From: an uncultured Neomegalonema sp. | GTDB taxonomy: Bacteria; Pseudomonadota; Alphaproteobacteria; Rhodobacterales; Rhodobacteraceae | Assembly (NCBI GenBank): GCA_937958625.1 | Contig: CALGNO010000125.1 | Span: 1-48,014, forward strand | Direction of reading: 5' to 3' | DNA: 48,014 nt | Shown: positions 1-48,014 of the stretch, piece after piece | How the letters are laid out: every line of letters starts with the position of its first letter | Position numbering within the stretch: position 1 is the stretch's first letter | Translations under genes and position numbers: made by a program | The notes under the pieces: generated by a model | What the model saw: the letters and a program-made list of their open reading frames with translations, nothing else | Database searches by the model: none | Told to the model about the DNA's origin: nothing

Positions 1-64
1 GGCTGACAAAGGATCGATTTTCGTCTAGACAATGCCGCGCCAGCGGGCTAACCAACACGCCGTT

Positions 65-140
65 GCCCGGATAGCTCAGTTGGTAGAGCAGCGGATTGAA
101 AATCCGCGTGTCGGTGGTTCGAGTCCGCCTCCGGGCACCA
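65..140 (+). tRNA. tRNA-Phe (GAA)
   Basis: A complete 76-nt cloverleaf is visible. The 7-bp acceptor stem pairs GCCCGGA at the 5' end with TCCGGGC at the 3' end. The D-loop is AGCTCAGTTGGTAGAGC, the anticodon GAA lies at 98-100 within a GGATT/AATCC stem, the T-arm contains GGTTCGAGTCC, and the CCA tail is genome-encoded. GAA reads UUC/UUU, so this is tRNA-Phe. Its 3' end faces the type III secretion genes, which begin 85 nt downstream on the opposite strand. tRNA 3' ends are common integration sites, but I see no integrase and no second copy of the tRNA end in the window. Confidence 0.97.
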
Positions 141-225
141 CTTTTCTTTTAAAATCAAAGACTTGTCTTCATTTCAGGTAATTGAAGACTCTCTGTCTGG
201 CATCCGGGCGGGCGAGGGCGGAATA

Positions 226-2334
226 TTATGCCGCCTTGCTACTTGCTTCGAGGGACACGAGGTCCACCGGCTGTGTGATGAAATCATTCGAGATTTCGTG
301 GGGGGCTAGGACCGGAAAGTGCAGGTCGCTGCCCGCGAGAAAGTTTCTCACGCGGCGTCGAAGATCGCCCGAGACGACGATGGCCACCTGTTTGCTGCCG
401 AAATTCTGACCGATCCAGATGTCGCGAAACTGTGCAAGAATCGACTCCGAAATCGTATCGGGAAGAATGATGCCATCATTCGATTGATCGGCGTCGGGCC
501 GTTTGAAATTCGCGATGCCCTTGCGCATTTCCGCCTCGACCGCCGGATCGACCATCACGACCCCGAGCACCTGATCCGACCCGGCGATGCGGTGGCAAAG
601 CTGACGCTTCATGGAGCCACGCAGGCACTCGGCAATACTCAGCGACGTCGGATTCTCCGCCGTGTTGATCCAGTAGTGGAGGGAGTTCAGCAACAGGGAG
701 AGTGGCCTCAACGGAACGCCGTCTTCGATCAGGTATCGGAACATCTTGAACATCGCGATGTCATTCATGTCATCGCGGACAAGCTTGGTTGCTTCGGGTT
801 CTTCGGCGGTCATCGCGTCCATCAGCTCCGTGAACACGGCATTGGAGAACAGCGTCCCCATGTTCCGCTCGTAGAGGCGGAAGGCCAGATGCGCGAGCGC
901 ACTTTCCAGCGCGACGGGTTTGAGATCGAGCGCGCGCAACTTCGCGCTCTGGTTCTTCGGAAGCCATGCGCCGCGCATCGTCGGCCAGTCGAATGCCTTG
1001 ATATTCGGATTCGACTTGCGCAGCGCGAGGGCAAGATCGTGATCCGGCACCAGCATCGATCCAAGCTCGAGCCTGTCGCTGAAGACCGGAACCTCATCGA
1101 GTTCAACGACCACTTCATTCGGCGCAAGGCGCGTTGACACGTCGCAGCTGGCCGTCGGAAACCGGATACCGCGCGCTGCATGGAGCATATCGAAGAATTC
1201 AGCGAGGCGGGTCTGCAAATCATCCTGATCAATCGCCGCTGCCACATCCGTGCCGATAAGCAGGCGGAAGCGCGTGCTGACGGTCCGCGCCCGATCCGAA
1301 TTGTCGTCCTTTGTCCCCGCCGGCGTGGTGCCACCCGGTGCGGCGCTGTTCATCCCTTGCTTGGCCGCGTCAGCAGCATCGGCATCTTCCTTGTCGGACA
1401 ATAACTGTCGCCGCAGCAAGACCGCTCCCACGAGCAGGATAAGCGCCAGAACAAAGAAAACCGAGGTCGGAAAACCGGGTATGAACCCGATACCGATGAC
1501 GATGAATGCGGCCACGGTTGGCACGCGCGGATCGGAAACCAATTCCTTGAAAATATCGGTGCCGAGGTCGCTGGTTTCGCTGTTGGCAACGCGCGTGACG
1601 ACGATACCGGCGCAAAGCGACATCAGCAGAGCCGGAATTTGAGCCACAAGACCATCGCCAACGGTGAGCAGCGAGAACACCTCCACCGCCTCGCCGAAGG
1701 AATAGCCATGCACGCTCATGCCCACGCCGATACCGCCGAGCAGGTTGATGCAGATGATGATGAGGCCGGCGATGGCATCACCCTTGATGAACTTCATCGC
1801 GCCGTCCATCGCGCCGAAGAACTGGCTGTCTCGATCAAGGCGCTTGCGGCGGGTGGCGGCCTCGTCCGCCGTGATCGAGCCGTTACGCATCTCGGCGTCG
1901 ATGCTCATTTGCTTGCCGGGCATGGCATCGAGTGCGAAGCGCGCCGCTACCTCGGCCACACGCTCCGCGCCTTTGGTGACGACAAGGAACTGCACGACGG
2001 TGATGATCAGAAAGATCACCAGACCGATGACGACCGACCCCCGCACGACAAAATCGCCGAAGGTCTCGATGATCTGACCCGCATCCGCCTCCGACAGAAT
2101 AAGCCGCGTCGTCCCGATTGACAGCGCAAGGCGAAACGCCGTGCCGATCAGGATGACCGAAGGAAACGTAGAAAAATCGGAGGGGTGTTTCAGGTAAAGG
2201 GCAACGACGACAAGCAAGACGGCGAGCGAAATATTGAGGGCGAGAAGCATGTCGATGACGGTCTGTGACAGCGGCACGACCATGAGCGCCAGGGTCGCAA
2301 CGATCACCGCGACAAGAACAAGATCTTTGCGCAT
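226..2334 (-). CDS. sctV: Type III secretion export gate protein SctV
   Basis: This 702-residue inner-membrane protein is the FlhA/SctV export gate, which forms a nonameric ring and binds chaperone-substrate complexes during proton-driven secretion. The N-terminal half (about residues 5-320) is strongly hydrophobic with several membrane spans. The FHIPEP family signature lies at about residues 131-152 (ARFALDAMPGKQMSIDAEM). A large soluble C-terminal domain follows from about residue 350. Length fits the family. A GGGAAG ribosome-binding site lies just before the ATG. It is separated from the sctJ-U operon by a LuxR-type regulator gene. I call it SctV rather than FlhA because its neighbours include the injectisome lipoprotein SctJ and SctK, and no flagellar gene is present. 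Confidence 0.95.
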   Translation of the reverse strand: MRKDLVLVAVIVATLALMVVPLSQTVIDMLLALNISLAVLLVVVALYLKHPSDFSTFPSVILIGTAFRLALSIGTTRLILSEADAGQIIETFGDFVVRGSVVIGLVIFLIITVVQFLVVTKGAERVAEVAARFALDAMPGKQMSIDAEMRNGSITADEAATRRKRLDRDSQFFGAMDGAMKFIKGDAIAGLIIICINLLGGIGVGMSVHGYSFGEAVEVFSLLTVGDGLVAQIPALLMSLCAGIVVTRVANSETSDLGTDIFKELVSDPRVPTVAAFIVIGIGFIPGFPTSVFFVLALILLVGAVLLRRQLLSDKEDADAADAAKQGMNSAAPGGTTPAGTKDDNSDRARTVSTRFRLLIGTDVAAAIDQDDLQTRLAEFFDMLHAARGIRFPTASCDVSTRLAPNEVVVELDEVPVFSDRLELGSMLVPDHDLALALRKSNPNIKAFDWPTMRGAWLPKNQSAKLRALDLKPVALESALAHLAFRLYERNMGTLFSNAVFTELMDAMTAEEPEATKLVRDDMNDIAMFKMFRYLIEDGVPLRPLSLLLNSLHYWINTAENPTSLSIAECLRGSMKRQLCHRIAGSDQVLGVVMVDPAVEAEMRKGIANFKRPDADQSNDGIILPDTISESILAQFRDIWIGQNFGSKQVAIVVSGDLRRRVRNFLAGSDLHFPVLAPHEISNDFITQPVDLVSLEASSKAA

Positions 2335-2527
2335 GTAAGCTTCCCATTATCAGATGGTGTTAGACTTACGGCGCACGCCTTAAATCGTGGTAAATTTGCG
2401 CGCCGCTCAAGGCTGTAAACAAAGGCTATCGACGCGATACATTGTCTTCATTCGTGCTCCAGAGAGCCGGAAATGCCGGACCAGAACGCCCACCAGACAG
2501 CTTAACGATCCGTGGCCGAGCCGCGCG
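2335..2527. other. Intergenic region between regulator and sctV
   Basis: This 193-nt spacer separates the degenerate LuxR-type regulator from sctV on the minus strand. I see no CTACGTAG box here, only a weak CTTACGG, and no clear intrinsic terminator. Whether sctV has its own promoter cannot be told by eye. Confidence 0.4.
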
Positions 2528-3214
2528 TCATGCGTGGGCGCAGTGCGTGATGTCACACCGCCGATCCCCGGCACCCCAATATTTCATCGTGCTCGCTATC
2601 TCGGTCAGTTGTTCGAGGGCCTTGTAGCCGGTTTTCTTGTAGATCGAGTTCCGGTGCGCCTCGACCGTGCGTATCGAAATCTCGAGGCATTCCGCTATTT
2701 CTTTTGCCGTCTCGCCCGCGACCGTCGCATTGATGACTTCGACCTCACGCGAGGACAGACCGTAGAGATTGCCCGTGCGCATCACATTGCGTTGCAGCAC
2801 CGTAAATTCGGCAATGTATTCGCAAGGAACGGATGAATATCCCAACTCGGCGGCGCGCACGGCATTGACGAGATCGACCACACGCGCGTCGCGCGGGACA
2901 AAGGCGATGGCACCGCCGGAAATCAGCATGAACGCTTCGCTTGGTGTGGATTCTTCCGCGAGGATGACGACGCTGACATCCGGCGTTCTGCTGCGCACTT
3001 GCTGGAATACTTCCAGCCCCGTCGGGACGGTAAAGCACATCCCCATCACCAGAATATCGGGGGAGAGTTCAGTACATGCATTGATCGTCTCATTGCCATC
3101 CGAGGTTTTCGCAATCACGGAATAGCCGAACTCGCCCGCCAGTTTCGCGGCGACGCCCTCGCGAATGAGCTCGTAATTATCGGCAACAATAACGGTGGTT
3201 TCTGATGTCATCAT
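2528..3214 (-). CDS. LuxR/NarL-type regulator with degenerate receiver domain
   Basis: A 228-residue protein with an N-terminal receiver-like domain (about 1-120) and a C-terminal LuxR/NarL helix-turn-helix (about 150-215, with SSREVEVI and ISIRTVEAHRNSIYKKT). It is clearly paralogous to the regulator at 11209-11841. The receiver lacks the phospho-switch: the phosphoacceptor Asp is Gly58 (codon at 3041-3043), the conserved Lys is Arg108 (FVPRD), and the switch Thr is missing (VVILAEES). It therefore probably acts independently of phosphorylation. The start at 3214 is inferred. An in-frame TTG at 3238 exists, but the GGAG before it is better spaced for a 4-codon mini-ORF at 3225 whose stop overlaps this ATG. 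The gene sits between sctU and sctV, so a role in T3SS control is likely. Confidence 0.88.
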   Translation of the reverse strand: MMTSETTVIVADNYELIREGVAAKLAGEFGYSVIAKTSDGNETINACTELSPDILVMGMCFTVPTGLEVFQQVRSRTPDVSVVILAEESTPSEAFMLISGGAIAFVPRDARVVDLVNAVRAAELGYSSVPCEYIAEFTVLQRNVMRTGNLYGLSSREVEVINATVAGETAKEIAECLEISIRTVEAHRNSIYKKTGYKALEQLTEIASTMKYWGAGDRRCDITHCAHA

Positions 3215-3225
3215 ATGAACTTCAT
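3211..3225 (-). other. Leader mini-ORF (MKFI-stop) coupled to regulator start
   Basis: Reading the minus strand, GGAG at 3236-3233 is followed 7 nt later by ATG AAG TTC ATA TGA. The TGA (3213-3211) overlaps the regulator's ATG (3214-3212) in the arrangement ATATGATG. This fits translational coupling or reinitiation setting regulator levels. The alternative is that the regulator starts at the in-frame TTG at 3238. Sequence alone does not decide. Confidence 0.35.
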
Positions 3226-3286
3226 AATAATTCTCCAATAAGATGATCGTCCCTCATTTACGAAAGAAGGCGCATAGTGATCGGTG

Positions 3287-3325
3287 CGTAGCCTGCCCTC
3301 ATTCTCTACGTAGTTTTTTGCGTAG
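3287..3325 (-). promoter_or_regulatory. CTACGTAG box cluster upstream of regulator gene
   Basis: Between sctU and the regulator start are a perfect 8-bp palindrome CTACGTAG at 3306-3313 and flanking GCGTAG copies at 3320-3325 and 3286-3291. On the regulator's strand these read CTACGC, CTACGTAG, CTACGC. The palindrome lies about 92 nt before the start codon. The same core occurs before sctJ (11063-11084) and before the first gene of the locus (14125-14150). The inference is an operator for one or both LuxR-type regulators of the locus. Confidence 0.5.
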
Positions 3326-3328
3326 TTC

Positions 3329-4387
3329 TCACTGCGCACCCTTGGGATCGAAAATCTGGACGAGCGCCCGATCGAACGCGCCGAGATGCTCGGCTCGTAT
3401 CGCGTCACCCAGATCATAGCCGCGAAGACGATCGACCATTTGCTGCGATTCAAGCTCACGTCGCCGGGGCCCCTCCATTTGTTTACGGAGTTCGAGGACG
3501 TTCTCCGGCCCGCTGACTTTGCCCACAACGAACGGCACAGTTTCTTTTGGCGGCACGAAGCGGACCGCGACGGCAACGTCCTTGGTAAAGAAGCAGAACT
3601 GGGCGTTCTCGACCCCCGGTGCCGTGTGTTGACCGCCGGGACCGTATTTCGACCGTAACCGGCGGCGCTCTTTTCTGACTTCGGCAGAGCCGAGCTGATC
3701 CTTGCGCTCTCGTTTGACCTCGCTCTTGGTCATTCGCTGTTCGTGCATGAACTGGTTCTTCTGGATCACCGCTTCGATCGCACCCGCAACAAGAATGATG
3801 ATGATGGCGAGGATCACCGCTATCCAGGCGAGGGGCTGGAACAGCTGGGCAATGCATGTCGTGTCGCAAAACGGCGACGAGATGAACTCCGGCAGCCAGA
3901 CATAGCCGACGATACCGACAAAGAAGAACCAGACGATCAAGCGTCCAGAGGAAACACCGAATTCTAGCCAACCCCGCCGGCCATAGACCCGCTTGATGCC
4001 CTGGTTCATGGAAACCCGCGATAGTTTCGGCTTGACCGGATCAAGCGAGAAAACGACACCGCGATTGTACAAGAGGGTCACGACCACAGCGACCACGAGG
4101 CTGACACCGACGATGGGTGAGATCACCACAAACAGCACCCTCGAAAGCTGTGACAAGCCGAGCGCCAGAACGTCTTCGATCGCCGCTTCCTTGAAGTTCA
4201 TCGTGTCGACGATCGACTGCGCGAGGCGGTGAAAAATAATACTTCCCAGCGCGACAAGGCAGATCAGGCCGACGGCATTCGCAAAAAGGCTTGCGATCTC
4301 CTGACTCGGTGCCACCGAGCCTTTCTGGCGTTGTTTGACAAGTTTCTGCTTACTTGCGGTTTCGGTCTTGGCTTCGGTATCACTCAT
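3329..4387 (-). CDS. sctU: Type III secretion switch protein SctU, NPTH motif lost
   Basis: A 352-residue protein of the FlhB/SctU family, which sits at the export gate and in most systems cleaves itself between Asn and Pro of an NPTH motif to change substrate class. Residues about 30-210 hold four membrane segments. A charged linker follows (KSEVKRERKD, 221-230), then the cytoplasmic domain (RRLRSKYGPGG). At the expected NPTH position the protein reads FTKD (267-270, codons 3578-3589), followed by VAVAVRF, which aligns with the conserved segment after NPTH. No frameshift is seen and the downstream domain is intact. Autocleavage by the known mechanism should therefore be impossible. The start overlaps the sctT stop by 4 nt (ATGA). 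Confidence 0.93.
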   Translation of the reverse strand: MSDTEAKTETASKQKLVKQRQKGSVAPSQEIASLFANAVGLICLVALGSIIFHRLAQSIVDTMNFKEAAIEDVLALGLSQLSRVLFVVISPIVGVSLVVAVVVTLLYNRGVVFSLDPVKPKLSRVSMNQGIKRVYGRRGWLEFGVSSGRLIVWFFFVGIVGYVWLPEFISSPFCDTTCIAQLFQPLAWIAVILAIIIILVAGAIEAVIQKNQFMHEQRMTKSEVKRERKDQLGSAEVRKERRRLRSKYGPGGQHTAPGVENAQFCFFTKDVAVAVRFVPPKETVPFVVGKVSGPENVLELRKQMEGPRRRELESQQMVDRLRGYDLGDAIRAEHLGAFDRALVQIFDPKGAQ

Positions 4388-5196
4388 TCGAAGAATGCCC
4401 GGAAGAAATCGAACCCGTTCGCCGAGGCGCTGACGATGTCAGAATTCACGATCCAGATGATATACGTCATCATCGGCAACAGCAGCAATGCGGTGAGATT
4501 TTTCAGCAGGAACGACATTTCATAAAACCGGAAACGTCGACCGATGCGGCCTGCAATCGCCAGTGAAAAATCAACGAAGACAAGAATGACGAGCAGCGGC
4601 AGGGCGGTCTGGATTGCCAGCCACAATGTGAATCCCAACGCTTCGAGCGCAACGTCCGCCGCACCCGGTTGCAGCACCGGGAAAACGCTGAGCAACGGCC
4701 AGATCTTATAGCTGTCATAGAGCAGCGACACCGTGATCCAGACACCGCCCGCGTAGGCGAACGCGGCCAGGCCGATCAGTTGGAACAGCTTGGCAAGCGA
4801 TTCCATCGTCCCGTCATTCGGTGCCTCGAACCCACCATCGGACTCGCCCTTGTATGTCGCCACGATACTGCCCGCAAAGCGCAGCGCGAAGAAGGGCAAT
4901 GACAGCACGAAACCAAGCAACAGGCCAAGGCTGATTTCCTTAATGGCCACCAGCGCGAGGGGCGCGATGGCCTTGCTCGCGGCCAATGTTGCGAGGTCGG
5001 GCGCGACTGCGGCGAGGGTCGGAAGGCCAAGGGCAAAAGCGACGCCCATCCGTATCATCTGGCCCTGACCAAAGGCCCACATGAACGGCACGAAACCGAA
5101 CAACAAACCAACGGGCCGCAGGACGCCCACGAGCAGAAATATAACGAGTACGTGGCCGCCCTGATCTGAAAGGATGCGGATCAGCTCCGGTATCAT
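4384..5196 (-). CDS. sctT: Type III secretion export apparatus protein SctT
   Basis: A 270-residue, multi-spanning inner-membrane protein of the SctT/FliR family. With SctR and SctS it forms the helical core of the export gate. Hydrophobic segments cover most of the length (for example 15-45, 70-105, 130-160, 175-215, 230-255). The loop KGESDGGFEAPNDGTMES around residues 118-135 is typical of the family. It starts 1 nt after the sctS stop and its stop overlaps the sctU start, as expected for stoichiometric co-translation of R-S-T-U. Confidence 0.93.
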   Translation of the reverse strand: MIPELIRILSDQGGHVLVIFLLVGVLRPVGLLFGFVPFMWAFGQGQMIRMGVAFALGLPTLAAVAPDLATLAASKAIAPLALVAIKEISLGLLLGFVLSLPFFALRFAGSIVATYKGESDGGFEAPNDGTMESLAKLFQLIGLAAFAYAGGVWITVSLLYDSYKIWPLLSVFPVLQPGAADVALEALGFTLWLAIQTALPLLVILVFVDFSLAIAGRIGRRFRFYEMSFLLKNLTALLLLPMMTYIIWIVNSDIVSASANGFDFFRAFFE

Positions 5197-5197
5197 C

Positions 5198-5473
5198 TCA
5201 ATATTTCACGATCATATCGAAATTCGAAAACACATCCTCCGCCGATGTCATCAGGGGCGCGGACAGGGATGTGCCGAGGGCAAGCAGGACGATGACGATT
5301 GCGACGATCTTGATCGTCTGGGCAAGCGTCTGGTCCTGAATCTGCGTGATCGCCTGAAAGAACGAGATGATGAAACCGATCAAGGTCGCAACGGCAAGCG
5401 GCACACCCGCGAGGATCGAAATGTCGAGCATAAAGCTGACCAGATACGTCCCGAATGTTGCGCCCTCGGTCAT
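5198..5473 (-). CDS. sctS: Type III secretion export apparatus protein SctS
   Basis: A 91-residue protein with two membrane helices, of the SctS/FliQ family, which contributes to the export-gate core. The motif GVPLAVATLIGFIISFFQAI, followed by TQIQDQTL, is diagnostic for the family. I place the start at 5473 (MTEGATFG), 4 nt after the sctR stop. The longer frame from 5533 would add 20 non-homologous residues overlapping sctR. The C-terminus ends in FDMIVKY. Confidence 0.94.
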   Translation of the reverse strand: MTEGATFGTYLVSFMLDISILAGVPLAVATLIGFIISFFQAITQIQDQTLAQTIKIVAIVIVLLALGTSLSAPLMTSAEDVFSNFDMIVKY

Positions 5474-5477
5474 CGCG

Positions 5478-6119
5478 TCAGACCTGATACGAGAGGAGAA
5501 GACCCTCGACCATCCGCGCCCAGCCATCGACATAGACGAAGAGCAGCAATTTGAACGGGACCGAAATGATGTTCGGCTGCACCATCTGCATTCCCAGCGC
5601 CATCAGGATCGTCGTAACCGAAAGGTCGATCGCTACGAAGGGAAGGTAGAGCAGAAAGCCTATCTTGAAGGCTTCGGTCAGCTCGCTGATGATGAAGGCA
5701 GGCAACTGGATGATGAAATCGTCCGGGTCGCCAACGATGCCGCTGCCCGCCCAGAGGTCGGTCGCGGTCTGCGTGAAAAAGTCGATATATTCCGGGTCGA
5801 TGTGATTGGAGATAAAGCGCTGGAATGGCGCGACCGCAGCATTCCATATCGCAACCAGCCCATCGACCGTATCGAATGTTAAATCAGACGCGTTCACGGC
5901 ATTCAGAGCTTCCCGGAACACCGGCATGGAGACGAATACCGAGAGCAAGATGGCCAGCGTCAACAGGATCATGTTCGACGGAACCTGCTGAAGGCCGATG
6001 GCCTGACGCACGATCATGAAGACGACGGACAGCTTGACGAAAGACGTCAAGGTCATCACCCCGAGCAGCATAAGGCCGGAGGCCGCGACGACAACGAGGG
6101 GACTGAAGGAAGTTTCCAT
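5478..6119 (-). CDS. sctR: Type III secretion export apparatus protein SctR
   Basis: A 213-residue membrane protein of the SctR/FliP family, the main component of the export-gate core. Hallmarks are the early segment TSFVKLSVVFMIVRQAIGLQ, the segment LPAFIISELTEAFKIGFLL, and the conserved block IDLSVTTILMALGMQMV near the C-terminus. Length and segment order match the family. It follows sctQ by 7 nt and precedes sctS by 4 nt in a tightly packed operon. Confidence 0.95.
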   Translation of the reverse strand: METSFSPLVVVAASGLMLLGVMTLTSFVKLSVVFMIVRQAIGLQQVPSNMILLTLAILLSVFVSMPVFREALNAVNASDLTFDTVDGLVAIWNAAVAPFQRFISNHIDPEYIDFFTQTATDLWAGSGIVGDPDDFIIQLPAFIISELTEAFKIGFLLYLPFVAIDLSVTTILMALGMQMVQPNIISVPFKLLLFVYVDGWARMVEGLLLSYQV

Positions 6120-6126
6120 TGCGTTC

Positions 6127-7176
6127 CTACGTGATCGACGTGATCTGAATGCCGACCTGGTCGCCTGACCGGACGATCATGCCCGTGCACACGGCGCGGT
6201 CTGCTTTGATCAGGCGGATGGTGTCTTTCGGAAGCTCGCCGAATGCGTAGGGCTCCCCATTTTCCATCGCCTTCAGCGTTTCGACGGGGATCAATGTGCG
6301 CGCCACTTCCACGCGCAACTGAGCGAGGCCATCCTGTGCCATACTGCAAGGCGGTTTCGTACCGGCCATTGCCGTAGGGTCGAGCCGGGTGAAACCGGAA
6401 ACTGCGCTGAGCATCCCGTCTTTCAGCACGACATCCGCAACCGCGCGGTCAGCGACGACAAGACGGTACTGCGCCGGATTTTCCCAATCCTGGTCGGGCA
6501 TAAACACGTCATCGACGGTCATCGAGGCAAGATCGGACCCGGAGATTTCGAGATCATGCGTGAGCAGGCAGCATTCCAGATCAATGTCCTCTCCCGGCTC
6601 TTCATCCGCGCCGGACCCGCCTTCCTTGGGTTTGAACAATCCGGCAATCGCGGCGCTCGCCTGCGCCTCTCCTTTGATCGCGAGAAATGTCTCGCCGGAG
6701 GGTGCGCCTTCTATGCGCATGACGATTGCGTCGTCATCGGGCGTGGCTCCGACCTTGCGGGCGGTGTGCTTGGTGACGGTCAGGGCGTTCGCCGACAAGA
6801 CATTGGCAAGGCTGTCGAGGGCGGGGCGCGCCAGATGTTCGAGGATGAGTGCGCTCGCATCGGCGGGGTAATCTGCCGAACCGCTGGCATAACCGTTCTG
6901 CGAGAGCAAAGCGGCAAGCATATCCGTGCCCGCCCAGACCTCGATCTCGGGGCCGTCGTCGAGCAAGAGTTTCGTGAAGCTTTGAAAGTCGATCTCGGGC
7001 CGGGAAACAGGGCCGTGCAGGGTGAAGGTATTGTCGCCCATGCGATAGTCGAAAGTGACCGGTTCGAAGGAAGGCTGGTCGGACGGTGCGCGGGACAGCC
7101 CCATCTCGGACAGAAGCGCGCTCCAGTCTACCGGCTGTGCCGCTGACGAATCGGTCGTTTTATCACTACCGAGCAT
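6127..7176 (-). CDS. sctQ: Type III secretion sorting platform protein SctQ
   Basis: A 349-residue protein, identified mainly from its C-terminal SPOA (FliN/FliM-like) domain at about residues 285-349, with the typical VARTLIPVETLKAMENG, GELP and SGDQVGIQITSI elements. The N-terminal part is weakly conserved, as usual for SctQ. The family forms cytoplasmic pods that select substrates. I choose ATG 7176 (MLGSDKTTD), which overlaps the sctO stop by 11 nt. The frame stays open up to 7254, but that would extend deep into sctO. Many SctQ genes also make a short C-terminal product from an internal start; I cannot confirm one here. An acidic insert (EEPGEDIDLECC) lies mid-protein. Confidence 0.85.
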   Translation of the reverse strand: MLGSDKTTDSSAAQPVDWSALLSEMGLSRAPSDQPSFEPVTFDYRMGDNTFTLHGPVSRPEIDFQSFTKLLLDDGPEIEVWAGTDMLAALLSQNGYASGSADYPADASALILEHLARPALDSLANVLSANALTVTKHTARKVGATPDDDAIVMRIEGAPSGETFLAIKGEAQASAAIAGLFKPKEGGSGADEEPGEDIDLECCLLTHDLEISGSDLASMTVDDVFMPDQDWENPAQYRLVVADRAVADVVLKDGMLSAVSGFTRLDPTAMAGTKPPCSMAQDGLAQLRVEVARTLIPVETLKAMENGEPYAFGELPKDTIRLIKADRAVCTGMIVRSGDQVGIQITSIT

Positions 7177-7663
7177 CCGGCTTTTTCCAGTGCTGCAATT
7201 CCTGTAGATCATCCTCTTCGCAAATATCCGTTTCGATACCCTTAACCATCTCAACCTGCGCGATCATCTCTTTGATGCCGTCAATTTTGCGCGTTTCGGA
7301 GATCAGCACCTTTGCGGCACCGGAGCGCGTTTCCCGTGCGTCACCAAGCCGTTTTCCCAGACGCTGCTCGACCAGCGTGGCACGCGCGACCGCCCGTTTT
7401 GCGTTGGCACTGCCGAGCATGACGCTCTGAACACGGTCGCCGAAATGAGAAACCTGTCCGCTGCGAGCTAAGCGTTTAAGAAAATAATCGTCAGCGTTCT
7501 CTTGAGTTTCAAGACGGTATCTGTGGGCATCATCCCAGAGCTTGTTGATCTGCTGTTCGGCCCTGATGGCGGCTTTCACCCCGAGTTCGGCGACATCACG
7601 TTTCGCCACGCGGATACGGATCAGCTTCGCAAGCTGTCGGTCGCGTATGCTATTCTCGGCCAT
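7166..7663 (-). CDS. sctO: Type III secretion stalk protein SctO
   Basis: A 165-residue, highly charged and mostly helical protein, placed directly after the ATPase gene where SctO (YscO/FliJ-like central stalk) always lies. The sequence is predicted coiled coil across most of its length, with dense Arg/Lys/Glu heptads such as AKRAVARATLVEQRLGKRLG. The family links the ATPase to the SctV gate. Assignment rests on position, size and coiled-coil character, because sequence conservation is low. The start shares one base with the sctN stop. In Ysc-type clusters the next gene is the ruler sctP; here sctQ follows immediately. Confidence 0.8.
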   Translation of the reverse strand: MAENSIRDRQLAKLIRIRVAKRDVAELGVKAAIRAEQQINKLWDDAHRYRLETQENADDYFLKRLARSGQVSHFGDRVQSVMLGSANAKRAVARATLVEQRLGKRLGDARETRSGAAKVLISETRKIDGIKEMIAQVEMVKGIETDICEEDDLQELQHWKKPDAR

Positions 7664-8976
7664 TACGTCTGCGCCCGGTTCAGACTCGTGCGCGTTTTCA
7701 GCAGTGTTGAATGTTCATCGACGCCCTGTTGCAGAAACTTGAGAATTTTCGGCATGGCGGCGATGGCCGCATCGGCTGCAAGGTCCAGTTCGGCGGTGTA
7801 TTCGCCAATTTGGAGAAGCAGTTCGACCTCGGCATACTTGGCCAGATGCGCACGCATCTGCCGCGCGCTTTGCATGTCCTTGCCGCGCGTCACCTTATCC
7901 ATGATGCGACTGAGGCTTTGGAGCATATCAATCGCAGGGTAGTGACCGGCATCGGCCAGTTTCGGACTCAACACGATATGACCATCGGTCAGGCTCTTGA
8001 CCTCTTCGGCGATTGGGTCGCCCTGACCGTCATTCTCGACAAGCACCGTATAGATCGCCGTGATGTCGCCCCGCTCGGAACGGCCAGCGCGCTCGATCAG
8101 CGCAGGCAGCGCCGGATAGACCGACGCCGGATACCCCCGACGCGTGGGTGCCTCGCCTGCCGACAAGCCGACCTCGCGCAAGGCCCGCGCCGTGCGGGTC
8201 AGGCTGTCGACCATCAGCAGAACCGATTTGCCGCGATCCCGAAAATACTCTGCGATGGCCGTCGCGCTTTGCGCACAGAGCGCGCGCTCTACCGGCGGGC
8301 GGTCTGAGGTCGAGGTGACGACGATGACCTTCTCGCGCTTGTCGCTGCTGAGATCACGCTCCACGAATTCGCGAACTTCGCGGCCCCTCTCCCCGACAAG
8401 GCCGATCACGACGACATCGGCGTCGGTATGGCGCGCGATGGCCGCAAGAAGCGTCGACTTGCCAGCCCCCGGCGAACCAAAGATCGCCATACGCTGGCCC
8501 TTGCCCATCGTCAGGCAGCCATCAATCGCTCGCAACCCGGTGGTCAGCACCTCGGAGATCAGAGGCCGCGACATGGCGGGGGGAGCATCGGCCTTTATCA
8601 TTTGCGGGTATGTGACACCCTTTATGCCGCCCAGATCGTCGATGGGATTGCCGAGGACATCGACAACGCGCCCAAGCATCTGCTCACCCACGGGGATGGT
8701 GAGCTTTTCCGTGTTCGCAACGACCCGCGCCCCCACCCGAATACCCGTCGTCGGGCCGAAGGGACTCAGGAAAGCCTCCGCCCCATGCAAACCGCTGACT
8801 TCTGCCATAAGGCTGGACTCTTCCGAGCCGATGATTTTGCACAGATCGCCGATGGCGACATTGCCGAGTCCGGCGCGGATTGTCGGCCCTTGCACCGCTG
8901 TCACCCGTCCTTGCGGCTTATGAAGCTGCGCCTTTTCCAGACGGCGGCTCAGGCTAGAGAGGCGTTCGGCTAACAT
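7663..8976 (-). CDS. sctN: Type III secretion ATPase SctN
   Basis: A 437-residue F1-beta-like ATPase that unfolds substrates and strips chaperones at the cytoplasmic face. The Walker A motif GSPGAGKS is at 167-174, the catalytic GLVGERGREVREF block follows at about 197-210, and Walker B is VLLMVDSLTR near 250. The substrate-binding and C-terminal helical regions are intact, including SARQMRAHLAKYAEVELLLQ. Length is normal. The start overlaps the sctL stop by 7 nt. The protein is closer to injectisome ATPases than to AtpD, as judged from GKGQRMAIFG and from its context. Confidence 0.96.
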   Translation of the reverse strand: MLAERLSSLSRRLEKAQLHKPQGRVTAVQGPTIRAGLGNVAIGDLCKIIGSEESSLMAEVSGLHGAEAFLSPFGPTTGIRVGARVVANTEKLTIPVGEQMLGRVVDVLGNPIDDLGGIKGVTYPQMIKADAPPAMSRPLISEVLTTGLRAIDGCLTMGKGQRMAIFGSPGAGKSTLLAAIARHTDADVVVIGLVGERGREVREFVERDLSSDKREKVIVVTSTSDRPPVERALCAQSATAIAEYFRDRGKSVLLMVDSLTRTARALREVGLSAGEAPTRRGYPASVYPALPALIERAGRSERGDITAIYTVLVENDGQGDPIAEEVKSLTDGHIVLSPKLADAGHYPAIDMLQSLSRIMDKVTRGKDMQSARQMRAHLAKYAEVELLLQIGEYTAELDLAADAAIAAMPKILKFLQQGVDEHSTLLKTRTSLNRAQT

Positions 8977-9632
8977 GGCTCGGCGTCGCGTTCTTCCAGC
9001 GCCGCTTCGAGATGATCGATCAAGGCTTGCCGCGTGCCTTCGAAACCAAGCTCGACAAACCCTGCGGCCCCCTCAAGGAAAAGCGTGTCGGCTGGAACAT
9101 CCGGGTCGGGGAGGATCGTACCCACGGCGCTGAAGGTTTCCGGAAATCGCTGGCGCAGACCACTGACCCGCGCATAATCGTCACTGCATACGCGCAAGAC
9201 AAGCTGGTGCGCTGTGCGCATCTCGGCGATACCGACCGCCAGGAGTCGTGTGGTGCGCTCGTCGTCATCCAATTCACCGACAATGCGCTTCACACAGGTA
9301 TCGACCAGTTCGCGAAGCCAGGGAGTCAGTGTTTCAAATTCATCGCGAATCTCTGCCGCTTCCGCCAGCAAATGGACGATATTTTCGCCCTCGGCGGCCC
9401 GGAGCCGTGCCTCTTCAGCAATGCGGTTCTCCTGTTCATAGAGTTCCGCTATGGACTGTTCGAGGCGGGATTTTTCATCCGAGGCAGCAGATGTGATCTC
9501 CTCCGCGCGGGCCTGCGCCTGCGCGATGATCTCCTCCGAGTCGCGGGCCGCCTTTGCGAGCAAGCTCTGCGCCGAAGAGAAATCGGCGGCGGGCACCCGG
9601 CGCGCTCGGTATGTCCTCACCTGCGGCATCAT
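8970..9632 (-). CDS. sctL: Type III secretion ATPase stator SctL
   Basis: A 220-residue FliH/SctL-type protein. The N-terminal half is a long charged helix (about 25-100, with AQAQARAEEITSAASDEKSR and many Glu/Ala heptads). The C-terminal half is the conserved stator domain that binds the ATPase (LRELVDTCVKRIVGELDDDE, and FLEGAAGFVELGFEGTRQA near the end). It tethers SctN to the SctQ pods. The start overlaps the sctK stop, and the stop overlaps the sctN start. Confidence 0.9.
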   Translation of the reverse strand: MMPQVRTYRARRVPAADFSSAQSLLAKAARDSEEIIAQAQARAEEITSAASDEKSRLEQSIAELYEQENRIAEEARLRAAEGENIVHLLAEAAEIRDEFETLTPWLRELVDTCVKRIVGELDDDERTTRLLAVGIAEMRTAHQLVLRVCSDDYARVSGLRQRFPETFSAVGTILPDPDVPADTLFLEGAAGFVELGFEGTRQALIDHLEAALEERDAEPC

Positions 9633-10231
9633 GCGGGCAATGCCTTCAGCGCGGTGTCATCTGTCAGAACGCGCTCGACAATGTCCGCGCGCTCAGCCGG
9701 AAAATCAGACTTGGTTTCCAGGATCGGCAGCAACAGCAACAGCCGATGATACAAAGCCTCGTCGAAGCGTTCGAGCCAAGGGTAAAGGCACATCAGCCCC
9801 TCGGTTGCAAAATCATGATCATGCTCAAGCGCGCCGACCACCGCGCGCGGGCTGTGGTCCTTATAGGCAAGGGCGACGCCGAGGATGGAGCGGTTCGTCA
9901 AGCCATGCCGCTCCCGTGCTTCACGATTCGGCAAAACGGAGGCCAGCACAGGGGCCTTCCACGCGACACCGAGTAGGTAGAGCACGTCCGTGATCTGCTG
10001 ACCGAGCAAGACCTTGAGTATCGCGCCGTCCCGACCCGTCGGCGCTGGCGGCAATGCCTCAGCGACCCGGATACGGCGGAGCAACAGGTCGCCGATGCGC
10101 GAGGCAAATCGATCGTCGGCGAGCAGGGCATCGCTGAGCGCGTTCTCGCGAAACCCTTCTTTCCAAATGGCGACCCAGTCCTGCGAGACCGCCACAGGCG
10201 AGGCGCCCTTGAATGGCATGACGGAAATCAT
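9629..10231 (-). CDS. sctK: Type III secretion sorting platform protein SctK
   Basis: A 200-residue, mostly helical soluble protein between sctJ and sctL. Size, position and features such as LGVAWKAPVLASVLPNREAR and LYPWLERFDEALYHRL fit the YscK/SctK family, which joins the SctQ pods to SctD at the inner membrane. The first codons overlap the sctJ stop by 4 nt. SctK is poorly conserved, so the call leans on context. Its presence points to a Ysc-like architecture and implies that a SctD partner exists somewhere in the genome, although none is in this window. Confidence 0.75.
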   Translation of the reverse strand: MISVMPFKGASPVAVSQDWVAIWKEGFRENALSDALLADDRFASRIGDLLLRRIRVAEALPPAPTGRDGAILKVLLGQQITDVLYLLGVAWKAPVLASVLPNREARERHGLTNRSILGVALAYKDHSPRAVVGALEHDHDFATEGLMCLYPWLERFDEALYHRLLLLLPILETKSDFPAERADIVERVLTDDTALKALPA

Positions 10232-10992
10232 GATCTGCGCTTCCGTGAGGGTTTCGTCGGCGGACGACGAAACAGCAGGGTCAGCGCCCCGGCTAGACTG
10301 ATGAAGCCGAGCACAAACAAAAGCGCGCGCCAGCCGTCGAAGCCAAAGCCCGCCATCTTGAGACCGCTGCGGCCCTTCGGATCGAAGGTCGTCGAGTTCT
10401 GCACAGCAACCGGTTCTTCGGTCTGAAACATCGCGACGGCGACATTGTCGTAATCGAGATTGGGCACGGCATGGGAAACGAGGGATTTGATCGTACCGAT
10501 CCGTGAACTCATATCGGCACCCGGCTCATACTCGATGGAAACCGAAGCCGTTGCGGGCGTCGGCTCTCTGTCGTACCGGCCCTTTGGCTGTGACGTGATC
10601 AGCACCCGCGCCTTGCGGATACTCGAAAGCTCACTCAGGGTGTGCGACAGTTCCTGGTTCAAGGCGTGCAGGTAAAGCGCGTGTTGCTCGAACGGGGTCG
10701 AGACGATGCCCTCGGAACTGAAAACGTCACCGAAGCTCATGAATTTCTCGCCCGGCAGATTGGCAGCTTTCAGAATCGTCACGGCTGCCGGAATATCCAC
10801 CGTCTCGACGGATACCGAATATATGCCATCCTTGTCGCGTTCACGGCTGGCATGAATGTTCGAAGACGCAAGCAGCGCGACCATTTCATTGGCTTCACGC
10901 TCGGCAAGGTCAGAGTAGAGAACCTCCTTGCAACCACTTAGATTGAATAGGATGAAGAAGAGAGCAACAAATCGAATAGTGCGAACTCGCAT
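10228..10992 (-). CDS. sctJ: Type III secretion inner-membrane ring lipoprotein SctJ
   Basis: A 254-residue lipoprotein of the YscJ/PrgK family. The signal peptide ends in the lipobox LSGC with Cys21 as the lipidated residue. Two ring-building domains follow. The family-typical region LPGEKFMSFGDVFSSEGIV appears at about 78-96, and the block after LNQELSHTLSELSSIRKARV is also characteristic. A C-terminal membrane anchor (about 218-240, ALLFVLGFISLAGALTLLF) precedes a basic tail. It is the first gene of the ten-gene operon. AAGGAAGGG lies just before the ATG, and a TACGTAG dyad lies 71-92 nt upstream. Confidence 0.95.
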   Translation of the reverse strand: MRVRTIRFVALFFILFNLSGCKEVLYSDLAEREANEMVALLASSNIHASRERDKDGIYSVSVETVDIPAAVTILKAANLPGEKFMSFGDVFSSEGIVSTPFEQHALYLHALNQELSHTLSELSSIRKARVLITSQPKGRYDREPTPATASVSIEYEPGADMSSRIGTIKSLVSHAVPNLDYDNVAVAMFQTEEPVAVQNSTTFDPKGRSGLKMAGFGFDGWRALLFVLGFISLAGALTLLFRRPPTKPSRKRRS

Positions 10993-11062
10993 TTTGACCC
11001 TTCCTTGTGTTGCCTGCGCACCAGAGAATGACAGGTCACTCCTCTAAACGTCACGCTCGAAA

Positions 11063-11084
11063 TTTACGTAGAAATCTACGTAAA
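11063..11084 (-). promoter_or_regulatory. 22-bp TACGTAG dyad upstream of sctJ
   Basis: A perfect inverted repeat, TTTACGTAGA-AA-TCTACGTAAA, lies 71 nt before the sctJ start in an AT-rich intergenic region (10993-11208). Each arm carries the TACGTA core that also occurs upstream of the degenerate regulator (3306-3313) and of the first gene of the locus (14143-14150). It is a likely operator for the LuxR/NarL-type regulators encoded here. The region has no intrinsic terminator that I can see. Confidence 0.6.
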
Positions 11085-11208
11085 ATATCGAAAATTTAAC
11101 CATACCGACACAGCAGTACTGCCTTAAGCCAAGAACTTAAAATCAATCACGAATACTTATTGTCACGAAATACACTGGACGCTTCAGGCAAGCGAAATCT
11201 CTGAAACG

Positions 11209-11841
11209 TCAGAGATTTCTGCCAACTTCGGTAAGCTCTGCAATAGAATTCGTCGAGGTTTTTCGATAGATCGAGTTGCGGTGTGTTTCCACCGTTCGCA
11301 CGCTGATATTCAGCTTGTCAGCGATGTCGCGGGTGTTTTCACCCCGGGTGCTGTACTCGAACACTTCCAGTTCTCGCGGCGACAGCCCGTAGACATTGCC
11401 GGTCTTGGAAATGTTCTTGCGCAGGCTGACGAAGCCTTGCAGGAAGTCGGAGGGCAAGGAGACATATCCATTGCTGACCGAGCGGATGACATTGACGAAA
11501 TCATTACCGGGTGCCTGCTTCGGCACAAATCCCATCGCGCCCTTCGAGAGCAAATTATAAGCTTCGGTCTCGGGAATATTGGACGACGTGATGATGATTT
11601 TCAGCTCGGGTTGGCTCGCGCGTAGTTTCTCGAAAACGTCCTTGCCAGATGGATTCACAATTTCAAAATCCATCAGCAGGATGTCGGGTTCATTCAATCG
11701 ACACAGCTTGAGCGTCGTGTAACCGTCTGCGGCTTGTCCAATGACTTCAAACTTTTTGTCCTTCTCAATCACCAAGGCGATACCGTCGCGTACTATCTCG
11801 AACGTGTTGGCGACAACAATTTTCACGACACCGTCTGGCAT
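11209..11841 (-). CDS. LuxR/NarL-type response regulator of the T3SS locus
   Basis: A 210-residue response regulator with a receiver domain (about 1-120) and a LuxR/NarL helix-turn-helix (about 145-205, with LSPRELEVFEY and ISVRTVETHRNSIYRKT). The phosphoacceptor Asp58 (LLMDFEI), switch Thr85 and Lys108 (FVPK) are present. The N-terminal acidic pair that binds magnesium is replaced by Asn12-Thr13. It is paralogous to the regulator at 2528-3214, which has lost Asp58 and Lys108. GGAG lies 6 nt before the ATG. It lies just upstream of sctJ on the same strand, but a 216-nt spacer with the dyad separates them. No sensor kinase is in the window. Confidence 0.92.
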   Translation of the reverse strand: MPDGVVKIVVANTFEIVRDGIALVIEKDKKFEVIGQAADGYTTLKLCRLNEPDILLMDFEIVNPSGKDVFEKLRASQPELKIIITSSNIPETEAYNLLSKGAMGFVPKQAPGNDFVNVIRSVSNGYVSLPSDFLQGFVSLRKNISKTGNVYGLSPRELEVFEYSTRGENTRDIADKLNISVRTVETHRNSIYRKTSTNSIAELTEVGRNL

Positions 11842-11870
11842 GGTTGCTCCGATCTGAACCGTGGCTGGGT

Positions 11871-11878
11871 TACGTTAG
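11871..11878 (-). promoter_or_regulatory. Weak TACG-TAG-like site before response regulator
   Basis: TACGTTAG lies 30 nt before the start of the response regulator gene. It resembles the TACGTAG core with one inserted base. It is much weaker than the other three sites and may be chance. Confidence 0.15.
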
Positions 11879-11927
11879 ATTTGAAACGCAAACGGTATGC
11901 CACGTTTGACGATAAGACCCTCCCCGA

Positions 11928-13079
11928 TCACTTCGGATCCAACGAAGCACTCGCGATCGCGAACCCGTCTGACCGTCCGATGAACTCGACCTGATAGTTT
12001 CCGCCGGCCTTGAGATCGACAAAAGCGGGACTGATACTGTGACCCCTGCTGAACTCGTATCCAGACAAAAGCTGACCACCACGATCATTGACGCGAATGA
12101 GCAACTTTTGCGGGCTCAGGGCGAGTTGGCCGGTATCCAGATCTCGGACCTGAACGAACACGTCATTGCCCTTGTCCTTGATACCCTTGTGACCGCCCTT
12201 CTCGGCATCGTTGACGGCGCTGTCTATCCGCCCGCCCGTGACGGTGATGAGATGGCGACCGGCGTTCGAGGGTGAGTAGTTGAAGCTCAGCGATTGCCCA
12301 CTGCCCGGCGCCTTATAGTTGCTTTGCGATTTGCCACTGGGAGAAGTCGGATCCCAGAGCATCGCGTCCACATTGTTGCCGATCTTGGTGGTTTTCCAAA
12401 AGCCCGATGACGCCATGTTGAGGGCCGAGACCACTCCCGAATTGTCTGGAGAATCAACCTTCTTCACCGTCTCGGCAACGCTTGGCCGAGATGCAAGATC
12501 CTGTGCGACTATAGCCTCAATGTCGTCGATTTCAGGTGGCGGCGGCGGTGGCGAAACGGTGCTTTCAGGCGTTGATTTTGCTGGCGGCGACGAGGCGCCG
12601 CTGGCAGGGGTGGACGAGCCGCCATCCGTCGATCGATCTGTTTTTGCGACACCCGAATCGCCCCCGTCGGAAGCGGAAGTTTCAGCGCCTCCGCCTGCTC
12701 TTCCTGCTGCCGATTCCATGCGATCTGCGGCGGCGTCAGCCCTGTCGGCGCGCGCCTCCAAATTCTCTGCACGATGGCCGGATTCGCTCTTTGCCTGCTC
12801 ACGGAAATCGGTCGCCATTTCTCTGAATTCGGCGGCCCGACTCTGAAGCCCTGCACTACCGGATTCGCCGCGTGGACGTCGCTCGGCGCGCGCCGGGGCG
12901 GCCTCAGCAGGCGATGCACTCACCTTGCCTTTGTTACCGCTCGCGGTGTCACCGACCTTCGGCGCCATCGGCGCTGGCGGCTTGGAATCGGTCATCGCAG
13001 GCGACGACCCAGACTCTTCTGAAGCCATGACGGCGATCTCGGGGTCCGTCATTTCCGACGAAATGCTTGCAATAGACAT
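11928..13079 (-). CDS. Unknown protein, candidate T3SS substrate with beta-rich C-terminus
   Basis: A 383-residue protein I do not recognise as a whole. The N-terminus (MSIASISSEMTDPE) is rich in Ser, Ile and polar residues, like many type III secretion signals, and it has no Sec signal peptide. Residues about 20-170 are low complexity, rich in Ala, Ser, Glu, Arg and Gly, with a probable helical stretch around 80-115. A linker SPPPPPPEIDD (about 174-184) leads to a beta-rich C-terminal domain from about 210. That domain ends with LKAGGNYQVEFIGRSDGFAI, which loosely resembles carbohydrate-binding beta-sandwich modules. AGGTAGG precedes the ATG. Location at the head of the T3SS locus suggests a secreted effector, tip or surface protein; this is inference. 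Confidence 0.75.
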   Translation of the reverse strand: MSIASISSEMTDPEIAVMASEESGSSPAMTDSKPPAPMAPKVGDTASGNKGKVSASPAEAAPARAERRPRGESGSAGLQSRAAEFREMATDFREQAKSESGHRAENLEARADRADAAADRMESAAGRAGGGAETSASDGGDSGVAKTDRSTDGGSSTPASGASSPPAKSTPESTVSPPPPPPEIDDIEAIVAQDLASRPSVAETVKKVDSPDNSGVVSALNMASSGFWKTTKIGNNVDAMLWDPTSPSGKSQSNYKAPGSGQSLSFNYSPSNAGRHLITVTGGRIDSAVNDAEKGGHKGIKDKGNDVFVQVRDLDTGQLALSPQKLLIRVNDRGGQLLSGYEFSRGHSISPAFVDLKAGGNYQVEFIGRSDGFAIASASLDPK

Positions 13080-13122
13080 TGTTACCTACCTTTTTCAGTG
13101 ATGTGATTTGAACCAGTATGCC

Positions 13123-13143
13123 CGCGGCATTTTGAATGCCGCG
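13123..13143 (-). other. Hairpin between two unknown T3SS-locus genes
   Basis: CGCGGCATT and AATGCCGCG form a perfect 9-bp stem with a 3-nt loop, 16 nt after the stop of the gene at 13159-14028. No U-run follows, so it may be an RNA stability element, partial attenuator or weak terminator within a two-gene unit rather than a full terminator. Confidence 0.5.
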
Positions 13144-13158
13144 TCACAATGGAACATC

Positions 13159-14028
13159 TCAAATATCCTTCAGTCCGCGCTCTCGTCGGACGACCTCTGC
13201 GGTGACCAAGTCATCCTGTTCGATCTGCTGCATCTGATCCTCGACGTAAGTCGACACGATCATGTCAAAGATGGACTTCTCGAACTCTTGGAAGACGACC
13301 GTGTAGCCCTCCTCGTCCAGCTCGAGCCCTTGGTCCGCAGCTTCGAGAGTCAGAATAAGCTCGTTAGAGTCTTCGGCGACTTGATCGGTTTCTTCTTCGG
13401 TCAGGCCTTCTCGAACCGTCAACGTGCCCGGCTCATCATCTTCGGGACGCTCCAGGACGAAGTTTTTCCCGCCGAACACCTCGGTTCCGTCGTCCTTGAC
13501 ACCGATGGGCGTTGCAACCGCCTCGGATTCAGGTTCGATCTCGCCCCCGAAAGACGCCTTGAATGTTCCGACTTTTTCTTCGCCGACGGGGCTGCCATCG
13601 CCCGGATCAGTCAGTTTTCCGAAGTCTGGTGCCTCGGTGGCGAGGGCGACCTCCGCCTTTCGGATGAAGTCAGAAGCAGAGGAGAGTGCCTGGCCTGCGC
13701 GAGATTCGTCGGGCAATGACGAGGCCGCCTCAGCATGTGAGGCTGCCGCTGGTTCCTTGAAGATTTTCGACGCTTTTGCCTTGGGGTCGGTGTCCAGAAA
13801 GTTGGCAAACCCCTCGTTCAGGAGCTCGACACGGTCGATCTGCGTCCCTGCCGCGAGCGCTTTGCCCGTCCCGGGCACTTGATCTGGTCCACTGACGCCG
13901 GTCGTTAGTTGGTTCAATGCATCCATGCCCCCGCCGAGGCCGGAGGCGAAAGCCGAGAGTGGCTCTTCCGCTTGCCGCAATTCATCGAATCGTGCCTCGT
14001 CCGGCAAAATTCCTGCTATTCTCGACAT
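13159..14028 (-). CDS. Unknown acidic protein at the head of the T3SS locus
   Basis: A 289-residue soluble protein with no Sec signal and no membrane segment. I do not recognise the family. The N-terminus is MSRIAGILPDEARFDELRQ. Residues about 30-130 are Ala/Ser/Gly-rich. The C-terminal third is very acidic, and the last 60 residues look helical (FEKSIFDMIVSTYVEDQMQQ). AGAAGGA at 14037-14043 is 8 nt before ATG 14028, which decides this start over the in-frame codon at 14067. The CTACG box cluster lies 97-122 nt upstream. Possible roles are a secreted substrate, needle/rod-associated protein, gatekeeper or ruler. I see no T3S4 ruler domain and no clear SctW pattern. Confidence 0.75.
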   Translation of the reverse strand: MSRIAGILPDEARFDELRQAEEPLSAFASGLGGGMDALNQLTTGVSGPDQVPGTGKALAAGTQIDRVELLNEGFANFLDTDPKAKASKIFKEPAAASHAEAASSLPDESRAGQALSSASDFIRKAEVALATEAPDFGKLTDPGDGSPVGEEKVGTFKASFGGEIEPESEAVATPIGVKDDGTEVFGGKNFVLERPEDDEPGTLTVREGLTEEETDQVAEDSNELILTLEAADQGLELDEEGYTVVFQEFEKSIFDMIVSTYVEDQMQQIEQDDLVTAEVVRRERGLKDI

Positions 14029-14124
14029 CGAAAATATCCTTCTTTCTATCCAATGCGACTCGAACACATCACTTCTGTGGTCTTAGAAGTATCGAGAATG
14101 GCGCGGGGGTTCTCTTGGGGAAAA

Positions 14125-14150
14125 CTACGGAACGCTACGGGACTACGTAG
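14125..14150 (-). promoter_or_regulatory. CTACG box cluster upstream of first T3SS-locus gene
   Basis: Three CTACG copies start at 14125, 14135 and 14143. The last is a full CTACGTAG palindrome (14143-14150). The cluster lies 97-122 nt before the start at 14028. The same core occurs before sctJ and before the degenerate regulator, always about 70-120 nt from the start codon. It is a likely operator shared by the locus. The surrounding gene-free stretch (14029-14331) otherwise holds the ribosome-binding site at 14037-14043 and the terminator at 14198-14232. Confidence 0.5.
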
Positions 14151-14197
14151 ACGGCTCGGGTGGTGACGGATCGTGATCCCAGACGGCGCACCAAACG

Positions 14198-14232
14198 CAA
14201 AGAGACCACGCACATGTTGCGTGGTCTCTTTG
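14198..14232 (-). terminator. Strong hairpin terminator after crotonase gene
   Basis: A perfect 15-bp stem (14198-14212 with 14218-14232) around a 5-nt loop lies 100 nt after the stop of the crotonase gene on the minus strand. On that strand the stem ends in CTCTTTG and is followed by CGTTTGG, a weak U-tract. It insulates the T3SS locus from the catabolic genes and may mark the locus boundary. Confidence 0.7.
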
Positions 14233-14331
14233 AGTGCCGCGTCCGCGCTCTTCATCAGACAATCGTTCTCAAGATGCTCTTGAGCCAGCAAAGCCGGTCG
14301 ATCACTTCAGCCCGTCAATAACAGGCTGACC

Positions 14332-15111
14332 CTACTCCCCGCGCCACTCCGGGTCGCGTTTTTCGATGAAGGCATCAATGCCCTCGGCGGCATCGTGGGT
14401 CATCATGTTCTGGGCCATGGTCTCGCCCGCCTCGGCATAGGCTTCGGCCAGATCAAGACCAAGCTGACGCTGGAACAAGGCCTTTCCCATACGCAGGGGC
14501 ACGGGGCTTTTGCTGCGCAGGTTGTCGGTGATCCGCGCCACCTCGGCGTCGAGCTGATCGACAGGCACCGCGCGGTTGACGAGGCCCCAGTCCTCGGCGG
14601 TTTCTGCCGAGATGAACTCGCCCGTCACCAGCATCTCGAAGGCGCGTTTGCGGCTGACCACCCGGCTGAGTGCGACGGAGGGCGTCGAGCAAAAGAGGCC
14701 GAGATTGACGCCCGAGACGCCGAACTTCGCGCTGTCTGCCGCCACGGCCATATCGCAGGTCGCGACCAACTGGCACCCGGCAGCGGTGGCCAGCCCTTGC
14801 ACCCGCGCGATGACCGGCACCGGCAAAGCGATGATGCTTTGCATGAAGGCCGAGCACCGGGCGAACAAGGTCTGATAATAGGCGAGGTCGTGGGTCTCGC
14901 GCATTTCCTTCAGGTCATGACCGGCACAAAAGGCACGGCCCTCGGCGGCTATGACGACACAGCGCGCGCTTTCATCATCGGCAATCTCGGCGATTTCACA
15001 TTCCAGAGCGCTCAGCATCGCTTCGGACAACGGATTGAACTGGTCCGGTCGATTGAGGGTCAGTGTGATGACGCCGCGGTCATCTTCACGCAATAGATAG
15101 GGGTCGGTCAT
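14332..15111 (-). CDS. Enoyl-CoA hydratase/isomerase family protein, ECHDC3-like
   Basis: A 259-residue crotonase-fold protein. The oxyanion-hole regions are seen at RAFCAGHDLKEM (about 59-70) and VQGLATAAGCQLVATCDMAV (about 104-123). The segment where catalytic Glu residues sit in true enoyl-CoA hydratases reads FGVSGVNLGLFCSTPSVAL, without either Glu. This is the signature of the ECHDC3 subgroup, whose reaction is not well defined. It may be an acyl-CoA-binding or unusual hydratase. The start overlaps the stop of the 3-hydroxyisobutyryl-CoA hydrolase gene by 4 nt, so the two are co-transcribed. A terminator follows at 14198-14232. Confidence 0.87.
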   Translation of the reverse strand: MTDPYLLREDDRGVITLTLNRPDQFNPLSEAMLSALECEIAEIADDESARCVVIAAEGRAFCAGHDLKEMRETHDLAYYQTLFARCSAFMQSIIALPVPVIARVQGLATAAGCQLVATCDMAVAADSAKFGVSGVNLGLFCSTPSVALSRVVSRKRAFEMLVTGEFISAETAEDWGLVNRAVPVDQLDAEVARITDNLRSKSPVPLRMGKALFQRQLGLDLAEAYAEAGETMAQNMMTHDAAEGIDAFIEKRDPEWRGE

Positions 15112-16196
15112 GCGCTCTGCTCCGCGCCATCATTCCAGGTCAGGTTTATCGGGTCCGGCGCATCGCGGAACATGGCATCGACGGCGCCGCGCCCGACTTC
15201 CTTGATCGAGGCATGGGGCCATTGCGGATTGCGATCCTTGTCGATGATCTGCGCCCGTACCCCCTCGATAAAGACTCCATCTTCGACGAAACGCCGCGTC
15301 ACAGCGTATTCCATTTGCAGTGCCTCGGTCATGTCCATGCGCTCGCCCTTTTTCATCGCGCGGTGGGTGACGCGGATGCTGAGGGGGCACGCGCGCTCGA
15401 TGGCGGCGCGTTGCTCGGCGGCCCAGTTATCATCGCGCATGGTATCCAGAGCCCGCAGAATCTCGTCCGAACTGTCGAGGGAAAACGCCTCGTTGATATT
15501 GGTCAGGTGGTCGAGGGCCGGGGTCTCGCCCGGTGGCGTGACATGCCACATATCCAGCGCACGCTTGACCGCCGAGTGGTTGTCCTCGCCCCACTCGATC
15601 TCTTCGAGGGATTTGAGCAGCGCGCCGATCCCCTCGGCCTGCACCGTATGGGTTGCCAGCCCGAGGCGGACCATATCGGCGGCGGCGAGGCGCGTACCGG
15701 TCAGGCCCAGCCACATGCCGATGGCCCCCTCCAGATGCGGCAGCATGTACGTCGCGCCGACGTCGGGATAAAGGCCGATACCGCATTCGGGCATCGCGAA
15801 CAGAGCATTCTCGGTGGCAACCCGAAAATCACCATGCATCGAAATACCGACACCGCCGCCCATCACAGCGCCGTCGATCAGCGCGACGAAGGGTTTCGGA
15901 AACTGCGCCACGCGCCAGTTGTTCAGGTACTCGGCCCCGAAGAACTCCATGCAGCCGTCGATGTCTTCCGCCTGGCGCATTTCATAAAGCGCGCGGATGT
16001 CGCCCCCGGCACAGAAGGCCCGACCCGGCACGGCACGAATGATGACCGCCTTCACGGCATCATCGTCACGCCACGCAGACAACTGCCGTGCCATACGCTG
16101 AACCATGTTCAGGGTCAGGGCGTTCAACTGGTCCGGGCGGTTCAGGGTGATCGTTCCCCAGCCGCTGGCCACATCGAATAGGATTTCTTCGCTCAT
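15108..16196 (-). CDS. 3-hydroxyisobutyryl-CoA hydrolase
   Basis: A 362-residue crotonase-superfamily protein, longer than enoyl-CoA hydratases and matching HIBCH, which releases 3-hydroxyisobutyrate from its CoA ester in valine breakdown. Visible elements are FCAGGDIRALYEMR (about 60-73), LIDGAVMGGGVGISMHGDFR (about 104-123) and MPECGIGLYPDVGATYMLPH with the conserved Glu and Asp. The C-terminal domain (SIRVTHRAMKKGERMDMTEA) is also typical. I place the start at 16196 (MSEEILFD); the frame is open to 16301, but those residues are not family-like. 3-Hydroxyisobutyrate dehydrogenase, the next enzyme of the pathway, is 2 kb away at 18433-19323. Confidence 0.9.
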   Translation of the reverse strand: MSEEILFDVASGWGTITLNRPDQLNALTLNMVQRMARQLSAWRDDDAVKAVIIRAVPGRAFCAGGDIRALYEMRQAEDIDGCMEFFGAEYLNNWRVAQFPKPFVALIDGAVMGGGVGISMHGDFRVATENALFAMPECGIGLYPDVGATYMLPHLEGAIGMWLGLTGTRLAAADMVRLGLATHTVQAEGIGALLKSLEEIEWGEDNHSAVKRALDMWHVTPPGETPALDHLTNINEAFSLDSSDEILRALDTMRDDNWAAEQRAAIERACPLSIRVTHRAMKKGERMDMTEALQMEYAVTRRFVEDGVFIEGVRAQIIDKDRNPQWPHASIKEVGRGAVDAMFRDAPDPINLTWNDGAEQSA

Positions 16197-16297
16197 AGGG
16201 TGAACTCTTAGGGGTGTGTGCGAAGGGTGCAAGGGCGTTATCGCCTGATACCCGACGGAAATGCAGGAACATGGAGCACGAAACGCACGGACAGCCG

Positions 16298-16705
16298 TCA
16301 AAATAACCCGCTATCCACCGCGTAGATCAGAACGACATAGATTACTGCAATCAGAATCGCGGGATAAAAGACCAACAGCCACAAGGGGTTGAGGGGTCGA
16401 AACGCCCCCTGCCAGTCCGACTGCGCCTCGTTCATCAGGGGGCCAGCCACCAGCGCGCCGAGCCGCAAGGTCGCATTGGATCGTCCGCACAGATACAGCC
16501 CGGATAAAAGCAGGGCGAGGGCCGGTATCGAATAACCGATCGCCATGACCTTGCGAATATCGGCATAGGCGAGCGTCTCGTTGATCTCGGGCGACAGCAC
16601 GGTGCCCCCGCCAAAGAGCAACGACAGGCCCAGAAACAGCGCGAAATTCCACAGCGAGAGGCGCACATATCCTTGTGCTGCCCGGACTGTTTCGATGGCA
16701 TCCAT
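16298..16705 (-). CDS. Small membrane protein of unknown function
   Basis: A 135-residue protein with three hydrophobic segments (about 18-35 FALFLGLSLLFGGGTV, 53-73 and 110-132). I do not recognise a family. GAGGGA ends about 8 nt before ATG 16705 (MDAIETVRAAQGYVRL), which favours this start over ATG 16723 or the more upstream in-frame codons. It lies about 100 nt upstream of the hydrolase gene on the same strand and could share its transcript. Confidence 0.65.
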   Translation of the reverse strand: MDAIETVRAAQGYVRLSLWNFALFLGLSLLFGGGTVLSPEINETLAYADIRKVMAIGYSIPALALLLSGLYLCGRSNATLRLGALVAGPLMNEAQSDWQGAFRPLNPLWLLVFYPAILIAVIYVVLIYAVDSGLF

Positions 16706-16873
16706 GGTCTTTTCCCTCGACATGGGGTCGAATCGCGCAAGGTTTTTCGCATCGCAACGATGAACGCAAGCGTAACGCCAGGGCGCTGTGCCGGATCGCG
16801 GGCGTCCCGTCGCGGCGGAACAAAGCGCAAGAGAGTCGATTATCCCGCCACACATCAAACCGGGAGAGACCCC

Positions 16874-17047
16874 ATGGGATACAGCTTTTTCGTCTACGTT
16901 CTGATCTTCGTCACGTTCAGCGCCGTCTTCGCCTTTGCGATTTGGAGCAAGGCCCGCACGGAGGAGAAACTGAGAAATGGCAATAGCAATTCAAGCCTTG
17001 CGGGCAGCGGCAATGTCGGTCGCGACACTCCTCGCGGTGCCTCCTGA
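16874..17047 (+). CDS. Possible 57-residue single-span membrane protein
   Basis: ATG 16874 follows GGGAGAG by about 5 nt and opens a 57-codon frame. Residues 4-25 (SFFVYVLIFVTFSAVFAFAI) form one convincing membrane helix, followed by a polar tail. The last 71 nt overlap the DUF4174 gene in another frame, so the tail may be shaped by that gene. It could be a real micro-protein co-transcribed with DUF4174, or only its leader. No family recognised. Confidence 0.45.
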   Translation: MGYSFFVYVLIFVTFSAVFAFAIWSKARTEEKLRNGNSNSSLAGSGNVGRDTPRGAS

Positions 17048-17414
17048 CGCGTTCGCGGGCGGTATGGACGACTTCGCGTGGTCAAAACGGCCCGTCGTCA
17101 TCTTTGCGGCCTCGGACACGGACGAGGCCGCGCTGCACCAGCGTGATCTGCTCGCAAACGAAAGCGCAGGGATCGAAGACCGCGATATGGTCGTGGTGAC
17201 CGTTTGGCCGGACCGCGTCGATGGTCCGGTCGAGGGCGTCAGCGCGACGTCGATGCGCCGTCGTTATGATGTTGCCGAGGGACGCTTTGCGGTATTGTTG
17301 ATTGGCAAGGATACCGGCGTAAAGCGCCGTTCGGAAATTCCTTTGTCATCGCAAGACCTGTTCGGGCAAATCGACGGAATGCCGATGCGGCGGCGCGAGA
17401 TGCTGTCGAACTGA
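16977..17414 (+). CDS. DUF4174 domain protein, exported
   Basis: A 145-residue protein with an N-terminal signal peptide (about 1-27, with LRAAAMSVATLLAVPPDAFA). The mature part starts GGMDDFAWSKRPVVIFAAS, typical of DUF4174, a small thioredoxin-fold-like family of unknown function common in Rhodobacterales. GAGGAG at 16961-16966 is 10 nt before the ATG. An internal Met13 is a possible alternative start. It converges on the adenylate cyclase gene with a 12-nt gap. Confidence 0.8.
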   Translation: MAIAIQALRAAAMSVATLLAVPPDAFAGGMDDFAWSKRPVVIFAASDTDEAALHQRDLLANESAGIEDRDMVVVTVWPDRVDGPVEGVSATSMRRRYDVAEGRFAVLLIGKDTGVKRRSEIPLSSQDLFGQIDGMPMRRREMLSN

Positions 17415-17426
17415 GCCCGCCGAACC

Positions 17427-18323
17427 TCACGCTTCTTCGGACAAAACCTCGCAAGAGATTTCCTGCACGCCCGCCTCGCCCGGCGCGCGGGCGGGTGACA
17501 AAAAGCATGAACGCGGGAGCAGCATTATCTCGCGGCTCACATGCACGGGCGGGTGACCATCGAACCGTACAAAGGTGCCCGCCGAACTGCGGTCGCTGAT
17601 ATACACTTTGTCGTCCCGCACCTCGATGGTTGCGTGCTGGCGAGATACCCACGGCATCGGGATGACCAGATCACAATCGGGCGCGCGACCGATGGTGACA
17701 GGATTTTGCGTCGAGCAGACGAAGGTTTCCTTGGCAAAGCGCAGGGCCGCAACCGTTCCCGTAACGCGCTCTGTCAGGCCGGCGGATCGCACGCGCGGCG
17801 CGGCGAACGCGATTTCCGTCGCCTGTCCCGGTGCGGCATCCGAGAACAGATAGACATTGCATTGGTCCGCCTTGCCCTTGAAATGGCGCGGGCCGAAGAA
17901 TCTCAGCATCGCGCGCCGATCACGGTCGAGCTTGTCGTGGAAATCCTGCGTACACAGCACCTCGCCCGCCGTCGCCACACCGGAGAGACGCGCGGCGACA
18001 TTGACGGCATCGCCGAATACATCGTCGCGGGCACGAATGACCGGGCCGAAATCAATCCCGGCATGAAGGGAGAGCGTGCCGCCGCTGGTGATCTCGAACA
18101 TCGCCATCCCGACATCGAGGGCAGCGTTCGGGTCGGTGAAGATGCTCAGGACATCATCGCCTTTCGAGCTGATGAACTGGCCGCCATGGGCGTCGATGAT
18201 CTCGCGCAGGCGGTCGAGGCACGCACTGACCCGATGGAGCGCTTCGACATTACCAACCTGTTCGTAAAGCGCCGTGCTGCCGGAAACGTCCGCCAGCATA
18301 ACGGCAACATCGATCTCGCTCAT
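17427..18323 (-). CDS. Class III adenylate/guanylate cyclase with C-terminal FHA domain
   Basis: A 298-residue soluble protein. Residues about 4-165 form a class III nucleotidyl cyclase domain with metal-binding Asp residues (MLADVSGSTALYEQ and SSKGDDVLSIF) and the transition-state Asn and Arg (VFGDAVNVAARLSG). Residues about 205-290 form an FHA phosphopeptide-binding domain with IGRAPDCDL, SRQHATIE and DRSSAGTFVRFDG. All key residues are present, so both domains are probably active. The order cyclase then FHA suggests cyclic-nucleotide production gated by, or localised through, a phosphothreonine protein. No Ser/Thr kinase is in the window. A cyclic-nucleotide-binding oxidoreductase lies at 40901-42589, but a link is speculative. 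Confidence 0.9.
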   Translation of the reverse strand: MSEIDVAVMLADVSGSTALYEQVGNVEALHRVSACLDRLREIIDAHGGQFISSKGDDVLSIFTDPNAALDVGMAMFEITSGGTLSLHAGIDFGPVIRARDDVFGDAVNVAARLSGVATAGEVLCTQDFHDKLDRDRRAMLRFFGPRHFKGKADQCNVYLFSDAAPGQATEIAFAAPRVRSAGLTERVTGTVAALRFAKETFVCSTQNPVTIGRAPDCDLVIPMPWVSRQHATIEVRDDKVYISDRSSAGTFVRFDGHPPVHVSREIMLLPRSCFLSPARAPGEAGVQEISCEVLSEEA

Positions 18324-18432
18324 TCACCTTGAACCTGAAACAGCCCCCGCCTGACACGCTATAGATGATACCATGCCCTATCGCAGGTGGCGAGCCTGAT
18401 AGCTGCCACCTGAGCAACCCCGCATCACAGCG

Positions 18433-19323
18433 TCAATTTTTCTCCGGCACGGCGGCCCGCACCCGGCGGATGATTGCCGAAAAGTCTACATCACCCTGCC
18501 CGTCACAAACCATGCGTTCATAGGCATCGCGGGCCGCCTCGCCAAAGGACATGACCGCCCCGGCGGCCTCGGCTGCCTCCATCGCCAGACCGAGATCCTT
18601 GCGCATGAGGGCGGTCGAGAACCCCGGCTTGAAATCGTTATCCGCCGGAGTCGTCGGGCCGACACCGGCAACGGGGCAATAGGTGGTCAGCGACCAGCAC
18701 TGGGCCGAAGCCGCGCTCGACACCTCGAACAGCTTCGACGCCTCCAGCCCGAGACTTTCAGCCAGAACAAAGCCCTCGGCAACCGAGATCATCTGGATTG
18801 CCAACATCATATTGTTGCAGATCTTGATCCCCTGCCCGGCCCCGGCATCGCCGCCGAGCACCGCCTTGGCCCCCATCGCATCGAAGAGCGGCGCGGCGCG
18901 GGCAAAACCCTCCTCGGTGCCGCCGACCATGAAGGCAAGCGTACCCGCGTCGGCCCCGGTCACGCCCCCCGATACCGGCGCGTCGAGCATCGCATGATCC
19001 CCGCGGCTCGCCTCCTTTGCCAAGGCGCGGGCGGTTTCGACGTCGATGGTCGAGCAGTCGATGAACAGCGATCCGTCCTCGGCATTCGGAAAAATCGTGT
19101 CGCGGTAAAGTCCGCTGACCGCCTTTGCCGAGGGCAGCATCGTGATGACCACCTCAGCCCCCGCCAGTGCCGCCTCGGGCTCGCTTGCAACCGTTGCCCC
19201 TTCGACCGATCCTGCCTTTTCTGCATCGAGGTCGAAGACGGTGACGGAATGGCCCGCACCGAGCAGATTGCGCGCCATGCCCGCGCCCATATTGCCGATG
19301 CCGAAAAATGCGATTGCTGTCAT
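18433..19323 (-). CDS. mmsB: 3-hydroxyisobutyrate dehydrogenase
   Basis: A 296-residue NAD-dependent beta-hydroxyacid dehydrogenase that oxidises 3-hydroxyisobutyrate to methylmalonate semialdehyde in valine breakdown. The dinucleotide-binding motif is FFGIGNMGAGMARNLL near residue 5. The substrate-binding motif is DAPVSGGVTGADAGTLAFMV, and the catalytic Lys lies in GAGQGIKICNNMM. Length matches the family. Start 19323 is chosen because the dehydrogenase fold begins at once; the open frame to 19392 is not family-like. Other members of the superfamily (tartronate semialdehyde reductase) are possible, but the HIBCH gene nearby favours this call. Confidence 0.88.
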   Translation of the reverse strand: MTAIAFFGIGNMGAGMARNLLGAGHSVTVFDLDAEKAGSVEGATVASEPEAALAGAEVVITMLPSAKAVSGLYRDTIFPNAEDGSLFIDCSTIDVETARALAKEASRGDHAMLDAPVSGGVTGADAGTLAFMVGGTEEGFARAAPLFDAMGAKAVLGGDAGAGQGIKICNNMMLAIQMISVAEGFVLAESLGLEASKLFEVSSAASAQCWSLTTYCPVAGVGPTTPADNDFKPGFSTALMRKDLGLAMEAAEAAGAVMSFGEAARDAYERMVCDGQGDVDFSAIIRRVRAAVPEKN

Positions 19324-19464
19324 GGTCGCCTGTCCCCTTCTGAACGTCACAGTGGACGCGCGCACCGAAACGCGCCATCTCTTTGCGCACAATCATAACG
19401 CAGGGCCAGCCACAGCGCCACGACAGCAACGGGCAAGGCGGTCGCCAATCAGGGGGAAGACTTC

Positions 19465-20367
19465 ATGAGTGCAGAGATTATCGACGGCAAGGCCTTCGCC
19501 GCCACGGTGCGGGAGCGCGTCAGCGGCCATGTAAAACGCATGATCGACTCCCATGGCGTCAAACCCGGCCTCGCCGTCGTTCTGGTCGGCGAAGACCCCG
19601 CCTCGCAGGTCTATGTCCGCAACAAGGGCAAGCAGACCGTCGAATGCGGCATGGCGAGTTTCGAGCATAAATTCGAGGCCGACATCGACGAGGCGACACT
19701 GGTCGGCGTGGTTGAAAAGCTGAATGCCGATCCGTCGGTACATGGGATATTGGTTCAGCTTCCCCTGCCCAAGCATCTGAATTCAGACCTGATCATCAAT
19801 ACCATTGCGCCGGAAAAAGACGTGGACGGTTTTCACGTCGTCAATGTGGGCCGCCTCGGCGCGGGTCTGAAGGCGATGGTGCCGTGCACGCCGCTGGGCA
19901 GCTATATGCTGTTGCGCGACCGGCTCGGTGATCTGAGCGGACAGCACGCGGTGATCGTCGGACGCTCGAACATCGTCGGCAAGCCGATGGCGCAGCTGTT
20001 ATTGCAAGCCAATGCGACGGTCACGATTTGCCACTCGCGCACCAAAGACCTGCCCGCTGTCTGTAAACAGGCCGACATTCTTGTCGCCGCCGTCGGACGG
20101 CCCGAGATGGTCAAGGGAGACTGGGTCAAACCCGGTGCGACGGTCATCGATGTTGGCATCAACCGAATCGAAGCCCCGGAAAAGGGCGAGGGCAAGATGA
20201 AGCTGGTCGGCGATTGCGACTATGACAGCTGCGCCGCGGTTGCCGGAGCCATCACGCCAGTACCGGGCGGCATCGGCCCCATGACCATCGCCTGCCTGCT
20301 CGCCAACACCGTCACCGCCGCGTCGCGGATCCATGGGCTGGAAGAGCCGGAGGACCTGACCTTCTGA
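19465..20367 (+). CDS. folD: Bifunctional methylenetetrahydrofolate dehydrogenase/cyclohydrolase FolD
   Basis: A 300-residue cytosolic enzyme interconverting 5,10-methylene-, methenyl- and 10-formyl-tetrahydrofolate. Visible signatures are [14 protein letters not shown] with the active-site Tyr and Lys (about 50-60), [23 protein letters not shown], the NADP-binding [18 protein letters not shown] and the C-terminal [16 protein letters not shown]. Length is normal. AGGGGGAA precedes the ATG. It stands alone on the plus strand between two minus-strand genes. Confidence 0.96.
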
Positions 20368-20374
20368 CGCCGGC

Positions 20375-21544
20375 TCACTTCACGACCAGCGCCCGTGGCA
20401 CATCACCGAGCGGCACACCGCCGCCGGGGGTGACCACAAAAGTCTCGGTCGTTTCCAGCCCCCAATCTCCGGTCCAGATTGCGGGCATGAAGTGCAGGGT
20501 CATTTTTTCCTGCAACACCGTCGGATCACCTCGGCGCAGGCTCATGGTACGCTCGCCCCAGTCGGGCGGATAGGAGAGGCCGACCGCATACCCGGCGCGG
20601 CTTTCCTTGACGACGCCATGCTTCGCAAGAACGGCAAAGAACGCCTCGGCCACCGCACCACATGTTGTGCCGGGGCGCGCGGCGTCCAGCCCTACCTCCA
20701 GCCCCTCCAGCACTGCCTTCTCAGCCTCCACCATCGCGGGCGGCGGGGCGCCGAAGAACAGCGAGCGGCAGATCGGCGCGTGATACCGCCGGACGACGCC
20801 GGAAATCTCAAAGAACGTGCCCTCGCCTTTCTTTAGCGGTCGATCATCCCAGGTCAGATGCGCCGCCGCCGCCTCGCGTCCGGACGGGGCCAGCGGCACG
20901 ATGGCGGGATAGTCGCCACCGACACCGTTGGCGCCGCGCAGGCCGGTGGCATAGACCTCGGCGATGAGATCGCATTTGCGCATCCCCGGTTCGGCAAGCG
21001 CGCGGATCCGGGCGTGCATCGCGGCGGTGATGGCCGCCGCTTGCCGCATCAACGAAAGCTCGGTATCGCTTTTGACGGCCCGCTGCCAGTTGACCAATCC
21101 GGTCGCGTCCTTGATCGGCGTATCGGGCAATCCCTTTCGTAAGGTTTCGAGGCAAAGCGCGGAAAAATAGTAATTATCCATCTCCACGCCAAGCGGCCCC
21201 GCGCTCAATCCGAGGTCTGACAACAGGGCAACCATCGTGTCGTAAGGATGCTTGCCGGGGTTCTGGACATAAAGGTCGGGGTAGGAATGGATCGAGTCCG
21301 GCGACAGCCACGTCGTCAGGCCCGCCCCCACCGCATCCATCGGCCTGCCCCACCAGTGGGGCGCACCCTCGGGCGGCACGATTACGGCCTGATGTACATA
21401 GAAGGACCAGCCGTTATAGCCGGTCAGCCAGTTCATGTTCGACGGGTCGGTGACGATCAGCGTCTCGATCCCCGCCGCCGCCATCGCCTGGCGCGTCTTG
21501 GCGAGGCGGGCCTCATATTCGGCGGTGGCGAACACGGCTTTCAT
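20375..21544 (-). CDS. doeA: M24-fold hydrolase, ectoine hydrolase-like
   Basis: A 389-residue creatinase/aminopeptidase-fold protein. Its segments (LVNWQRAVKSDTELSLMRQA, AVGLSYPPDWGERTMSLRRG and GVEMDNYYFSA) match ectoine hydrolase (DoeA/EutD), which opens ectoine to N-acetyl-diaminobutyrate. The metal ligands of true M24 peptidases are replaced: the site reads FFEISGVVRRYHAPICRS, with Glu246 where a metal-binding Asp is expected, as in the metal-free ectoine hydrolases. The partner deacetylase and ectoine transporter genes are not adjacent, so physiological ectoine use is not proven. It is otherwise a proline-dipeptidase-like protein. Confidence 0.75.
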   Translation of the reverse strand: MKAVFATAEYEARLAKTRQAMAAAGIETLIVTDPSNMNWLTGYNGWSFYVHQAVIVPPEGAPHWWGRPMDAVGAGLTTWLSPDSIHSYPDLYVQNPGKHPYDTMVALLSDLGLSAGPLGVEMDNYYFSALCLETLRKGLPDTPIKDATGLVNWQRAVKSDTELSLMRQAAAITAAMHARIRALAEPGMRKCDLIAEVYATGLRGANGVGGDYPAIVPLAPSGREAAAAHLTWDDRPLKKGEGTFFEISGVVRRYHAPICRSLFFGAPPPAMVEAEKAVLEGLEVGLDAARPGTTCGAVAEAFFAVLAKHGVVKESRAGYAVGLSYPPDWGERTMSLRRGDPTVLQEKMTLHFMPAIWTGDWGLETTETFVVTPGGGVPLGDVPRALVVK

Positions 21545-21737
21545 GGCACGAGGCTGACACGGCGGGACGGCCCCTGCAAATCGAAACCGCCACCTGTGCC
21601 AAGGCCAGACAATCGACGGTTGTTGTATCAGACGGTGGCTTTATTCGGGACGCTGTCCGCGCAAACATCTTTCGAAAGTGTTAAATGACGGCTGTTAAGA
21701 ATTGCTTGATTATGTAATGATTTCATATTGTTGCAGC

Positions 21738-21867
21738 ATCTTTCGACATGGGCTTGCGACCATCGCCCGCACGCGAAACGACTGGCCTCGTGCTTGCGAA
21801 CCACCTTGTCGAGTGTATCTCTCTTATCCTGACCCGCCCCTCATTTTTGACGGGCGGGTCTTTTTTT
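21738..21867 (+). ncRNA. Candidate small RNA or mazG leader ending in intrinsic terminator
   Basis: On the plus strand, TTGCTT at 21702-21707 and TATTGT/ATATTG at about 21725-21731, with a 17-18 nt spacer, make a plausible sigma-70 promoter. About 100 nt later comes a strong terminator. No open reading frame of quality lies between, and the next upstream gene is on the other strand. The transcript would be a roughly 130-nt RNA, or an attenuated leader of mazG. Boundaries are approximate and the family is unknown. Confidence 0.35.
21831..21867 (+). terminator. Intrinsic terminator upstream of mazG
   Basis: GACCCGCCC (21831-21839) and GGGCGGGTC (21852-21860) form a perfect 9-bp GC-rich stem with a 12-nt loop, followed by seven T residues (21861-21867). 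It is the clearest intrinsic terminator in the window. It has no protein gene upstream on the same strand and ends 66 nt before the mazG start. Confidence 0.85.
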
Positions 21868-21933
21868 GTCGCTCTGCCCTTCTCCTCGAATCAGCTAAGC
21901 AGCGGTGATCATTCGGATAAGGGAGAGGGACCG

Positions 21934-22728
21934 ATGGCCGATGCCGGTATGGACGCACTGATCGAGGTGATGCGCCGCCTGCGTGACCCGGAGGGCGGCT
22001 GTCCCTGGGATATCGAACAAACCTTTGAGACCATCGCGCCCTATACCATCGAAGAAGCCTATGAGGTGGCCGACGCCATCGCCAATGGCTCGCGCGATGA
22101 CCTGCGCGGTGAACTCGGCGATCTGTTGTTGCAGGTCGTCTATCACAGCCGCATGGCCGAGGAGGAAGGGGCCTTCGACTTTGCCGATGTCGCGCGTGGC
22201 ATCACCGAAAAGATGATCCAGCGCCATCCCCATGTTTTTGGCGACGAGGTCGTCGAAACCGCCGAGGCGCAGACCGCCCGGTGGGAAGCAACCAAGGCCG
22301 CCGAGCGGGCGAAGTCTGGCGGCGCGGCGACCAGCGCTCTGGACGGTGTGGCGCTGGCCCTGCCCGCCCTGATGCGCGCGCAAAAGCTGCAAAAACGCGC
22401 GGCGCGGGTCGGTTTTGATTGGCCCGACACCGGCGGCGTCACGGACAAAATTGCCGAGGAAGCCGCTGAACTTGCAGAGGAAATCGACTCCGGCGATGCG
22501 GATGCGCGGGCTGAAGAATACGGCGACCTGTTGTTCAGCGTTGCGGTGCTGGGCCAGCATCTCGGCATCGATGCGGAGCAGGCATTGGTTGCCGCCAACC
22601 GCAAATTCGAGCGTCGGTTTCGCGCCGTCGAAGACCGTCTGGCCAATGCAGGAAAGACCCCGGCGCAGTCGACCCTCGAAGAAATGGACGGCCACTGGAA
22701 TGACATTAAGCGGGCGGAGAAAGGATAA
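21934..22728 (+). CDS. mazG: Nucleoside triphosphate pyrophosphohydrolase MazG
   Basis: A 264-residue protein with two MazG domains, hydrolysing NTPs to NMP and pyrophosphate and limiting aberrant nucleotides or ppGpp-linked stress. The N-terminal repeat shows LRDPEGGCPWDIEQTF and the metal-binding EEAYEVADAI followed by ELGDLLLQVVYHSRM. The C-terminal repeat shows VGFDWPD, KIAEEAAELAEEIDSGD and EEYGDLLFSVAVL. ATG 21934 has GGGAGAGGGA at 21921-21930; the frame is open upstream through the terminator but is not family-like there. Length is typical. Confidence 0.95.
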   Translation: MADAGMDALIEVMRRLRDPEGGCPWDIEQTFETIAPYTIEEAYEVADAIANGSRDDLRGELGDLLLQVVYHSRMAEEEGAFDFADVARGITEKMIQRHPHVFGDEVVETAEAQTARWEATKAAERAKSGGAATSALDGVALALPALMRAQKLQKRAARVGFDWPDTGGVTDKIAEEAAELAEEIDSGDADARAEEYGDLLFSVAVLGQHLGIDAEQALVAANRKFERRFRAVEDRLANAGKTPAQSTLEEMDGHWNDIKRAEKG

Positions 22729-22794
22729 CGGTTTAGGGACTTGACCTAAGATCATTGAAAGTGAACTATAAGCCAATCAAAAGAAGGTACTGCA

Positions 22795-23598
22795 ATGAAA
22801 CGCGAAATCGCCCTTGCATCCCTGCTGATTGGTGCCCCGCTCGCCAGCGCCGCAGACCCGGAAATCAACGTCGCGGGCTTTCGCGCCGTCTATGAAATCT
22901 CCTTCGACTCGTCCGATGCCAGTTCCGGCGTGATCGGGGCCGAGGGCCGGTACGTCTTCGATGTCGACGATGCCTGCGAGGGATACGCGACCAATGAGCG
23001 GTTCGTGGTCCGCCTCGCGCGGGCCGAGGAACCGGTGGTTCAGGACTATCGCATGTCGGCGTTCGAATCCGCGACGGGCGACAGTTATCGCTTCAACCGC
23101 AGTATCGACCTCAATGGTCGCTCGGGGCAAAAGGCCAAGGGCAAACTGACCATCGACGCCGATAACAGCCGCACTGTCCTCGATTACGAGGAAGCCGAGG
23201 ATCAATCCTATGAGGGGCCGATCCTGACGCCCATCGCGCATCTGCGTCAGCTATTGACGACGGCCATGGCGGGCGAGGGTCGCCACGCGGCCATGATCTT
23301 TGACGGCGATGTCGATTCGCCAACCTTCTATGCCGTGACCCGGATCATCGAAATCGACGACGATGCCGAGACCGATGGCGACCGGATCGAAGATCTGGAG
23401 GGGCTGGCCCGGTGGAAGATCGACACGGTCTATTACCCCCCCGAAACCGGGGATGAGGGCGAGGGCGCGACGCCGAAATTCCTGTTCGAAGGCGTGCTGT
23501 TTTCCAACGGTGTCGTGAGCGATATGCGCCTTGATTACATCGACTTCGCCCTGCGCGCGACGTTGTCGGAACTCGAGGTGCGGGACTCGGGCTGCTGA
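22795..23598 (+). CDS. EipB-type periplasmic envelope integrity protein (DUF1849)
   Basis: A 267-residue exported protein. A signal peptide (about 1-20, IALASLLIGAPLASA) precedes a beta-rich domain. Features match the EipB/DUF1849 family of alphaproteobacteria: VAGFRAVYEISF near the start, the YVFDVDDACEGYATNERFVV region, and a C-terminal Cys (RDSGC). In Brucella EipB two Cys at comparable places form a stabilising disulfide, and the protein supports cell-envelope integrity. The two Cys here (about residues 61 and 267) could do the same. It follows mazG by 66 nt. Confidence 0.85.
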   Translation: MKREIALASLLIGAPLASAADPEINVAGFRAVYEISFDSSDASSGVIGAEGRYVFDVDDACEGYATNERFVVRLARAEEPVVQDYRMSAFESATGDSYRFNRSIDLNGRSGQKAKGKLTIDADNSRTVLDYEEAEDQSYEGPILTPIAHLRQLLTTAMAGEGRHAAMIFDGDVDSPTFYAVTRIIEIDDDAETDGDRIEDLEGLARWKIDTVYYPPETGDEGEGATPKFLFEGVLFSNGVVSDMRLDYIDFALRATLSELEVRDSGC

Positions 23599-23725
23599 AA
23601 CGGCAGGTCAGGCTCGCGCCCGAACAATGCTCTCTTTTGTGATGAATGGCACAGCACCCACTCCCCCTATGAGCGAAAAATAGGGACATCAAGAATGATG
23701 ACTCATATTTTTGGGAGTGGGACAA

Positions 23726-23938
23726 ATGGACAGACGTTCTCCAATCGATCAGGCGGAATTCTGCGATTTCAATGGCGAATACAGCGGTGCCGGAGCCAGC
23801 GGCGAAGGCTGGATCGACGTGCTGGCAGAGAAAAGCACGGCGCATAACCTTGGCGATGGGTTGTCGGAATCCCTCGACGGGTTCGGCTGGCTGGTCGGCG
23901 ACCTTGCGGCACGGGCCGAGCGCGACGCCGCTTATTGA
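23726..23938 (+). CDS. Small acidic hypothetical protein
   Basis: A 70-residue frame starting MDRRSPIDQAEFCDFNGEYS, rich in Gly, Asp, Glu and Ala, with no membrane segment and no known motif. GGGAGTGGG (23713-23721) lies 4 nt before ATG 23726. An in-frame TTG at 23711 is unlikely. It overlaps no other gene; the DUF4344 gene converges from the right. Real expression is uncertain. Confidence 0.45.
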   Translation: MDRRSPIDQAEFCDFNGEYSGAGASGEGWIDVLAEKSTAHNLGDGLSESLDGFGWLVGDLAARAERDAAY

Positions 23939-23988
23939 CCGCTGCCAAACGCAGACCGGCGGTAACGCGCGATTTGCAAACGGCAGAC

Positions 23989-24756
23989 CTATTCCAGCAC
24001 GGATTCGATCCGGCGCAGGTGGTCTTCGAACTCGGTGCACACCGTAATTCGATACGCCTCGGGATCGTAGAAAGCGTTGGCCTCGTCGCAGGATTCGACA
24101 ACGACCTGCACCGGTTTGGCCAGCCTGAGTTCCGCGTTAAGCAAGGCAACCTCGCTCTCGATCACCGCTGAGATTGCCGACCCCTCATCCCCAGAAAATG
24201 TCAGCGCGGGCCGCGCTTCGGTGTCGGTCATGCCGTCGATAATCATGCCCCAGCTTTCGCGGGCCTGATCGTATTCGTCCGCGCAATACTCGGCGCGTTC
24301 CTCGGGCAGATCGACCGCGCGTGCAAACGCGCCGCGCGCCGACGGGTCCGCACCGTAGAAGACACAGGCCGTGTTATAGCTGCGTTGTTCGTCGGGCCCG
24401 TGAACATCCCACCACGCGATTTCTTCAACCTCGGCATCGCGGATCAGCGCCTCGCCCCAGAAGCCCAGCGTCGCGTCGAGGGCGATGGATTGGGCGAGGT
24501 CTTCCTCGAACAGCGCATCGATGATGAAGATCGAGAAGACGTCGGCGGCGTCTTCCTCCTGACCGAAAATCGGGACGGCTTCGGTATGGATCACGGCATG
24601 GCCGAGTTCGTGATAAAAGACGCCGAGGATATTGGCCTCGACGAAATTCATCTCGTCTTGCGCAGCCAGAGGCTTCGCAAACAGGGCGCACAGACAAAAG
24701 GGCAGCGCGGTCAGGCGCAGGGCGCGCGCGCTGCGACTTTTGCCCGCTCCGACCAT
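23989..24756 (-). CDS. DUF4344 family putative metallopeptidase, exported
   Basis: A 255-residue protein with an N-terminal signal-like segment (about 12-32, LRLTALPFCLCALFAKPLAA). The zinc-peptidase motif HELGHA appears at about 49-54, followed by the acidic segment EEDAADVFS, as in gluzincin-like folds. Cys residues are spread through the mature part, consistent with a periplasmic location. The family is DUF4344, with no proven substrate. Its start overlaps the transketolase stop by one base (TGATG), so it is translated in coupling with tkt, which is unusual given the unrelated role. Confidence 0.83.
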   Translation of the reverse strand: MVGAGKSRSARALRLTALPFCLCALFAKPLAAQDEMNFVEANILGVFYHELGHAVIHTEAVPIFGQEEDAADVFSIFIIDALFEEDLAQSIALDATLGFWGEALIRDAEVEEIAWWDVHGPDEQRSYNTACVFYGADPSARGAFARAVDLPEERAEYCADEYDQARESWGMIIDGMTDTEARPALTFSGDEGSAISAVIESEVALLNAELRLAKPVQVVVESCDEANAFYDPEAYRITVCTEFEDHLRRIESVLE

Positions 24757-26714
24757 CAGCCGAGCGCATTAGCCTTTTCGACAATCGCCTCGGCGGTGAT
24801 GCCGAAATGCTCGAACAGGGCACCGGCGGGGGCCGATGCACCAAAGCTGTTCATGCCGATAAACGCATCGGCATCGCCGGTATATTTCGACCAGCCCATT
24901 TCGACGCCCGCCTCGACCGCGATACGCGGGGCCGTGCCGAGGACCGAGGCGCGATAGGCGGCGTCTTGTGCGTCAAAGAGGTTCCAGCAGGGCATGGACA
25001 CGACAGCAGCGCCGGGAATGCTCTCGGCGGCCTTCATCGCGATTTCAACCTCGGAGCCGGTGGCGATTAGCGTCACGCTGCGGTCGCCCTCGGCGTCCTT
25101 GAGGACATAACCGCCCTTGGCCGTCAGGTTCTCTTCGGTATGGGTCGTGCGCACCGTCGCCAGCCCCTGCCGCGACAGGGCCATCACCGACGGTTTGCTC
25201 TCGTCGCCCAACGCGCAAAGCCACGCCTCCGCCGTCTCCACCGCATCGCAGGGGCGGAAGACGTTGAGATTGGGGATCGCGCGCAGGGCCGCGACATGCT
25301 CGACCGGCTGGTGAGTCGGGCCGTCTTCGCCGACACCGATGGAATCGTGTGTCATGACATAGATCACCCGCTGACCCATCAGGGCGCTGAGGCGAATGGC
25401 CGGACGCGCGTAGTCGGTAAAGACCAGGAACGTGCCGCCATAGGGAATGAACCCGCCATGCAGCGCGATGCCGTTCATGGCCGAGGCCATCAGGTGCTCG
25501 CGCACGCCGTAATTGATATAGCGGCCCGAGGCATCGGCGGCGGTCACATCGTCCATGCCCGGTGTGCGGGTGTTGTTCGATCCGGTCAGATCGGCGGACC
25601 CGCCCACGGTCAGGGGCGTTACGGCATTGATGACCTCAAGCGCCTTGCCCGAAGCCGCGCGGGTGGCGAGTTTCGGGGCCTCCTTGGCCATCTTTTCCTT
25701 ATGAGCGTTCATGGCAACGGTAAAGTCACCCGGCAGAGCACCGGCGACGGCTGCGCGGAACGCCTCGGCATCGAACGCTTCGGCAAGCCGCCCCTCCCAA
25801 GCCTCGCGATGGGCCGCGCCCTCCTTGCCGGCGTTGCGCCAGAGTTGCAGCAGATCTTCGGGGATCACGAACGGGTCGTGGGTCCAGCCGAGGGCCTCGC
25901 GGGTGCCCGCGATTTCGTCATCGCCGGTAATCGCACCATGGGCCTTGGCCTTTCCGGCGAGGGTGGGCGCGCCGAAACCGATGATCGTTTTGCAGGCGAT
26001 CATCGAGGGGCGGTCGGAATGCTTGGCGCTCTCAATCGCGGCGTCGAGGGCGTCCATGTCATGACCGTCAACCTCGGTCACATCCCAGCCCGCCGCCGAA
26101 AAGCGCGACTTCTGGTCCATCGAGGTCGACATTTCGGTGCCGCCATCAATCGTCACAGCGTTGTCATCGAAGAGAACGATCAGCTTCGAGAGCTTAAGGT
26201 GCCCGGCGAGGTCGATGGCCTCGTGGCTGATCCCCTCCATCAGGCAGCCATCGCCTGCGAAGACATAGGTGTAGTGATCCACCAGTTCCGGCCCGAACCG
26301 TGCGGCCATCATCTTTTCCGCCAGCGCCATGCCGACCGCATTGGCAATGCCCTGCCCCAGCGGGCCGGTGGTTGTCTCGATCCCGTCCGCATGGCCATGC
26401 TCAGGATGCCCCGCCGTGATCGAACCGAGCTGACGGAAATTCTTGATCTGCTCCATCGTCATGTCGGCGTAACCGAGCAGGTGATTGACCGCATAGATCA
26501 GCATCGAGCCATGACCGGCGGAGAGGACGAAACGGTCCCGGTCGGCCCATTCGGGCTGCGACGGGTCAATCCGCATGTGGCGCGTAAACAGCACTGTAGC
26601 CGCCTCGGCCATGCCCATGGGCATACCGGTGTGCCCTGAATTGGCGGCCTTGACCGCGTCCATCGCGAGCATACGGATGGCATTCGGCATCTGGGCGAGG
26701 GCGGCGTCGGTCAT
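24756..26714 (-). CDS. tkt: Transketolase
   Basis: A 652-residue thiamine-diphosphate enzyme of the pentose phosphate and Calvin pathways. The N-terminal domain shows [20 protein letters not shown], with the conserved His, and the ThDP-binding motif [13 protein letters not shown] (about 155-167) with FDDN. The middle domain has [20 protein letters not shown] and the catalytic Glu region. The C-terminal segment GVEMGWSKY is also typical. AGGGAA precedes the ATG. It is divergent from the DUF2161 gene with 123 nt between. Confidence 0.96.
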
Positions 26715-26837
26715 GCTGTCTGTTCCCTGGGATTTGATCGAATCGCGCGGAACGTACTGGCCCGGGGCCTCGATTCCAACGGCTTTCGGGCCAACGAGAG
26801 AATTGTATCCTCCACCCGCCCCGCGTTATGCAGGCGC

Positions 26838-27560
26838 ATGACCCGTCAACGCCCCCGCGAAACCGACCTTTATGCCCCGGTAAAGGCTCTGCTCGAAGCG
26901 CAGGGTTATACCGTGAAGGGCGAGGTCGGCGCGGCGGATGTGGTTGCCTGTCGCGGCGATGAAGACCCGGTGGTTATCGAGATGAAGACCGGCTTTGCCC
27001 TGTCGCTGATCCACCAGGCCATCGAGCGACAGGCGGTGACCGACACGGTCTATATCGCAGTGCCGCGCGGCAGCGGCGCGCCGTTTCGCAAGGCACTCAA
27101 AAGCAATACCAGCCTGTGTCGCCGCCTCGGCCTGGGCCTGATTACCGTGCGGCTGCGCGATGGTTTTACCGAGGTCCATGCCGACCCCGCGCCCTACAGA
27201 CCGCGTAAGTCGGCGCGGCGCAAGGCGATGCTGCTGAAGGAATTCAACCGGCGGCAAGGCGACCCGAATACCGGCGGGTCCACCCGGCGCGGTCTGGTCA
27301 CCGCGTATCGGCAAGACGCCCTGCGATGCCTGCATATCCTGCATGAAAGCGGGCCGACGAAGGCGTCTGCCGTCGCCGCATCCGCCCTCGTGCCCCGGGC
27401 GCGGGACATCATGTATCGGGACCACTATGGGTGGTTCGAACGCGGCGAAAAGGGCATTTACGCGCTTTCGGTCAAGGGAAGATCAGCCGTGACCGAGTAT
27501 CAATCCGTTCTCGATAGCCTGCGCAACGACAATCAGCCGAGCGAGCGCGCGAAGGCGTAA
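26838..27560 (+). CDS. DUF2161 protein, PD-(D/E)XK nuclease fold
   Basis: A 240-residue protein matching DUF2161. The N-terminal domain looks like a PD-(D/E)XK fold: ETDLYAPVKALLEAQGYTVK, then the acidic GEVGAADVVAC and VVIEMKTGFALSL, where the Asp, Glu and Lys form the likely active site (about 34-55). The C-terminal part (TAYRQDALRCLHILHESGPT) looks like a winged-helix DNA-binding module. Substrate unknown; DNA repair or processing is plausible. No restriction-modification partner is nearby. Its 3' end overlaps the convergent small membrane protein gene by 28 nt. Confidence 0.83.
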   Translation: MTRQRPRETDLYAPVKALLEAQGYTVKGEVGAADVVACRGDEDPVVIEMKTGFALSLIHQAIERQAVTDTVYIAVPRGSGAPFRKALKSNTSLCRRLGLGLITVRLRDGFTEVHADPAPYRPRKSARRKAMLLKEFNRRQGDPNTGGSTRRGLVTAYRQDALRCLHILHESGPTKASAVAASALVPRARDIMYRDHYGWFERGEKGIYALSVKGRSAVTEYQSVLDSLRNDNQPSERAKA

Positions 27561-27802
27561 AAGCACAGGATGAAGAACGCCGCCACATACATCAGCGGAA
27601 TCACCCGCAGCGTCTTTTGCATCCGATCGCCGGACACCGCCTCGCCGAAATTGCTGAACAACATCGCAACTGCGGCACCGTTACGTTCCCGGCGCATTGT
27701 CTCGCGGGCGATGCTGTCGAGGGCACGCTGGGTGCGGTCTTTCACAGGGTCCGCATCGGCGTCGACAATGAGATTCATCTTACGATCTTCAAGATTGGAC
27801 AT
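27533..27802 (-). CDS. Small tail-anchored membrane protein
   Basis: An 89-residue protein with a charged, helical N-terminal part (SNLEDRKMNLIVDADADPVK, then RTQRALDSIARETMRRERNG) and one C-terminal membrane segment (about 66-85, VIPLMYVAAFFILCFYAFA). AGGGAGACC precedes ATG 27802. The family is not recognised. The 3' end overlaps the convergent DUF2161 gene by 28 nt. Confidence 0.65.
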   Translation of the reverse strand: MSNLEDRKMNLIVDADADPVKDRTQRALDSIARETMRRERNGAAVAMLFSNFGEAVSGDRMQKTLRVIPLMYVAAFFILCFYAFARSLG

Positions 27803-27862
27803 GAGGTCTCCCTGGCCGTTGACGTCTAAGGGGCGGCCCTAGACTGCATCTTACGTGGGCTT

Positions 27863-28498
27863 TCAATCAGGTTCGTCTAGACCCTGCGGCATAATAGGCC
27901 GTGACAAGGTGATGCCGCGCATCAGCCGTTCGCGCAGTTCATCCTCGTCGGCGGGGTCTTTCGGGATTACGATGCGGGCACCGCGCTTGCGCTCGATGAC
28001 GAACACGTCGTCTTCGGTCAGCCGCGCCATGGTATCCCAGTCGAATCCCCGGCGCATCAGGCGCGTGGCGATGGCAATGCCGTCGCGGTCGAGAATCACC
28101 GCCTGTTTGCCCCAATCGACATCCTTGCGCGGCCAGACCATCGCATCCTCGACGCCGAGCAACGCACGGCCCAGCGCCTGCCCCAGCCGCATTACGGCAA
28201 AAGCACCCATAAAGGTCAGCAGCAACGCGCCGAACAGCGAGGCAAATTGCGCCGCCGTATCGGGAACGGCCACCAACCCGGCGGTGATCTGGCGCAAGCA
28301 CCACCCGCTGAGGAAAATGAACGCAACCAACGCGATGCCATGGCCGACGAGGGACAGCTTGCGAACACGCTCCGCGCGCCGCACGGCGTCGGCATCCCCG
28401 GCCTGCAACCGCGTTAACTGTGAGCGAAAGCTGTGGGGGCTGGCCAGGCGTACCGCCCTGCCGAATCCGTGTGATGCTCTGGGACGTGGACCGCTCAT
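27863..28498 (-). CDS. YcxB-like membrane protein
   Basis: A 211-residue protein with two membrane segments (about 51-70 and 85-105, FASLFGALLLTFMGAFAVM) flanked by a basic N-terminus. The C-terminal soluble part (AVILDRDGIAIATRLMRRGF, WDTMARLTEDDVFVIER, IPKDPADEDELRERL) fits YcxB-like domains of unknown function. The ATG at 28498 overlaps the stop of the neighbouring paralogue (ATGA), which decides this start over the in-frame codon at 28621. Confidence 0.7.
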   Translation of the reverse strand: MSGPRPRASHGFGRAVRLASPHSFRSQLTRLQAGDADAVRRAERVRKLSLVGHGIALVAFIFLSGWCLRQITAGLVAVPDTAAQFASLFGALLLTFMGAFAVMRLGQALGRALLGVEDAMVWPRKDVDWGKQAVILDRDGIAIATRLMRRGFDWDTMARLTEDDVFVIERKRGARIVIPKDPADEDELRERLMRGITLSRPIMPQGLDEPD

Positions 28499-29013
28499 CG
28501 ACCCCACCCACCGGCTCGCAGCAGCGATTTCACCGACCCCGCCGCCGCAACATCGCCCTTGCGCAGGGCCGCGCGCGGTATGGCGAGGCATTCGCGGCTG
28601 GACACGCGCAGGGCGATCCATCGCGGGGTTTCTGCCCGCCCGTCAAAGCTGCGCCAGCGGAACACACGCTCGCCATCGGCGCTGATCTCTCGCACATTAT
28701 CGAGGGCAATCGTCAGGCGGCGCTGTCCCGGCTCCAATCCGCGAACGGGCGGCGGCGGGAAGAGACGTCCGCGTTGCTTGAGCCACAAGCGGGTCAGCCA
28801 CCACGTCAGCACTGCCGCCAGCAAAGCGGCGATGATCGAGACGGCTAGTATCGGCAGCGAGGCCCCAATGTCCCGGATCGGGACCGTCACGACCAATGTG
28901 ACCAGGACGACCGCCGCGCAGGTCAAAAGCACCGCTCCGCGCTCGCCGCGCAGGGCAAGAGCCTGCGCGAGCGCGTCACTGTCCTCTCGCGTGAGGCGGT
29001 ATTTTATATCCAT
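28495..29013 (-). CDS. YcxB-like membrane protein
   Basis: A 172-residue protein with the same layout as its neighbour: a short N-terminus (MDIKYRLTREDSDALAQALA), two membrane segments (about 28-45 and 52-75), and a soluble YcxB-like tail (VREISADGERVFRWRSFDGR, IPRAALRKGD). ATG 29013 has GGGAG upstream; the open frame to 29127 is not needed. The pair forms a two-gene operon and probably arose by duplication. Function unknown. Confidence 0.7.
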   Translation of the reverse strand: MDIKYRLTREDSDALAQALALRGERGAVLLTCAAVVLVTLVVTVPIRDIGASLPILAVSIIAALLAAVLTWWLTRLWLKQRGRLFPPPPVRGLEPGQRRLTIALDNVREISADGERVFRWRSFDGRAETPRWIALRVSSRECLAIPRAALRKGDVAAAGSVKSLLRAGGWGR

Positions 29014-29130
29014 CGACGGACTCCCTGGCCGGGGTACAGCAAATGGCGAGCCATATTCCCCTTGCACCCGATGCGATTTATCAACCATTCGAAACCGGTG
29101 CAAATTCAACGCGGCCTGCCGGAGCATTCA

Positions 29131-29787
29131 ATGAGAGCTGCCGTCATATTCGATGTCGATGGTCCGTTGCTGGACCTGACCGATGCCGAGACCGAGGCGT
29201 TCTTTGCGCCCTTTGAAGAAACCTACGGCATGAGCGGTCTTTCGCGGGATTGGGACAGCTATCGAATTCGGAACGACGAAGAGATATTTCGCGAAATTAT
29301 TAACGGTATTCCAGGGGCTCGCGAGGCGGTATTCCCGCAAATGCTTCAGCGCTATCTCGACAAGCTCTGCGAGTTGCCGGTTATGCCGATACCCGGCGCA
29401 CGGGATTTGTTGAGTGCGCTTGCCGCCATCGACGGGCTGGCTCTCGGCACCGCGACGGCTAATTTCGGGGCTGCGGCCCAATCGCGCCTGCGCCGCGCGG
29501 GGCTGTGGGATTTCGTGGCCGAATGGCATTGCGGTGCCGAGGGCGGCGGGGCGAAGCGCGATATTCTCGGGCGGGCGATGACGCGGCTTGGCGTAGCGCC
29601 CGGACGCACTGTCTTTATCGGCGACAACCCCACGGATTTCGAGGCGGCGCAGGTTCAGGGCACTGGCTTCATCGGCTTTGACCGTGATCCGGCCCGCCGC
29701 CAACGCCTGCGCGATGCGGGAGCGCAGACCGTAACCGGCGACCACACCGAGACCCTGCGCCTCATTCGTGCCTTTCTGGCGTCCTGA
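29131..29787 (+). CDS. HAD-family phosphatase
   Basis: A 218-residue haloacid dehalogenase-like hydrolase. Motif I is FDVDGPLLD (residues 7-15) with the nucleophile Asp. Motif II is GTATANFG, motif III is the Lys in GAKRDILGRAM, and motif IV is FIGDNPTDFEAA. The cap domain between motifs I and II is helical, like phosphoglycolate phosphatase and PGMB relatives. Substrate cannot be told. GGAG is 6 nt before ATG 29131. It is divergent from the YcxB-like pair. Confidence 0.88.
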   Translation: MRAAVIFDVDGPLLDLTDAETEAFFAPFEETYGMSGLSRDWDSYRIRNDEEIFREIINGIPGAREAVFPQMLQRYLDKLCELPVMPIPGARDLLSALAAIDGLALGTATANFGAAAQSRLRRAGLWDFVAEWHCGAEGGGAKRDILGRAMTRLGVAPGRTVFIGDNPTDFEAAQVQGTGFIGFDRDPARRQRLRDAGAQTVTGDHTETLRLIRAFLAS

Positions 29788-29824
29788 GTTGCCGCTATGG
29801 TCGCGAAAAAAAGAGGAGCAGGCA

Positions 29825-30661
29825 ATGAAACGAACCCTTATCGCGGCCATGGTCGGCCTTTTCGCCCTGCCCGCCTTGGCGGCGGATGAGCCGCTGGCGA
29901 AGGAATTGTTCGAGGACATCGAGACCCCGACCCGTGCCGCCCCCGAAGCCCTCGGCAGCTATGCCAAGGGGTGCCTCGCGGGGGGTGTGCGCCTGTTCGA
30001 GGATGGGCCGACCTGGGCGGCGATGCGCCTGTCGCGGGGGCGGAACTGGGGGCATCCGGCACTGGCGGACTTTATCTCGCGATTTTCGGCGGCGGCAACG
30101 CAGGTTGGCTATGACGGGCTGCTGATCGGCGATATGGGGCGAGCGCGGGGCGGGCCGATGATTTCGGGACACCGCTCGCACCAGATCGGCCTCGATGTTG
30201 ACGTCTGGTTGCGGCCCCTGACGACCCGGCCCTCGGCGGCAGACCGCGAGAACTGGTCGTCCTATGATGTCGTGAAGGGCCGCTCTACGCTGGATCGCGC
30301 GCTCTGGGACAAGAGCGCATGGCGGGCCATCGGCGTCGCGGCCCAAGACCCGGCGGTGGCGCGCATCTTCGTAAATGCAACCATCAAGCGCGAGCTGTGC
30401 CGCGCCGCGCCCGACGCCGCGTGGCTGCGCAAGGTACGGCCATGGTGGGGGCACGATTCGCACTTTCATGTGCGCCTCGCCTGTCCCGAAGGCATGTCCG
30501 GCTGCACGGACCAAGCGGCCCCGCCTGCGGGCACCGGATGCGGCAAAGAACTCGACTGGTGGTTTACCGAGGAGCCCTACATTCCCAGCGGCAAAAAGCG
30601 CCGGGAATTGATCATGGCAGACCTGCCGCCGAGGTGTCGCGCGGTTTTGGAGGCGGAATGA
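29825..30661 (+). CDS. mepA: Penicillin-insensitive murein endopeptidase MepA
   Basis: A 278-residue periplasmic LAS-type zinc peptidase cutting peptidoglycan cross-links. The signal peptide is residues about 1-20 (LIAAMVGLFALPALA). The metal site is visible as GHRSHQIGLDVDVWLRP (first His and Asp) and WWGHDSHFHVRLACP (His-x-His). Several Cys suggest disulfides, as in the family. ATG 29825 has AGAGGAG 7-8 nt upstream. The repeat element at 30736-30828 follows. Confidence 0.95.
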   Translation: MKRTLIAAMVGLFALPALAADEPLAKELFEDIETPTRAAPEALGSYAKGCLAGGVRLFEDGPTWAAMRLSRGRNWGHPALADFISRFSAAATQVGYDGLLIGDMGRARGGPMISGHRSHQIGLDVDVWLRPLTTRPSAADRENWSSYDVVKGRSTLDRALWDKSAWRAIGVAAQDPAVARIFVNATIKRELCRAAPDAAWLRKVRPWWGHDSHFHVRLACPEGMSGCTDQAAPPAGTGCGKELDWWFTEEPYIPSGKKRRELIMADLPPRCRAVLEAE

Positions 30662-30735
30662 GCGATTGTCGCGCCGCATCTGATGGCAACGCAGCCTCGC
30701 CGCGCCTAGGGCCTCAGCATTTTTCTGACGCCGCC

Positions 30736-30828
30736 CCCTCACCCTACCCCTCTCCCAGTGGGAGAGGGAACACAGCCATTGCGTGCAGTCACCCCCCTCT
30801 CCCAGTGGGTGAGGGTCGCGGTGAGGGT
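30736..30828. repeat. REP-like inverted intergenic repeat
   Basis: Two related units, CCCTCACCCTACCCCTCTCC plus AGTGGGAGAGGG, and CCCTCTCCCAGTGGG plus TGAGGGTCGCGGTGAGGG, lie in inverted orientation about 20 nt apart. Each is partly palindromic and together they could fold as one long hairpin. This CCCTCACCC/GAGAGGG type is a common dispersed intergenic repeat in proteobacteria. It lies between mepA and the phytase-like gene and could act as a terminator or mRNA stabiliser. Confidence 0.7.
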
Positions 30829-30846
30829 CTTGCAACGCTGACGGTA

Positions 30847-31806
30847 ATGCGGCTTGCCTTCACCTTCGCTGTGATCCTGACCGCAACCGCCGCCTGTGCG
30901 CAGGGCAAATCCGCTTCGGGCGAGAGCCAGACGCGGGCGTTGAAGTTTTCGGATTCGAACCCGTCCCTGACCCGTTTCGGCAAGCTCGATTTTCTCGGCG
31001 GACTGGAATGGTCGGCGAACCGTGCCGATTTCGGCGGATTTTCGGGAATGCTGCTGGACGAGGACGGCACGATCACTGCCCTTACCGACAAGGCGCATTG
31101 GGCGCGGGCAAAGCTGATATTCGACGACAACGGCGCGCTGTCGGACATCGAAGGGTTGGAGGTCTGGCGGCTCTACGGTGCCGATGGCGGGTTTCTGCAA
31201 CGGCCCTTCACCGATGCCGAGGGGATCACGCGCGATGGCGATAACCTGCTGATTTCGTTCGAAGGCCGCGACCGGGTCTCGCGCTTTGCCGGGTTGTGGG
31301 GGCCGGAACAGCCGGTTGCCGGATTACCCGCCGCGCTCGACGACCTCAGGACCAATAAGGGGCTGGAGGGCCTGTTGAAACTGCCCGACGGGCGGCTGGT
31401 GATGGTGGCCGAGGAACCCATTGATACGGACGACAATATCGGCTGGATACTCGAAGACGGCACCGCGCGCCCCTTCGCGATCACCCGCACAAACGGCTTT
31501 TCGCCCACCGACCTCGCCCTCGGCCCCGATGGCGAGACGGTGTATCTGCTCGAACGGCGCTATTCCTTCTTTGGCGGACCGGGGATGCGCATCCGGCGAT
31601 TTGCCCTCGCCGAACTCGAACCGGACGCCTTGATCGAGGGAGAAACCCTGATCGAAGCCGGAGCAGGCGAGGCCGTGGACAATATGGAGGCACTGGCCAC
31701 ACGGCGCGGGCCGGGGGGCGAAACCGAGTTGCTGGTGCTGTCCGACGACAATTTCAGCTTTCGCCAGCGTACTCTACTGCTGCACTTTCGGGTGGTGGAG
31801 GAATAG
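30847..31806 (+). CDS. Phytase-like esterase family protein, exported
   Basis: A 319-residue protein with an N-terminal signal (about 1-19, FTFAVILTATAACAQG; Cys18 might instead mark a lipoprotein). The rest fits the esterase-like activity of phytase family (beta-propeller): LGGLEWSANRADFGGFSGML, DAEGITRDGDNLLISFE, LEGLLKLPDGRLVMVAEEP, FSPTDLALGPDGETVYLLER and the closing LLVLSDDNFS, RTLLLHF. Substrate unknown. Start 30847 lies after the repeat; the upstream frame overlapping mepA is not family-like. Confidence 0.85.
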   Translation: MRLAFTFAVILTATAACAQGKSASGESQTRALKFSDSNPSLTRFGKLDFLGGLEWSANRADFGGFSGMLLDEDGTITALTDKAHWARAKLIFDDNGALSDIEGLEVWRLYGADGGFLQRPFTDAEGITRDGDNLLISFEGRDRVSRFAGLWGPEQPVAGLPAALDDLRTNKGLEGLLKLPDGRLVMVAEEPIDTDDNIGWILEDGTARPFAITRTNGFSPTDLALGPDGETVYLLERRYSFFGGPGMRIRRFALAELEPDALIEGETLIEAGAGEAVDNMEALATRRGPGGETELLVLSDDNFSFRQRTLLLHFRVVEE

Positions 31807-31912
31807 GCGCGGGGCGGCTTCCTTCCTTTATTAAGGCACACTCTTTAGAAAAGACCGGAAGGAAGGCAATTTCTCTAATTGCCCGGCGGTTTCATTCGCG
31901 GGAAAGACCCTT

Positions 31913-34603
31913 TTGGAAGCTGTTTTTGCCCTTTTTGGTCTTGTTGGAGTCGCCGTCCCGTTCATTTTTATCTGGCTGGTCATCAGCCACATAAAGCTGA
32001 AACGAACGGTCGAAACCCTGCGGAATGAAGTTGCGCGCAGGCCGTTTTCCGCCTCCGAAGAAAAGCCCGCATCTGCAACGCCAACCGCGCCGACATCGCC
32101 CTGGGACCGGCCAAAACCGCCGCCAATCCCAACGGAAACCCGAAGCGCAACCGCAAGGCCGCCGCCCTTGCCGACAGACGACGGCAAGTCGCCGAGCGCC
32201 TTCGTTTTCAACACCGCGAATTTCGAGCGCCTAAAGACGTGGCTGACGGATAACTGGTTCATTGCCGTCGCCGCCGTATCACTGGCCTTGGCCGGGATTT
32301 TCCTCGTGCAATACGGCATCGAGAATGGCGTCTTGTCGCCTCGCAATCGCGTGCTGTCGGGCCTTGGCTTCGGGGCCGCGCTGATCGGGGCCGGGGAATA
32401 TATCCGCCGCCGGATCGGCGATGGGCCGGAGGGGGGCGCTGCGGCTTTTGTGCCATCGACCTTCGCCGGGGCCGGGGTCGTCACGCTGTTCGCCGCCGTC
32501 TTTTCGGCACAGCAGCTTTACGGGTTGATCGGGCAGGAAGTCGCCTTTGCCGGGTTGGTCGCGCTGGCGGTGCTAGCGCTTGTCCTTGGCTGGCTCTACG
32601 GGCCGTTCCTGAGTGTAATCGGCATCAGCGGCGCCGTGCTGACGCCGTTTATCGTTAGCACGGGGATGAGCGAGAACATCCAGTGGCTCTTCTATTACTT
32701 CGCGCTGATTGCCGCCATCGGCCTAGGCGTCGATGCCATGAAGCGGTCGGCCTGGGTCTCGACCGTTGCGCTCGTGCTGCCCTATATCGGCGCGGCGCTG
32801 ATTTGGCTCGCCAGCGGGTCAGAGCACTTCACCGCCTTTGCGGCCATTGTGGCAGCGCTGGCCGTCTGTGTGCCGACCGTACAACTGCGCCCTGCCTTTT
32901 CGGGGTCGATGACGGTGGAGGCCCTAAATCCTATCGGTCGCGAGCGGCACTGGCCGGAGTTTCCGACGCGGTTGGCGGCGGCGGGCCTTCTCGCGCTGGC
33001 CGGGGTCGCGCCCTTCGTGTCTATCGGTGGAGGCGAGGCCGCGTTCTGGCTTGGGCTTGCCGCGTTATTCGCGGCGCTTGCGGTGCTGGCCTTTTGGCTG
33101 GACCGAACGCCCGTGCTGGACGATCTGGCCGTGCCGGTTGCGCTTGCGCTGTTGGCGATGATCGGGGCGCAGGGCTATTTTGATCTTTCGGTGGCGAGCG
33201 CCCTCGTCCCGCCCCCACAGCCTGTTGAGCCGGTGCCCGGTGTCTCTCCGGCGGTCCCGACGCGGGTGGTGACGTGGCTGGTCGGGTTTGGCTGTGCCGT
33301 TTCCGGCCTCGCGGGCCTGCGCAGCATCCGCAACCCGGCACATTCTCTCTATTGGGCGGCGGGGGCGGCGGTCTTTGCCCCGGCCACCATGGTTCTGCTG
33401 GCACTCTATTGGAACCCGCTACTGCACATGAGCGACGTGCAACTGGCGGCCCATGCGGTTGCGGTTGCCGTGCTGATGACCCTGTTTGCCGAACATGCCC
33501 TGCGCCGGGATGGCGAGGCGCGGTTGCGGGCCTCGCTCTATGCGCTGGCGGCGCTGAACATGCTGGCGCTGAGCCTGACGATCGTGCTGACCGAGACGGC
33601 GCTGACCTTCGCGATTGCGCTGATGGCGGTGTCGGCGGCGTGGCTGGACCGGAAGTTCGATGTCAGGCCCGTGACGCTGTTTGTCCAAGTCGCCATTATC
33701 GCCTGCGGATACCGGCTGCTGGTCGATCCCGGCCTGTTCTGGGCCTTGGACACGAGCCTGATCGAGCTGTGCGTCGGTTTCGGCAGCGTGATCGGCGCGC
33801 TCGGAGGTGTCTGGGTGCTGTTGCAACGACGTCAGCGGACAATGGCCATCGTCGTGGCCGAATCGGCGGCATTCAGTCTGACCGGTGCCTTCCTCTGCCT
33901 GTTGCTGTATCGCGTGCTGGACCACGGCAGCACATATGCGTTTCTCGAACACTGGGCGCTGGCCCTCTTCGGCATGATCTGGATGCTCTCGGCGGCGGCA
34001 CAGGCGTGGCGCGCCTCGGCGGGGGGTGCACTGCGGTGGGTGCGGTGGGGCCTCGGCGGGATTTTCGGCTGCCTCGGACTGATGCTGATCAGCTTCGCCG
34101 CGACGGTGGTGAACCCGCTTTACAGCGATGTCGTGATCGGCCCGCCTGTCCTCGACAGCCTGCTTGTGGCCTATGGCCTGCCTGCCCTGCTGCTCGGCGC
34201 GGTGGCGTGGAAGTTTGGTTTTCTGCCACGGCTGCTGCGGTTCGGACTTGGGGCGGGAGCGGTCGCGTTGGCCGCGCTTTATATCGGCCTCGAAATCCGG
34301 CGGCTCTGGCAAGGCCCGGTTCTGAGCGGCCCCGATGTGATGCAGGGCGAGCTTTATAGCTACACCATCGCCATGCTGTTGACCGGATCGGCCCTGCTGG
34401 TGCTGGCACTCTGGCGGCGGTCGTCAGTATTGCAGCGGGCGGGCGTCGCGGTTATCGCGCTGACCATCGCGAAGGTGTTCCTGATCGATATGAGCGGTCT
34501 GGAGGGCCTGACCCGGGCGCTGTCCTTCCTCGCACTGGGCCTTATTCTGGCGGGATTGGCCGTGCTGAACCGGTGGATCACGCGAGCGGTGGCCGCAGAG
34601 TAA
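31913..34603 (+). CDS. DUF2339 large polytopic membrane protein, TTG start
   Basis: An 896-residue protein of the DUF2339 family. Residues 1-22 form one membrane helix (VFALFGLVGVAVPFIFIWLV), followed by a short coiled coil (KLKRTVETLRNEVARR), a Pro/Ala-rich cytoplasmic linker (about 45-95) and then some 20 or more membrane segments to the end. The family is linked to the cell envelope but has no defined activity. The only sensible start is TTG 31913, with GGGAAAG 7 nt before it; no ATG occurs early in frame. Very Gly/Ala/Leu-rich. Confidence 0.88.
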   Translation: MEAVFALFGLVGVAVPFIFIWLVISHIKLKRTVETLRNEVARRPFSASEEKPASATPTAPTSPWDRPKPPPIPTETRSATARPPPLPTDDGKSPSAFVFNTANFERLKTWLTDNWFIAVAAVSLALAGIFLVQYGIENGVLSPRNRVLSGLGFGAALIGAGEYIRRRIGDGPEGGAAAFVPSTFAGAGVVTLFAAVFSAQQLYGLIGQEVAFAGLVALAVLALVLGWLYGPFLSVIGISGAVLTPFIVSTGMSENIQWLFYYFALIAAIGLGVDAMKRSAWVSTVALVLPYIGAALIWLASGSEHFTAFAAIVAALAVCVPTVQLRPAFSGSMTVEALNPIGRERHWPEFPTRLAAAGLLALAGVAPFVSIGGGEAAFWLGLAALFAALAVLAFWLDRTPVLDDLAVPVALALLAMIGAQGYFDLSVASALVPPPQPVEPVPGVSPAVPTRVVTWLVGFGCAVSGLAGLRSIRNPAHSLYWAAGAAVFAPATMVLLALYWNPLLHMSDVQLAAHAVAVAVLMTLFAEHALRRDGEARLRASLYALAALNMLALSLTIVLTETALTFAIALMAVSAAWLDRKFDVRPVTLFVQVAIIACGYRLLVDPGLFWALDTSLIELCVGFGSVIGALGGVWVLLQRRQRTMAIVVAESAAFSLTGAFLCLLLYRVLDHGSTYAFLEHWALALFGMIWMLSAAAQAWRASAGGALRWVRWGLGGIFGCLGLMLISFAATVVNPLYSDVVIGPPVLDSLLVAYGLPALLLGAVAWKFGFLPRLLRFGLGAGAVALAALYIGLEIRRLWQGPVLSGPDVMQGELYSYTIAMLLTGSALLVLALWRRSSVLQRAGVAVIALTIAKVFLIDMSGLEGLTRALSFLALGLILAGLAVLNRWITRAVAAE

Positions 34604-34737
34604 CTCGCATCATTCTGTCCGCAAGAAGCAGACAGGCGAAATAATCTTGCGTGCGCGACGTTCTTGCCATTGAAATTTTCACCATTCGCCGCTATCCGTC
34701 TTCGCAACTGCAGCATTATCACCAAGGAATCCCGCCC

Positions 34738-36429
34738 ATGGCCGCCGATGCCCCCCAGCCGATGACCGACCTGCTGATCGCCCCAGACCTGCTGCCGCTC
34801 TGCGACGGGGCCATCGAGGCCGTCGAGACGGTCTTTGCTTCGGCCAAGGCGGGCGTTGGCGCACGGGTGACGCGGGACGAGAAAGGCCGGGTTTCCGGGG
34901 CGTCGCTGGAGGCGGAACAGCACGCGGCGCACGCGCTGGCGTGGCTGGCGACCTATGTCGAGAGCCTGCGCCAGATGCGGGGCTGGGCCGGGCGGCTGGC
35001 CGATACCGGGGCGTTTGGCGAGACCGAGCAACTGCTGCTGCAATGTGCCTTTGGTGAATATCTGGCCCAGATTGCCGGGGGCATCCCGATGTCCCAGGGC
35101 GAATACGCGCGCCTGTCCGATATGGGCGTCACCGCCGACGCGCGCCGCGCCCTCGATACCGCACCGGTTCAGGCGCTGATTGCCGCCGGGGCCGCGACCC
35201 ATATCCGCGAGAAGATCGCCGAAATCCTGACCGGCTCCGAAGGCTTCGCCACCTTCGGCCAGTGCGGTCTGGACGAAGATTACGAGATGATCCGCGACCA
35301 GTTCCGGCGCTTTGCAGATGAAAAGGTCGTGCCCCACGCCCACGAATGGCACCTGAAGGACGAGTTGATCCCGATGACGATCATCGAGGAAATGTCGGAA
35401 CTCGGCGTCTTTGGCCTGACAATCCCCGAAGAACACGGCGGGTTCGGCATGTCGAAAACCGCGATGTGCGTGGTGTCTGAAGAACTCTCGCGCGGCTATA
35501 TCGGCGTCGGGTCGCTCGGCACGCGTACCGAGATAGCCGCCGAGTTGATCCTTGCGGGCGGCACCGATGACCAAAAAAGCCACTGGCTGCCGAAACTGGC
35601 CTCGGGCGAGACCCTGCCCACCGCCGTCTTTACCGAACCCAATACCGGCTCCGACCTTGGCGCACTGAAGACGCGGGCGAAAAAAGACGGCGACGGTTGG
35701 GTACTGAACGGCAACAAGACGTGGATCACCCACGCCGCACGCGCCGACATCATGACCGTCCTTGCGCGCTCGGTTGAGGGCACCACGGACCATCGCGGCC
35801 TCAGCATGTTCATCGCGCCGAAAACCCGCGGCGATTGCGAAAACCCGTTCCCGAACGCGGAGATCGCGGGGGGCGAAATCGAGGTGCTCGGCTATCGCGG
35901 CATGAAGGAATACACGGTCGCCTTCGACGATTACAAAATCCCCGGCGATGCGCTGCTCGGCGGCGAAGAGGGCCAAGGTTTTCGCCAGCTTATGAAAACC
36001 TTTGAGAGCGCGCGCATCCAGACCGCCGCGCGCGCCATCGGCGTTGCTCAAAATGCGCTGGAGCTTGGCCTCCAATACGCGCAGGACCGGGTTCAGTTCG
36101 GCAAGCCGCTCAGCGCCTTTCCCCGGGTCGCCGGAAAGCTGGCGATCATGGCGGTCGAGATCATGGTCGCGCGTCAGCTCACGTACTTTTCGGCCCGCGA
36201 AAAGGATGAGGGTCGCCGCTGTGATCTGGAGGCGGGCATGGCCAAGCTGCTTGGCGCGCGGGTGGCGTGGTCCTGTGCGGATAATGCGTTGCAGATTCAT
36301 GGCGGCAACGGATTTGCGCTGGAATACCCGGTGAGCCGGGTTCTGTGCGACAGCCGCATCCTGAATATCTTCGAGGGCGCTGCCGAGATCCAAGCCGGGG
36401 TCATCGCGCGGCGTTTGCTTGAAAGCTGA
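34738..36429 (+). CDS. mcd: (2S)-methylsuccinyl-CoA dehydrogenase
   Basis: A 563-residue acyl-CoA dehydrogenase with the roughly 150-residue N-terminal extension that marks Mcd (EAEQHAAHALAWLATYVESL and GEYLAQIAGGIPMSQGEYAR). It oxidises (2S)-methylsuccinyl-CoA to mesaconyl-CoA in the ethylmalonyl-CoA pathway of acetyl-CoA assimilation. The FAD-dehydrogenase core follows: IRDQFRRFADEKVVPHAHEW, GLTIPEEHGGFGMSK, FTEPNTGSDLGALKTRAKKD, GNKTWITHAA, and FESARIQTAARAIGVAQNAL. The C-terminal FEGAAEIQ region is intact. AAGGAA lies 9 nt before ATG 34738. The other pathway genes (ccr, ecm, mcl) are not in the window. Confidence 0.93.
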   Translation: MAADAPQPMTDLLIAPDLLPLCDGAIEAVETVFASAKAGVGARVTRDEKGRVSGASLEAEQHAAHALAWLATYVESLRQMRGWAGRLADTGAFGETEQLLLQCAFGEYLAQIAGGIPMSQGEYARLSDMGVTADARRALDTAPVQALIAAGAATHIREKIAEILTGSEGFATFGQCGLDEDYEMIRDQFRRFADEKVVPHAHEWHLKDELIPMTIIEEMSELGVFGLTIPEEHGGFGMSKTAMCVVSEELSRGYIGVGSLGTRTEIAAELILAGGTDDQKSHWLPKLASGETLPTAVFTEPNTGSDLGALKTRAKKDGDGWVLNGNKTWITHAARADIMTVLARSVEGTTDHRGLSMFIAPKTRGDCENPFPNAEIAGGEIEVLGYRGMKEYTVAFDDYKIPGDALLGGEEGQGFRQLMKTFESARIQTAARAIGVAQNALELGLQYAQDRVQFGKPLSAFPRVAGKLAIMAVEIMVARQLTYFSAREKDEGRRCDLEAGMAKLLGARVAWSCADNALQIHGGNGFALEYPVSRVLCDSRILNIFEGAAEIQAGVIARRLLES

Positions 36430-36493
36430 CGTCTCGCACACGCCGCGCGGGTGCGGTATACTGCTTCGGGTATGACCCAGAAGGAGAAGTGCC

Positions 36494-37294
36494 ATGTTCC
36501 GTTTTCTCGCACCTGCTGCCCTCGCCCTCGCCGCCTGCGCGCCGCCGCCTTCAGGGGGTGGAGGCGGCCCGGTGAACCCGTCAAATCCTGTACCCGTCGC
36601 GCTTGACGGCAACTATCGCCTGATCGAGTTGAACGGACGGCCCATCGGCGGCAATATCACGCTTGGGCTGATGCCGGACGGGCAGTTGAACGGCGAGGCT
36701 CCGTGCAATCGGTATTTCGGCCCCTATACCGCCGGGTCGGATTTCTCCTTCAGCGCCCAGCAGATCGGCGCGACCCGCCGCGCCTGTCCTGATTTGCAGC
36801 TTGAGGGCGAGTATTTCGAAGCCCTGCGACGCACGACGCAATTCCGGCCCGGACGCGAGGGCGATACGCTTGGCCTGCTCGACGGCAACGGGCGCACGGT
36901 GGCGAGTTATGTGCGCGCTGGTGGGCCGGTTGTGCCGCCGCCCTCCCAACAACAGCAGGCGAATATCATCGGCGACTGGCGCATCACGGCGGTGCGCGTG
37001 AATGGGGTTCTCTCGCCGGTTCAAGCGCCGAGCAGTGCGGGGATCAGCTTTGATGTCGGGCGCGGGTTCAGCGCCAATCTCGGCTGTAACTTCGCCAACG
37101 GGCCTTATACGCTCAGCGGCAACCAGCTTGATTTCGGCGCGATTGCCGTGACCACGCGCGCCTGTATCGTGCCCGCCCCGTTCGAGGGACCGATTGTCAC
37201 CGCGCTGGACCAGACCCAGAGCGTTGCGGGGACGCCGACGGGCTTTGATTTGCTCGATCCGGCGGGCCAGCCGTTGCTGCGGTTGGAGCGGTAA
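36494..37294 (+). CDS. META-domain lipoprotein with two repeats
   Basis: A 266-residue lipoprotein. The signal peptide ends in the lipobox LAAC (Cys15), followed by a Gly/Pro linker. Two META (HslJ-like) domains follow. The first, about 35-140, contains LDGNYRLIELNGRPIGG and EAPCNRYFGPYTAG with ATRRACPD. The second, about 158-264, contains IGDWRITAVRVNGV and LGCNFANGPYTLSG with TTRACIV. The family binds or buffers envelope stress in other bacteria; its exact role here is unknown. AGAAGGAGAA precedes the ATG. It converges on the acyltransferase gene across a hairpin. Confidence 0.88.
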   Translation: MFRFLAPAALALAACAPPPSGGGGGPVNPSNPVPVALDGNYRLIELNGRPIGGNITLGLMPDGQLNGEAPCNRYFGPYTAGSDFSFSAQQIGATRRACPDLQLEGEYFEALRRTTQFRPGREGDTLGLLDGNGRTVASYVRAGGPVVPPPSQQQQANIIGDWRITAVRVNGVLSPVQAPSSAGISFDVGRGFSANLGCNFANGPYTLSGNQLDFGAIAVTTRACIVPAPFEGPIVTALDQTQSVAGTPTGFDLLDPAGQPLLRLER

Positions 37295-37329
37295 CGGGAT
37301 CTTGCCCGGCTGTGCACCAACGCATCGAG

Positions 37330-37350
37330 GCCCCGGACCACATCCGGGGC
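37330..37350. terminator. Hairpin between convergent genes
   Basis: GCCCCGGA (37330-37337) and TCCGGGGC (37343-37350) form a perfect 8-bp stem with a 5-nt loop. It sits in the 60-nt gap between the META lipoprotein gene and the convergent acyltransferase gene. Without a U-run it may be a bidirectional terminator or a copy of a dispersed CCCCGGA repeat. Confidence 0.55.
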
Positions 37351-37354
37351 TGCG

Positions 37355-38086
37355 TCAGTTGGTGATCCGGCCCTGAGGAAAGCCTGCTTCGACATTCTGG
37401 TCGGTGCTGGCGGTTTCGATGCGGGTTTCGAGTTCGGACATGAACGCCTCGGCGCTCAGGCCCGGCGGGATCGGCTCCAGAAACTCGACCAGAACCGTCC
37501 CCGGTCGGCGAAGGAACGCCTTTTTCGGCCAGAACAGCCCCGCATTGGTCGCCGAGGGCACGCAGGGCACGCCGAAGGCTTCGTAGATGCGGGATACGCC
37601 GATTTTATAGGGCATGGTGACCCCCGGCAGTACGCGGGTTCCCTGGGGGAAAATCACGACCTGTGCCCCGTCGCCGCGCTGTTCCACGATGCCCTTGACC
37701 ATCGAACGCACGGTCGCGCCGCCTTTGCCCCGGTCCACCTGAATACACCCGATGCGCACGGCGTAATAGCCAAGGGCGGGCACCAGCCGCAGCTCCTTTT
37801 TCATGATGAAGCGCGGGCGCGGCACATGGGCGGTGATGATCAGCATATCCACATAGGACTGATGCTTGGCCGCAAGGATGACCTCGCCCGTCGGCACCTC
37901 GCCCCGTACCTCGTAGCGCAGGTTGCAGACCGTCTTCATCATCCACAGCGTATGGCGGGAGTAGGTGCGCAGGGCGGCATAGGCCCCCTCGCGCGACATG
38001 ATTGCGTAGGGCAAGAACACGATCCCGTAGATCGGAATCGCAGCATAGACCCAGATGTTGAAAATCAGCGACCGGAGATAGATCAT
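37355..38086 (-). CDS. plsC: 1-acyl-sn-glycerol-3-phosphate acyltransferase (PlsC-like)
   Basis: A 243-residue membrane acyltransferase adding a fatty acid to lysophosphatidic acid, or to a similar lysolipid. Two hydrophobic segments lie near the N-terminus (about 5-30). Motif I is HQSYVD (HX4D, about 75-80), motif II is around IGCIQVDRGKGG, motif III is FPQGTR (about 146-151), and motif IV is VPCVPSATNAG. ATG 38086 shares one base with the ftsX stop (TGATG), which decides the start; the open frame to 38506 is a shadow of ftsX. Family members can have other lipid substrates. Confidence 0.88.
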   Translation of the reverse strand: MIYLRSLIFNIWVYAAIPIYGIVFLPYAIMSREGAYAALRTYSRHTLWMMKTVCNLRYEVRGEVPTGEVILAAKHQSYVDMLIITAHVPRPRFIMKKELRLVPALGYYAVRIGCIQVDRGKGGATVRSMVKGIVEQRGDGAQVVIFPQGTRVLPGVTMPYKIGVSRIYEAFGVPCVPSATNAGLFWPKKAFLRRPGTVLVEFLEPIPPGLSAEAFMSELETRIETASTDQNVEAGFPQGRITN

Positions 38087-38949
38087 CACGCCCCGCTCCG
38101 CAACGCACGCAGGACCGTCAGCCGCGCGGCCAGCACGCACAAGACCGCCACGAAGACAACCACGGCGACCGGACCCAGCCACCATTGCCCTGTCGCGGCG
38201 AGGGCAGGCAACGCTCGGCCCACCGAGGCCAGCGCATCCACCGCCAGCATCGCCGCCCCGGCCATCGCACAGCCGATGACGCCCCCGGCAAGGCCCAGCC
38301 ACAGATAGCGGGTCTGGTACACCCCGGCGACGAACCGGTCCTCGGCCCCCGCAAGGCGCAGGGTGGCAATGGTTGCGCGCTGGGCCGCGAGGCTCGATCG
38401 CACGGTGAGCACGACCACCATCGCAATCGCCAACGCACAGATTATCAGCGCCCCCAGCGCCACATTGCGCACGGCCCGCGCCGCCGACGCCGCCCGCCCG
38501 CGCCACTCGCCATGATCATCATAGATCGCGCCCGCCCCTGCCCCGTCGAGGCGCGCTTGCAGAATAGCGGATTCCGGCTCGTTCAGCGGGTCGATGCGGA
38601 CGGCAATGATCGTCGGTGCTGGCAAATCCTCCAGCCGCGGCGTGGTGCCGAACCACGGTTCCAGCAGTGCAGCGACCTCTTCATCGGTCAGGGGCGTTGC
38701 CTCGATCACGCCATCGGTCTCGCGCAGGATATCGAGGACGATGTCGACCTGATCCTGCGATACGCCGTCTTCCGCCCCGATCCGCACGGTGGCGGCCCCG
38801 GACAGACCCTCGGTCCAGGCATTGGCCAGCTTTGACGCGCCCAGGGTGCCCGCCATGGCGAAGCAGGCCAGAAAGGCCATCGCCGCGACAATCAGCACCA
38901 TCAGCAAGCCGCCGCTCGCCTGAAATGAAATCAGCGCCCCGCGTCTCAT
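38086..38949 (-). CDS. ftsX: Cell division protein FtsX
   Basis: A 287-residue protein with four membrane segments (about 10-32, 165-188, 215-240, 255-280) and a periplasmic loop (about 45-160, with LRETDGVIEATPLTDEEVAA). With FtsE it forms a type VII-like ABC complex that activates peptidoglycan hydrolases at the division site. Assignment comes from position just after ftsE (4-nt overlap), size and topology; FtsX is poorly conserved. The C-terminal RLAGAEDRFVAGVYQTRYLW fits the family. Confidence 0.88.
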   Translation of the reverse strand: MRRGALISFQASGGLLMVLIVAAMAFLACFAMAGTLGASKLANAWTEGLSGAATVRIGAEDGVSQDQVDIVLDILRETDGVIEATPLTDEEVAALLEPWFGTTPRLEDLPAPTIIAVRIDPLNEPESAILQARLDGAGAGAIYDDHGEWRGRAASAARAVRNVALGALIICALAIAMVVVLTVRSSLAAQRATIATLRLAGAEDRFVAGVYQTRYLWLGLAGGVIGCAMAGAAMLAVDALASVGRALPALAATGQWWLGPVAVVVFVAVLCVLAARLTVLRALRSGA

Positions 38950-39611
38950 GCCGCCACCCTCGCCATCAGCGATCCGCCTTGAAGTTCTAGCACCGGATGA
39001 CCGGTTTGCTCCGCCAGATCGAGGTCATGGGTTGCGAGGACCACGGTCTTGCCGAGGCGGTTCATCTCCACAAAAAGCTGCATGATCCGTTCGGCCATCA
39101 CCGGGTCGACGCTGCCGGTCGGTTCATCGGCGAGGATAATGTCGGGCGAGGCCACAACCGCGCGAGCGATGGCGATGCGCTGTTTTTCGCCCCCCGAAAG
39201 CTGTGGCGGTTTTACATCCATCTGATCGCCGAGGCCGACCCAGCGCAGCATCTCGACGACATTTTCGCGGTACTCGCTGACCTTGGCCCCGGCCACGCGC
39301 AAGGGCAGCGCGACGTTTTCGGCGGCGGTCAGGTGGTCGAGCAGACGAAAATCCTGAAACACGACACCAATGCGCCGCCGGAACCACGCAATCTCGTCCC
39401 GGCTGAGCGTCGTCACATCGCGCCCGAACATCGAAATCCGGCCCGAACTCGGCACCGCATCGAGATAGAGCAATCGCAACAGCGAGCTTTTGCCCGCCCC
39501 CGATGCGCCGGTGACAAACGTGAAGGCCCCCTCCGGCACCTCGAAATCGAGGTTTTTCAATACGTCCGGCCCTCGCCCATAGCGAAACCCGACATCTTCG
39601 AAAACGATCAT
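38946..39611 (-). CDS. ftsE: Cell division ATP-binding protein FtsE
   Basis: A 221-residue ABC ATPase. Walker A is GASGAGKSS (about 36-44), the Q-loop is VVFQDFRLL, the signature is LSGGEKQR (about 137-144), and Walker B is IILADEPTGSVDP; the His-switch lies in LATHDLDL. The sequence FEDVGFRYGRGPDVLKNLDF is typical of FtsE. ATG 39611 has GGGAGG upstream, so the open frame to 39755 is not needed. It is divergent from the zinc-ribbon gene; the 202-nt intergenic region must hold both promoters. Confidence 0.94.
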   Translation of the reverse strand: MIVFEDVGFRYGRGPDVLKNLDFEVPEGAFTFVTGASGAGKSSLLRLLYLDAVPSSGRISMFGRDVTTLSRDEIAWFRRRIGVVFQDFRLLDHLTAAENVALPLRVAGAKVSEYRENVVEMLRWVGLGDQMDVKPPQLSGGEKQRIAIARAVVASPDIILADEPTGSVDPVMAERIMQLFVEMNRLGKTVVLATHDLDLAEQTGHPVLELQGGSLMARVAA

Positions 39612-39813
39612 CCCCGCCTCCCTGCCCAACGTGCGGTTCTTTTCGCCGTTGATACACAGACCGAGGGCGTTCGACCACACCCCAGTCGTAATTGAAAGAT
39701 ACGCTTCGTGCACAGGCGTAAAGACGCGCAGGCGAATTGCATCGTTTCGGGACACATGGTTTCTTGCAGCCGCGCACCCAGATTGATTCGCGCCAGAGGC
39801 AGGAACCCGTACT

Positions 39814-40794
39814 ATGTCCGAGAAAATGATCGTTGCCTGTCCCCAGTGTCAGACGCGCTTCGTCGCGCCGCTGGAGAAATTTCTGCCCGATGGCCGCAAG
39901 GTCCGCTGTGCGAAATGCGCCCATGCGTGGTTTCAGGCCCCTGAAATTGCCGATGGTGCAGAGGTAGAGGCCGTTACGCCTCCGCCGGTGCCGGTCACGC
40001 CTGTCGATCCCGTTGCCACGACCACGGCCACGACCACGACCACGGCGACGAGCGCGGCAACGACCTCGACGGCAAGTTCAAGCGCGGCCAGCGGCGATAG
40101 CCTGATGGACCGGGCGGCACGCAAGACCGAGGACGTGCCGGTTGCTGAACTCGCGGCCACCCGGCCAGCGGAACCTGATAATATGAGGGCTGGCATCGGC
40201 GCGGCGGCTGCGGCAACGGCGGCGACCGCTGCAACTGCCGCCACCGCAGCAAGCAAGCGGACCAGCCGTGATACCGGCTCTTACACGCCGCCCTCCAGCG
40301 CCGATGATGACGATCTGTATCAGGACGCGGAGCCGCGCGGCGGCTTTATGCGCGGCCTGCTCTATCTGGTGGCGATGCTCGTTATCATCGGGGGGCTCGG
40401 CTATGCCTTCAAGGATGCGATTGCCGCAAAAGTTCCGGCCCTCGACCCGCCCCTGACCCAGTGGAAAAATACCGTGGACGGCGCGCTGTCGGCGATCATG
40501 CCGAACAGCAATCCGATGCGGATCGAGGATGTGAAATATGACATCGACGAAGCGGATGGCGACCCCGCCCTGCTGCTGACCGCGACGGTGATCAATACCG
40601 GTGATGCGGCTAAGGATGCGCCGCGCCTCGCCGTTTCGCTGATCGGTCCGAACGAGATGGTGCTGGATACGACCACCCTTTCGCCCGAAGACATGAGCGC
40701 CGAAATCGCCCCCGGTGACGGCGCGCCCTACTATCTGCGGATGCCCTACCCGCCCGAAAACATCCAGCGGGTCGAGGTCGATTTCGCCGAGTGA
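39814..40794 (+). CDS. MJ0042-type zinc-ribbon membrane protein
   Basis: A 326-residue protein. Residues 1-45 form an MJ0042 zinc ribbon with two CxxC pairs (CPQCQTRFVAP and CAKCAHAWFQ). A long low-complexity linker follows, rich in Thr/Ala (about 55-90, DNA 40012-40080) and with a poly-Ala/Thr stretch (about 129-147, DNA 40196-40260). One membrane span lies at about 178-198 (LLYLVAMLVIIGGLGYAFK). The periplasmic C-terminal domain (about 235-326) resembles the DUF3426/FxLYD-type beta domain. AGGAAC precedes the ATG. Found next to ftsEX in many alphaproteobacteria; function unknown. Confidence 0.85.
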   Translation: MSEKMIVACPQCQTRFVAPLEKFLPDGRKVRCAKCAHAWFQAPEIADGAEVEAVTPPPVPVTPVDPVATTTATTTTTATSAATTSTASSSAASGDSLMDRAARKTEDVPVAELAATRPAEPDNMRAGIGAAAAATAATAATAATAASKRTSRDTGSYTPPSSADDDDLYQDAEPRGGFMRGLLYLVAMLVIIGGLGYAFKDAIAAKVPALDPPLTQWKNTVDGALSAIMPNSNPMRIEDVKYDIDEADGDPALLLTATVINTGDAAKDAPRLAVSLIGPNEMVLDTTTLSPEDMSAEIAPGDGAPYYLRMPYPPENIQRVEVDFAE

Positions 40795-40900
40795 TCCCGG
40801 CGCGCGCCGCCGCGCCGTAGGGCGCTCGTGATTTCCGGTCTGCCAGAGCTATCTCGGTCCCTGCGATCCTGAAGGATCACGGCGCAGATCAGGAGCGGGC

Positions 40901-42589
40901 ATGACCAGCGAAACACACACGAGCGTTCCCCCTTGGGCAGCGGGCACCCAAGGGCGTATGGACGAGTTGAATCCCGGCCTGACCGAAGACCAGATCGCAA
41001 TCGTTGCCGGTTATGGCGAAGAACGCGCCTTTACCGATGGGACGTGGCTTTGGCGTACCGGAGAGCGGGACGCGGGTTTCTTTCTGGTCCTCGACGGTGC
41101 CATCGACATCGTTAACACCCATAACGAGCGGAACGAGGTGATCATCACCCACGGGCGCGGTCACTATGGCGGCGAGATCGTCACCATGACCGGGCGCGGC
41201 GCGATGGTCGGGGGGCGTGCCAACGGTGACCTGAAGGCCATCGCCCTGACCACGGAACAGCTGCGCCGCCTGATTGCGCTGGAATCCGAGCTGGGCGAGA
41301 CCATGCTGCTCAGCTTTATCCTGCGGCGGATGCGAATGATCGCGGAAACCCAGGGCGACGTCACGCTCTACGGCGTTGCGGCAGAGGCGGAGACCGGCAC
41401 GGTACGCTCGTTTCTGTCCCGCAACGGCTTGCCGTTCCATTTCGTGGATACCGCAGAAGAAGGAGCGGCGGAGCGATTGGGCGCGCTCGATCTCACCCCC
41501 GAAGATCGTCCGGTTCTCGCCACCGGTCGGGGCACCCTGATCAAGCCAACGATCCGCGCCCTCGCCGAGCATCTGGAAATCGCCGCGCAAATCGAAAGCG
41601 GCGGTCACTACGACGTCGTCATCATCGGGGGTGGACCCGCTGGCCTCGCCGCCGCCGTCTATGGCGCGTCCGAGGGATTGAGCGCGCTGGTCATCGAGCG
41701 GATTGCGCCCGGGGGACAGGCGGCGACGTCGTCTCGCATCGAGAACTTTTTCGGCTTTCCCACGGGCATTACGGGACAAGCCCTGACCGGACGCGGCTTT
41801 CTGCAAGCGCATAAGTTCGGGGCCGAGATCGCCCCCGCGCGCTGTATCGAACGCTTCGACTGCGGCGCGCCGCACCGGCTGACCCTCGATGGCGGCGATG
41901 TCGTCACCGCCGGGGCCGTCGTCATTGCCTCGGGGGCGATTTACCGCGAGCCGCCCATTGCCAATCTCGACCGTTTTACCGGCGGCGGCATCCATTACGG
42001 CGCAAGCCATGTGGAGGCGCAGCTGTGCAAGGGCGAAGACGTCGCCGTCATCGGGGGCGGCAACTCGGCGGGTCAAGCCGCCGTCTTTCTGTCGACCCAT
42101 GCCCGGCGCGTGCGGATCATGATCCGGGGCGAAAGCCTGACCGCCAGTATGTCGAGCTATCTGATCGACCGCATCGAGCGCACGCCGAATATCGACGTGA
42201 TGCCCTTTACCGAGGTCGAGGAAGCCCGCGGCACCCACAAACTGGAAACCCTGCGCGTCCTGAACAACAGGACCAGCGAAACGACGGACATCGACACCCG
42301 GCAGCTGTTCATCTTTATCGGCGCGGTCCCGGCAACGGATTTTCTGCCCGAGGACGTGCAGCTCGACGATAAGGGATTTGTCATCACCGGGCCGGACCTG
42401 ACGCCGGACATGCTGTCACGGGCAGGCTGGAAGGCCGAGCGCACACCCACGCATCTGGAGACCAGCGTGCCGGGTGTCTATGCGGTCGGCGATGTGCGAT
42501 CCGGGTCGGTCAAGCGGGTGGCTTCCGCCGTGGGCGAAGGGTCGGTATGCATCCAGTTCGTGCATCGGGTACTGGCCGAGACCGCGTGA
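40901..42589 (+). CDS. FAD-dependent oxidoreductase with N-terminal cyclic-nucleotide-binding domain
   Basis: A 562-residue protein. Residues about 20-150 form a cyclic-nucleotide-binding domain, with GGEIVTMTGRGAMVGGRAN in the phosphate-binding position. A small alpha/beta region (about 160-225) follows. The C-terminal part is a thioredoxin-reductase-like FAD domain (VVIIGGGPAGLAAAVYGASE, about 240-260) with an inserted NAD(P) domain (VAVIGGGNSAGQAAVFLS, about 382-399) and closing FAD motif (GVYAVGDVRSGSVKRVASAV). The CxxC disulfide of thioredoxin reductase is absent, so its electron acceptor must differ. AGGAGCGGGC precedes the ATG. The architecture implies control by cAMP or cGMP. Confidence 0.88.
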   Translation: MTSETHTSVPPWAAGTQGRMDELNPGLTEDQIAIVAGYGEERAFTDGTWLWRTGERDAGFFLVLDGAIDIVNTHNERNEVIITHGRGHYGGEIVTMTGRGAMVGGRANGDLKAIALTTEQLRRLIALESELGETMLLSFILRRMRMIAETQGDVTLYGVAAEAETGTVRSFLSRNGLPFHFVDTAEEGAAERLGALDLTPEDRPVLATGRGTLIKPTIRALAEHLEIAAQIESGGHYDVVIIGGGPAGLAAAVYGASEGLSALVIERIAPGGQAATSSRIENFFGFPTGITGQALTGRGFLQAHKFGAEIAPARCIERFDCGAPHRLTLDGGDVVTAGAVVIASGAIYREPPIANLDRFTGGGIHYGASHVEAQLCKGEDVAVIGGGNSAGQAAVFLSTHARRVRIMIRGESLTASMSSYLIDRIERTPNIDVMPFTEVEEARGTHKLETLRVLNNRTSETTDIDTRQLFIFIGAVPATDFLPEDVQLDDKGFVITGPDLTPDMLSRAGWKAERTPTHLETSVPGVYAVGDVRSGSVKRVASAVGEGSVCIQFVHRVLAETA

Positions 42590-42601
42590 GGCGGCCCCTC
42601 G

Positions 42602-45265
42602 TCAGAACCGTTTTTGCAGCCGGTCCAGATAGTCGCGCTCTTGCTCGGAGCGCTCGCGTTCGGATTGGCGGCGGCGGATTTCGCGCTGGATTTCGAGGGC
42701 GCGGTTACGGGCGCGCTCGCCAGGGACTTCGACACCGAGGCCATCATCGGGACCGACGGTGCGGCTGAGCCGCCCAAACGGGTCGAACTGTTCGGCATTG
42801 GAGCCGGTTTCCGCGCCGCTCTGGCGACCGTTCGGGGTGCCCTCGCCCTCCTGCGCATTGCGCGCGGCTTCCTCAGCAAGGGCCTGCGCCCCCTCGCGCA
42901 GGCGGTCGAGCGCCCGCGCCTGCCGGTCGATGGCGTCGTTCAGGTCGCCCTCGCCGATGCTGTCGCGGGCAGATCCCATTTCGCGCTCGGCATCGCCCAA
43001 CGCATCGGCGGCACCGGGGGCATCGAGGTCGCCGAGCATTCCGTCGAGTTCACCGCGCAGGCCCTCTTGGCGGCCCTGTAGGGTGCCCTGACCCGGACGT
43101 CCGCTCTGGCCGCCTTCACGACCCTGACCGCCCTGACCCTGACCGTATTGCTCGCCATTGCCCTGACTCTGGCCGGGGCCGGGTTGCTGGCCTTGGCCCT
43201 GCTGGCCCTGCTGGCCGCCTTGTCCCTGGCCTTGCCTGCCTTGGCCCTGCTGACCCTGACGCCCTTGCTGGCCTTGCTGTCCTTGCTGTCCTTGCTGTCC
43301 TTGTTGGCCTTGCTTACCCTGTTGCTGTTGGCCGTTCTGACCCTGTTGCAGATCCTGAAAGGTCTCGTCGGCGAGTTCCTGCTGACGGCGCATCATGTCC
43401 TGCAACGCCTGTTCCTGCTGGCTGGCAGAGCCTTCGCCCTGACCCTGGGACATTTGCAGATTTTCAAGCATCTCGCTGAGCGCCTGAAGCATTTGTTCGG
43501 CTTGATCGCGGGAGCCGTCCTTGGCTGTCTGTTCGAGTTGTTCGAGCAGGCGTTCGAGGTCTTGGCGGGTCATGGCCCGCTGGTTCTCGCTCGGCTGGCC
43601 CTGTTGCGGCTCGCGCCCGTTCTGGCGGTCGCGCATCGCCTGACGCGCCATTTCGTCCAGATACTCGTTCATCTTCTCGCGCAGCTCGGCCATGAGCTGT
43701 TCGATTTCCTCGTCCGAGGCCCCGCGCTCCAGCGCGTCCTGCAACCGGCGCTGGGCCGCGCGCAACTGTTCGAGGGCATTGTCGAGATCGCCCTCCTCCA
43801 ACCGGATAGCCGCGTGCCACAGCAGGTTCAGAATATCCGTGCGCTCGGCACGAAAGCGGTCTTCTTCCACGGCATAGGTCAGGCGCTTTTTCGCCGTCGA
43901 GGTCGCGAGGAAGGCGGTGGTGTCGTTGAAATAGTCGTCGGGATAGTCGGTGAACGCCTCGATCATATCGAGGGCGTCCCACGCCACCCGGTAATCCCAC
44001 GCCAGATCACGCCGCTGTTCGATCAGCGCCTTGGCCATCGGTTCAGTGAAGACGCGCCCGGGCAGGATAAAACTGACGGGTTGGGACTCGGCGGTGTTGC
44101 CCGCCGCATCCTCGGCATAGAGCGTCATGATGACCGGCGAGCCGACCCAAGGGTGCTCGGCGAAGTCCTGCTCCACCGTCTGTTCGATGACCTCATCGGC
44201 GAGGCTGGAGGGTGGGGTGAGGACCATTTCGATGGGCTCTTCGATGGCCTCGGGCGGGTTTTCTATGCCCGAACGATCCGCAACGATGGTCGCCCGTGCA
44301 GTGACGACGCCGTAGTCATCCTCGGCGGTGAACGAAAAGCCCAGCGCGCGGGTCGCGGTGGCGGCGGGCGGGTCACTGACGCCGATTTGCGGCGCGTTGT
44401 CGGGGATGACCGACAGGGTCCAGTTGCCAAGCGACTCGGTCCCGTAATCCACGGCCAGATCGACAGGGTCGGTCACGGTGAGCGTCAGACCGTAGATACC
44501 GCTCGCATCCTCGACAAAGGCCGCGTCAACGCCGCCAGCCGAGGGCGCTTCGGTCACACCGCTGGCGCGCATCGTCACGACCGATCCGGTCGGCACCGAC
44601 AGCGCCTGACCAGTGCGCTCGGTCATATAAAGCGGCGCAACACCGGTATAGGGCGGGGGCGCGACCCATGCTTCCAGCGCAGGGGTCAGGACAGCCGCCT
44701 GAACCACGGGGGGTTTGGGGTCGAGCAAAGCAGCGACCCGATCCACGCCGCCGACTTTGGAATAGGCAAAAGCAACCAGCAGCAACAACGGCGCGAGATA
44801 GCGCAGGCCCCAAGTATCAAAGGCCGAAAGCCGAGTGTTTGCAGGGGGCACCTTCGCCGCCTCTGCCTCGCGCATCAGACGTTCGCGGTGGGCCTGCCAC
44901 ATCCGGCGGGCATCGGGGTTGGTGTCGCCAACCGCCATTTCCTCGTCCAGCATCGACGCGGCACGGTGGGACAGCCCGTCGTCGAGCGAGCGTAGCACAT
45001 CACCACGTGTCGGACCCTCAAGGCGGCGCGCTCCGATGACCAGCGCAACCAACGCAGCGAGACCGAAAATACCGCCGATAACCATCGGCCAGATGCCGGG
45101 GGCGGACTCGAAAACGCCGAGAACCCAGAACGCAGCGGCGAGGCAACCCACGACCCAAAGCGGCCAGAACGCCCGTAAAATCCGTTCGATCCACAGCGAA
45201 CGGCTCGCAGAACGCGCCTTCGCCTCCAGAACGCGGGGCAGCTTCGGTGCCGTCGGATGGGTCAT
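42602..45265 (-). CDS. TIGR02302/DUF4175 family membrane protein
   Basis: An 887-residue protein. Three membrane segments lie in the first 165 residues (about 30-50, 60-85, 145-162). A periplasmic beta-rich region (about 185-420) contains YTGVAPLYMTERTGQALSVP and SDPPAATATRALGFSFTAED. Long helices follow (about 420-630), then a Gln/Gly-rich low-complexity tract (about 635-725) and a helical C-terminus ending EQERDYLDRLQKRF. Family TIGR02302 is alphaproteobacterial and has no known activity. ATG 45265 follows GGAGAGG; a TTG at 45283 is less likely. It starts 19 nt after the lysA stop, so the two are one operon. Confidence 0.9.
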   Translation of the reverse strand: MTHPTAPKLPRVLEAKARSASRSLWIERILRAFWPLWVVGCLAAAFWVLGVFESAPGIWPMVIGGIFGLAALVALVIGARRLEGPTRGDVLRSLDDGLSHRAASMLDEEMAVGDTNPDARRMWQAHRERLMREAEAAKVPPANTRLSAFDTWGLRYLAPLLLLVAFAYSKVGGVDRVAALLDPKPPVVQAAVLTPALEAWVAPPPYTGVAPLYMTERTGQALSVPTGSVVTMRASGVTEAPSAGGVDAAFVEDASGIYGLTLTVTDPVDLAVDYGTESLGNWTLSVIPDNAPQIGVSDPPAATATRALGFSFTAEDDYGVVTARATIVADRSGIENPPEAIEEPIEMVLTPPSSLADEVIEQTVEQDFAEHPWVGSPVIMTLYAEDAAGNTAESQPVSFILPGRVFTEPMAKALIEQRRDLAWDYRVAWDALDMIEAFTDYPDDYFNDTTAFLATSTAKKRLTYAVEEDRFRAERTDILNLLWHAAIRLEEGDLDNALEQLRAAQRRLQDALERGASDEEIEQLMAELREKMNEYLDEMARQAMRDRQNGREPQQGQPSENQRAMTRQDLERLLEQLEQTAKDGSRDQAEQMLQALSEMLENLQMSQGQGEGSASQQEQALQDMMRRQQELADETFQDLQQGQNGQQQQGKQGQQGQQGQQGQQGQQGRQGQQGQGRQGQGQGGQQGQQGQGQQPGPGQSQGNGEQYGQGQGGQGREGGQSGRPGQGTLQGRQEGLRGELDGMLGDLDAPGAADALGDAEREMGSARDSIGEGDLNDAIDRQARALDRLREGAQALAEEAARNAQEGEGTPNGRQSGAETGSNAEQFDPFGRLSRTVGPDDGLGVEVPGERARNRALEIQREIRRRQSERERSEQERDYLDRLQKRF
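43150..43350. repeat. Tandem Gln/Gly codon repeat inside TIGR02302 gene
   Basis: The coding strand carries many CAGGGCCAG, CAAGGACAG and CAGCAAGG-type triplet repeats, seen on the plus strand as CTTGCTGTC/CTTGCTGGC copies at about 43250-43310. They encode the GQQGQQGQQ tract of the protein. Such tracts can vary in length by slippage. The shifted antisense frame gives a spurious Leu-rich open reading frame. Confidence 0.8.
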
Positions 45266-45284
45266 TCGGCCTCTCCTGAGCAAG

Positions 45285-46577
45285 TCAGTCCTCGGATGGA
45301 CCAGCCTCCCCCAGCCAATCCGGTATTACGTCCTTCGCGAGAATATCGTCATATGTGAGGCGCGGTCTAGCGATTGCGAACCGGTCGCCGCTCACAATTA
45401 CCTCAGGCGCGGGCGGGCGGGTGTTGTATTCCGACGCCATCACCGCGCCATAGGCCCCGGCAGAGCGGAAGAAAACCAAATCGTTTTGCGAAATATTTGG
45501 CATAGGACGTTGTTTTGCAAAGGTATCACCGCTCTCGCAAATCGGCCCGACCACGTCGAAGGTTGTTTTGGGCGCGCTGGCCTCGGCCTCGATCACCGGT
45601 TCGATGTCGTGCCATGCGTCATATAGCGCGGGGCGGATCAGATCGTTCATCGCGGCATCGAGGATCAGGAACCGCCGACCGGCGTTTTCCTTAACGTAGA
45701 CGGTGCTGGCGACCAGAATGCCGGAATTGGCCGCGATCAGGCGGCCCGGTTCGATCTCGAACTCCCGGTCCTCCATCCCCGCAAATACCCGCCGCACCAT
45801 CGCGCCATAATCGAAGGGCAGCGGCGGGGGCTGGTTGTCGCGAGTATAAGGCACGCCGAGGCCGCCCCCGAGGTCGAGACGCGGAATCGGGATGCCATCC
45901 GCCTCCAGCCGCTCGACCAGGTCGCGCATCAGGACGTAGGCTTGCTCATAGGGTGCAAGATCAGTGAGTTGCGACCCGATATGCATGTCGATACCGAGCA
46001 CGTCGATCCCGGCCATATCCGCCGCCACACGGTAAAGACGCGGGGCATCTTCATAGGCGATGCCGAATTTGTTCTCTGCCTTGCCCGTCGAGATTTTCTC
46101 GTGGGTCTTGGCGTCGACATCGGGGTTCACGCGCATGGACATCGGCGCGACCACGCCCATTGCCAGCGCGACCTCGTTCAGCAGGTGAAGTTCAGGTTCG
46201 GACTCGACATTGATCTGTCGGACGTTGTTTTCAAGCGCAAATTGCAGCTCGCGCCGGGTCTTGCCGACGCCCGAAAAGATGATCCGCTCGCCGGGAATGC
46301 CCGCCGCAAGGGCACGCCGGAACTCGCCCTCGGACACGACATCGGCCCCGGAGCCCAGCCGCGCGAGGGTGCGCAGGACCGCGAGGTTGGAGTTGGCCTT
46401 GACCGCATAGCAAATCAGGCAGTTCAGCCCGCCCAGCGCCTCCACGAACAGGCTGTAATGCCGCTCAAGCGTCGCGGTCGAATAGCAATAGAAGGGCGTG
46501 CCGACCTCCGCCGCGATGCCCGGCACCGGCACATCCTCGGCATGGAGAACGCCGTCGCGATAGAGAAAATGATCCAT
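45285..46577 (-). CDS. lysA: Diaminopimelate decarboxylase
   Basis: A 430-residue pyridoxal-phosphate enzyme making L-lysine from meso-diaminopimelate. The cofactor Lys lies in CYAVKANSNLAVL (about 57-69). The phosphate-binding Gly-rich loop LDLGGGLGVPY is at about 244-254. The second-subunit Cys is in VGPICESGD (about 350-358), and SAGAYGAVMASEYN is near the end. Length fits. A small lipoprotein gene lies 127 nt upstream and the TIGR02302 gene lies directly downstream, a common alphaproteobacterial order. Confidence 0.96.
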   Translation of the reverse strand: MDHFLYRDGVLHAEDVPVPGIAAEVGTPFYCYSTATLERHYSLFVEALGGLNCLICYAVKANSNLAVLRTLARLGSGADVVSEGEFRRALAAGIPGERIIFSGVGKTRRELQFALENNVRQINVESEPELHLLNEVALAMGVVAPMSMRVNPDVDAKTHEKISTGKAENKFGIAYEDAPRLYRVAADMAGIDVLGIDMHIGSQLTDLAPYEQAYVLMRDLVERLEADGIPIPRLDLGGGLGVPYTRDNQPPPLPFDYGAMVRRVFAGMEDREFEIEPGRLIAANSGILVASTVYVKENAGRRFLILDAAMNDLIRPALYDAWHDIEPVIEAEASAPKTTFDVVGPICESGDTFAKQRPMPNISQNDLVFFRSAGAYGAVMASEYNTRPPAPEVIVSGDRFAIARPRLTYDDILAKDVIPDWLGEAGPSED

Positions 46578-46657
46578 GCAGGGTCGGGCCTCGTTGTAGG
46601 GAGATTACGGCGCGGTCAATCTCGCGGTCGACACGAGACTCTTGGTCCAAAGAGGAG

Positions 46658-46680
46658 ATCGTCGGGTCAAGCCCGAGGAT
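46658..46680. repeat. REP-like palindrome between small lipoprotein and lysA
   Basis: ATC-G-TCGGG-TCAAG-CCCGA-G-GAT forms a 5-bp stem extended by 3 bp beyond a G/G mismatch. The TCGGGTCAAGCCCGAGGATG sequence is of a type often dispersed in alphaproteobacterial intergenic regions. It may end or stabilise the lipoprotein transcript. Confidence 0.5.
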
Positions 46681-46704
46681 GACTGGTCCTCTATCGGCAG
46701 CGGA

Positions 46705-46917
46705 CTATAGGCCGCGCTTCCCGGCGCATCCCGGCGTCGCGCAGGGCGAGCCGCCGCCGAACAGCGTCGTGCGCGGCAGGTCGGGTTCGGTGACGGCATC
46801 TTCGACGACCGAGGTGACGACCGGGGGCGGCGCTGCGCCCTCGCGAATCGGTGCGCCATCGACGCCGCAGGCACCAAGCCCCACGAGCGTCACGGCGGCT
46901 AGCAATGCGCTTCTCAT
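46705..46917 (-). CDS. Small lipoprotein upstream of lysA
   Basis: A 70-residue protein with a signal peptide and lipobox (LGAC, Cys17), then a short Pro-rich, disordered mature part (APIREGAAPPPVVTSVVEDA) with two further Cys near the end. Small lipoproteins before lysA are common in proteobacteria and some (LptM) help assemble the LPS translocon. I infer the same type from place and size, but the mature sequence is too short for a firm family call. Confidence 0.7.
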   Translation of the reverse strand: MRSALLAAVTLVGLGACGVDGAPIREGAAPPPVVTSVVEDAVTEPDLPRTTLFGGGSPCATPGCAGKRGL

Positions 46918-47004
46918 TCACACCCCCTTGCAGACATTCGCCCATTTAAGGCACTGGGCACGGCCATGGCGAGCGCCTTATGCGTCCTGCGACAGCTTTG
47001 CCGA

Positions 47005-47271
47005 TCAACCCGGTGCCATGCCGAGGGCGTGCAGATAGAGATCGAGCATCGCCTCTTCTTCGGATCGCTCGGAAGGGTCTTTCTTTCGCAGGGCAACGAC
47101 CTTGCGCAAGGTCTTGGTATCGTAGCCGTTTCCCTTGGCCTCGGCATAGACTTCCTTGATCTGCTCCGCGACTTCCTTCTTTTCCTCTTCGAGCCGTTCG
47201 ATGCGCTCGACGATGGTGCGAAGCTGGTCAGCGGCGACCTTGGTGCTGGAAAAGTCGTCGTCTTCGGCCAT
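47005..47271 (-). CDS. gapR: Nucleoid-associated protein GapR (DUF2312)
   Basis: An 88-residue protein nearly all of which is the DUF2312/GapR domain: [20 protein letters not shown], then helical residues and the conserved [18 protein letters not shown] (about 47-64) and [10 protein letters not shown] at the end. GapR binds overtwisted, AT-rich DNA as a clamp and supports replication in alphaproteobacteria. Length is normal. Confidence 0.95.
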
Positions 47272-47366
47272 GGGTCAGGAATCCTTGTGGTCATCGGGAT
47301 GATCGAATTGAGGGCGCTTGGATAGGGCCATGCCGCCCCGCCCGCAAGGATTTACCGACAGGGGCC

Positions 47367-48014
47367 TCAGCGCCCTCCCATCCCCGCCCGCATCGCGAGC
47401 CGTTTGAGGGGCGGCGTCCGGCCTAGCAAGGCCAGCCCCGCGCGCCTTATATCACGCACCGGGCGCAGGCTGCTGAGGACCGACCGGTTCAACAAATCGA
47501 CCCCCGCTGTCCGGGCCAGAATATCCGGCATCCGGCGGCGGCTATAGGTCGAGAGCACGCTGTCTGCACCGGGGTCTTCAGTCCCCTCGATCAGGGATGC
47601 GAGGGTTTCGACGTCGCGCAGGGACGTATTGAACCCCTGTGCGCCGATGGGTGGAAAGGCGTGAGCGGCCTCGGCCATCAGCGCGATACGGGGCGCGGTC
47701 AGGGCCTTCGCGACGGTGATCTCCGACGGCCACATCGCGCGATTGGCGATGGTCTCGATCCTGCCGACAACGCCCTGACTGCGGTGCTGCAATTCCTCGC
47801 GAAAGTCATCGTCATCAAGGGCGATCAGACGGTCGGCTTCGGCATCGGGATTCATCCACACAACCCCGGATGCGCCCCCCGGCAAGGGCGCGAAAGTCAG
47901 CGGGCCGCCGACATGGTGCATCTCGGTCGAAATGCCCTCGTGGTCGCCGGAATGGGTGATGCGGCAGGCGACGATCTTTTGCGGAAAAGCCCAGTGCCGC
48001 TCTCCGATACCGGC
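47367..48014 (-). CDS. UbiH/VisC-type FAD monooxygenase, C-terminal part
   Basis: The frame is open to the window edge, so only the last 215 residues are seen. The FAD-binding motif near the middle, RIALMAEAAHAFPPIGAQGF followed by NTSLRDVETLASLI, is that of the UbiH/UbiF/Coq6 family, which hydroxylates ubiquinone precursors. The usual GD before AAH is AE here. The C-terminus (VLSTYSRRRMPDILARTAG, LNRSVLSSLRPVRDIRRAGL) also fits. Which ring position is hydroxylated cannot be told. Confidence 0.85.
   Translation of the reverse strand, partial: AGIGERHWAFPQKIVACRITHSGDHEGISTEMHHVGGPLTFAPLPGGASGVVWMNPDAEADRLIALDDDDFREELQHRSQGVVGRIETIANRAMWPSEITVAKALTAPRIALMAEAAHAFPPIGAQGFNTSLRDVETLASLIEGTEDPGADSVLSTYSRRRMPDILARTAGVDLLNRSVLSSLRPVRDIRRAGLALLGRTPPLKRLAMRAGMGGR

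Follow-up and report, generated by a model that had tools for sequence, protein, structure and literature searches.

The window, by which we mean the whole stretch of 48,014 nucleotides analyzed here, is an entire contig (C125) of a draft genome that is 87% complete and comprises 258 contigs. It carries a type III secretion system (T3SS) gene cluster with intact frames in the order SctV, response regulator, SctU, SctT, SctS, SctR, SctQ, an ORF at the SctO position, SctN, SctL, SctK, SctJ and a response regulator. The contig ends 225 bases beyond SctV, so the cluster may be seen only in part on that side. The features are as follows:

226..2334, minus strand: SctV (PF00771, 2.8e-177; TIGR01399, 640 bits against a cut-off of 692)
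2528..3238, minus strand: LuxR-type response regulator between SctU and SctV (PF00196, PF00072)
3329..4387, minus strand: SctU, 352 amino acids, ATG start, without NPTH (PF01312, 6.8e-47)
3332..3634, minus strand: C-terminal cytoplasmic domain of SctU, kept, past the linker, approximately residues 252-352 (alignments)
3578..3589, minus strand: FTKD (F267-T268-K269-D270) at the position of the cleavage motif NPTH (alignments)
4384..5196, minus strand: SctT (PF01311, 7.1e-25)
5198..5533, minus strand: SctS, start uncertain (PF01313, 9.8e-16)
5478..6119, minus strand: SctR (PF00813, 2.7e-53)
6127..7254, minus strand: SctQ, start uncertain (PF01052, 1.2e-5; TIGR02551, 1.1e-7, under its cut-off)
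7166..7663, minus strand: SctO-position ORF, 165 amino acids (assigned by position and by homology to the same ORF of some relatives)
7663..8976, minus strand: SctN ATPase (PF00006, 2.8e-80; PF18269, 1.2e-18)
8970..9632, minus strand: SctL stator (TIGR02499, 4.1e-17, under its cut-off)
9629..10231, minus strand: SctK (PF09482, 3.3e-6)
10228..10992, minus strand: SctJ lipoprotein (PF01514, 3e-28)
11209..11841, minus strand: another LuxR-type response regulator (several relatives have homologues of it close to sct genes)

The SctO-position ORF has no credible family match among the Pfam and NCBIfam profiles. Two ORFs beside the T3SS (11928-13079 and 13159-14067, minus strand, 383 and 302 amino acids) possibly encode secreted or accessory proteins; neither has a credible family match or a homologue among the fetched loci of relatives. 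A genus mate has a 2,499-amino-acid open frame (L101, 10434-17933, minus strand) that lies approximately 7 kb from its sctV and might be a large secreted protein, and a radical SAM protein (PF04055) is found with smaller ORFs near the sctV of a relative (L159, 1262-2941, minus strand).

The sctR, sctS, sctT and sctU genes are consecutive in the window, the last adjoining sctT in the export-gate operon. The SctU product belongs to the SctU/FlhB family by its score against PF01312 (160.8 bits, cut-off 24.4), and falls below the equivalog level of its top NCBIfam model, TIGR01404 (153.4 bits, cut-off 358). Its cleavage turn lacks the Asn-Pro of NPxH and reads FTKD instead. A sequence-only reading of the locus had placed FTKD at residues 267-270 of an intact frame, which translation, the PF01312 score and the alignments confirm. 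The alignments show a turn with one residue fewer than NPTH and with no Asn; conserved residues flank it, with A272, V273, P279 and P285 following downstream in frame. The continuation of the frame through FTKD into conserved residues rules out a frameshift as the cause. At the equivalent position the SctU proteins of the nearest relatives display FHGE, FFDD, FYGD, YHRE and YSKD. The literature describes NPTH autocleavage of SctU as the step that allows the machine to turn from needle or hook building to late cargo (PMC7064499), and one paper regards the motif as shared by every known homologue. At the NPTH site, HrcU, EscU and SsaU remain uncut once Asn is replaced by Ala (HrcU, PMC3040844; SsaU, PMC6168863), which upholds the earlier argument that Asn-Pro autocleavage in its known form is impossible here. 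The system is thus either without that switch or equipped with another one.

The absence of the motif extends well beyond the window. SctU/FlhB matches are present in 13 of the 14 genomes of the genus, 19 in total: NPTH is absent from all 15 non-flagellar SctU and kept in all four FlhB-like copies, the two groups being separated by sequence. The family search gave matches in 153 of 394 genomes, of which the best 28 new loci (L020-L047) were read. Among 47 loci of the same genome, genus and family, best matches only, 27 are without NPxH and 20 possess it; the latter (18 NPTH, one NPVH and one NPKH) comprise FlhB-like proteins and a few other types. All ten named loci from a scan of genome contigs are without NPTH, most of them being genes already counted among the genus and family loci, and a scan of viral contigs gave no match. 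The class and phylum searches sampled 385 and 398 genomes, from which 17 and 20 places were fetched. Small-genome alphaproteobacteria have an SctU with NPTE (L091, 2291-3334; L092, 3446-4492), where Asn-Pro is kept and Glu replaces His.

Plasmid-borne systems include the best known members of the NPTH-less set. None of the first nine plasmid SctU (eight alphaproteobacterial, one from Halomonas) has NPTH, a share that is not a rate, as the plasmid SctU are the listed matches of NPTH-less queries. The nine are from Rhizobium etli Mim1, Bradyrhizobium guangxiense, pNGR234a, pNGR234b, Bosea, Paracoccus kondratievae, Sinorhizobium meliloti, Halomonas and Ensifer. RhcU of S. fredii NGR234 is without NPTH, and the T3SS of NGR234 is functional: it releases NopX, NopL, NopP, NopB, NopC and NopA, the last being the pilus subunit. 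Nine further plasmid SctU/FlhB (L134-L141, L143) are more mixed. Those of P. sanguinis, B. barranii and M. amorphae are without NPTH, and in that of R. etli CFN 42 the entire switch domain is missing. The other five keep NPTH: the flagellar-type L135 and L137, those of Nitratidesulfovibrio and Mycetohabitans, and L138 from a Bradyrhizobium japonicum plasmid. The T3SS of L138 is placed outside the NPxH-less branch, so rhizobia as organisms can carry either kind.

A tree was built from concatenated SctR, SctS and SctT plus the front (transmembrane) portion of SctU alone, so that the columns of the trait itself are excluded; it places a single branch between 32 rows without NPxH and 19 rows with it (51 rows; ultrafast bootstrap 100, SH-aLRT 98). 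The earlier premise that NPTH is nearly invariant in SctU therefore does not hold, as one whole branch is without it, and the alignment of related genomes proposed at the time reveals a clade-wide loss of the site. The NPxH-less branch as a whole, rather than a named subgroup of it, unites the window system with the systems of NGR234, Bradyrhizobium, Mesorhizobium and R. etli (100/98). The flagellar-type rows L064, L135 and L137 fall on the NPxH side, which makes a loss of NPxH simpler than a gain. The tree of the SctU front part (78 rows, 40 without and 38 with NPxH) shows one change (SH-aLRT 89), and the SctV tree also needs one change, with a split support of only 64 and long-branch warnings. 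The SctV tree placed 13 loci with an unread SctU, eight on the NPxH-less side and five on the other, and later reading of their SctU agreed in all 13 cases, in six of which SctU and SctV are located on different contigs and were paired by genome and best match. The FlhB-like proteins from the genomes of these loci keep NPxH without exception (14 of 14: 13 NPTH and one NPEH). The concatenated trees leave out near copies (L107, L119, L140), loci whose genes duplicate those of the window, L048 and L142 (L001, L002, L071), and loci with neighbor genes outside the stretch (L057, L072, L075, L076, L077). The SctV tree leaves out L095-L098, taken as FlhA, along with L107 and L119, and the SctU front-part tree leaves out L094, L107, L119 and L140. 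Two labels need comment. The aligned site of the L060 SctU is QQGP, with NPTG further upstream, and the row was scored by hand as lacking NPxH in all trees; the L094 SctU, cut at the locus edge, was also labeled as lacking NPxH in the concatenated and SctV trees, and the full gene (L172) confirms the absence.

The usual place of SctP, the partner of SctU in the switch, is between SctO and SctQ (PMC3574062). In the window the SctO-position ORF overlaps SctQ and leaves no space for SctP, as in the Rhc family, where the same paper reports no hrpP/yscP-like gene in any subgroup; the absence of SctP in rhizobia is also described in PMC3973906. In all 28 systems measured in the NPxH-less branch, 1015-1733 bp separate the SctN stop from the SctR start, with no SctP-position ORF: the gap contains the SctO-position ORF and SctQ, or SctQ alone in three R. 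etli-type loci. These three loci (L118, L119, L140) have no SctO-position ORF either; SctQ comes immediately after SctN, and the gap is 1015 bp. The same gap measures 1876-2297 bp and contains one extra ORF in five of five measured NPTH systems, which come from four genomes outside the class and include two near copies. The tree contains 16 non-flagellar rows with NPxH; in the other 11 the needed genes lie outside the available stretch. Six SctP-position ORFs of NPTH systems gave two good SctP-family matches (SPAN, 7e-21; HpaP, 1e-24), one weak match and three unrecognized sequences; the ORF preceding SctQ in L138 has no profile match. PF02120 was rejected as a test for SctP absence, having found none of the five SctP-position ORFs of four NPTH control genomes. 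Since SctP diverges fast and PF02120 is insensitive, the absence is established at the SctP position only, and SctP could be located elsewhere in the genomes.

These observations make it likely that the Rhc-like T3SS lineage lost the Asn-Pro site of SctU once, long ago, together with the loss of SctP or because of it. The correlation between the losses of NPxH and SctP rests on one evolutionary event. In Xanthomonas, binding of the SctP protein HpaC requires the NPTH residues N264 and P265 (PMC3040844), a dependence that would explain why SctP and the site disappeared jointly. The first switch of the SPI-2 system requires both SsaP and SsaU cleavage (PMC6168863); losing one half of the switch makes the other useless, which also fits a joint loss. 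The alternative that survives best is a switch carried by an unrecognized SctP analogue, whose target would be either uncut SctU or SctV. This option is brought up in a review of the rhizobial systems (PMC3973906), and SctP families are so divergent that three of the six ORFs at the known position went unrecognized. However, no ORF occupies the SctP position in any of the 28 systems and the HpaC-binding motif is gone, so we consider such an analogue unlikely.

Part of the branch has gone further than the loss of the motif. G1004 has a system of the R. etli CFN 42 type; in its genus, 13 of 60 genomes encode an SctU of 265 amino acids, at 16 places in all, and the protein ends where the switch domain would start. 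The annotation of R. etli CFN 42 p42d also gives a truncated SctU, and no separate gene for the SctU C-terminal domain was found in the R. etli-type loci. The eight truncated copies compared are all 265 amino acids long, with dN/dS of 0.06-0.24 in 26 of 28 pairs (dS > 0.1) and of 0.44 and 0.50 in the other two, which have fewer changes: the truncated stub is under purifying selection. Among 11 pairs of full-length members, seven gave dN/dS of 0.06-0.33 for the C-terminal domain, several of them at a dS exceeding 1. For the window subtype dS is saturated in both pairs, which are 44 and 62% identical in the C-terminal domain, compared with 61 and 71% over the front part. The domain is constrained in the subtypes computed and absent from the R. 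etli type, which suggests that it serves some function in most members read but can also be lost.

Constraint on the C-terminal domain, in the subtypes where dN/dS is computable, would also be consistent with an SctU that is still cut, elsewhere or by another protease, so that the switch persists in a modified form. SsaU N262A yields other fragments in vivo, as was reported earlier for YscU N263A (PMC6168863). By contrast, the turn varies in sequence and length even between relatives, unlike a processing site, the window turn contains no Asn, and the domain that would be cut is missing from the Rhizobium stub. We regard residual cleavage as distinctly unlikely.

The genome of the window contains three SctU/FlhB homologues: the window SctU, an SctU on contig C230 and an FlhB on contig C27. 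The second of these is part of a T3SS of another subtype (L048, contig C230, 8-6115) and has IDGD at the site. The earlier suggestion of a second, NPTH-bearing sctU that serves the system finds no candidate here, as the C230 SctU is also without NPTH and the sole NPTH homologue found is the FlhB, with FliK on the same contig. That this FlhB serves the window T3SS is very improbable: it does carry NPTH, but the FliK on C27 marks it as flagellar, and sctU resides in its own sctT-sctU operon. Moreover, three genus mates that are 94-99% complete (G002, G011, G013) have an NPTH-less SctU but gave no match to FlhB at E 0.001 and none to FliK. A sequencing error hiding NPTH, a chimeric assembly or a decaying gene might be suspected in a draft of 258 contigs at 87% completeness, and is already refuted, with next to no probability left, by the open frame, the intact neighbors and the same loss in independent relatives. 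The missing NPTH of the window SctU is thus confirmed as real, neither an error nor a local oddity.

Among characterized systems, the window is closest to the Rhc T3SS of subgroups I-III (Gazi 2012, PMC3574062; Tampakaki 2014, PMC3973906), which share its SctR/S/T/U branch. NGR234 and the window have the common core order J-K-L-N-O-Q-R-S-T-U, and both the Rhc T3SS and the window are without SctP at the usual place and without NPTH in SctU. The window differs from Rhc in its host lineage, Rhodobacteraceae, and in an SctU that is 25.8-30.8% identical to the 30 plasmid SctU among the matches listed; a secretin and nop-like genes, if present, fall outside the contig. No SctC secretin was seen in the 87% complete draft genome. 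The only PF00263 secretin found there (L164, contig C113, 1333-3462, minus strand) adjoins a Tad pilus CpaE-like frame, as judged by eye. A secretin split into RhcC1 and RhcC2 characterizes the Rhc family; ORFs of 225-247 amino acids approximately 0.3-15 kb from sctV in three relatives appear RhcC1-like by eye, with a Pfam Secretin_N match (E=0.087) in only one of the three. SctD of the Y4yQ type lies outside the window; the PF23893 scores of relatives are 33.9 bits in L053 (cut-off 27) and 22.9 bits, below it, in L050. With the autocleaving SctU/FlhB proteins (YscU, SpaS, EscU, HrcU, FlhB) the window SctU shares PF01312, the sctT-sctU linkage and a homologous C-terminal domain, but it differs in the absent NPxH, the shorter turn and an SctP partner that was not found. 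Another non-flagellar T3SS type occurs in the same bacterial family (L062, 8410-9543; L063, 10087-11202), but its SctU keeps NPVH in L062 and NPTH in L063 and falls outside the NPxH-less branch; L063 has a full-length secretin and an HrpJ-type gatekeeper. The T3SS family and the rhizobial absence of SctP are already known. The loss of NPTH from SctU across the branch is apparently unreported: we found no account of it for RhcU or the Rhc branch in a literature search largely outside subscription journals, although specialists may know of it, and PMC3574062 makes no mention of NPTH, cleavage or a switch.

Under the preferred reading, an early loss of the Asn-Pro site with SctP, both halves of the switch would have disappeared from the lineage, SctP being the needle-length and specificity-switch protein that partners SctU. 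Comparison of the sequences suggests that SctU is no longer cleaved, that the SctP/SctU switch no longer operates and that cargo is ordered in an alternative way. SctU may act as a permanently uncut component of the export gate, with essential gating provided by its transmembrane part and linker. The cytoplasmic domain would be an uncut docking or structural surface in most members read, deleted in the R. etli type. Timed expression, chaperones, SctV or the sorting platform would probably set the order of early and late cargo, unless cargo is scarcely ordered. The sequence-only reading was thus right that the known autocleavage is missing, and it misplaced the emphasis in suspecting a peculiar apparatus: the trait is common to the Rhc-like branch, including the working system of NGR234.

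A bolder form of the conclusion seems to us evenly balanced between true and false: that a major and functional T3SS branch dropped the SctP/SctU switch entirely, losing the site and SctP once, and that Rhizobium went on to shed the whole switch domain. If true, type III secretion and pilus assembly can run with an SctU cut down to its membrane helices and linker. The NPTH-less branch, NGR234 included, offers natural counter-examples to a self-cutting step supposed to be universal, along with natural deletions of the whole domain. Such systems permit a direct test of the purpose of cleavage and of the ordering of cargo without it, and these machines probably order their cargo another way.
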